Assembly: GCA_017610275.1 (NCBI GenBank)
Contig: JAFCCI010000002.1
Location: forward strand, 1-41,337
DNA: 41,337 nucleotides
Direction of reading: 5' to 3'
Source of the DNA: Candidatus Woesearchaeota archaeon
GTDB lineage: Archaea > Nanobdellota > Nanobdellia > Woesearchaeales > CG1-02-33-12
Part shown: piece after piece, positions 1 through 41,337 of the stretch
Numbering within the stretch: position 1 is the first letter of the stretch
Layout of the letters: every line of letters begins with the position of its first letter
The notes under the pieces: model-generated
What the model was told of the DNA's origin: nothing
Database searches by the model: none
What the model saw: the letters and a program-made list of their open reading frames with translations, nothing else
Translations under genes and position numbers: made by a program

Positions 1-1
1 A

Positions 2-364
2 GACACAATAAGAGTATCACTTACGACTAATCCTGTTGATGAAGTCAGAGCTGGAATTGAGATTTTGAATTCCCTTAACATAAGAAAAGGCAGAACAATA
101 ATTTCATGCCCTGGTTGCGGCAGAACAGAAATAGATTTAATTGGATTAACAAAGAACATTGAACAGGCAACAGCACACATAAAAAAACCAATTAAGATAG
201 CTGTTATGGGTTGTGCTGTCAATGGGCCAGGAGAGGCAAAAGAGGCTGATGTTGGTGTTGCTGGTGCAAAAGACTTTGGAATAATCTTCAGAAAGGGAAG
301 GGTTGTTAAGAAGGTAAAGAAAGATAAGATTCTTGAAGCGTTATTAGATGAAATAAGCAAATAG
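2..364 (+). CDS. ispG: 4-hydroxy-3-methylbut-2-en-1-yl diphosphate synthase (IspG), C-terminal part, truncated by window edge
   Basis: Frame 2 is open from base 2 (DTIRVSLTTNPVDEVRAGIEILNS...); SCPGCGRTEIDL Fe-S motif, AVMGCAVNGPGEAKEADVGVAG C-terminal signature. Confidence 0.93.
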   Translation, partial: DTIRVSLTTNPVDEVRAGIEILNSLNIRKGRTIISCPGCGRTEIDLIGLTKNIEQATAHIKKPIKIAVMGCAVNGPGEAKEADVGVAGAKDFGIIFRKGRVVKKVKKDKILEALLDEISK

Positions 365-373
365 GTAGATTAT

Positions 374-1063
374 ATGAAAACAACAGCAATAATACTAGCA
401 GCAGGAAAGGCAAAAAGAATGATGACCCATAAAAATAAACTCTTCTTAGAGCTGCGAAAACCAATCTTAATACATTCAATAGAGGCATTTGAAAACCACA
501 AATTAATCAATGAGATAATAATTGTTGTAAACAAAAAGGATTTAGAAGCTTGCAGCAAGATTGTTGAAAAAAATATATTTAAAAAAATAAAAAAAATAAT
601 GGTTGGGGGTGAAACAAGGCAGCAGTCATCATACAATGGTGTTATGGAAGCAGATTCTGATATTATCCTTATTCATGATGGGGCAAGACCGCTTGTAACA
701 GAGGATTCCATAACAAACTCAATCAGGGACTCCTTAAATTATGGAGCTTCTGTTGTTGCAGTACCTCTAAAGGAAACTGTAAAAAAGATTGATAACTGTT
801 TTGTTCAAAACACCCTTGACAGAGATGCATTATGGGTTGCCCAAACCCCACAAACATTCAGGGCAGATATTATTAAAGAGGCGCATGAAACAGCAAAAAG
901 GGATGGTTTTTTTGGAAAAGATGATTCTTCATTAGTTGAAAGAATAGGTTATAAGGTTAGGATATGCAGGGGGCATTATGAAAATTTAAAGATAACAACA
1001 CCAGATGATTTGGTAATAGCAAAGCATATATTTAAGAAAAATAATGGTGATTATTATGATTAG
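374..1063 (+). CDS. ispD: 2-C-methyl-D-erythritol 4-phosphate cytidylyltransferase (IspD)
   Basis: AIILAAGKAKRM nucleotidyltransferase motif, ILIHDGARPLV, TPQTFRADII; position in MEP cluster. Confidence 0.92.
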   Translation: MKTTAIILAAGKAKRMMTHKNKLFLELRKPILIHSIEAFENHKLINEIIIVVNKKDLEACSKIVEKNIFKKIKKIMVGGETRQQSSYNGVMEADSDIILIHDGARPLVTEDSITNSIRDSLNYGASVVAVPLKETVKKIDNCFVQNTLDRDALWVAQTPQTFRADIIKEAHETAKRDGFFGKDDSSLVERIGYKVRICRGHYENLKITTPDDLVIAKHIFKKNNGDYYD

Positions 1064-1535
1064 GGTTGGTATTGGCCAGGATTCTCATAGATTTATAATA
1101 AAAGACCAAAAAAGCCTTGTTCTTGGTGGTGTAATAATCCCTGATGAAAAGGGCTTAGAAGGAAATTCTGATGGTGATGTTGTGCTGCATGCTATTTTCA
1201 ATGCCCTTAGCCAGGCTGTTGGCAAAAGATCAATAGGTGTCTATTCTGATAAGATGTGCAGAGAAGGAATTAAAGACAGCAGAAAATACCTAAAAGTGGC
1301 ATTGAAGATGGTCAAAGACACTGGTTACAGGGTAAATAATATTGGTGTGATGATTGAGGCAAAAAAACCAAGAATTGAGCCATATGCTGATGATATGAAA
1401 AAGAGCATAGCAGGTATATTAATGATAACACAGGACATGATTGGCATAACAGCCACTTCTGGCGAGGGTCTTACTGCCTTTGGCAGAGGCATGGGAATAC
1501 AGGTATTTGCAATAGCAACTGTTATTAGGTGTTAA
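1044..1535 (+). CDS. ispF: 2-C-methyl-D-erythritol 2,4-cyclodiphosphate synthase (IspF); true start probably the internal ATG at MIRVGIGQDSH
   Basis: GIGQDSHRF, GNSDGDVVLHAIFNAL, TSGEGLTAFGRGMGIQ motifs. Confidence 0.92.
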   Translation: MVIIMIRVGIGQDSHRFIIKDQKSLVLGGVIIPDEKGLEGNSDGDVVLHAIFNALSQAVGKRSIGVYSDKMCREGIKDSRKYLKVALKMVKDTGYRVNNIGVMIEAKKPRIEPYADDMKKSIAGILMITQDMIGITATSGEGLTAFGRGMGIQVFAIATVIRC

Positions 1536-1539
1536 TATA

Positions 1540-2406
1540 ATGGAAATAATCCAAAAGGCATATGCCAAAATCAACCTTTCCTTGGATATCATTAAGAGGA
1601 TTTCTTCTGGATATCATAAAATAGAATTTGTTATACAGGAACTTGAGCTGCATGATATAATTAAAATAAAGAAAATAGAGAAAGGAATCAAACTTAATTG
1701 CAATACTAATATTTGTCCAGCTAATGAAAACCTTGCTTACAAAGCAGCAGAGCTTCTTATTAAAAAATTTAAAATAAACAATGGTGTTGAAATAACTATT
1801 GAGAAGAATATCCCTATTGCATCTGGTCTTGGCGGAGGAAGTTCAGATGCTGCTGCAACATTAAAAGGCATGAATAAGCTCTTTAACCTAAATTTATCAG
1901 AGGAGGAATTAATTGAAATATCTGGCGATATTGGCATGGATGTTCCATTCTTTATTCTTGGCAGCACGGTTCACGTAACTGGCCGGGGGGAAAATGTCAA
2001 AAGAATAGAAACCATGCCCAATAACATTTACTTTGTTCTGGCAAAACCAAAGTTTAGTATTTCAACAGAATATGCTTATAATAATATTGATTATGAAAAA
2101 ACAGGCAAGCAGCTAAAAACAGCTGAGATGATTAATACAATCATGGAAAAAGATATTAAAAAAATTGCAGAGAATATGCATAATGATTTTGAATATTCTA
2201 CCTTTAGGGAATATCCAATTATTAATGAAATTAAGCAAAAAATGATAGAAAATAAAGCATTAAATGCACTGATGTCTGGCTCTGGCCCAACTGTTTTTGG
2301 GATAACCAAAGAGAAAGCTGTTGCAGAAAACATATGTAACAGTTTAAAAGAAGACCCTTATTTTAAGAAAAATATTGAGTTTGTTTGTGTAACACAAACA
2401 AGGTGA
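1540..2406 (+). CDS. ispE: 4-diphosphocytidyl-2-C-methyl-D-erythritol kinase (IspE), GHMP kinase
   Basis: AYAKINLSLDI, IPIASGLGGGSSDAAATL (GHMP motif), ALMSGSGPTVFG. Confidence 0.92.
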   Translation: MEIIQKAYAKINLSLDIIKRISSGYHKIEFVIQELELHDIIKIKKIEKGIKLNCNTNICPANENLAYKAAELLIKKFKINNGVEITIEKNIPIASGLGGGSSDAAATLKGMNKLFNLNLSEEELIEISGDIGMDVPFFILGSTVHVTGRGENVKRIETMPNNIYFVLAKPKFSISTEYAYNNIDYEKTGKQLKTAEMINTIMEKDIKKIAENMHNDFEYSTFREYPIINEIKQKMIENKALNALMSGSGPTVFGITKEKAVAENICNSLKEDPYFKKNIEFVCVTQTR

Positions 2407-2410
2407 AATT

Positions 2411-3217
2411 ATGAAAGTTATTTGTGCAGAAAACATGGGATTTTGTTCTGGAGTCAAGAGGGCATTGGATATGGTTTTAAATGAAAGAAATGCTTATACA
2501 TTAGGGCAATTAATACATAATCCACAGGTTGTTGAACTTCTTGAGAAAAAAGGAATTAAAGTTGTTAATTCAGTTGATGAAGCTGATAGAACCTTGATTA
2601 TAACTGCTCATGGGACACCAAAATCAAATATTGAAAAAGCAAAGAAGAAGGAATTAAGAATAATTGATACAACTTGCCCCCTTGTAAAAAGGGTTCATGA
2701 GCTTGCTGTGGAGTTTGACAAAAAAGAATACAAAATAATTTTATTGGGTGATAAGGAACACCAGGAAGTTAAGGGGACTGCAAGTAATGCAAAAGATGTT
2801 ACAATTATAAGTTCTGATGAAGAAGCAAGCAAAATGAAGTTGGATAAGGCTTGTTTCCTGTCCCAAACAACGCAGTCATTAGAAAAATTTAAAGAAATTG
2901 CTGATATATTAAAGAAAAATATTCCTGAACTGAAAATTTTTAATACAATATGTGATGCTACAAAGAAAAGGCAGGATTCAGCTATGAATCTTGCTAAAAA
3001 GGTTGATTTAATGATTATTATTGGCGGTTATAACAGTGCTAATACAAAAAGATTAAAGGAAATATGCAACAAGATAGTTGAGACAAAACACATCGAAAAA
3101 GCTGATGAAATTGATTTTGAATGGTTTAAAGATAAAAAAATAGTTGGATTGACAGCCGGAGCATCAACACCTGATCAGGTAATTAAGAGAGTTAAAGATA
3201 GAATAGAAAAGTATTAA
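2411..3217 (+). CDS. ispH: 4-hydroxy-3-methylbut-2-enyl diphosphate reductase (IspH)
   Basis: AENMGFCSGVKRAL, TLGQLIHNPQVV, DTTCPLVKRVH, GLTAGASTPDQVI. Confidence 0.94.
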   Translation: MKVICAENMGFCSGVKRALDMVLNERNAYTLGQLIHNPQVVELLEKKGIKVVNSVDEADRTLIITAHGTPKSNIEKAKKKELRIIDTTCPLVKRVHELAVEFDKKEYKIILLGDKEHQEVKGTASNAKDVTIISSDEEASKMKLDKACFLSQTTQSLEKFKEIADILKKNIPELKIFNTICDATKKRQDSAMNLAKKVDLMIIIGGYNSANTKRLKEICNKIVETKHIEKADEIDFEWFKDKKIVGLTAGASTPDQVIKRVKDRIEKY

Positions 3218-3218
3218 T

Positions 3219-3917
3219 TTATTTCCCGAAGCGCCTGTCCCTGTTTTTGTATTCTTCAATTACTTTTATTAGGTCTTCTTTTTCAAACTCAGGCCAAGCC
3301 TTTTCAAGAAAAAACCATTCTGAATATATTGACTGCCATGGCAGAAAGTTGCTTGTTCTTCTATCGCCGCCAGTCCTTATTATGAGATCTGGCTCTGTAT
3401 TCAAGTAAAGGTTTTCTGAGAATGTTTCTTCATTAATATTCTTTATCTCCAACTCTTTGTTCTCAACTTTTTCAGCAACCTTTTTCACAGCATCAATAAT
3501 TTCTTCCCTTCCGCCATATGCAAGGGCAATGTTAATTTTGTAATCATTATAATCCTTAGTTAAGTCAATAACTTTTTTTATTTTTTCCTGCACCTTTTCT
3601 GGGAACAAGTAATACCTGCCAATTATATTTATTCTTATCTTATCTTTATGAATATCTTCGTTTGTTGATACTTCATTAAATCCTTTTTCAAAGAGATTCA
3701 TAAGATAGTCAAATTCTTTTTTGGGTCTGTTGAAGTTCTGCATAGAGAAACAGTAAAGTGTTATCTCCTTAATTTCTAGTTCCTTGCACCATTTAAACAG
3801 TTTTTTAATCTTTTTAAAGCCTAATTCATGGCCTTTCCATGGCTCTAGCATAAGCCTTTTTGCAAAGCGCCTGTTCCCATCTAAAACAATGCCTATATGC
3901 TCTGGATTCTTGTTCAT
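3219..3917 (-). CDS. uppS: cis-prenyltransferase / undecaprenyl (polyprenyl) diphosphate synthase
   Basis: HIGIVLDGNRRFAKR, YGGREEIIDAV, DLIIRTGGDRRTSNFLPWQSIYSEWFF. Confidence 0.93.
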   Translation of the reverse strand: MNKNPEHIGIVLDGNRRFAKRLMLEPWKGHELGFKKIKKLFKWCKELEIKEITLYCFSMQNFNRPKKEFDYLMNLFEKGFNEVSTNEDIHKDKIRINIIGRYYLFPEKVQEKIKKVIDLTKDYNDYKINIALAYGGREEIIDAVKKVAEKVENKELEIKNINEETFSENLYLNTEPDLIIRTGGDRRTSNFLPWQSIYSEWFFLEKAWPEFEKEDLIKVIEEYKNRDRRFGK

Positions 3918-3970
3918 AGAATAAGGTGAAAATAGGTTATTTATAAAGGTTTTTGTATATTTGATAATTT

Positions 3971-5323
3971 TTAGTTTTTAATAAAAAAATTTATTTTATT
4001 TATGAGATTATTTGTTCTTTCTAGACCTTTCTGATAACCTAAGAGTTCATACCTATTTTTTATCATTGCCAATGGATTTTTTATAAGATAGTTGAGTCTT
4101 ATATCAGCACCTTTAATTCTTCCTGTTTTTTCTCCATATGCAATTTCTTCTTCATATTGACTGAGTTCTTGGTTAATCATTCCAACAGCATAGTTGAACT
4201 TATTATTTATCTCAAAATTAAGTTTATTTATTTTGGCAGTGTATTCATTAATTTGTTCTTCAAGCCTTTTTTCACTTTTCCAGTTGTTATAATTTTTTAT
4301 TTGCATTGTTTTTGCTTTAATTTCCTTGATTAATGATAATTCCTTATTTTGAAGTCCAAGATTAAGCAATGGATCAAGCTGCCTTTGTAAACTCTTAACC
4401 TTATATTTATCCTTGTTGATATTACCCTTTACATTTTCCAGGAGTATAAAGTAATCCTGTTTTTTCTTGTTTATTTGCTCTTCAATCTTATTCAGTTCTG
4501 AAAGCATCTTTGTGTTTCTAAAGCAGCTATACAAATACCTTAGGCTATTGTTCTTTGATATTAAATCTTCAAGCTTTTCCATGGTTCCGGGCTTTTCCCA
4601 GTTGTTAGCACGAAAAATGTTATTTACTAGTTTAAATTTAGTGTCTATTTTTTTTATTTCAGAATTTATTTTCTTTTTTGTATTTTCTTTAAGATTAACT
4701 ACCTGATTAAGAAGCAGCGTAATATCCTCCTTAAAGTAATTGTCATTTTGAAGTATCTGCATCTTTTCTGTTTCGGAATCAAGTTTCTCAATCATATCAT
4801 AAATCCTGTCTATTTTCTGTTTTGTGATATTTCCATTGAAGGTTATTTCAACAAGATTTTTGTTTTTTTGAATTTTTTCATTTAATTGGGTTTTTTCATG
4901 AATAAAATTAATTAATTGTTCACTGTTTTTAATATATTTTTTTTGAAAGTGTATTATTTCTCCTTTTTCAGCTATAGAATCAAAATTTTCATCAAACTTT
5001 TTGTTGAATTCAATTATTTTATTTAAGTTGTAAGAGTCATTGCATATCTTTTCTGCTATTGTTTCAAATGTCTCACCTTCCATTACCTGGTAATATCTTG
5101 AACTTTCAAATAAGATGTCCTGTTTCCTCTTAACTTTATAAGCTTCAACAGAACCATAACCAATAGATGTAATTATTAATAAACCAATAATTGCTTGTTT
5201 AATTTTTTTCTTAATAGAATTTATTTTTGACCCTTCATCATTTATCTTATTGCTTATTTTTCTGTCTAAATCATTAAATTTTGATTCAGTGTCCATTATG
5301 AGGCTTTCAAGTTTTGATTCCAT
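3971..5323 (-). CDS. Membrane-anchored coiled-coil protein with LysM-like domain
   Basis: Single N-terminal TM (AIIGLLIITSIGYGSVEAY), LysM-like YYQVMEGETFETIAEKICNDSYNLNKIIEFNK...IIHF, then long coiled coil. Confidence 0.6.
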   Translation of the reverse strand: MESKLESLIMDTESKFNDLDRKISNKINDEGSKINSIKKKIKQAIIGLLIITSIGYGSVEAYKVKRKQDILFESSRYYQVMEGETFETIAEKICNDSYNLNKIIEFNKKFDENFDSIAEKGEIIHFQKKYIKNSEQLINFIHEKTQLNEKIQKNKNLVEITFNGNITKQKIDRIYDMIEKLDSETEKMQILQNDNYFKEDITLLLNQVVNLKENTKKKINSEIKKIDTKFKLVNNIFRANNWEKPGTMEKLEDLISKNNSLRYLYSCFRNTKMLSELNKIEEQINKKKQDYFILLENVKGNINKDKYKVKSLQRQLDPLLNLGLQNKELSLIKEIKAKTMQIKNYNNWKSEKRLEEQINEYTAKINKLNFEINNKFNYAVGMINQELSQYEEEIAYGEKTGRIKGADIRLNYLIKNPLAMIKNRYELLGYQKGLERTNNLINKINFFIKN

Positions 5324-5324
5324 T

Positions 5325-6269
5325 TTATGTTTGGATTAATTCTTTAATTTTATTAAACTGATTACGATATTCTGATAACTCTTTTTTAGCAAATTCAAAT
5401 TTTCTCTCTCTTATGAATGGAGCAAAATAACTTTTCTTATTATTATCATTTAGATTGTATTTTTTCTCCAAATTAAACATATTTTTTCTTATTATTTCCA
5501 TACCTTCCACTGCTTTTTCGTTAAACAAATTCCTTAAATTCTGTATATGTGATTTATATTCCTCAAGAATAACTTTGTTTACAGCATAAATGGGTGATTG
5601 TAAATTAGTTGAAATATTCTTTTTTATATCATATAAAAGATAGATATCTTCTTCTGAGATTTTATATTGGTTAAGAAATATTCCTTTGATTTTTTTTATG
5701 TCCTTGCAAACATTATACAAATTTGCAAATTCAAGTGCTTTTTGTTCAGGATTTAATTCAGAATTAATTATCTTCTCTAAATGAGCTTTGTCAAGCATCG
5801 GCATCAGAACATCCATAAAAATTATTGCCTTTAAATCTTTTATATCATTGGATTGTTTTATTAAGCCCTTTATTTCATTATGATTTAATAATCCCATATA
5901 AGATGTAGAAAGAATTTCAAAATTCATGTCATTACAATACTTTAAAAGTGAATCAAATACTTTTGGTCTTTTATTGTATCTATGTTTTTCTTTTTCAACT
6001 AAGCCTATTGCACAATAATCAATTAAGGAATTTGAATCCTGTTTATTTAACAATTGGATAATTTCTTTTTTGTCTTTTTTGTCAAACCCAAGATAATAAT
6101 CAGATAAAATAGTATTCCTTAAGTCTGTAAAATCAACTTTTTCTTTAATTACCTCCTTTTTTAGATTGTCAATAAAATAATTTAATATTATATTGTCTTC
6201 AATTACATCAGAAATTCTTGTAAAATCAGGTTTTATAGTGCTTGCTATAGATTTAACTCTTTCTTCCAA
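5325..6269 (-). CDS. Hypothetical protein, helical, last-but-one gene of the E1/E2/JAMM operon
   Basis: 314-aa ORF; 1 nt from next ORF and co-directional with cluster. Confidence 0.6.
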   Translation of the reverse strand: MEERVKSIASTIKPDFTRISDVIEDNIILNYFIDNLKKEVIKEKVDFTDLRNTILSDYYLGFDKKDKKEIIQLLNKQDSNSLIDYCAIGLVEKEKHRYNKRPKVFDSLLKYCNDMNFEILSTSYMGLLNHNEIKGLIKQSNDIKDLKAIIFMDVLMPMLDKAHLEKIINSELNPEQKALEFANLYNVCKDIKKIKGIFLNQYKISEEDIYLLYDIKKNISTNLQSPIYAVNKVILEEYKSHIQNLRNLFNEKAVEGMEIIRKNMFNLEKKYNLNDNNKKSYFAPFIRERKFEFAKKELSEYRNQFNKIKELIQT

Positions 6270-6323
6270 ACTTTTCTCTGAATTAAATTGATTTTCATCT
6301 TCTTTTTTGATCTTAACTCACCT

Positions 6324-7025
6324 TTACGATTTTCCATTTCTCCAGTAAATAAAATTTTCAGTGATTTCATTATCATCTAAAACCTTATATTTTCTATGAT
6401 GAATATTAAACTTGTTATAAGCAGGATCAACAAGAATAGGATTATTTTGGACATAAACAACAGCACATCCATGATTAACTTTTTTGTTATCACAATCAAC
6501 CTTAACACTTGCATACTTTGACTTTAGCCCTGCTGCCCGCGCCATTGTTATATAGAGAAAAGCCATCTCTCCGCAAATCCCTAATTTATTTTCTAAAGTT
6601 TCCTTTGAGTTTTGATATCTATTGTTATTCCTTAAATTATCATACTCTATATTTTGGTGTATCCAATTAAATATTCTTTTGGCTTTTTCCTCATCATCCT
6701 TTATATTAGTAGTATAATTCTTAATTATTTTTACAAGTTCAGAGTTTATTATAAAAGGGTTTTCAATGCTTTTATCAGCTAATAAAACATTATATCCCTT
6801 GGTAATATTATTAAGATTAAAATATGGAACAGATGGAACTTTATACTCTTTTTTGATTTTTTCAATGAGATATGTATTTTGATTATTCTTCCTAATATTT
6901 TTCAACTTATCTTCTGAATTCTTTCTTTTAATTTTGTTTAGAAGGTCATCACTATTTTTTCTCTGTGTTTTTCTTATGACTTTCCCATTTATTATTTCCC
7001 ACAAATTCATTTTAACCTGAAGCAT
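6324..7025 (-). CDS. Transglutaminase-like cysteine peptidase-fold protein
   Basis: C-H-D triad context: KLGICGEMAFLYITMARAAGLKSKYA / VNHGCAVVYV / PILVDPAYN; overlaps upstream ORF by 14 nt. Confidence 0.75.
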   Translation of the reverse strand: MLQVKMNLWEIINGKVIRKTQRKNSDDLLNKIKRKNSEDKLKNIRKNNQNTYLIEKIKKEYKVPSVPYFNLNNITKGYNVLLADKSIENPFIINSELVKIIKNYTTNIKDDEEKAKRIFNWIHQNIEYDNLRNNNRYQNSKETLENKLGICGEMAFLYITMARAAGLKSKYASVKVDCDNKKVNHGCAVVYVQNNPILVDPAYNKFNIHHRKYKVLDDNEITENFIYWRNGKS

Positions 7026-9276
7026 CGTAGAAAATTTTGTTGAATTCTTTTTGGAGTTGAGGGCTTAATTTGGATATATCATCAGAAAGAGTCTTACTCA
7101 ATTCAATTTTGGTATTGTCTTTAATTTTGTATTGGTCTTTTAGTTCATATGGTTTAAGAGAGCCCTTAGTTCCAGCATTTTTCAATGATCCTATATTGTA
7201 TTTTGTTCCAAACTCCCTAATCTTTTGCTGCCTGTTTTTTTGATTTTGATTACTTGCTGAGCTTTCATTAGCTGCATAAACTAATTCCCATAACCCTGGA
7301 TTTCCAGTTTCCTCATCCATAACCCCCCAAAGGGTATCTCCTTTTTGAATTACATACTCCCTTTTGTTATCTTGATTATTTATAGCTGTTTTGCCAATAT
7401 GCTGAGTGATATCCTCCCTAGTATAATTTACTTTGTTACCAGGATTGTAAACAACTAAAGGAATATTTTCTCTTTCTATAATCTGCTCTGCTTTTTTAGT
7501 TGACTGGATATCTTTAATTGAATTAATTCGCTTATGATTAGCATACATAAGTGATCCTGCCCCAATTGCAAGGGATAATACTCCTATAAGACCAATTTTC
7601 CAGTATTTTTTCACAGTCCTTTTTATGAAACTTTTTGTTTTTACAGAATAATCTCTCAAGGTGTTACTTATATAATTGAGTGGATTATATTTGATTATAT
7701 TTGGCGGCTCTTTTTTATTATTTTTTCTTCTCCAGTTCACATTATTTCCATTATTTTCATATTTATGAAGGATCCTGTAAAGTGTAGATGTGCTGAATTT
7801 TTTCTCTGGCTCATTTTCCCGCCTGTTTTTATTTAACTCACTGCGTAAATTCTTAACCTTAACATTTGTGTTATTATACAAATTAATAATATCTGCTTTA
7901 TACTCATCAGGAATCTTATTTGCTCTTTTTTCTATATTATAACCATTATTTTCTGCTTCCCTTAGAATTTTGTCAAGAGTATAATTATTGATATTATATT
8001 TGCTGCATATCTGTTTTCTGGTTAATTCTTTATAATTGTTATACTTATCTATAATCCCCTCTAGGTTATTATGCGGAGTTCTATGTACAACTTCATTTAT
8101 TTGAGGCTCAATAGTCTTTTTCTCTTCAGCTGAATTGTTTAATTTATTATCATATATTATTGCTGGCAATTGTTTTATATGTTCAGTTGGAGTCTCTTTT
8201 TTATATATATTCTTTTGTTCTTCACCTTTGTCTTTTAGCTTTTCTTCAGGAGTTTTTGTTATTATTTCTTCTAAGTTTTTATTCACTTCCTCATTTTTTT
8301 CAGAAGGCTTAACCACAATCATATTAAAATTATTAACCCTTGTTTCTACTCCACTTATGATTTTTCTTAATTCATAGTCTAATACTTTTCTAGTTGGAAG
8401 CTTTCCGTTATGGTGAACCCTTTTTGATACATGATCAACTAATTTTTTATAGTCTTCAAATTGAACGTTTCCATCATCTATAACCTCTAGAGCAACATCT
8501 TTTCCTTTTACATAATTTATTTTTTCATCTCCCTTCCCTTTATAAGAAACTTCTAAGTAAGGTTGTATATTTTTGCTGTTGGTTACCATGCTATAAGCAT
8601 ATGAAATTTTTATTGGGTCAGCTTTTTCAACTTTGGCTATTTTAACATCCTTAAGAAGAGGTATAATCTCTGAATTAATCTTATCTATTGACAACCTGAA
8701 AGAAGGACTATTGTTATTATTTTGATTTATTAATAAATAATTTTTACCATCTTTATTAGAATAATTTAAGTTATAACCTCCTTCCAAATTGTCTATATCA
8801 ACGAAATTGTCTATAGTAATTTTATTATTAGGGAACACACTATAAGAAACTCCTTTAAAATTTTCTCTGTCATCTGGAGAATGAAAAGGTCTATGATCCA
8901 GTCCATGGCTATGCCACCAGCCTATTATTTTAGACCCTCTTCTCTGAATTTTTTTGAATTCATTCATCTCAGAAGATGGATCACCAATACATTTTGAAGA
9001 TGTAACAGATTGGTTATGAGCTAAATATATATCATTAACAACATCTTTATTGGTTCCTTCTGGCGCAATTAAATAACCCATGGCTTCTACTGATTCATTA
9101 AATAATATTGGTGCTATCGTAGAATAAAAGTTTGCCTTTAATAAAGCACTTTTTTTTATTTTTAATTTTTTAATTAAATTATTATTATTATTATTATTTG
9201 AGTTTAGAGTACTATTTAAGTTGAAATGCTCTTCTTTTTTTAAAAGTAATTTCCTTATTTTATTTTTTATTGGCAT
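7012..9276 (-). CDS. JAB/JAMM metallopeptidase domain fused to HTH-like linker, TM helix and LysM domain
   Basis: JAMM: VEAMGYLIAPEG...GWWHSHGLDHRPFHSPDD; two HTH-like segments (RKQICSKYNINNYTLDKILREA; STSTLYRILHKY); TM WKIGLIGVLSLAIGAGSLMYA; LysM YVIQKGDTLWGVMDEETGNPGLWELVYAAN. Confidence 0.75.
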   Translation of the reverse strand: MPIKNKIRKLLLKKEEHFNLNSTLNSNNNNNNNLIKKLKIKKSALLKANFYSTIAPILFNESVEAMGYLIAPEGTNKDVVNDIYLAHNQSVTSSKCIGDPSSEMNEFKKIQRRGSKIIGWWHSHGLDHRPFHSPDDRENFKGVSYSVFPNNKITIDNFVDIDNLEGGYNLNYSNKDGKNYLLINQNNNNSPSFRLSIDKINSEIIPLLKDVKIAKVEKADPIKISYAYSMVTNSKNIQPYLEVSYKGKGDEKINYVKGKDVALEVIDDGNVQFEDYKKLVDHVSKRVHHNGKLPTRKVLDYELRKIISGVETRVNNFNMIVVKPSEKNEEVNKNLEEIITKTPEEKLKDKGEEQKNIYKKETPTEHIKQLPAIIYDNKLNNSAEEKKTIEPQINEVVHRTPHNNLEGIIDKYNNYKELTRKQICSKYNINNYTLDKILREAENNGYNIEKRANKIPDEYKADIINLYNNTNVKVKNLRSELNKNRRENEPEKKFSTSTLYRILHKYENNGNNVNWRRKNNKKEPPNIIKYNPLNYISNTLRDYSVKTKSFIKRTVKKYWKIGLIGVLSLAIGAGSLMYANHKRINSIKDIQSTKKAEQIIERENIPLVVYNPGNKVNYTREDITQHIGKTAINNQDNKREYVIQKGDTLWGVMDEETGNPGLWELVYAANESSASNQNQKNRQQKIREFGTKYNIGSLKNAGTKGSLKPYELKDQYKIKDNTKIELSKTLSDDISKLSPQLQKEFNKIFYDASG

Positions 9277-9277
9277 T

Positions 9278-10789
9278 TTATTTCTTATAAAAATCTTGGC
9301 TGCAAGGACAACCCTTTCTTGGATTTCTTATATGATTTCCTAAGATAATTCGATTAGCTGAAAGAGAATTATAGTATATACTATCCCTTATTGTAAAACC
9401 ATAAACTTCTGGGTAAAATATTTTCTTGACTTCTCCAACAATCATTGCACTAATTATCTGGTTTGACATAACAACACTTGGATCATGGTTATCTGCAATA
9501 CAACTAGTCGGGGTAATATCATTTTCTTTAGCCTCCTTTTGTGCCAGTAAATACACATTCTTATGGCAATCTATACAAGCAGTTTTTCCAGGATTATATA
9601 CACTAACCTGTCCTGAAAAAGGTTCTGTTCCTGCATCTATATATGGAATCTTATTTTTTACAGCTATTTTATTAATAAAAGCCCTAGTGGTAAAAGTATC
9701 GACTCCCCCTATAATTAAATCACAATTAAGTTTTAGAAGTTCTGACTCACCGATAAGTTTTACCCCTTGGCTTCTTTCATTTTCATTAAGATATTCACCT
9801 ACCTTTCCATATAATCCTTTAATATTAATATTAGGGTTTATGTTCTTCAAAGCTTTAGAAAGCACGTCTACTTTTCTTTTGCCTATATTATTTTCAAAAT
9901 TATAAAGAATTTGTCGATTTGGATTAGTAGCATCTACTTCATCCATATCAATCATATATATTTGATTTATTCCTAAAAGGGATAATCCTAAACCAACAAA
10001 ATTTCCTACTGCTCCTGCACCTATCATTACAATTTTTTTATCCTTAAATAAATCTTTTTCATTAAGATAACAGTCAAAATTAAGAGTTATGTCTGATTTG
10101 TCCTCAAATCTTTTATTTGATAATAAATTATAAGTTACTGCTTTTTTTAGTAATTTATCATTTGGTTTTAATTTAAGAATAGATTTTCTAATCTCTTCTG
10201 TAGCCAATCCACCAATGAGCCCATTAGGTATGTTTCCCTGTTTGGAGTTTTCAAAATCTAAAAATAAATAATCTTCTATAGTTTTTGAATTATTGTTTTT
10301 TGATAAAAGGATTTTTTCTACTTGATTCATTGGTTCATAAACCATTATCTTTCCTTTGTTTTCGCTTGTAGAAGCAGTAATTAAAGGTATTCTTAACCTA
10401 TCTGAAAGTTTTAGACTATTCAATTTTGAGCTCGGTTTGTTTGTAAGATCAACTAAAACATTTGGTTTTCCTATTAAATCATAAAAAGGCTCAGAATGTA
10501 TGCCCAACACATTAATATTTTCATTCATCTGAGAGATTATTTTTTCAAGGTGCTTAACCTTACTTATTTTTTCCTTTTTTTTATAGTAGTTAAAAAAAAG
10601 AAATTCATTAATGTCATTGTGATAATAGTTATTATCAATAATTCTTATATTTCCAACTTGCAATCCTGTAAGATTAGCTAAAACAAAATTACATAAAGAA
10701 CCAGCCCCTATTATTGTTACAAGAGAACCATCTAACTTTTTTTGGTCCCAATTTGTTATTCTTTCTTGTCTATCGGTCCTTTCTGAAAT
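9278..10789 (-). CDS. E1/ThiF-like adenylating enzyme with two Rossmann-type halves (N-terminal degenerate, C-terminal active-like)
   Basis: ORF track begins at an internal TTG (10663); frame stays open upstream to 10789 and encodes ISERTDRQERITNWDQKKLDGSLVTIIGAGSLCNFVLANLTG. C-terminal half: MIGAGAVGNFVGLGLSLLGINQIYMIDMDEVDATNPNRQILY...GKRKVDVL, YIDAGTEPFSGQVSVY, CIDC...CPC Zn ligands, TPTSCIADNHDPSVV catalytic-Cys region. Confidence 0.82.
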   Translation of the reverse strand: MSERTDRQERITNWDQKKLDGSLVTIIGAGSLCNFVLANLTGLQVGNIRIIDNNYYHNDINEFLFFNYYKKKEKISKVKHLEKIISQMNENINVLGIHSEPFYDLIGKPNVLVDLTNKPSSKLNSLKLSDRLRIPLITASTSENKGKIMVYEPMNQVEKILLSKNNNSKTIEDYLFLDFENSKQGNIPNGLIGGLATEEIRKSILKLKPNDKLLKKAVTYNLLSNKRFEDKSDITLNFDCYLNEKDLFKDKKIVMIGAGAVGNFVGLGLSLLGINQIYMIDMDEVDATNPNRQILYNFENNIGKRKVDVLSKALKNINPNINIKGLYGKVGEYLNENERSQGVKLIGESELLKLNCDLIIGGVDTFTTRAFINKIAVKNKIPYIDAGTEPFSGQVSVYNPGKTACIDCHKNVYLLAQKEAKENDITPTSCIADNHDPSVVMSNQIISAMIVGEVKKIFYPEVYGFTIRDSIYYNSLSANRIILGNHIRNPRKGCPCSQDFYKK

Positions 10790-11636
10790 TTATACCACCA
10801 AACAGTTTTTTCTTTCTTTTATGCATTATAAGTTTGTCATCGCTGATTAATTTTGTTTTTAGCTCTTCTAATATTCCATGGTAATCTAAAATCTCCTTAT
10901 CGGATATTATTTCTTTAAGTTTAACATCTTTTTTTATGATTACCTCCTTTTCAGGATATTTAATAGCTATCTCAGCGTAAGGAAGCATAGAATAAAAGCG
11001 ATTAAAAACAAGACTATAAGCAAAAGACACACCCCTATATTTTTTTCTTCTAATACTCTTTACCCCAAGGGTTACTAGCTTTGAAAGATTATTTACCTCT
11101 ATTTCAACATAATCTTCAAAAGGATTTGATCCCTTTACAATAAGGTATTTTTTACCATCATCTTCTTTATTATAGTTTACTTTTAGTGGACCATCCAATA
11201 ACTGAATTATTTCTCTTTTTAACGCTTTTTTATTATGTGGAAAAACTGCTAGATAAAGATTTTTGAAATTATCATCATCATCTGGTGAATGAAAAGGATG
11301 AGATTGGGCATGACTATGCCACCACCCCATTATCTTATAACCTTTATTTTCAATTTCCTTTATTGCATCCATATCAGTTCCCACCTCAGCACTATAATGT
11401 GTACTTTCTACATTCTGTTTATTTGACAAAAAAATATCTTTTACAATACAATCATCATCATTCTTTGGTGTTATAAGATAACCGCCGCACTCAAGCGGTT
11501 TCCTGAAAATCTTGCAAGCTAATGAAGAATATGCTTTTGCTTTTTTGTAAGCATAGTCAGTTATAGGTACCTCATTCAGAAAATCTTTTGTCTTATTTTT
11601 TAATTTGTTTTCTAAAATATATTTTATTTTATCCAT
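10770..11636 (-). CDS. JAB/JAMM metallopeptidase (deubiquitinase-like)
   Basis: LECGGYLITP glutamate and full JAMM motif GWWHSHAQSHPFHSPDDD (HxH-x7-S-xx-D). Confidence 0.85.
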   Translation of the reverse strand: MDKIKYILENKLKNKTKDFLNEVPITDYAYKKAKAYSSLACKIFRKPLECGGYLITPKNDDDCIVKDIFLSNKQNVESTHYSAEVGTDMDAIKEIENKGYKIMGWWHSHAQSHPFHSPDDDDNFKNLYLAVFPHNKKALKREIIQLLDGPLKVNYNKEDDGKKYLIVKGSNPFEDYVEIEVNNLSKLVTLGVKSIRRKKYRGVSFAYSLVFNRFYSMLPYAEIAIKYPEKEVIIKKDVKLKEIISDKEILDYHGILEELKTKLISDDKLIMHKRKKKLFGGINFRKDR

Positions 11637-11644
11637 CTTACCTC

Positions 11645-12913
11645 CTATTTGAATTTATTTGTAACCGGAATATGTTCCCTATTCAGTTCTTCTAAACTAA
11701 TTAGATTATCCCCAAAGTTTTCTTTATTTAACACTAAATGGGGCATCAAATCACCAAAATAACCTGATCTTAAGGCTGGTTCACCAATCTCCTTTAGAAG
11801 GTAGCATACTTTTTCAGCAATCTTGCCTTTTTTATCAAATTCATTTAGTTTTTTACTTACCTCTTCTTTTCTATACTTATCACCATAACAAATTCTTTGT
11901 TCACTTACATTTTTAGTGGGAATTAAAGGATGAGAATATATATCAATTATAACTGGATAACCAACTTCAATCTTATTTTTTTTTGGTGTTAGTTCAACTC
12001 CTAACTTACATTTTTCAAATTTATAATATTCATCAGTCTTAAGCGATTTAAGGGCAAATGGTTTTTCCTTAATAAAAACATAAAAATGGTTATAACTATT
12101 TTTATTTGTTTTTAAGAAACCTATATTTCCTTCTTCATAACATCTTTTATTTACTATACTCAGAAAATTGTCTCTTTGTTTAAGCAGTTGGATTCTTTCG
12201 GTTAATTTCTGTGAGCCATAATCCGCAGCTTTAGTTATCTCAGTAAATAATAATTTTGAGTATTCATTTTCTAAATTCTTTAAGTTCTTTATGAAACTAT
12301 ATGAATAACATGAATTATTTATTTTAAATTTGTTTCTTATTTTTTGATAAAATGTTTTAGGTATTTTTTTGATTTCATATACATTACCATTAGAGATAAG
12401 TATGTTGTTTTTTATTATACCCCTTTCTAGCATGGAGTATTCCCTATTTAAAATATATTCAAAACCATCTTTAGTATTTTTATAGTTATAACTATTTTCT
12501 TTTAATTCTAAAATCTTAAGGATTTTTTTATTTAATTTTTTTTTATGATTCACTTTTTTTTTCTTTTTCTTATGGTTAACTAAAGGAAAAATTTCCCCAA
12601 CAGCAAAATTAATAAGTTCATATTCATTCTTCAATTTATTTATATCTTTTTTTATTAATTGACTTTCTTCTGATTTTGTTTTGGTTAGATTATTAAAAAT
12701 ATCTTTAAATTCATTTTCATTGTTTTTAAAATAAATCATTTCAAGAGATTTTAGAGTTTCCGATTCCTTTAGATTATATTTATTATTAAGCATATAAAAA
12801 AAGCTATTGCCCTCTTCAACCTTAGGCTCAACTGTATAAAGCCTATTGTTCACGATAAGGCAAAGCTTAGATTCTTCTGCAATACTAATAAATAAGGGTT
12901 TTGGGAGATTCAT
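11645..12913 (-). CDS. Putative E2/UBC-like conjugating protein with long N-terminal extension
   Basis: C-terminal YPVIIDIYSHPLIPTKNVSEQRICYGDKYR resembles prokaryotic E2 core (YP...HP.....G-ICxG) with Cys in ICYG; sits between candidate Ubl and JAMM genes. Confidence 0.55.
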   Translation of the reverse strand: MNLPKPLFISIAEESKLCLIVNNRLYTVEPKVEEGNSFFYMLNNKYNLKESETLKSLEMIYFKNNENEFKDIFNNLTKTKSEESQLIKKDINKLKNEYELINFAVGEIFPLVNHKKKKKKVNHKKKLNKKILKILELKENSYNYKNTKDGFEYILNREYSMLERGIIKNNILISNGNVYEIKKIPKTFYQKIRNKFKINNSCYSYSFIKNLKNLENEYSKLLFTEITKAADYGSQKLTERIQLLKQRDNFLSIVNKRCYEEGNIGFLKTNKNSYNHFYVFIKEKPFALKSLKTDEYYKFEKCKLGVELTPKKNKIEVGYPVIIDIYSHPLIPTKNVSEQRICYGDKYRKEEVSKKLNEFDKKGKIAEKVCYLLKEIGEPALRSGYFGDLMPHLVLNKENFGDNLISLEELNREHIPVTNKFK

Positions 12914-12914
12914 A

Positions 12915-13349
12915 TTACTTCAATAGAATATAATCCAGCCCAGAAGAACCCTCTGGTGTTACATGAACTTCCAGATCAAGTCCTTTATACACTTTTTCAT
13001 CAATAGATTTTGGTTCAAAATAATCTTTTGCTATTTCTGTTGGACTTATTAATTCTTGAGTTTCACCATTTCTATTTTGAAAATATTTGTACTCTCCATC
13101 ACTATCTAACGCTTTTATTCCTAACATTTTTTTAGGTCTTTTTGATTCTTCTAAAACGTTTTCTACACTACCCATTACTTCTTTTTCTGTTTCATTAAAA
13201 CCATTATCTTTTATTAGGTATTTTATTAAATCATTCATTGTCAAATTTGGTTCACCATACAACTTCTCACTTACATCTTTAACTATTGCATCTGTTTGTG
13301 TTATTGGACACTTTATACTTGCAATATATGTTTCTTTTTCATCTGCCAT
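12915..13349 (-). CDS. Candidate ubiquitin-like modifier or substrate protein (144 aa), first gene of operon; paralogous to 16188-16613
   Basis: Short protein immediately upstream (1 nt) of E2-like gene; shares YIASIK, NDLIKYLIKDNGFNETEKE, KDYF, LDLEV with 141-aa protein; small-residue C-terminal PEGSSG followed by LDYILLK tail. Confidence 0.45.
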   Translation of the reverse strand: MADEKETYIASIKCPITQTDAIVKDVSEKLYGEPNLTMNDLIKYLIKDNGFNETEKEVMGSVENVLEESKRPKKMLGIKALDSDGEYKYFQNRNGETQELISPTEIAKDYFEPKSIDEKVYKGLDLEVHVTPEGSSGLDYILLK

Positions 13350-13395
13350 TTTTTACCTCCAAAAATGTTTAATTTTAATTAATAAGAAGAATTTC

Positions 13396-13473
13396 TTTTT
13401 TATATGCATTTCCGATAAAAAAGAGGTATTTTTCCGGACATAACGTGAATCTTTAGAAATAAACCGGAAAATA
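13396..13473 (-). promoter_or_regulatory. Divergent copy of the promoter element plus TATTTTTCCGG/CCGGAAAATA inverted repeat upstream of the modifier-E2-JAMM-E1 operon
   Basis: gcatttccgataaaaaagaggtatttttccgg ... ccggaaaata. Confidence 0.5.
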
Positions 13474-13524
13474 TTCAACTTTAAATAAATAATTAAAAAG
13501 CAAATAAAAGAGTTAGTATCTATA

Positions 13525-14601
13525 TCACGAAAGATAATCATCCATTCTATTACCTGAATTTTCAACCCTGTTAAGTTGGGTTGTTATGATATTATCTGCT
13601 AGTTTTCTAATTCCAGGATGTGTTCCTAAATAATAGCTGTTAAGTATATTTGGATTGTTTGCAATGGATCCCATATTTTTTAGACCGTCATTTAATTTTT
13701 CATGCAAATCATTTGAATAATTACCTAACATAGCAACAGATTCATATAATACGTTGATAATCCTGCCTTCTGATATAAGAGTACCCCATTGTTTTTTTGT
13801 ATTTCTAACATAACGTAAGATCCCACTTGTTTTATCACCAATTATTTCACAAACTTCTATTCCTGTAGTAAGCATATCTTCAAGATCATTAAGAATTTCA
13901 TCTTCTTTAGACCTATCACCTATCTTATTAGCTGCACGATTTTTTTGGTGTATAACTGTTCTTGATTTTCTTTCCGCATTCTTATATCCCTTTTTAAAAA
14001 TAAAAAATTTATTATCACCTTTTTTTGTTGATTTAATTCTCTCTCCTGATTCTAAGTAAACTTCATTCAACTCTGGTTCCATTTTTTTTAATTTATTATA
14101 AGTTTTTGTGCTATCAGCCCATTCTTCAAGTATACTATCCCTATAAATTATTAATTCTTTTAATTGTTTTTTTGAATCAAAAATAATGCTTTTTAGCCCT
14201 GAATTCATATTTGATATATTGTTTAGTTGTTTATCAAATATATCTTCTATTGAGTATAGCTCCTTACCAAATATTTTTGATTTGATAAAGTCCACTGAAC
14301 TTACATAAATTTTGTAAGGAATTGGTTTACCAGCAAGGAGTTTTCTATTCATCTCTAAGTTTAATTTAGCTATATCTTTTATATTTTCTTCTAATCCAAC
14401 AAAATCAGATCCATTTGAAGATATTCTTGAATTTTTTAGATTATATACAATTGAATTTTCTTCTGGAAAATAATCATTTTTATGCTCATTTTTTAAAAAC
14501 CCATACTTTTCAAGTTTTTGAATTAATAAATCTTGATTGCCCATTTGCTTTTGACTATTTGCTTTAATTTTTTTTATTAAATTTTCATCCATTTTTTTCA
14601 C
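13525..14601 (-). CDS. Hypothetical helical protein (358 aa) upstream of the modifier operon
   Basis: Long ORF, co-directional; no recognised motif. Confidence 0.6.
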   Translation of the reverse strand: MKKMDENLIKKIKANSQKQMGNQDLLIQKLEKYGFLKNEHKNDYFPEENSIVYNLKNSRISSNGSDFVGLEENIKDIAKLNLEMNRKLLAGKPIPYKIYVSSVDFIKSKIFGKELYSIEDIFDKQLNNISNMNSGLKSIIFDSKKQLKELIIYRDSILEEWADSTKTYNKLKKMEPELNEVYLESGERIKSTKKGDNKFFIFKKGYKNAERKSRTVIHQKNRAANKIGDRSKEDEILNDLEDMLTTGIEVCEIIGDKTSGILRYVRNTKKQWGTLISEGRIINVLYESVAMLGNYSNDLHEKLNDGLKNMGSIANNPNILNSYYLGTHPGIRKLADNIITTQLNRVENSGNRMDDYLS

Positions 14602-14614
14602 CTTTATAGTTTTA

Positions 14615-14851
14615 TTATTTCTTGTCTTTTGGATAATATAATGTCAGGCTTTTTTCAAGCCCATCAAGTTGAATTGTATCTTCCATGACTTTTTTATCGA
14701 CAGTTTGGTAATAAGCAGGTTTTGTATAACTAATGTCTTTTTTTATTTCATTATTTATGTCTATTTTTTCACATCCTCCACCCATATAATATCCAATTGA
14801 GAATATCGCAAAATACTTCAATAATTTAAAGCCGAATCTGATAAGCCCCAT
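14615..14851 (-). CDS. Small secreted/membrane-anchored protein
   Basis: N-terminal hydrophobic segment FKLLKYFAIFSIGYYMGGGCEK, lipobox-like. Confidence 0.5.
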   Translation of the reverse strand: MGLIRFGFKLLKYFAIFSIGYYMGGGCEKIDINNEIKKDISYTKPAYYQTVDKKVMEDTIQLDGLEKSLTLYYPKDKK

Positions 14852-15358
14852 TCACTGCTCACCCCTTTCAAAATAATCATTGACTTTCTTTTCAAGGTTT
14901 TTGTAAAACTCCTTGACTTTTGGTTTTTGTTCTTCAGCAAAATCTACAATTTTATTGTATGTACTATCAATTTTTTCACTGATTAATGGCTTTATTATCC
15001 TGAGCTTTCTCTCATTAGACATCTCGCTTATTCTTTTCTCAAGAAGATCATCGCTGAACATGTCTGCTATTTCTTTGTCATAGTTGTTTTCAATACCAAT
15101 TTTGCTTATATCTAGAATATAATTCTTGAATTCTTCAGGATTTTTGCTGATAATCCCTTTTGTATACCCAAAAAGCTCATCCATATTTTTCCCGGCAATG
15201 CCATACCTTGGCTGCTCTTGTTTTTCAGTCACCACAATCACCTTCTCCTGCACAACAGGTTTTGTTTTCTCTGTTTTTCCACATCCAGCACCAAGGTAGC
15301 TTGTTGCTGCAATCGCTCCTGTCAAAAACAAAATTCCAATTGTTCTTTTTAATCCCAT
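14852..15358 (-). CDS. Putative lipoprotein
   Basis: Signal GILFLTGAIAATSYLGAGCGK, lipobox-like LGAGC; adjacent to next ORF. Confidence 0.6.
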   Translation of the reverse strand: MGLKRTIGILFLTGAIAATSYLGAGCGKTEKTKPVVQEKVIVVTEKQEQPRYGIAGKNMDELFGYTKGIISKNPEEFKNYILDISKIGIENNYDKEIADMFSDDLLEKRISEMSNERKLRIIKPLISEKIDSTYNKIVDFAEEQKPKVKEFYKNLEKKVNDYFERGEQ

Positions 15359-15380
15359 CTTGAGATAACATTAACATTTG

Positions 15381-15421
15381 TTTTTAATAAGCATTTCCAA
15401 GAAAAAAGATGAGAATTTCCG
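15381..15421 (-). promoter_or_regulatory. 41-bp promoter/operator element (copy 1), TATA-like TTATTAAAAA ~28 nt from start codon
   Basis: tttttaataagcatttccaagaaaaaagatgagaatttccg; 40/41 identical to copy 2. Confidence 0.75.
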
Positions 15422-15483
15422 TTATTTTTGTAAATATTTTAAGATAAGTGTAAATTTTTTGGAGAATTACAGTTTAGAAATTC

Positions 15484-16137
15484 CTAAGCATTGTTTTTAT
15501 TTTGAGCTATAAAACAATAATAATCCCTGCTGTCTTTCCAGATTTTGAGAATTTTGAAATTATGGTAATGTTTTTTTATAACTTTTTTATTATAGATAAA
15601 GTGAGTTAATCCCTTCTCATTGCCCATTGTTGGAACATATGTTCTTGGAGCTATTTTTTTAGCTGTCTTAATAAGATAATCCCTAACCTTGCCATTGGAA
15701 ATCCTTCCGCTAAGTGTTATAAAAATAAGCCCTCCTGGCTTCAGCACCCTTTCAATCTCTTTTATTGCACCTTTTATTTCATTGACTTTGCCATGCTGTA
15801 AGACCTGGACACTAATCACTGCATCAAAAAAATTATCTTCATAAGGAAGCTTATTTAATACATTGCCTAATTTAAGGCTGCATTTTCTTTCCTTTTTTAA
15901 CCTCTTTTTGATGATTTCCAGCCCTTCAGGCGCACAATCGATGCCATATACATCAAAGCCTTTTTCCAATAAATAAACAAGATTCCTGCCAGCACCACAA
16001 CCCAAGTCGAGAACTCTTTTAATCTTTTGTTTTTTAAAGATAGTTAATATATTGGACATATCTTCATGCGGTTTGAATATATTATAATACCCATACTTTT
16101 TACCTTCTTTTTTGTATATTTCATCCCATTGAAGCAT
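15484..16137 (-). CDS. Class I SAM-dependent methyltransferase
   Basis: RVLDLGCGAGRNLVYLLEKGFDVYGID, FDAVISVQVLQH, IERVLKPGGLIFITL. Confidence 0.88.
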   Translation of the reverse strand: MLQWDEIYKKEGKKYGYYNIFKPHEDMSNILTIFKKQKIKRVLDLGCGAGRNLVYLLEKGFDVYGIDCAPEGLEIIKKRLKKERKCSLKLGNVLNKLPYEDNFFDAVISVQVLQHGKVNEIKGAIKEIERVLKPGGLIFITLSGRISNGKVRDYLIKTAKKIAPRTYVPTMGNEKGLTHFIYNKKVIKKHYHNFKILKIWKDSRDYYCFIAQNKNNA

Positions 16138-16187
16138 TTAATTTATTATATTTTAATTCTATATAATCTTTTCTAAATCCAAAATTT

Positions 16188-16613
16188 CTATTTTGTTCTT
16201 TCTCCATCAGGAGCAGGACAACACATAAGTTCTAAATTCAATGCCTTATACTTTATTTCGTCAAGAGTGTTATTTTTAAAATAATCTTTTGATATTTCAA
16301 GCCCAATTTTTTCTATAATTTGCCCATTCTCGTTTTTATCTAACATCTCATAATTATCCTGTCCATTAATCTTTATCAGTAACATATTATAACTCTTTCT
16401 TCCTCCTTTTATTTCATATTTTAAGGCTTTTTTTAGTTCTTTTTCCTCTTCATCAAATCCATCATCCTTTAATAAATAACCTATTAATTCGTTAATATTT
16501 AAGCTTGGGTTATCTTTTAGTTTTTTAGTTATATCTTTCATAATTGGCATATAATAATCATTATACTTTTTTACACTTGCAATATATGGTTCATCTTTCT
16601 GTTCCATTTTCAC
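16188..16613 (-). CDS. Paralogue of the 144-aa candidate modifier
   Basis: YIASVK, DITKKL, NINELIGYLLKDDGFDEEEKE, SKDYF, LDE..YKALNLEL aligned with 12915-13349; C-term CCPAPDGERTK. Confidence 0.55.
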   Translation of the reverse strand: MKMEQKDEPYIASVKKYNDYYMPIMKDITKKLKDNPSLNINELIGYLLKDDGFDEEEKELKKALKYEIKGGRKSYNMLLIKINGQDNYEMLDKNENGQIIEKIGLEISKDYFKNNTLDEIKYKALNLELMCCPAPDGERTK

Positions 16614-16631
16614 TCAAAATATAATGGGCTC

Positions 16632-16672
16632 TTTTTAATAAGCATTTCTAAGAAAAAAGATGAGAATTTCCG
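16632..16672 (-). promoter_or_regulatory. 41-bp promoter/operator element (copy 2) upstream of modifier paralogue
   Basis: tttttaataagcatttctaagaaaaaagatgagaatttccg. Confidence 0.75.
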
Positions 16673-16739
16673 CTATATATGCAATATTTCCGAAATAAGG
16701 TAATTTAGAGTTAAATAAAAAGAAGTGATATAATTATAT

Positions 16740-17708
16740 TTAGTCTAATATAATTTTTGTTTCCAGCAAAGTTAATTTTCCAGAATCTAAAACTTTTAGT
16801 AATCTTGGATTCAATGAGTATATTTTATTTTTGATTTCTTTAACTTCAGGAAAATGAATTGAATGCTTTCTATTAAATTGTTTATTTAATCCATAACTTT
16901 TTAATTCATGTTTATTACAGAAAAGGATTCCTTCCCTAGTTCTATATTTAGCTTGGATTTCTAAATCTGTTGGTATTTTATTAGGGAATTTCATTGTACA
17001 TTCTCCTTCTTTTCCATCTCTAACATCTCCACAATGGTTCAGGCTTGCAAATGCGTGGCCAAATTCATGTAAAGCAGCCTGTTTTATTATTTCTCTTCCG
17101 CTATTTTTGTATCTCTTTATACTTATTATTGCCCCCTGATCGCCACCCTCTCCAATCATAAACCTATAGCCATATAATCTATCATATAAATCAAAATCAG
17201 ATAATAATATTACCTCATAGTGCGGTCTTTCATTTTGAATAGGATCTTCCTTTAAATCTTTCCAAAATACATATAAATCACATTGGCCATTATTAGATAT
17301 ATCATAATTTTTTCTTTCTGGATTAAATGATCTTTTAATATACCAGTCTATGCTTTGGTGAGGTTCATTTCCTTCATTCCAATAACCAAAACTGTGTATT
17401 GGCAAAATTTCTTTCATATTTATAGAATTTAACACTTCTTCTAATGCCTCAACAACAATTCCAAGATTTCTATCAGAAGTTCCTTTATCACATGTTACAA
17501 AAATAGGTTTAAATCTATAAAAAGGATTTATGGGTGTTTGTAATGAGAGAATTTTATTATCATATTTCACTCTTTCAATCAAGCTTTTTCCTCTCTTTCC
17601 TGCTTTTTCTATCGATTGTTTTATTGTTAGTGTTATCTTATTCCCATCATATTTAAAATTTTTTTTAGAATTTAATAATTTAATTAGTTCTGAATTATTT
17701 TCATCCAT
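16740..17708 (-). CDS. Putative metzincin/archaemetzincin-like zinc metallopeptidase
   Basis: HEFGHAFASLNHCGDVRDGKEGECTMKF: HExxH plus downstream His, Cys residues and Met-turn-like CTM. Confidence 0.6.
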   Translation of the reverse strand: MDENNSELIKLLNSKKNFKYDGNKITLTIKQSIEKAGKRGKSLIERVKYDNKILSLQTPINPFYRFKPIFVTCDKGTSDRNLGIVVEALEEVLNSINMKEILPIHSFGYWNEGNEPHQSIDWYIKRSFNPERKNYDISNNGQCDLYVFWKDLKEDPIQNERPHYEVILLSDFDLYDRLYGYRFMIGEGGDQGAIISIKRYKNSGREIIKQAALHEFGHAFASLNHCGDVRDGKEGECTMKFPNKIPTDLEIQAKYRTREGILFCNKHELKSYGLNKQFNRKHSIHFPEVKEIKNKIYSLNPRLLKVLDSGKLTLLETKIILD

Positions 17709-17840
17709 GATATTAAATAGTTTAAAAATTTTATAAACTTTTTCTTTTTGGTGCTTTTTTATAATATTTACAAATTAGATGTTGGTTGACAGCACAAACC
17801 AGGCAAAAGCTTTAAATAATCTAACTAAAGAACAAAAACA

Positions 17841-18371
17841 ATGATAGAACTGGAAAGAACATACTTGGCAAAATATCTTCCTCAAGGTCTAAGTAACTGC
17901 AAATCAAAGGAAATCATTGATATTTATATTCCAAAATCAAGCATTCACCCAACACTAAGAATCAGAAAAAATGGCAGTGAATATGAAATAACCAAAAAAG
18001 AGCCTGTTAAGGGAAATGATTCCTCTCATCAAAGAGAGCAAACAATTATTCTTAGAGAATCTGAATTCAGGGAACTTGAGCAGCTAGACGGAAAACAAGT
18101 TAGTAAAATAAGATATTGTTATAATTATAATGGCAGAACCGCTGAAATAGATGTATTTCAGGGTAAATTAAAAGGACTGATTCTTGTAGATTTTGAATTC
18201 AAAGAAATAGGGGAAAAAGATTCTTTTGAAATGCCTGATTTTTGTTTAGCAGATGTAACGCAGGAGAAATTTATTGCCGGAGGTATGATTTGCGGGAAAT
18301 CTTATGAAGATATTAAGGATGATTTAAAGAGGTTTAATTATTCTAAACTATTTTTAAATCCAAAACTATAA
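17841..18371 (+). CDS. CYTH-domain protein (adenylate cyclase class IV/thiamine triphosphatase-like)
   Basis: IELERTYLAK start, PTLRIRKNGSEYEITKKEPV, RAEIDVFQGKLKGLILVDFEF. Confidence 0.75.
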   Translation: MIELERTYLAKYLPQGLSNCKSKEIIDIYIPKSSIHPTLRIRKNGSEYEITKKEPVKGNDSSHQREQTIILRESEFRELEQLDGKQVSKIRYCYNYNGRTAEIDVFQGKLKGLILVDFEFKEIGEKDSFEMPDFCLADVTQEKFIAGGMICGKSYEDIKDDLKRFNYSKLFLNPKL

Positions 18372-18396
18372 AAACAAAAAGGATTTTTTAGATAGA

Positions 18397-18684
18397 ATGA
18401 AAGAAATTACTGATGAAAAGCTGGAGAAATACTTTGATATTACAGGTCAAGCACTGAAAAAAGCCAAAGACAATATCTCAAAAGATAACTCAAAGAAAGA
18501 GTTTGCAGCTGATTTTCTTGACATGACCCAGCGTTACTACAAAGATGCCAAATATTTCAGGGAAAAAGATGACTATGTTAATGCATTCGCGGCCCTAAGC
18601 TATGCACATGGCTGGCTTGACGCAGGCGCAAGAATAAAGCTGTTTGATGTTCATGACTCTAAGTTATTCACTGTTGATGATTAA
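18397..18684 (+). CDS. DUF357-like archaeal protein
   Basis: AADFLDMTQRYYKDAKYFREKDDYVNAFAALSYAHGWLDAGARIKLFDV. Confidence 0.7.
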   Translation: MKEITDEKLEKYFDITGQALKKAKDNISKDNSKKEFAADFLDMTQRYYKDAKYFREKDDYVNAFAALSYAHGWLDAGARIKLFDVHDSKLFTVDD

Positions 18685-18689
18685 TTTTA

Positions 18690-19289
18690 TTAAATTTTAG
18701 AATTTTTAATTAATTTCCTAATATCTTTCCAATTCTTACCAAACCACCTCATATCATTTGTTACAAAACATTTCTCTGGGTTTTTTGCTATATAGTCTGC
18801 GAGAGATTTTCCTCCACCCATATTGCAATGGAATTGTCCAACAAATTCTTTATTTTTAGGATAACCCTCAAACTCACAATAAAATAAATAGTCTTTCTTT
18901 TTAATTGCGATTTTATGTTTCGAACCATGCCCAAATATATAAACATGTTCTATATTATCATTTAAAATGATTTCTTTAAACTTTTGTTTGTTAACCTTAT
19001 CATAAACCTTATAGGGAATTTTATTTTTCAGAAAATGCTTTATCAAAATCTCGGCACCATCAACATAAAAACTTTCTTTATCTAATTTATAATCATTGGC
19101 TATTATTATTGCCCTATGATTTCCTTCTGGTTTATACTCTTTGTTTCTTTTAACAAATCTTATAACTCTAGGGAAAAGTCTAATTGATAAAATTCTCAAT
19201 ATAAAATCCCCAATTTCGCAGGAAAATTTTCCCATTAGGATTCCTAAGAAAAATATTATTATAATATAATGAATACAACCTAGTCCCAT
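18690..19289 (-). CDS. Membrane-anchored putative clan CD (caspase/CHAT-like) cysteine protease fold protein
   Basis: N-terminal TM; VYIFGHGSKHKI (His) and EFVGQFHCNMGGGKSLADYI (Cys) His-Cys dyad contexts. Confidence 0.45.
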   Translation of the reverse strand: MGLGCIHYIIIIFFLGILMGKFSCEIGDFILRILSIRLFPRVIRFVKRNKEYKPEGNHRAIIIANDYKLDKESFYVDGAEILIKHFLKNKIPYKVYDKVNKQKFKEIILNDNIEHVYIFGHGSKHKIAIKKKDYLFYCEFEGYPKNKEFVGQFHCNMGGGKSLADYIAKNPEKCFVTNDMRWFGKNWKDIRKLIKNSKI

Positions 19290-19312
19290 ATAATTAAATA
19301 AAGTACTTTATT

Positions 19313-19933
19313 TTAAATATTTATTCTTTTGTTTTTATTTAAACTCAGATTTAATACAAAATAAATTAATAATGAAATAATAACTGCAACAATAATTGTC
19401 CTTACAAAGAATCCCTGGAAGAAAGACTGCTGGTAAGCCTGAATCATCAATGAGCCTGCATTAAACTTCCAGTTGCCCATTGGAAAAAAGATTATGTGGA
19501 ATAATTTAAAAAAACTGTTAAAAAATAGTGAAGCAATTAAAGAAAACAAGGTAATTAAAAACATTATTAATGAGGCTTTTTTAAAGTGATTAATGTGTAT
19601 TTTCCTTTTGTAAATCAATACAAAAAATCCAATTAATAAAGCAATAAAAAGAAACTCTTCAAATATAATCAGTCTTTTAACATCTGCCATGTGTGATTTT
19701 TCATTCTCATCAAAATCAACGTTTAACTCTGAACTAAAGCCGGTTATGTATTTTGTTACATTTTTGTCAATCTCTAAATGAATTGGATTCTCTGAATATT
19801 TTTTTATAAGCAAGCCATGAAAAGAAGTTGAATAAAGAAGAAAGTTAAAAGAACCAAAGATAACTATAAAAGCTACTAATAATGCAATGATAATTTCCTT
19901 TGAATTGTATTTAATCATGTTAAGCTTTCTCAA
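19313..19933 (-). CDS. DUF1461-like integral membrane protein
   Basis: Multiple TMs, FHIIFFPMGNWKFNAGSLMIQAYQQSFFQGF. Confidence 0.6.
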   Translation of the reverse strand: MRKLNMIKYNSKEIIIALLVAFIVIFGSFNFLLYSTSFHGLLIKKYSENPIHLEIDKNVTKYITGFSSELNVDFDENEKSHMADVKRLIIFEEFLFIALLIGFFVLIYKRKIHINHFKKASLIMFLITLFSLIASLFFNSFFKLFHIIFFPMGNWKFNAGSLMIQAYQQSFFQGFFVRTIIVAVIISLLIYFVLNLSLNKNKRINI

Positions 19934-20915
19934 TCATTGGATATGTTCCAGGAATCATGAAAACCTTTTCTGTTTTTACTGCAAGGCCTTTTTCACCAAG
20001 CATTTCCTCAGAATCCAGCTTTGCAGTTCCATAGCAGATAAACTCTCCTTTTAATGTCATTACAGCAACAATATCCTGCACAGTTATGCCTGACTCAAGC
20101 TTTGAGATTCCAGGCACATTAAGATTTGCGCCATGGCATAAGCTGTCAACTGCGCTGTCAAGAACATATATTTTTTGCAGATGTTTTACAGCATTTTCTA
20201 TTGGTTGTATACAATATCTTAGATATTTTTCATTTCCTTCTTCTTTATAATAATAAAAAGCATCTGTTAAATCCTGCAATGTAACAAGATTTGTGCTTTC
20301 GTTAAAAGGCCCTGCTTTTGTTCTTCTTAACTCAGCCATATGGGCTCCACAGCCAAGCTTTTGGCCAATGTCATGTATAAGCTTTCTTATGTATGTTCCT
20401 GCCTGGCAGCCAACCTTAAACAAGACATCCTGGCCATCAATTTCAATTATATCAAAATAATAAATTTGCCTTTCCCTTAATCTCCTTTTAACAGAGCTTT
20501 TTATAGGCGGCATCTGCATTATCTTACCAACAAAATCATTACATGTTGTATAAATCTCATGCTCTGGAATCTCTTTGTGAATATGCATTAGTCCAACATA
20601 TTCTTTACCTGCCTTAAGCAATGTCTGCACTACTCTTGTTGCCCTGCTAGTTGCTATTGGTAAAACACCTGTAACACCTGGATCTAATGTCCCTGAGTGG
20701 CCAGCCTTGCTTATATTAAGAATTTTCTGCAAATAAGCACTTACCTGATGTGATGTAGGCCCAGGAGGCTTGTCTATGTTTACAATGCCATAATTTATGA
20801 GTTCTTTTACAGGCCTTTTATCTGGCTCGCATCCAAATTTTGATGAAGTTACAGATTTCTTTCTAACCAGAATCTTTCTTTTAGTCTTTTCAAAAGGCAG
20901 TAAATCTTTTTCCAT
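19920..20915 (-). CDS. cbf5: tRNA/rRNA pseudouridine synthase Cbf5 (archaeal TruB/dyskerin)
   Basis: GIVNIDKPPGPTSHQV, AGHSGTLDPGVTGVLPIA, C-terminal PUA region. Confidence 0.93.
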   Translation of the reverse strand: MEKDLLPFEKTKRKILVRKKSVTSSKFGCEPDKRPVKELINYGIVNIDKPPGPTSHQVSAYLQKILNISKAGHSGTLDPGVTGVLPIATSRATRVVQTLLKAGKEYVGLMHIHKEIPEHEIYTTCNDFVGKIMQMPPIKSSVKRRLRERQIYYFDIIEIDGQDVLFKVGCQAGTYIRKLIHDIGQKLGCGAHMAELRRTKAGPFNESTNLVTLQDLTDAFYYYKEEGNEKYLRYCIQPIENAVKHLQKIYVLDSAVDSLCHGANLNVPGISKLESGITVQDIVAVMTLKGEFICYGTAKLDSEEMLGEKGLAVKTEKVFMIPGTYPMIEKA

Positions 20916-20971
20916 GCCTAGAAAGAGTTTTTTGTTATTTAATAAGCTTTTGCTTTAATAAAATTTATCTA

Positions 20972-21190
20972 TTAAATACTCTTGGTTTGTATGTAATAAC
21001 CAGCACTCAAATCAAAATATTCAATTACCCCGCACATTATTTCATATGCTTTTTTTTTGTAATAAACAATCTGCCCTTTATTATACTTTTTGTTTTTATC
21101 CTTGGGAAAAAACATAGCTTCTTCTTCTCCTTCTCCAATAAACGTTATTCTTCCTTCTAGGTTCTCTTTTTTAAGAATATCCTTTTTCAT
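20972..21190 (-). CDS. Hypothetical small protein downstream of rpl31e
   Basis: 72-aa ORF adjacent to rpl31e. Confidence 0.5.
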   Translation of the reverse strand: MKKDILKKENLEGRITFIGEGEEEAMFFPKDKNKKYNKGQIVYYKKKAYEIMCGVIEYFDLSAGYYIQTKSI

Positions 21191-21682
21191 TTAGGTTTTA
21201 GTTAGAACTCTTTTTTCTTCTTTAACTTCTTTTTTATCTTCTGATGGTTTCTTTTCTTCAGTCTTTGTTTCCTTGGATTCTTCTTTCTTTTCTTCTATTT
21301 TCTTCTCAGGCTGCTTTTTCTCTTCTTCCTTAGGTAATACTTCCTTTTTTTCTTCTTTCTTTACTGGCTTTTTCTTTTCTTCTTTTGGCTTTTCAACAGG
21401 TGCTCCTACAAGCTCTGCTTTTACAAGGCCGTCATCAAACTTCTCAACCTTAACTTTGACTTTGTGTGGTGGATTTTTAATGCCGTGCTCCCATACTTTA
21501 AGATTTAAATACTTCCCAATCTTGATATTATCTGATTTCATATGCTTTGCTAAGAATTCTTTTAAGGCCTTGATTGTCTTCTTTGCCCTTTTGTATTTTG
21601 GAGCTTTCTGAAACTCTTTTCTTAGGGGGATTATATACTCTCTTTCTAATACAACTTTTGATTTTTCCTCTTTCTTTGCCAT
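21191..21682 (-). CDS. rpl31e: Ribosomal protein L31e with K/E/P-rich C-terminal extension
   Basis: EREYIIPLRKEFQKAPKYKRAKKTIKALKEFLAKHMKS...LNLKVWEHGIKNPPHKVKVKVEK. Confidence 0.85.
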   Translation of the reverse strand: MAKKEEKSKVVLEREYIIPLRKEFQKAPKYKRAKKTIKALKEFLAKHMKSDNIKIGKYLNLKVWEHGIKNPPHKVKVKVEKFDDGLVKAELVGAPVEKPKEEKKKPVKKEEKKEVLPKEEEKKQPEKKIEEKKEESKETKTEEKKPSEDKKEVKEEKRVLTKT

Positions 21683-21683
21683 T

Positions 21684-21857
21684 TTATGCCTTTGTCTTTG
21701 TTCTTCTCCATGATCTCTTTATTTCAGTATGCCTGCCAGGATGGACTCTTCTTCCTTTTCCATAGATTTTCATGACTGTCCAGAAAGGGGCCCATCTGGT
21801 CTGCTTGTGCAATTTTGCAAGCCTTAGTTTCCTGCTTAAATGTTTGTATGTTGCCAT
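21684..21857 (-). CDS. rpl39e: Ribosomal protein L39e (57 aa, absent from the supplied ORF track)
   Basis: Translated by hand: MATYKHLSRKLRLAKLHKQTRWAPFWTVMKIYGKGRRVHPGRHTEIKRSWRRTKTKA*. Confidence 0.93.
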   Translation of the reverse strand: MATYKHLSRKLRLAKLHKQTRWAPFWTVMKIYGKGRRVHPGRHTEIKRSWRRTKTKA

Positions 21858-21858
21858 T

Positions 21859-22176
21859 TTATTTCCTTATCATCTTGAATTTATGTTTTTTTGGCTGTAA
21901 CCTCATTAAAAGATTTTTCAATGCATCATCATCAACTGTTTTTATCTGGCCTGATTGAATTGCCTGACCCAATAAAGCAAGCAACTGAACTGCCAGTTCA
22001 GGATGTGCTGTTTTTAGGTTGCCGTATCTTTCCAATGCTTTTTTTGTTAATACTCCTTTAACCAAAAGCTCAAGTTGAGCTATCTGTTGCTGCATCTGAG
22101 CTTCTTCTGAATCTGGTTGTTGTTTTGTTTGAAGTTCTTCAAGTCTTTTCCTTTTAAGTTCCTCAAGATCAGTCAT
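21859..22176 (-). CDS. PDCD5/TFAR19-like DNA-binding protein
   Basis: Size, position between rps19e and rpl39e, EAQMQQQIAQLELLVKGVLTKKALERYGNLKTAHPELA. Confidence 0.85.
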   Translation of the reverse strand: MTDLEELKRKRLEELQTKQQPDSEEAQMQQQIAQLELLVKGVLTKKALERYGNLKTAHPELAVQLLALLGQAIQSGQIKTVDDDALKNLLMRLQPKKHKFKMIRK

Positions 22177-22985
22177 TTTTTTGCTTTTTCTGCAAGCTCA
22201 GCAGCAGTTGGTACTTTGTCTTCTGGTTTACCAGCCTCTGGTTTGTCTTTTTTCTCAGGCTCTTCTTTTTTCTCTTCAACCTTGTTCTCTGCTTTAGCTT
22301 CAGCAGGTTTTTCTTCTGCTGGTTTTTTGATTTCTTGTGATTGTTCAGTTTTGATATCCTGTTTTTTTACTTCTGGTTTTTTCTCAGCTTTTTCTGTTTT
22401 TTGAGCAGTAGGTTTTTCTTCTTTTGGCTTCTCCTTAACATCCTCGGGTTTTTTCTCAATTACTTCTGGTTTTTTGATTTCTTTTGGTTGTTCTTTCTTA
22501 ACAGGCTCTTTTTTTATTTCAACTGGTTTCTCTGCTTTTACTTGTGGTTTTTTGCCGGAAAGCTGGGCAGCAACCTTATCAAGAAGAGATGCCCCTTTTG
22601 GAGCAATTATCCTTCCTTTGTGAATTCCTTTTTCTGCTTTTTTAACAAGTTCTGCCTCTTCAAGCTGCTGTAATATTAATCTTATTATTTTTCCAGATCC
22701 TTTATAAAATTTCTCTGGTTTAACACCCCTGTTTTTTTTGCCGCCATATTTTGTTCTTAGCTTTGAGACACCAACTGGTCCAATTTTAGCTATTGTCCTT
22801 AGAATAGCTGCTGCTCTTACATTCCACCAGTCATCTCTTGCAGGTGCTCTTTCCTTATGAGTGCCTGTTTTAACAAACTCTGACCATGCAGGCGCCTTGA
22901 TAGAAGCTATTTTTTTCAGTTCTAAGGCTATTTTTTCTATTAATTTGTTCTGAGGAACATTATAAATACTTTTCATCAAAATCAC
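22173..22985 (-). CDS. rps19e: Ribosomal protein S19e with long K/E/P-rich C-terminal tail (start probably ATG of MKSIYNV)
   Basis: APAWSEFVKTGTHKERAPARDDWWNVRAAAILRTIAKIGPVGVSKLRTKYGGKKNRG. Confidence 0.9.
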   Translation of the reverse strand: MILMKSIYNVPQNKLIEKIALELKKIASIKAPAWSEFVKTGTHKERAPARDDWWNVRAAAILRTIAKIGPVGVSKLRTKYGGKKNRGVKPEKFYKGSGKIIRLILQQLEEAELVKKAEKGIHKGRIIAPKGASLLDKVAAQLSGKKPQVKAEKPVEIKKEPVKKEQPKEIKKPEVIEKKPEDVKEKPKEEKPTAQKTEKAEKKPEVKKQDIKTEQSQEIKKPAEEKPAEAKAENKVEEKKEEPEKKDKPEAGKPEDKVPTAAELAEKAKK

Positions 22986-23306
22986 TCCATTATTTAACCT
23001 GTATATTTAAAGATAATGGCTTAAAAGTTCTTAATTAGCTTTTTAAACAAATTAGTTTAAAATAGAACCCTTAATCCCATTAAATAAACCCTATTCAATA
23101 CTATACTCTAGCAAACCAGAAAACGAGGATTATTTAAAAAGCTTGTGTTTGTTAATTATTAACATAATTTGCTGCCAAATAGAAAGATTTAAAAAGGAAC
23201 CCCCATCCCCCAAAGATATATCGGGACTTTTTGACTATTTGTCGGTAAAGTTTATTTAGGCAATTGTTTTTTTGTTTCTGAGAAAAAATTAATTCAGATT
23301 ATACAA

Positions 23307-23447
23307 ATGGTAGATTATAAAATAATTAAGCATTGCAGATTATGCAGGAAAAGGTTTGTTGTGAAAAAAGGAGAATCAAAAAGGATTTACTGCGATGAAT
23401 GCAAATTAAAAATTGAAAATCAAGATAACAATATGGAGGAAATATAA
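23307..23447 (+). CDS. Small Cys4 zinc-ribbon-like protein (46 aa), absent from ORF track
   Basis: [46 protein letters not shown], CxxC...CxxC; followed within 2 nt by csp gene. Confidence 0.6.
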
Positions 23448-23448
23448 A

Positions 23449-23640
23449 ATGAAAGGAACAGTAAAATTCTTCAACGACATGAAAGGATTTGGATTTATTG
23501 CAGCTGAAGATGGCAAGGAGTATTTTGTCCACCAGTCAGGAATTCAGGAAGGAGTGACACTGCAGGAAAATGATGCAGTAACCTTTGATGTTGAAGAAGG
23601 AGACAGAGGACCAAAAGCGGTCAACGTTAATAAAGAATAA
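23449..23640 (+). CDS. Cold-shock-domain protein (CspA-like); real start ATG at 23449
   Basis: [36 protein letters not shown]1/RNP2 motifs. Confidence 0.93.
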
Positions 23641-23767
23641 ATAAAATAAATAGATTTTGACTTTTTTTGTTTTTTATAAAGCAAAATAGTTTTGTGAAAG
23701 ATAGAAAAGGCATTTGCTCAATTTGAACACTTCGCTTTTTCTGAATAATCTATTATTGAGGTAGAAA

Positions 23768-24961
23768 ATGAATGCGTTTAATAGTTTTAAATTCAGCGAT
23801 GAATTAATGGAATCAATTGAAAAACTTGGGTTTGATAGCCCTACTCAGATACAGAGCAGTTCAATACCCTATATACTTCAGGGTAAGGATGTAATAGGAG
23901 AATCTGAAACAGGTTCAGGCAAGACACTTGCTTTTGGCTCAGGAATAGTTGAAAAAACAATTCCTGGAAAAGGGCTTCAGGCACTGGTAATAACGCCGAC
24001 AAGAGAGCTTGCAGAGCAAGTCAGGAAAGAATTAAAGAAGATTGCAGTAAACAAGAAACTAAACATAATTTCTGTTTATGGAGGGGTTGCAATAAACCCC
24101 CAGATTTACGGGTTAAGAACAGCAGAGGTTGTCATTGCAACGCCAGGAAGGTTCAAGGACCATCTTCAGAGATGCACAGTAAACACATCAGGAATAAAGA
24201 TTCTTGTGCTCGATGAGGCAGACAAGATGCTTGATATGGGATTTATTGATGACATAGAGGATATAATAAAAACATGCCCAAAAGACAGGCAGACATTGTT
24301 TTTTTCTGCTACAATTCCTCCAAGAATAGAGGAATTATCAAACAGGTACATGAGGAATCCGGTAAATATTTCTACGAGAAAGCAGGTTGATCCAAGCAAG
24401 CTCAAGCAGTTTTACTATAGTATACCAAAAAACTTCAAGCTTTCGTTGCTTTTGCATTTAGTTAAAAAGGAAGACTCAAAACTTATCATGGTTTTCTGCA
24501 ATACAAGAAGCACCACTGATTTTGTTGCTAAAAATCTCAAGATTAATGGGGTAAATGCAATAGCAATACACGGCGGATTAACGCAGAACAAAAGAGAAAA
24601 CTCAATGGAAGATTTCAAGAAGGGAAATTCATTTGTTCTTGTTTGCACAGATGTTGCTGCCCGTGGAATACATGTTGATAATGTTTCCCACATAGTTAAT
24701 TATGAAATTCCAAAAAACCCTATAGATTATGTCCACAGGATAGGCAGGACAGCAAGGGCAGGAGAAGAGGGAAAGGTAATTAATTTGCTTTGTGATGATG
24801 ATTATGGGAATTTTTCAAGAATCCTGGATGAATACCGTACTTTTGATGTTAAACAGATGGAAAAGCCATATGTTGAGAAGATAAAGATTGTAAGTAACAG
24901 TAATCCAAGAAGGAATAACCCAAGAAGAAACACCTATAACAGAAGAAGAAGGTTTCACTAA
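23768..24961 (+). CDS. DEAD-box ATP-dependent RNA helicase
   Basis: SETGSGKT, VLDEADKM, FSATIP, HRIGRTARAG. Confidence 0.95.
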   Translation: MNAFNSFKFSDELMESIEKLGFDSPTQIQSSSIPYILQGKDVIGESETGSGKTLAFGSGIVEKTIPGKGLQALVITPTRELAEQVRKELKKIAVNKKLNIISVYGGVAINPQIYGLRTAEVVIATPGRFKDHLQRCTVNTSGIKILVLDEADKMLDMGFIDDIEDIIKTCPKDRQTLFFSATIPPRIEELSNRYMRNPVNISTRKQVDPSKLKQFYYSIPKNFKLSLLLHLVKKEDSKLIMVFCNTRSTTDFVAKNLKINGVNAIAIHGGLTQNKRENSMEDFKKGNSFVLVCTDVAARGIHVDNVSHIVNYEIPKNPIDYVHRIGRTARAGEEGKVINLLCDDDYGNFSRILDEYRTFDVKQMEKPYVEKIKIVSNSNPRRNNPRRNTYNRRRRFH

Positions 24962-25089
24962 ATTTTTATTTCTTATTTTAAGTATCTACAAAGACTGTGT
25001 TATTCTTTTTACTAAAAAGAGAAAATAAAGGGATGAAAAACAAAAAGTTTATAAGAAAAGAGTTTATAAAAGAATGAAAAGGGGTTATT

Positions 25090-25362
25090 ATGTTAAAAAA
25101 AAGAGCGGAGATAAGCACTTTTGAGTTGATGGTGCTAATAGTTGGATGTGCAGCAGTTATTCTTGGATTTAATCTTATCAACAGGGTTTACATGGTAGAT
25201 AAAAATATGGGCTGGCCAATGGTTATCTCAATATTCACGTGGCTTATACTTCTTGTTTTGTTTATTCTTCTAAGTATAAATGTTGATTCTAGTAAGCAGA
25301 CCCTTAAAGAGATAACTGAAATCAAGAATATTATTAAGAAACTGACCAAAAAGAGAAAATAA
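25090..25362 (+). CDS. Small membrane protein, two predicted TMs plus coiled tail
   Basis: Hydrophobic segments VLIVGCAAVILGFNLI and MVISIFTWLILLVLFILLSI. Confidence 0.5.
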   Translation: MLKKRAEISTFELMVLIVGCAAVILGFNLINRVYMVDKNMGWPMVISIFTWLILLVLFILLSINVDSSKQTLKEITEIKNIIKKLTKKRK

Positions 25363-25388
25363 GTTTTGTAGGTCAAGCAGATTTAATT

Positions 25389-26051
25389 CTAAATATCCCC
25401 TAAGTTGATTATGGCCTTGCTAATCTTTACAGAATCATCCAAAGCTATTCTTGGACAGGCCGTATTTACAAAGCATTCTATGAATGGAAAGTTTTCCAGC
25501 TGGTTAAAGTCAATTGTGTCAAATATTAAGAAATAAAAGTTCTTATCCTTGAATCTTTTTTTAAGTTCAAGGGCTTTTCTTAGCTGCTCCTGACCGGGCT
25601 TTGTTGTTACAATAACTCCTATTTCTGTTGATGAGAGAAATTTAATCAAAGCACCTTTTTTTCTTTTGTTTATTTTTGCTGCCTCTTTTTTATCAACTTT
25701 ATTAAGTTTATTAGTCAATGGATTAAATGTGAAAACATCTTTTTTTGTTTTTAATGAAATTGCTATTGGATGAAACAAACCAGAGCCAATGTAAAGAAAT
25801 GCATCAACTTTTTTTTCAACATAAACAGCAGCATCAACATCACAGCCAAGAACCTGACCATTATATTTTGTGTGCTTTCCTTTGCCTAAAAATACTTTTT
25901 TGCCCCCTTTTTCTAATTGCGACTTAACTTCCTTAACCTGCCCTATAAACTGAACTGTTGTAACTAAGCCAACTCTTGAAGGTAATTTTAAAACATGCTT
26001 TTCAATTGATATTGGCTTCTTGTATCTTGCTTCTATAAACATTAGTTTCAT
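25389..26051 (-). CDS. Dph2-like diphthamide synthesis protein lacking the N-terminal domain
   Basis: GQVLGCDVDAAVYVEKKVDAFLYIGSGLFHPIA and NTACPRIALDD motifs. Confidence 0.75.
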   Translation of the reverse strand: MKLMFIEARYKKPISIEKHVLKLPSRVGLVTTVQFIGQVKEVKSQLEKGGKKVFLGKGKHTKYNGQVLGCDVDAAVYVEKKVDAFLYIGSGLFHPIAISLKTKKDVFTFNPLTNKLNKVDKKEAAKINKRKKGALIKFLSSTEIGVIVTTKPGQEQLRKALELKKRFKDKNFYFLIFDTIDFNQLENFPFIECFVNTACPRIALDDSVKISKAIINLGDI

Positions 26052-26087
26052 ATTTTCAAGAAAAAAGTTATTTATTTTTAAATTGTT

Positions 26088-26936
26088 CTATTTTAATATA
26101 TCATAGAAAGCATCAAATATTGGCTTGTCTGTTGTTACAATGTTAAAATCAAGTCCAAGCTCATCACATATCTTTGCTATCCTTGATATATGGTCTTCAA
26201 GCTTTTTTTTATAACCAACCCTAAGCCTTGGATTTATATATGTCCTTAGCATATTCTTTGTTTCAGAGTCCTTAAGCCTGAAATCTCCCTGAAATGCAAG
26301 CTCCCTTTCCACAGGATCCAAGATTTGTATTATTTTCATATCCTGATCTCCAAGCATAATAAGTCCTTGTTCTATCTCTTCAATATCAAACAGGAAATCA
26401 GATATAATAACCACAAGGGCTCTTGAGCCTATCATTTTTTTGTACCTGCTCATTGCATCCTTGAATCTTGAAACACCAGTCAGCTTTATGCTATTCAGGT
26501 GGTCAACCATGCTTGCAAGGTGACCCATGCCTCTCTTTGGCTTAAAGGTTTCAAGGCCTTCTGAAAAAGTTGAGAACTGGAATTTTTCATTCTCTTTCAT
26601 CGCTAAATATGCTGTTCCAACTCCAAGCATAGAGGCATAGTCAAACTTTGTAACTCCCTTTCCAAAATTCATGCTTCCGCTGTGGTCAACTATTATATGT
26701 GTTGTAAGGCTTTTATCCTCTTCATATCTCTTGATGTAAAGGTCATCTGTCCTTGCAAATATTCTCCAGTCTATTGCCCTGAAATCATCTCCGGGAGCAT
26801 AAATCCTATGGTCTTTTATTGTTATGCCCCTGCCATGCATTACAGAGCGCCTTTCTCCTGTATAACTTGATGTAACTCTTTTCCTTACAATAAGATTAAA
26901 CTTGCCAAGCTGGGACAGAAATTCAGTTGTTATCAT
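26088..26936 (-). CDS. DUF58-domain protein
   Basis: GRGITIKDHRIYAPGDDFRAIDWRIFARTDDLYIKRYEEDK. Confidence 0.92.
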   Translation of the reverse strand: MITTEFLSQLGKFNLIVRKRVTSSYTGERRSVMHGRGITIKDHRIYAPGDDFRAIDWRIFARTDDLYIKRYEEDKSLTTHIIVDHSGSMNFGKGVTKFDYASMLGVGTAYLAMKENEKFQFSTFSEGLETFKPKRGMGHLASMVDHLNSIKLTGVSRFKDAMSRYKKMIGSRALVVIISDFLFDIEEIEQGLIMLGDQDMKIIQILDPVERELAFQGDFRLKDSETKNMLRTYINPRLRVGYKKKLEDHISRIAKICDELGLDFNIVTTDKPIFDAFYDILK

Positions 26937-27868
26937 TTTGCCTTGCTTATTATTTCTTTGATGGCATCATCTGTTGACATTCCCTTTCTTTCAGCCTCAA
27001 AATTTAATATAATCCTGTGTCTTAATATTGGGTAAGCCATTGCATCAATATCCTCCTTGCTAACATAGTTTCTTCCCTTTAGAAGTGCTCTTGCCTTTGA
27101 TGCAAGAACTAAGCCAATAGATGCCCTTGGTGATGCCCCATATTCTATTAAATTGGGGTGTTTTCTTGTCTCAGTAACTATACTGACTATCCTATGCTTA
27201 AGGTCATTTGCTATTGGGATTTGTCTTACTAAATCCTGCATATGCATAAGATGCGCCTTATCAAGCAATATACTTAACTTATGATTTTTGACTTCAAATG
27301 CATATTTATCTACTATTTCAACTTCTTCATCATATGTTGGGTATCCTATCTTAATCTTTAGCAAAAACCTGTCTGCCTGGGCTTCTGGCAGAGGGTATGT
27401 TCCTTCCTGTTCAATAGGATTCTGTGTTGCAAGAACAAAAAACGGCTTGTCAAGCTTGAATGTTGTATTTCCTACAGTAACCTGCTTTTCCTGCATTGCC
27501 TCAAGCATGGCAGACTGCGTTTTTGGTGTTGCCCTGTTAATTTCATCTGCAAGCACAATATTTGCAAATATTGGCCCTGGCTGAAACTTAAAGTTTCTCT
27601 TGCCAGAGGTCTCTTCAATAATATATGTTCCTGTTATATCAGATGGCATTAAATCAGGGGTATTTTGTATCCTGCTGAATTTAAGGTCCATCATTTGGGC
27701 CATTGTTTTTATAGCAAGGGTTTTTGCCAGGCCAGGGTATCCCTCAAGCAGGGCATTTGCATCACATAATATTGTGATCATAATCTGCTCAACAACCTCT
27801 TTTTGCCCAACAACTATTTTTCCTATCTCTTTGTATAAACTATCAAAAGTTTCCTTATACATTTTCAT
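26933..27868 (-). CDS. MoxR-family AAA ATPase
   Basis: LLEGYPGLAKTLAIKTMA, LADEINRATPKTQSAMLEAMQEKQVTVG, ATQNPIEQEGTYPLPEAQADRFLLK. Confidence 0.95.
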   Translation of the reverse strand: MKMYKETFDSLYKEIGKIVVGQKEVVEQIMITILCDANALLEGYPGLAKTLAIKTMAQMMDLKFSRIQNTPDLMPSDITGTYIIEETSGKRNFKFQPGPIFANIVLADEINRATPKTQSAMLEAMQEKQVTVGNTTFKLDKPFFVLATQNPIEQEGTYPLPEAQADRFLLKIKIGYPTYDEEVEIVDKYAFEVKNHKLSILLDKAHLMHMQDLVRQIPIANDLKHRIVSIVTETRKHPNLIEYGASPRASIGLVLASKARALLKGRNYVSKEDIDAMAYPILRHRIILNFEAERKGMSTDDAIKEIISKAK

Positions 27869-27880
27869 TTTAACACCTCT

Positions 27881-28669
27881 TTAATCTTTTGCAATTTTTA
27901 AAAAATATGCTTTTACAAGCTCCTGCTGGTCTTCCTGAATTTTTTCTTCATAAACATCAGCTGTTTCTACAAATACATCATCTGGAAAAAGCTCTTCAAA
28001 ATCTCTTTTTTCAGGCTCTTTTACCTCATCAAGATTTATCTCATACCCTGCTGGCTTAATTACCATATCAAGCATTTCGCCGCCCATTTGGGCAATTTGT
28101 GCATCACCAAATACGCTCTCGCTTATTCCAGAGCTGGCTATTCTCTCAAGACCCTGCTTTCCATCTCCTGTATTATTTCCGCCAATGCTATATACAAAAT
28201 CAACAGCAGTATTTGCTGCATCTTTGAGATTAAATGATAAGTCAAACCGTGCTGAAAATACCACTAAAAAGCATAATATTATGCTTAATAATATTTTGTA
28301 AGAAACATTCTTTTGGTTAAAAAAAGATGTTACTTCAACCTTTTTCATATCCCTCATAATATTGGATTTCAGCTCATCAACAACTGGATTTTCCATTTTT
28401 ATGTTATCTCTCGCTGTTCTAAGCCTTTCATTAAGAAGGGGATATTTTTTTTCAACATTTATCAAATGTTTTTCCCTAATGCCTTTATATGTTTTAATTA
28501 TAAAATATAATGCTGCAGGAACTAATGCATATATCTGATAAAAATTAAATAAAGACAAAATAATGTAAATAATTAAAAATATCAGAAATGCATTTAGAAA
28601 ACTATTAAACAATACAATATTGTTGAATGTAAAATTTATTTCCCTTAAAACCTTATTAAATTTCTTCAT
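27881..28669 (-). CDS. Hypothetical membrane protein of MoxR-VWA cluster
   Basis: TM segments, position in operon. Confidence 0.6.
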   Translation of the reverse strand: MKKFNKVLREINFTFNNIVLFNSFLNAFLIFLIIYIILSLFNFYQIYALVPAALYFIIKTYKGIREKHLINVEKKYPLLNERLRTARDNIKMENPVVDELKSNIMRDMKKVEVTSFFNQKNVSYKILLSIILCFLVVFSARFDLSFNLKDAANTAVDFVYSIGGNNTGDGKQGLERIASSGISESVFGDAQIAQMGGEMLDMVIKPAGYEINLDEVKEPEKRDFEELFPDDVFVETADVYEEKIQEDQQELVKAYFLKIAKD

Positions 28670-28672
28670 TTT

Positions 28673-29173
28673 TTATGGGCATGTGCATGTAGCCAGCTGA
28701 GCATTCAGGTCAACTATATCTTCGTTTAAACCAGCTATATCCACTCTGAGTCCTGATATTGTTGTCTGAGCAGCAGTAAGGCTTGTCTTTGTTGTGCCAA
28801 GTTCTGCCTGTACTGTGAATAATTCTGCTTTTTTCAGCTTTAACTCATTTGTTTTTGCTGTTAACTGTGTTTGTAATTTTGCTTTGTCATCCTCTAATTT
28901 TTCCTTTTCAGTTCTTAGTTCTGTGTACTGCGTGCTTAGCTCTTTTTCTCTTTCTTCCTTGATAGTAAGTTGCTGGCTTGTCTGCTCAAGCTTTGCTTTT
29001 TCAGTGCCCAGGGTTGATGAAACATTTTTTAAATCCTCTATCCTCATTTGGTAATCCATGTACAAATCCTTAAACGTTGCCTGATAATAAAGGCTTAATC
29101 CAGCAAGAGATATAAGGACTGCAACTAATAAAAGAAAAAAACCAAAGTTAACATTTCTTTTCATATATGCCAT
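28673..29173 (-). CDS. Membrane-anchored coiled-coil protein
   Basis: N-terminal TM followed by long heptad-rich region. Confidence 0.6.
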   Translation of the reverse strand: MAYMKRNVNFGFFLLLVAVLISLAGLSLYYQATFKDLYMDYQMRIEDLKNVSSTLGTEKAKLEQTSQQLTIKEEREKELSTQYTELRTEKEKLEDDKAKLQTQLTAKTNELKLKKAELFTVQAELGTTKTSLTAAQTTISGLRVDIAGLNEDIVDLNAQLATCTCP

Positions 29174-29199
29174 GCTATCACCTTATTATTAATTATTAT

Positions 29200-31551
29200 T
29201 TATATAGATTTCCTATTTTCCATAATTCTTCTGATACAAACCTCTATTAAAAATATAGATAATGCTGATAAAATAAAAATCCAGCTATAGCTTTTTTCAT
29301 CTATTTTTTTTCTTCTTGAATTTTCTTTAATGAATTCTACTATTGCAGTTGTATTATCTTTATTAAATATCCTTCCGTTGGTTATGCTCACAATGTCTAC
29401 AAGCTCAGGATTTATTCCTAAGTCTTCGTATTCCCTCTTGTAATTAACAGCCATAACTGCATCAAAAAAATCATGAAACCCTGTTGTCTTCGGAACAAAT
29501 TCTGCCTTATAAATATTTTTGTCTAGCTTTGAAAATGATAATCCTTCAAGCACAGGATTTGTTTCTGAAATAACAATTATCTCTGCAACATCCCCCACTC
29601 TTGAATCCTTAAGTTTTACATCAAATTCCTTGTTCCTGCTGGGGTTACCAATAGCCCAGTTGACTGTTCTTGTAATAATTTTTGAATTTTCCTTGTTTAA
29701 GAGCTGACCAGCCCATATTTCCGGATCTGTTGTTAATGCAGCAACTCTTCCAAGCCCAAACCTCCATATTGTAACTATGGGATTTGTGTTATGGGTTGCT
29801 ATAAGCATCCTTGCAGAACTTTTTGGAACAACCTGGTTAAAGCCAGTCACTTTTGCATTCAGGTTAAGATTTTGGGTTATAAAATGATTTGAGTCAATGA
29901 TTAAAAGTCCCATCACATCAGTCTCCTCTTCCTCAGGCTCCCTGCTGAAAATAATATTTAATCTTTGCGCTTCAGTAGGCTCAAAATAAACACCCTGGCC
30001 AGCTAATGCCAAATCCTGCATAAATTGCCTGTTGGTATCAAATCCAACTCCCACAGTATAGGTCTTTATTCCCTTTGAAGCCATTGATTTTGCTCTTTTA
30101 ATTGCACCATCAGGGTATTGTGTTATTCCGTCAGATATAAGAACAATATTTTTGCTTCCTTTTTCAGATCTTAGCATCTGCTCTGCCCTTATCAAGCCAA
30201 CAGAAACAAGTGTCCCTGCATTAAAACCACCGCAGTGAATAGTGGATATTGTATAATTTAAGTCAGGTTTTTCATCTATTATTGAAAGGGGGGATATTGA
30301 ATGATAATTAAAATCAAAGCTGATAACACCTATCTTATCTCCTGGTCTTAAGCCTCCAACAATCTGTGTTGCAACCGCTTTCTCAACATCTATTTTTGTA
30401 TTTGTGCTTCCACTGCCAAAAGCAGAGCATGTTGTTCCTGAAACATCTATTATAACTATGATATTCATTCCGCTTTCCTCTTCCCTGCCGGCAAGCCCCA
30501 CTTTAACAGGAAGAATAGTTTCAAACACTGAATTTTCATAGTTGCCGTAATCAAATGAATCCTGCCCACCAATGACTACAAGACCATTGCCATCTGCTGC
30601 ATAATTGGTTAAGATATCTGTATTTGTTTTAAGCCAGTCTTGATTTATGTTATACAAAACAACAGCAGAATATGATTTAAGGTCTTCCGGCATATAACTC
30701 TTTTTGGAAACATCATAGACAGCATCCATTATCTGTGTTATTTTTGCATCCTTTTGTGAAATAAAGAGTATATTTGGCTTTGGCAGAACATGGAGTGTTT
30801 TGTAATAAACATTGTTTTGCTGGAAATAATCACTTGCTATTATTGATGCTTTTATTTTATGATATCCTGTCTGCAGCATCTGCTTAATCTCAAATGTTTT
30901 TGTACCAGTGGCTTTTTCATTTATTATAATATTATCATCAATCATTACCTGAATGTTATAATCTAATGACAAAGGGCCAACTTGTTTTACATCAATATAA
31001 AATAAAGCTTCTGTTCCAAATATTAGTTCAGAAGGGGAATCAATTGTTACAACAAGGTCTGTTTTTATTGGATTAATATCTAATGAGCTGATGGTTGTGT
31101 TTAATGAAGATGCAAGCATCATCACATCACCTAAATCAGTTCCTTTGTTATTGTTTCCATCACTGATTAATAATAAGTTGTCATTTCCCTTCATATTATT
31201 AAGCAGGCTGTCTCCTATTGGTGATTCTTCTCCACGTGCAATATACCTTATTGTTGTTGGAATCTCTTTTTCAAGGCTAATTTTTAAGTTAGAGCCAATA
31301 TCCTGCTCAAAAAGCTCAAATGATGTTGAGTTATCTGCAAGTATTGTTAATGAGGGATTTCCCTGAACAGTTTTTTCCTCTAATGTGAATGGTGATGCTA
31401 TTGCTATTATCAAAAGCGAGAAAACAAAAAACCTTGATATGGCTATTAATATCCTTGAAAGTTTCTTGCTTTTTACATGCTCTTCTTTTTCCTTCTCTGT
31501 TGTAAATTTAACAAAAGTTTTTCTAATAATAACAATAAGTGTAATAATCAC
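29200..31551 (-). CDS. VWA-domain membrane protein (BatA/BatB-like)
   Basis: IIVIIDVSGTTCSAFGSGSTNT (MIDAS-like DxSxT), KNIVLISDGITQYPDG, TMs. Confidence 0.8.
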   Translation of the reverse strand: MIITLIVIIRKTFVKFTTEKEKEEHVKSKKLSRILIAISRFFVFSLLIIAIASPFTLEEKTVQGNPSLTILADNSTSFELFEQDIGSNLKISLEKEIPTTIRYIARGEESPIGDSLLNNMKGNDNLLLISDGNNNKGTDLGDVMMLASSLNTTISSLDINPIKTDLVVTIDSPSELIFGTEALFYIDVKQVGPLSLDYNIQVMIDDNIIINEKATGTKTFEIKQMLQTGYHKIKASIIASDYFQQNNVYYKTLHVLPKPNILFISQKDAKITQIMDAVYDVSKKSYMPEDLKSYSAVVLYNINQDWLKTNTDILTNYAADGNGLVVIGGQDSFDYGNYENSVFETILPVKVGLAGREEESGMNIIVIIDVSGTTCSAFGSGSTNTKIDVEKAVATQIVGGLRPGDKIGVISFDFNYHSISPLSIIDEKPDLNYTISTIHCGGFNAGTLVSVGLIRAEQMLRSEKGSKNIVLISDGITQYPDGAIKRAKSMASKGIKTYTVGVGFDTNRQFMQDLALAGQGVYFEPTEAQRLNIIFSREPEEEETDVMGLLIIDSNHFITQNLNLNAKVTGFNQVVPKSSARMLIATHNTNPIVTIWRFGLGRVAALTTDPEIWAGQLLNKENSKIITRTVNWAIGNPSRNKEFDVKLKDSRVGDVAEIIVISETNPVLEGLSFSKLDKNIYKAEFVPKTTGFHDFFDAVMAVNYKREYEDLGINPELVDIVSITNGRIFNKDNTTAIVEFIKENSRRKKIDEKSYSWIFILSALSIFLIEVCIRRIMENRKSI

Positions 31552-31595
31552 AGGAATAAAGAGTAATAATGCTTGCGGATTCTTGAGGTAAATGA

Positions 31596-33353
31596 TTATA
31601 AATCACCCCTTATCTTTAAAATATATATCTCCAAAAGCATAATAACAATTGCAAAAATAATTAAATAAATATTAAGGTTTAAAACAACTTTCTCTTGGGA
31701 AATACCTGAAACAAACTCCTCGTTATCAAAAGATACTGTTTCCCTGGCTATGTCTGATTCATATTCATTAAGAAGGTTCACTGCAATCTTATTGCCATTA
31801 TCATATATTCCGGCTTTGCCTATTGACGGTTTTTCATCTATCCTGAAGTTATAGTCATTTATATCACCTGCTTCAGCAAGAAAGTTTAATAGTTCATTCC
31901 AGAATATTGGATAAGATGTTTGTGTTTTAAAATCAGTCTGCTCGTCAATAATTCCATAATAAACCGAATTTCCTTTTCCCCTTTTACCTAAAGCAACAAG
32001 CGGGCTAAAATCATCAGCTTCTATAATTGGTATTGTATTCTCTTTTGGAATTGCCTTGAAATATTTTTTAACTATTGTAAAGCATTTATTGCTCTCAAAC
32101 TGCTTTGTAAATTCATTTATCACTTTGACGCATGCTTTTGTATTATTGGCTTTTTCATTTAATTCAACAGGAAGGAGCCATGACATTCCTACCTGGTTTA
32201 GGTCATCCTGTGCTGTCATAATGAGGCTTTTTCCATTTTCCACCTCTCTTGATATCTCTTCAAGTGTTCCAGGAAGAATAAGGTTCCCTTCTATACTATT
32301 TATTATTATAATTTCACTGGACTCAATACCATGTATTATTGGGGGTTCTGTAATCTGAAGATTAATATCCTTTGATGACTGCAATGCCTTCATAAGATAG
32401 CTTTTTTTTGCATTTGTTATCAGCAGAACATCTATCTGTTTTTTTAATGGCGCGCTTATATAAGCAATGTTATCAAATTTAAGGTCATCATCTGAATTTA
32501 TTACAATTTTGCTGATTCCTGTTGGTGTTTCAAAATTAAATATTTCTGTTGAATGGGCAGTTATTGTTTTTGATTTGGTTTCTAAGGTATTTTCTTCTTT
32601 GATTATTGCTGCTGTTATTTCTGCATCATCATCAAAATTCTTTACATATGCCATTATATTGTATTTATCAATATCAAGTTCTATGATCCCTATGTTTTTT
32701 GCCTTGTTCCAGATGCTTATAAACTCAACATTAATGCCTTTTGAAGATAATATTCTCTTTGCCTTTAATAATTCATTTATATCATCTATTATAAAATCAC
32801 TTATAACAATAATTCTTCCCTTCCTGTCTGCAAGTATTGATTCTGCCTCATACAATGCACTTTCAAGATTTGTTTTGGTATCCCTTGGTTCTAAGGTTTG
32901 AAGCAATGACAATGCCCGGTTTTTTGTTCCATCTTCTAAAATTGTTTCAGGGCTGCCTGAAGCAACTATTATGCTTACTTTGCCCTGCAAATAGTCTTTT
33001 GCTATGTCTATTGAGTTTTCAAATCTTGTTTTGCCATTATTGATTGCCTGTGAACTTGCACTTGCATCAATTATAATAACAGTATTTTGAGATACAACAG
33101 CCTCAGAAGTTATTATGTAAGGTGAGGCAATTGAAAAAGCCAGTATAGATAATACCAATAACTGCAATAGAAATACAAGATTTCTCAGCAATTTCTGAAA
33201 AAAGGAATTCTTTATTGCCCTTTTTTGGTTTTTTATTAAGAACATAAGAGAAGGAACAACCTTTTCAACTGGTTTTGGTTTTATCAGATAAAGTATAACA
33301 AGGGGTATTAAGCTTAGAAAAGCATAAAGTCCCAGAGTATTAGCTAGCTGCAT
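31596..33353 (-). CDS. BatA-like protein with N-terminal TMs and VWA domain
   Basis: LSLIPLVILYLIKPKPVEKVVPSLMFL..., VIIDASASSQA MIDAS-like. Confidence 0.8.
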   Translation of the reverse strand: MQLANTLGLYAFLSLIPLVILYLIKPKPVEKVVPSLMFLIKNQKRAIKNSFFQKLLRNLVFLLQLLVLSILAFSIASPYIITSEAVVSQNTVIIIDASASSQAINNGKTRFENSIDIAKDYLQGKVSIIVASGSPETILEDGTKNRALSLLQTLEPRDTKTNLESALYEAESILADRKGRIIVISDFIIDDINELLKAKRILSSKGINVEFISIWNKAKNIGIIELDIDKYNIMAYVKNFDDDAEITAAIIKEENTLETKSKTITAHSTEIFNFETPTGISKIVINSDDDLKFDNIAYISAPLKKQIDVLLITNAKKSYLMKALQSSKDINLQITEPPIIHGIESSEIIIINSIEGNLILPGTLEEISREVENGKSLIMTAQDDLNQVGMSWLLPVELNEKANNTKACVKVINEFTKQFESNKCFTIVKKYFKAIPKENTIPIIEADDFSPLVALGKRGKGNSVYYGIIDEQTDFKTQTSYPIFWNELLNFLAEAGDINDYNFRIDEKPSIGKAGIYDNGNKIAVNLLNEYESDIARETVSFDNEEFVSGISQEKVVLNLNIYLIIFAIVIMLLEIYILKIRGDL

Positions 33354-33426
33354 TATACACCTCTTTTGTGTTAAGATTTTTAAAACATAATCTATATTTA
33401 AATCTTCACTTTTTTAGAACAAAGTT

Positions 33427-34035
33427 TTACAGTGGATTTAAGGCATATTTTAGAACTATTAATGAAGGATTTAATTTTTTAAAATAACAGAATCTTTCAA
33501 AATCATCTGGATTAACATTTTCAGGGATAAAATTGTCTCCCAAAGCCTGCCCTTTCATCTGAGCAAACTTGAATTTGTCCATAATGTTATCGACTTTATG
33601 GTTGTCTATTATTGGTGAATCATAATATTTGGCTTCTTTTGATGGAGTATTAAACCCTACAAGAGTTTGTGAGAATATCTTATTTTCATTATTAATCATA
33701 TAATCATTGTAGTCAAACTTAAAGCCTGAATTTAACTGCGGGTATATTACGTTTTGAATCAATGAGATATAATCTTTTTCCCACCTTCTGAAAGTCTTTT
33801 TATTATTAACTTCGGCTACTTCTCCTAAATCTTTTTTTTCTTTTATTGATTCTTTTTTATTGATTATTTTATTTTTGTTCTGCTGCTTTTTTATCTGTTC
33901 AATTAATTCAATAAGGTTTTTAGTCTTTTTTATGCTTGTTGATTTGCAATTGTCCTTAATTTTGTTAATTTTTTTATCTTCTTTTACGCCGATTGTTTTG
34001 TTTTTTTCTTTAATGTTGTTGGATATCATATCCAA
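33427..34035 (-). CDS. Hypothetical protein with Lys-rich N-terminus
   Basis: 202-aa ORF, no recognised motif. Confidence 0.5.
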   Translation of the reverse strand: MDMISNNIKEKNKTIGVKEDKKINKIKDNCKSTSIKKTKNLIELIEQIKKQQNKNKIINKKESIKEKKDLGEVAEVNNKKTFRRWEKDYISLIQNVIYPQLNSGFKFDYNDYMINNENKIFSQTLVGFNTPSKEAKYYDSPIIDNHKVDNIMDKFKFAQMKGQALGDNFIPENVNPDDFERFCYFKKLNPSLIVLKYALNPL

Positions 34036-34064
34036 CAGAAAACTATAAATAGTATATAAGGCTT

Positions 34065-34664
34065 TTGTTTCTTATGGTAGGCAACATACCAGGCTATGTA
34101 AAAACAGATGTTATAAGGGCATTTTTGCTGATAAAAGAAAATATTAGCAGGAATGAGCTGGTTAAGAAACTTGAATTAGGAGAGGGAACTTTAAGGACAA
34201 TCTTGGATATTTTGAAGGATAAAAATTTAATTTGCTCTACAAAGCAGGGGCATTCATTGACTGAAAAAGGCAGTTTGTTTCTTAAAAAAACAGAAGAAAT
34301 TATATTAATTAAAAGTGTGAACATTGGAGACGTTTATCCTGAGCTTGAAAAAGCAGTTGTTTTGCTAAAGAAACCAGATGAGAACATAAAAATAAGTTTT
34401 GAGCAAAGGGATATTGCTGTTAAGCAGGGAGCAAATGGAGCAGTTATTCTAAAGTTTGATAATAAGCTTTACATTCCGGATGCAGATGTTAATTTTAAGG
34501 AGAATTACAAAAAAGCACATGATGAAATCCTAAAATGTTTTGATTTCAAAAAAGGGGATATATTAATTATATGCTTTGCAGAATCATCAAGAAATGCAGA
34601 GAATGGTGCCCTGGCAATTGCTTTAAGCATGAGCAAAGAATTAAGTGAGTTAATATTAATATGA
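34065..34664 (+). CDS. Winged-HTH protein, DUF4443-like
   Basis: SRNELVKKLELGEGTLRTILDILKDKNLICSTKQGHSLTEKG winged helix. Confidence 0.6.
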   Translation: MFLMVGNIPGYVKTDVIRAFLLIKENISRNELVKKLELGEGTLRTILDILKDKNLICSTKQGHSLTEKGSLFLKKTEEIILIKSVNIGDVYPELEKAVVLLKKPDENIKISFEQRDIAVKQGANGAVILKFDNKLYIPDADVNFKENYKKAHDEILKCFDFKKGDILIICFAESSRNAENGALAIALSMSKELSELILI

Positions 34665-36092
34665 CTTGCTGAAATAAACTTTATATTGTGCCTTTTTACC
34701 ACATTTAATGCATTTTCCAGCTTTTGCATTAGATTCTATGCATCTTGAGGTTGCACCATCTGATTCAGATTTTATTAATTCTTCGCATTCTTTTTCCCCG
34801 CAGAAAAATGCCTTTGGTATTTTTTTTGCTTTTACTGCCTTTAGAAAATCATTCCAGTTATCAACCTCAATAATGTTTGTGTCCATAAATTTCTTTGCTT
34901 TTGTGAAAAGGTTTTTCTGGATTTTATCAAGGGTTTCCTTAACTTTTTTATTTAATTCTGTTATTTTAACAAATTCTTTTTCTCCTGTGTCTCTTCTTAC
35001 CAAAACAGCTTGGCTTTTCTCTAAATCTTTTGGACCAATTTCTATTCTTAAAGGAACTCCTTTTAATTCCCATTCATGAAATTTCCATCCAGGGGAATAT
35101 TCCTCCCTCTTGTCTATTTCAATATTATAATTTTTTAATTTATTTTTTATTTCTTCTGCTTTTTTCAATATCTTTTCTTTGGATTTGTCAAAAATAATTG
35201 GAACTATAACTGCATGAATTGGGGCTATTTTTGGTGGTATCACCAAGCCATTATCATCTCCATGAACCATTATTATTGCTCCTATCATCCTTGTGCTTAT
35301 TCCCCATGATGTCTGCCATGGTATATGGTATTTTTCATCCTTGCCTAAAAATTTTATTTTAAATGCCTTTGCAAAATTCTGCCCAAGCATATGGGATGTT
35401 CCCATCTGCAATGCCTTACCATCCGGCATAAATGCCTCAAGAGTTGTTGTATAAACAGCCCCTGCAAATTTTTCCTTGTCTGTTTTTTTGCCAGTTAAAA
35501 CCGGGATTGCAAGATAGTTTTCCATTAAATCCTTGTACATATTAAGAATATCTATAACCTCTTTATCTGCTCCTTCTTTTGTTGCATGAACAGTGTGTCC
35601 TTCCTGCCATAAAAATTCCCTTGTCCTAAGAAATGGCTTAGGATACTTGAATTCCCACCTTACAACATTGCACCACTGGTTTATTAATAAAGGCAGGTCT
35701 CTCCAGGATCTTACCCAGTTTGCATATGACTCATACATTATTGTTTCAGATGTAGGCCTTACAGCAAGCCTTTCTTTCATCTTTGTATTGCCAGCATGTG
35801 TTACCCAGGCTACCTCTGGTGCAAAGCCTTCAACATGCTCTTTTTCTTTCATTAAAAGATGTTCAGGAATAAACAGGGGAAAGTAGGCGTTCTTGTGACC
35901 TGTGTTTTTTATCATGCTGTCAAATATTTTCTGTATGTTTTCCCATATTGCGTAAGAATTAGGCCTTAAAACCATGCAGCCAGATACAGAACTATAATCA
36001 GCTAATTCTGCTTTTTGAACAACCTGTGTATACCATTCGCTTAGATTATCGCTTTTCTTTACATTCAGTCCGAGTGTTTCCTTTTTGGCCAT
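34656..36092 (-). CDS. proS: Prolyl-tRNA synthetase, archaeal/eukaryotic type
   Basis: VRPTSETIMYESYANWVRSWRDLPLLINQWCNVVRWE, FLRTREFLWQEGHTVHAT, zinc-like CGEKECEELIKSESDGATSRCIE. Confidence 0.95.
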   Translation of the reverse strand: MAKKETLGLNVKKSDNLSEWYTQVVQKAELADYSSVSGCMVLRPNSYAIWENIQKIFDSMIKNTGHKNAYFPLFIPEHLLMKEKEHVEGFAPEVAWVTHAGNTKMKERLAVRPTSETIMYESYANWVRSWRDLPLLINQWCNVVRWEFKYPKPFLRTREFLWQEGHTVHATKEGADKEVIDILNMYKDLMENYLAIPVLTGKKTDKEKFAGAVYTTTLEAFMPDGKALQMGTSHMLGQNFAKAFKIKFLGKDEKYHIPWQTSWGISTRMIGAIIMVHGDDNGLVIPPKIAPIHAVIVPIIFDKSKEKILKKAEEIKNKLKNYNIEIDKREEYSPGWKFHEWELKGVPLRIEIGPKDLEKSQAVLVRRDTGEKEFVKITELNKKVKETLDKIQKNLFTKAKKFMDTNIIEVDNWNDFLKAVKAKKIPKAFFCGEKECEELIKSESDGATSRCIESNAKAGKCIKCGKKAQYKVYFSKSY

Positions 36093-36175
36093 ATTAACTC
36101 TGTTTTTTGTTTTTATTTAAATATTTTGTTTATTTGATACCTTATTTGTAAGTGTAGCTTGGCAAGAAGCTGTAG

Positions 36176-36325
36176 TGGGGCTGCTGAGACTTCCGAACTG
36201 TTTGCGAGCGTTAGCGAGCGTGTCCGGCTTTATGCCGGACTTTGCGTATCAAATGCGCGTAACCATTTGTCGGACTCAGATCGCCGCGTCCCGAACGCGA
36301 AATACTGCCATTATACTACAGCCCC
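36176..36325 (-). tRNA. tRNA-Pro (anticodon CGG) with ~79-nt intron in the T loop (approx. 36190-36268)
   Basis: Acceptor GGGGCTG/CAGCCCC, anticodon stem TCGCG-TTCGGGA-CGCGG, T stem CTGAG/CTCAG; spliced T loop about TCCGACT; BHB-like pairing TCCGA/TCGGA. Confidence 0.8.
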
Positions 36326-36387
36326 ATGTTAACAAAATAAGTTATTTTAATAAATTTTAAATATCTTGCTAATTTCTCAAACAATGC

Positions 36388-36471
36388 GCGGGAGTGGCAG
36401 AGTGGCCAAATGCGCAAGGTTCAGAGCCTTGTCTCTTAGTGAGTACGCGTGTTCGAATCACGTCTCCCGCA
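36388..36471 (+). tRNA. tRNA-Leu (anticodon CAG), long variable arm
   Basis: GCGGGAG/CTCCCGC acceptor, CAAGG-TTCAGAG-CCTTG anticodon arm, GCGTG-TTCGAAT-CACGT T arm. Confidence 0.93.
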
Positions 36472-36485
36472 TAAAAACTAAAGAA

Positions 36486-37916
36486 CTATGTGATAATCTC
36501 TGATTCTGCTTCAGATTCCAATGTTATGCCCTCAACATCCACTTTCTTTTTTATAATATGCTTCTTAATCTTCAAATAGATAATGTATGTGATAATAAGA
36601 CTTAAAAACATTGTTAATGGATAAGACCACCAGATTCCTATTGTCTTTAAATTAAAAACAAAAGCAAGCACATAAGCTCCACCCATCCTTAATATAAAAT
36701 TGTGGATAATGCTTACAACCATTGAGATATCTGTACGCTTTATTCCCCTGAAGAACCCTATGAGGATATGCCTTCCAAGTCCAAGAATTATAAACGGGGA
36801 AATAATCCTTAAAAACATGGTTCCAAGATAAATAACCCCTTCATCAACTGTAAAAGCACTTACTATTTGTCTTGCAAAAATAAAGGTAAAAACACTAATA
36901 ATAATTGTTATCTTAAATCCCAGTTTTGCAGATTCTTTCAATGAAGCAAATGCCCGCCTGAAATTTCCAGCACCAAAATTCTGGGCAACTATTGTTGATA
37001 TTGCAACAGATATTGCTAATGAGGGAATCATGAAAAAACTAAATAATCTTGTGACTATCCCAAAAGCAGCCAATGTTGCAGTCCCAAAGGCGCTAACCAA
37101 ATAAGTTATCATAAAAAATCCAAAAGACATTGACCCCATTTCAAAAGTGGTTGGGATTCCAAGTTTAAGAATATCTTTTATTATCTTTATTTTTGGCTTT
37201 AGGAAATTAAGTTCAAATCTTATTCCATAGGTTCCTTTAATTAAATGATAAAGCGCAATTAAGCTTATAATTGCTCTTGAGATTACAGTGGCTAAAGCTG
37301 CTCCAAAAACACCCATTTTTGGGAAAGGTCCCAGCCCAAAAATAAGTATTGGGTCAAGAATCACATTAATAAGCACTGAGACCAAAACAAATTTCATTGG
37401 GGTTTTTGTGTTTCCCAGTGCTCTTAATGCTGCCTCAAAAACATAATAAAGAATCATAAATGAAAACCCTATAAATATCGTTCTCATGTAAATAACTGCA
37501 CTTTTAAAAACAGCCTGTTCGGAAGTTAACAATGAAACAATTTTTGGGGCAAATAAAAAGCCAATGACAGACACTACAATTGCAGCTAAAAAAAGCAGAA
37601 CAAAAGTCTGTGAGATTATAAGATTAATCTGTTTTTTGTCTTTTTCCTTTTTTGTCTTAAATGCCTTTCCTGCAGCATGTGCTATGAGTATAGAGCCGCC
37701 AACTCCAATTCCCATTGCAATAGCTATCATAACAAAAACAATTGGAAAACTGACTGTCACTGCTGCAATTGCATAGCTTCCAAGCCTGCCAACCCAGAAT
37801 GTGTCTGTTATGTTGTATGTTGACTGGAGAAAGTTTGAGATCATCATTGGCCAGGAAAGCCTTAGAATTACTTTCTTTAAGTCTCCATTCAGAATCTTTT
37901 CTGTCTCATGCATCAA
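36486..37916 (-). CDS. MATE-family efflux transporter
   Basis: 12-TM pattern, SWPMMISNFLQSTYNITDTFWVGRLGSYAIAAVTVSFP. Confidence 0.92.
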   Translation of the reverse strand: MMHETEKILNGDLKKVILRLSWPMMISNFLQSTYNITDTFWVGRLGSYAIAAVTVSFPIVFVMIAIAMGIGVGGSILIAHAAGKAFKTKKEKDKKQINLIISQTFVLLFLAAIVVSVIGFLFAPKIVSLLTSEQAVFKSAVIYMRTIFIGFSFMILYYVFEAALRALGNTKTPMKFVLVSVLINVILDPILIFGLGPFPKMGVFGAALATVISRAIISLIALYHLIKGTYGIRFELNFLKPKIKIIKDILKLGIPTTFEMGSMSFGFFMITYLVSAFGTATLAAFGIVTRLFSFFMIPSLAISVAISTIVAQNFGAGNFRRAFASLKESAKLGFKITIIISVFTFIFARQIVSAFTVDEGVIYLGTMFLRIISPFIILGLGRHILIGFFRGIKRTDISMVVSIIHNFILRMGGAYVLAFVFNLKTIGIWWSYPLTMFLSLIITYIIYLKIKKHIIKKKVDVEGITLESEAESEIIT

Positions 37917-37966
37917 AAAAAGGGAAATGGGCTAACTTAAATAACTTTTGAGAAATTATTTCTTCA

Positions 37967-38572
37967 TTACTTCAAATGCTTATCACAATTGAATTCCTCA
38001 ACAAAAACATCATTGCCTTTAATATTAAATATTGAAACAGATGTATTGTTAAAGAAATTTTTGCTAATTTCTTTTAATGATTTTTTCAAGAGTTTTTTGA
38101 AGAACAACTTATTTATTGTGGCATGAGCAACAATTACTGAGTCTCTTTTTGTTTTAATTATTTTATCTAGAACCCTTAAAGCTCTTACATCTGTTTCTGC
38201 ATAGCTTTCTCCTTTGGGAATCTTATAGTTAAATTTGTCTTTTTCCCTTGCTTCCCATATTTCCTTGTATTTTTCCTGGATTTCCTTGTCTGTTAATCCT
38301 TCTAATATGCCAAAATCAAGTTCCTTAAGGTCTTTATCAACAATAAGCTCTGCTTTTGGATGAAATTTCTTAATCTCTTGAGCAGTTTCCAATGCTCTTT
38401 TTAACGGGCTTGTAAATATTAATTCAATATTATGGCTTTTTAGTCTTAGGGCTAATTTTCCTGCCTGCTCTTTTCCTTGTTTAGATAAATCAGTATCTTT
38501 AATGCCCTGAAGCCTAGCTGGATCTTCTTTATTCCAGCCTGTTTGTGCATGCCTTGTTATTATTAGTTTCAT
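37967..38572 (-). CDS. Histidine phosphatase (phosphoglycerate mutase-like)
   Basis: LIITRHAQTGWN RHG-type motif, SPLKRALETAQ, VAHATIN. Confidence 0.88.
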   Translation of the reverse strand: MKLIITRHAQTGWNKEDPARLQGIKDTDLSKQGKEQAGKLALRLKSHNIELIFTSPLKRALETAQEIKKFHPKAELIVDKDLKELDFGILEGLTDKEIQEKYKEIWEAREKDKFNYKIPKGESYAETDVRALRVLDKIIKTKRDSVIVAHATINKLFFKKLLKKSLKEISKNFFNNTSVSIFNIKGNDVFVEEFNCDKHLK

Positions 38573-38593
38573 AGAATGAAAAAATAAAGAATA

Positions 38594-39211
38594 TTATTTA
38601 AATTTTGCTACTGAAAAAAATTTCCATCTTTGTTGGTCAAAATAACCATTTTCCTTTAGATAATTTGTTATTTTTTCAAATGCTTGTTTAATTTTTGGAA
38701 ACTCTTTGAAGTATTTTTCTTTTTCCTCTCTTAAAAATTCTTCTGTCCAGCCTTTCCAGTCTTCTTTATAGTCTAATTCATGGATCTCTGCATCAAGCTT
38801 GTCAATTGCCTGGGCAAATTTTGCCTCTTTTGTCTTCTTTTCCTCAAACTCATTAACTAAATTCACAAATTTTGTTTTTAATTGCTTTGGAATTTCATGT
38901 TTCAGCTTATTTAATGCCTTTAATTCTCTTTCCCTTTGGTTTTTTCTTTCTTCTTTTTTATGCAGTGGTGTGTCTCCTGCCTCAATCTCTACAATATCAT
39001 GATACATCAATAATTCATATATTTTTAGCCTGTCAAGCTTAATGTCTGTAATATTTAAGAAATAATCAGCCAAGATCAAACAGCTCCAGCTATGCTCTGC
39101 AGAGCTTTCTTTCCTGTTCTCAACAGAGTTGGCCCTGTAAACCTTTTTGAGGCCATATAGTTTCCTTAATTTTATTATTTCTTCCATTTTAATGCCAACA
39201 TTATTTAACAT
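38594..39211 (-). CDS. HD-domain hydrolase (YfbR/HDDC2-like)
   Basis: RKESSAEHSWSCLILADYF, LLMYHDIVEIEAGDTP. Confidence 0.85.
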   Translation of the reverse strand: MLNNVGIKMEEIIKLRKLYGLKKVYRANSVENRKESSAEHSWSCLILADYFLNITDIKLDRLKIYELLMYHDIVEIEAGDTPLHKKEERKNQRERELKALNKLKHEIPKQLKTKFVNLVNEFEEKKTKEAKFAQAIDKLDAEIHELDYKEDWKGWTEEFLREEKEKYFKEFPKIKQAFEKITNYLKENGYFDQQRWKFFSVAKFK

Positions 39212-39306
39212 ATAAAAATTTTGCTATATGTATTAAAACCTTTTAGAAATGCTGAAAGAATTCCTGGAATTCTTTGCTATAGTTTATTACTGGTAACACT
39301 TAGTGA

Positions 39307-40263
39307 CTACTTTTTCTTGTTTTTGTAGTCACCTAACTTCTTCTTTAGATTCTTGTATTCTTTCATGTATAAACTTATTGTAGGTTTTAAGTTTTTGTTT
39401 AGTTCATATGCTTTTAGTGTGCTATAATATTCTACCCTGTTCTTGAAATCTATATTAATTGGTGGCAGGCCATGCTTGATCAATATATTATTTAGGAGAA
39501 TTCTTCCAACTCTTCCATTTCCATCTTTGAAAGGATGAATATTCTCAAATTGGTTATGAACTACTGCACCAAGAACCAAAGCTGGGTATTTTGTCTTATT
39601 TTTATCATACCAATTAATAAGCTCTTTTAATAAGTGGTTTATTCTTGATTGAGATGCTCCTTCATGCACAACATTTCCTTTGCTGTTCATCACAACTACT
39701 TCTTCACCTCTCTTTCTTAGCTTTCCTGCAAAAGGCTTTGCGTTTTTGAAAACTATCTTATGTATTTGTTTAATTAGAGATATTGATACATGCTCTTTTG
39801 TTCCTCTTATAAACCGTATTGCCTCATCAACGCCATATGCTTCTGCAATATCCTCTTTTGACTTTTTTGGCCATTTATCTTTTTCCAAGAGGTCATTTAC
39901 TTCTTTTTGGTTTAATCTGCTTCCTTCTATTGCGTTTGTATTATATGTAAATATTTCTGAGAAAGCCTGCCAGTCTTTTTTTGAGAGATGGGATATTTTG
40001 AGAGGAATTTTTGACTCTAATGCTTTAATTTCTTCTATCTCTTCCTTAGAGAGCTCAAAATGCAAAGGGTCTTTTATAATATTGTACTTGTGTATTTCTT
40101 CTAAAATAAGCTTTTCTGCAATTTGTTTTCTTTCGTTCAGTTTTTCTTTTGTCAAATCCTGCCCTAAGTATTTCCTAAATTTATGGACTTTTTGGCCCTC
40201 TCTGTATGAATGAGCAAGATAATACTTTATTCTCTTCCCAGATTCCCTTTTTTCTATGTGCAT
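39307..40263 (-). CDS. Fic-domain AMP-transferase-like protein with N-terminal inhibitory motif
   Basis: NIHPFKDGNGRVGRILLNN (HPFxxGNGRxxR); TNAIEGSRL inhibitory-helix-like. Confidence 0.93.
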   Translation of the reverse strand: MHIEKRESGKRIKYYLAHSYREGQKVHKFRKYLGQDLTKEKLNERKQIAEKLILEEIHKYNIIKDPLHFELSKEEIEEIKALESKIPLKISHLSKKDWQAFSEIFTYNTNAIEGSRLNQKEVNDLLEKDKWPKKSKEDIAEAYGVDEAIRFIRGTKEHVSISLIKQIHKIVFKNAKPFAGKLRKRGEEVVVMNSKGNVVHEGASQSRINHLLKELINWYDKNKTKYPALVLGAVVHNQFENIHPFKDGNGRVGRILLNNILIKHGLPPINIDFKNRVEYYSTLKAYELNKNLKPTISLYMKEYKNLKKKLGDYKNKKK

Positions 40264-40273
40264 GATAGTATAA

Positions 40274-40340
40274 TAGGTGACTACATATTTAAATGTTTTG
40301 GTAATAGGTGACTACATTTTGCTTATTTTGTAGTCACCTA
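40274..40340. repeat. Three copies of TAGGTGACTAC (two direct, 31 bp apart; one inverted) in fic promoter
   Basis: taggtgactac at 40274-40284 and 40305-40315; gtagtcaccta at 40330-40340. Confidence 0.8.
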
Positions 40341-40403
40341 AAAATTTGGTAATAAATAGGATTTGGCTACTCATTTTCCAGACAGTGTCTGGAATTTTGG
40401 AAA

Positions 40404-40775
40404 TTAGCATTTTAGCTTGCTTGTTTTTCTTTTATCTTCAATTTTATTTACATAAATCTCATTCTCACTAAAATCCTCTATTGAGTAGCATATATCTTCA
40501 TCAAAATAACATAAGATGTATCCTAGTTTTTCTGTAAGAAACCATATAATCTGGTTGTAATACTGGGGCAGACATTGAACTGTGTATCCCTTGCCAAGAT
40601 ATTCTCCTAATTTTATTTCTTTTCCCATTAAACTTTCAGCGAACTTTTTTGCTTTGATTATATCTTTTTCAAATTCTTCTCTTTTTACAGATTTGCCTAA
40701 CAATGTTTCTTCATGTTCTCCTTCATACCAATCATACTCTACCTTGAAAATGTTTAATTCTACCATTATATTCAC
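40404..40775 (-). CDS. Hypothetical protein
   Basis: 123-aa ORF. Confidence 0.45.
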   Translation of the reverse strand: MNIMVELNIFKVEYDWYEGEHEETLLGKSVKREEFEKDIIKAKKFAESLMGKEIKLGEYLGKGYTVQCLPQYYNQIIWFLTEKLGYILCYFDEDICYSIEDFSENEIYVNKIEDKRKTSKLKC

Positions 40776-40972
40776 CCCTTAATATTTCTTTAATCTTATT
40801 TTTTTGCATATTTCAAACCTAATATGCTCTCTAGGCAAGCTTACTTATAAGCCTTATGTGGACATTTGTCCAGTGTCCAATGAAATTTTTGTTTAATTTT
40901 TAATTAATACGAAATAATTCCGGTAATTCTTTGTTAATCTTTATTAATCAGTTAATTGAAAATATTTTTACA

Positions 40973-41337
40973 GTGGAATTAAAGGAATCCCAAACAGTTG
41001 AGTTAAAGAAATCATTGTCTCAGTTAGACGATGCTTTAAAGACTGTATGCGCTTTCCTTAATCATAAAGGCGGAACTGTTTATTTTGGTGTGAATGATAA
41101 AGGAAAAGTTATTGGTTTGGAAGTTTCTGACAAAACCTTAAGGAAAATATCTCAGCAAATTATTTCAAGAATAAAGCCAGAGATTGCTCCGGAAATAAAA
41201 GAAGTAAAAGAGATACGTAAATCAATAATAAAAGTGAAAATTCCTGAAGGGAGCAATAAGCCTTATTTTCTAAATGGAATAGCTTATAAAAAGGTTGGAA
41301 CTGAAAAAAGAGTTATCCCGCCAGATGAGCTAAAGAG
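40973..41337 (+). CDS. AlbA_2/Schlafen-type ATP/DNA-binding domain protein, 3' truncated by window edge; GTG start
   Basis: Hand translation VELKESQTVELKKSLSQLDDALKTVCAFLNHKGGTVYFGVNDKGKVIGLEV. Confidence 0.85.
   Translation, partial: MELKESQTVELKKSLSQLDDALKTVCAFLNHKGGTVYFGVNDKGKVIGLEVSDKTLRKISQQIISRIKPEIAPEIKEVKEIRKSIIKVKIPEGSNKPYFLNGIAYKKVGTEKRVIPPDELK

Follow-up and report, generated by a model that had tools for sequence, protein, structure and literature searches.

An exchangeable four-gene block, probably for ubiquitin-like conjugation, in Woesearchaeota and its relatives in other archaea and bacteria

The PRTRC cassette brings together Ubl, E2, JAB and ThiF parts. The Bil operon is defined by hallmarks of its own: BilA has two tandem Ub-like domains, BilD carries a helical CYS domain of about 80 aa within its active adenylation domain (AAD), and BilB has the CEHH motif, i.e. 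a Cys followed by a Glu at +6, a His at +8 and a His at +13 (PMC11354881). In the archaea, processing of a tailed pro-ubiquitin by a JAMM peptidase has been demonstrated in Caldiarchaeum (PMC5654768, PMC6043591). On ubiquitin-like systems of DPANN archaea or Woesearchaeota we found nothing relevant among open-licence papers.

The window, as we call the whole stretch of 41,337 nt that was analysed, comes from contig JAFCCI010000002.1 of a Candidatus Woesearchaeota archaeon. The first-pass annotation had pointed to four consecutive, nearly overlapping minus-strand genes, and they do indeed lie between 13349 and 9278 and almost touch each other. In order of transcription they encode a candidate Ubl modifier (144 aa, 12915..13349), an E2-like conjugating enzyme (422 aa, 11645..12913), a JAMM/Prok-JAB peptidase (288 aa, 10770..11636) and an E1-like activating enzyme (503 aa, 9278..10789). 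This is a complete ubiquitin-like conjugation set, and the same gene order recurs in other DPANN genomes. When loci were fetched by the E2 alone (n=44), an E1 was nearby in 39 and both E1 and JAMM were on the same strand in 32, and the cassette is therefore not a chance neighbourhood. We consider it probable that the four genes form an exchangeable cassette for ubiquitin-like conjugation, working as outlined further below.

About 350 E1 relatives were found in genome contigs with an alignment as query, a single E1 sequence having given no match. The family is present in about 10% of the sampled genomes of the host phylum (37/371) and about 5% of those of Desulfobacterota (15/297), including a version in the named strain Desulfoferrobacter suflitae DRH4, and it also occurs in Acetothermia and KSB1; the initial idea of an archaeal system is thus too narrow. 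On plasmids the matches were to other members of the ThiF family and to their adenylation domain alone, and the E1 matches on viral contigs were partial only.

The AF2 model of the modifier (pLDDT 87.7, pTM 0.81) predicts a single beta-grasp unit with a ubiquitin-like fold, which agrees with its first designation as a modifier. Its best PDB matches by Foldseek are Ub-like domains, among them the USP15 UBL (prob 0.99), CsUb, NEDD8 and ISG15, none of them with an E-value <1e-3, and a PDB sequence search with the Ubl profile gave chance matches only. ORFs upstream of the E2 end in Gly-Gly plus a short tail in 23 of 42 cases, against 19 of 389 in the background (p=1e-15), the tails beyond the GG being 1-17 aa long, and QxGG is invariant across 18 selected archaeal and bacterial modifiers. 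Though present in much of the family, GG-bearing Woesearchaeota (L066 and L070) among them, the canonical Gly-Gly is absent from the window modifier, which ends in PEGSSG-LDYILLK, and from that of one congener, which ends in AGSR-LDYILSK. It has thus been lost in two of three species, and this counts against our explanation. A second Ubl-like protein (141 aa, 16188..16613, minus strand; Ubl profile match 9e-45), present also in the loci L021 and L022, has no Gly-Gly either. Its gene sits between an MTase and a CYTH gene, which are directly adjacent without it in L251 and L252.

It could therefore be that the cassette is degenerate or repurposed in the window's genus, where a modifier without Gly-Gly would act non-covalently and the JAMM-LysM fusion described below would have another job. 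The GSSG and AGSR ends, the second Ubl and another E2-like gene of the window's genome, one without the Cys, fit such a history, which would concern the window copy only and is compatible with a conjugation cassette in the family at large. The catalytic residues of E1, E2 and JAMM are however intact, and all four genes are under purifying selection (dN/dS 0.2-0.35; 0.23-0.26 for the modifier gene), and we find a degenerate copy rather unlikely, if still worth keeping in mind.

The E1 was listed from a TTG, and the frame is open upstream of it; an ATT at 10789, which overlaps the JAMM stop, gives 503 instead of 461 aa, and both this start and the N-terminal Rossmann strand are kept in two congeners. 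That the enzyme has two Rossmann domains was recognised correctly. It is a two-domain ubiquitin-like E1 (ThiF, E=1.4e-49) with an inactive and an active adenylation domain (IAD and AAD), the ATP-motif residues and a catalytic Cys (codon 9502-9500); GxG, DxD, N, R, K and D are conserved in 45/45 homologues and the catalytic Cys in 43/43. The protein carries CxxC and CxC Cys pairs, and just 21 residues separate the catalytic Cys from the CxxC pair, with no insertion and hence no CYS domain. The best PDB sequence match is the NEDD8 E1 UBA3 (5.5e-18). The E1 also matches ThiF and MoeB models, and Gly-Gly ends are found in ThiS and MoaD carriers too, as they would be if the genes served a sulfur-carrier or cofactor pathway (ThiS/MoaD with ThiF/MoeB and a JAMM) and not protein conjugation. 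Such a pathway is very improbable in view of the linked E2-like protein with its conserved Cys, a two-domain E1 nearest to that of NEDD8, the tails of the modifiers and the AAA unfoldase partners of the family, and no thiamine or molybdopterin genes were recognised in the cassette.

The E2-like protein had been read as a UBC protein with an ICYG Cys. The site itself holds: the HP-x-IC motif is there, 50 of 51 homologues keep the predicted catalytic Cys342 (codon 11890-11888), and 48 of 52 keep His-Pro 328-329. The UBC fold is suggested by motif and topology, without a significant structure match; the predicted secondary structure (helix, beta meander, HP/Cys loop, helices) agrees with UBC topology, and the N-terminal part resembles two beta-hairpin/helix repeats. 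When the family was aligned to UQ_con with hhalign the active-site Cys were aligned, and in a test that used Lokiarchaeota UQ_con proteins taken genome-wide, and three further E2 sequences, the bacterial-type alignment beat 60/60 column-shuffled decoys and the broad alignment 59/60 (P 0.01-0.12). Foldseek of the full model found no E2 among PDB or viral models, which counts against our explanation. The UQ_con model does not detect the window-type E2, a PDB sequence search with the E2 profile gave chance matches only, Pfam across all Ubl- and E2-family members returned no coherent family, and none of the protein-family libraries searched names the modifier or the E2-like protein. The first reading would have fallen if the modifier lacked a beta-grasp and the E2-like protein a UBC fold, or if the four genes were not linked in related genomes; neither turned out to be so, the UBC fold itself being putative.

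The 288-aa JAMM peptidase (Pfam Prok-JAB, 1.3e-9) has the full HxHx7SxxD motif that was claimed for it, in the window as HSHAQSHPFHSPDD, and is predicted to process the pro-Ubl and to deconjugate. The motif is retained in 36/42 homologues and not complete in six, again a point against our explanation. The operon was thought to continue into LysM and transglutaminase genes, and this is partly so. A second JAMM domain (Prok-JAB 3.9e-6) fused to an HTH-TM-LysM protein (754 aa, 7012..9276, minus strand) and a transglutaminase-like Cys protease/isopeptidase-fold protein (233 aa, 6324..7025, minus strand; Transglut_core 3.2e-17) accompany the cassette, and the other LysM genes belong to the host neighbourhood. 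Within the window's family the cassette is located in a conserved LysM locus, and at that site it is missing from five relatives, three of the same genus and two from elsewhere in the family (L250-L252, L254 and L255). In these the HTH-LysM gene encodes just 309-362 aa without a JAMM domain and adjoins a homologue of p358 (13525..14601, minus strand), the conserved host gene next to the insertion site, p314 and LysM450 on the other side (3971..6269, minus strand) are in unchanged order, and the transglutaminase-like gene is missing; the latter is also found near distant cassettes (L025, L028 and L033). The DNA identity to the congeners is 57-76% in the four-gene block and 75-93% in most genes beyond it. 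Compared with two congeners, the cassette has diverged much more strongly than the flanks have, and has therefore been exchanged as a unit.

The chemistry, targets and role that we infer for the cassette are as follows. The modifier would be synthesised with a short C-terminal tail, which a JAMM peptidase would cut off; the E1 would adenylate the exposed end and then carry the modifier thioester-linked to its SC-motif Cys, from where the E2 would take it onto Cys342. Transfer to the target may be made by the E2 itself, with targets picked by its N-terminal repeats or by a partner, and the JAMM enzymes would undo the tagging. Many relatives have, in the same operon, a dedicated AAA+ ring, ARC/Mpa-like or ClpX-like, which would then unfold the tagged protein. 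Such partners are found in the Desulfobacterota operons that are complete in the fetched DNA and in about ten archaeal loci (TIGR03689, ARC/Mpa-like, 1.7e-112; ClpX 4.3e-79; neither match reaches its curated cut-off). No E3 was found, nor any AAA+ gene in the window, where the membrane LysM-linked second JAMM and the transglutaminase-like protein are present instead of the ring.

The same gene order as BilABCD, the patchy distribution, and presence or absence at a single site within a genus together with block exchange, which are typical of defence loci, could speak for a divergent Bil-type antiviral system, in which attachment of the modifier to virion proteins spoils the progeny and the JAMM does the processing. 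Against it stand the lack of all three hallmarks that membership in Bil would entail, the AAA partners, which are outside the Bil operon as described (PMC11354881), and the PADLOC results, with just generic E1/JAB/AAA matches and no further model. We think Bil-type defence improbable. An AAA+ unfoldase so often present as a partner suggests tag-dependent unfolding or proteolysis no less than defence. In our view the cassette is more likely an accessory system of protein control, linked to unfolding, than a Bil-type defence, although the two may overlap. There is perhaps an even chance that the family is a self-contained prokaryotic ubiquitin-unfoldase pathway, with modifier, E1, E2, JAMM and dedicated AAA+ ring in one horizontally exchanged operon, the ring being ARC/Mpa-like in DPANN archaea and resembling ClpX in Desulfobacterota and in a few archaea, and thus a minimal analogue of the ubiquitin/Rpn11/Rpt coupling outside the Asgard lineage. 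If so, complete E1-E2-JAMM tagging exists in DPANN archaea and Desulfobacterota, often linked with an AAA+ unfoldase, a pairing central to the ubiquitin-proteasome system, and the cassette offers a testable route to how such tagging became coupled to protein unfolding.

Compared with known systems, the family shares with BilABCD the identical order of Ubl, E2, JAMM and E1, an E1 with IAD and AAD, and a JAMM, which in Bil processes the pro-modifier; it differs in its single Ubl domain, the large N-terminal region of the E2, the frequent AAA+ unfoldase and the lack of the CYS domain and of CEHH (0/65 E2s with a recognisable HP..C site). The Caldiarchaeum/Asgard operon (CsUb, E1, E2, the RING protein srfp and Rpn11) is likewise archaeal, with a tailed pro-modifier, JAMM, E1 and E2, but there the window family departs in an E2 invisible to the UQ_con model, an E1 without CYS domain and a very divergent modifier, and a pattern search of fetched loci turned up no RING-like ORF. 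CBASS Cap2/Cap3 and Bub have bacterial E1/E2/JAB-type chemistry, and the E1 matches to them are weak (PADLOC E1-E2 8e-15; Citrobacter BubCD 2.7e-4); CBASS type II pairs a CD-NTase with the Cap2 E1-E2 fusion, but in the window E1, E2 and Ubl are separate genes, and there was no CD-NTase match among the ten proteins scanned. The Desulfoferrobacter E1 (L148) matches PRTRC_ThiF at 1.6e-14, yet the family E1 is two-domain and no PRTRC E2 or Ubl model matched. The window JAMM matches the haloarchaeal desampylase model of SAMP/HvJAMM1 (1.4e-6), whereas SAMP conjugation does not need an E2. Finally, the Pup ligase is of another type than E1/E2, but the ARC/Mpa-like AAA in relatives of the window cassette parallels the recognition of Pup by Mpa.

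The four minus-strand genes at 13349-9278, encoding a modifier (Ubl, 144 aa), an E2-like protein (422 aa), a JAMM protein (288 aa) and an E1, form a cassette that recurs as a linked set. A search of relatives with the E2 alone found it whole in two congeners and as distant copies in other families, and a profile search found the E2 family in 37 of 371 genomes of the host phylum. The unbiased linkage figures come from the 44 loci fetched with E2: 39 contain E1, and in 32 of them both E1 and JAMM lie within 4.5 kb, encoded on the same strand. The most frequent gene orders, in a tally that also took in E1-fetched loci, were E2-JAMM-E1 and Ubl-E2-JAMM-E1. Scanning with the E1 alignment located operons in Woesearchaeota, Pacearchaeota, Aenigmatarchaeota, Acetothermia, KSB1 and many Desulfobacterota (15 of 297 sampled genomes, Desulfoferrobacter suflitae DRH4 among them), the last with the order Ubl-E2-(160-190 aa ORF)-AAA-JAMM-E1, sometimes rotated with E1 first. 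Their 160-190 aa orphan ORF (5459-5998 in locus L143, and equivalents), between E2 and a ClpX-like AAA gene, had no Pfam match in the two tested. Large proteins without known function also lie near E1, as a 15-member family in ten loci (L026:3658-5301, L024:4354-5970 and others), and might serve as an adaptor or stand in for an E3.

The AAA of the Desulfobacterota and of two other loci (L090, L096) is ClpX-like (clpX, 4.3e-79, below cut-off). Among the archaeal operons, several start or end with an AAA gene; the member of this group tested, from L026, is ARC/Mpa-like (TIGR03689, full length, 1.7e-112, below cut-off), and one tested archaeal member, from L118, is nearer the ClpX type. There is no AAA gene near the cassette in the window, and its genome (76% completeness) has a Cdc48 and gave one proteasome subunit match.

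The first-pass annotation placed all four ORFs correctly; its E1 was too short, since the reading frame continues upstream as far as an ATT at 10789, which makes the protein 503 aa long, and the extra N-terminal stretch, SERTDRQERITNWDQKKLDGSLVTIIGAG..., lines up with the first Rossmann strand in other members. This apparent ATT start overlaps the JAMM stop (10787-10789). The E1 of both congeners likewise has an ATT directly after the JAMM stop, and this common non-standard start suggests translational coupling of JAMM and E1. E1 matches ThiF in Pfam (1.4e-49), with NEDD8-activating UBA3 as top PDB sequence match; GxG, DxD, N, R, K and D are kept in 45/45 homologues and the catalytic Cys in 43/43. 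Only 21 residues separate its CxxC pair from the catalytic Cys, and E1 is therefore without a CYS domain. The 288-aa protein matches Prok-JAB (1.3e-9), and HxHx6-8SxxD is found in 36 of 42 homologues.

Neither the 144-aa nor the 422-aa protein gave anything significant in Pfam, NCBIfam or PADLOC. In Foldseek the AF2 model of the modifier (pLDDT 87.7) best matched chains containing the USP15 UBL (prob 0.99), with CsUb, NEDD8, ubiquitin and ISG15 likewise among the matches, none with an E-value below 1e-3. A GG at most 22 residues from the C-terminus occurs in 23 of 42 ORFs upstream of E2 versus 19 of 389 other ORFs (Fisher p about 1e-15), and QxGG shows no variation when 18 selected modifiers from archaea and bacteria are aligned. 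Caldiarchaeum pro-ubiquitin also has a tail behind GG, as many modifiers of this family do, and there it is cut off by the JAMM protease prior to E1 activation (PMC5654768, PMC6043591). In the genus of the window the modifiers end in GSSG-LDYILLK (window), GGSG-LDYILLK (congener L021) and AGSR-LDYILSK (congener L022); the Gly-Gly has thus drifted here, which is the chief reservation on the window's copy. At 16188-17708 a second Ubl-like gene, without Gly-Gly, adjoins the gene for a 322-aa protein with a zincin-like motif, HEFGHAFASLNH; both are absent between MTase and CYTH in two relatives without the cassette (L251, L252).

Cys342 of E2 is kept in 50 of 51 homologues and His-Pro in 48 of 52. 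In the AF2 model (pLDDT 86) an apparent pair of beta-hairpin/helix repeats precedes a C-terminal part of helix, beta meander, HP/Cys loop and helices; against PDB and viral models, Foldseek matched it to no E2. Compared with Lokiarchaeota UQ_con proteins and three further E2 sequences, the family profile lines up at the active Cys and scores above 60/60 column-shuffled decoys with the bacterial-type alignment and 59/60 with the broad one, at a pairwise P of only 0.01-0.12. Homology to UBC is likely. Elsewhere in the genome (contig C53, L085:9478-9936) a 152-aa E2-like protein has Asp for the catalytic Cys (SHPLL...PIDLG) and is possibly an inactive variant; a Cdc48 gene lies near it.

In five relatives, three of them congeners and two from elsewhere in the family, the locus reads p168-p358-HTH-LysM-p314-LysM450-UppS; genes for Ubl, E2, JAMM, E1 and transglutaminase are all absent from it, and its HTH-LysM gene has no JAMM domain. 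The LysM genes, kept there without the cassette, therefore belong to the host neighbourhood, and the second JAMM (fused to a LysM protein) and the transglutaminase gene, both missing there, travel with the cassette. Between window and congeners the four-gene block is 57-76% identical in DNA, versus 84-89% for p168, 63-78% for p358 and mostly 75-93% for the LysM gene, and dS is 1.1-1.5 in the block, 0.43-0.63 in most flanks and 0.56-0.94 in p358. Compared with one another, the two congeners share 87-97% identity inside the block. These comparisons are most simply read as an exchange of the whole block as a unit. Purifying selection acts on each of its four genes (dN/dS 0.21-0.35, window versus congeners).

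Elsewhere in the window, positions 1-3217 hold a row of bacterial-type MEP isoprenoid genes in this archaeal genome (the end of GcpE/IspG, IspD, IspF, an IspE-like GHMP kinase and IspH/LytB), of which the congeners also have IspE-like and IspH homologues, and 39307-40263 encodes a Fic/DOC family protein (Pfam, 2.1e-18).

With parts, linkage, catalytic residues, constraint and exchange established from sequence, a working order can be proposed: JAMM would take off the modifier tail, E1 would form the adenylate and then the thioester, E2 would do the transfer, JAMM would reverse the tagging and an AAA, where present, would unfold. The patchy distribution agrees with defence or with some other accessory role, and the AAA partner with unfolding or proteolysis; our preferred reading is accessory protein control with unfolding. 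We found no description of this family in the open-licence papers searched, and subscription papers may contain one. The chemistry is of an already known kind. PMC6043591 mentions a JAMM-3 group and also JAMMs whose genes share an operon with homologues of Ub, E1 and E2; these could overlap with this family. The likeness to Bil (BilABCD), the bacterial ISG15-like system of order Ubl-E2-JAMM-E1, had been proposed in the first-pass annotation; three features described for Bil, the tandem Ubl, the E1 CYS domain and the E2 CEHH, are lacking here, and we therefore do not class the cassette as Bil.
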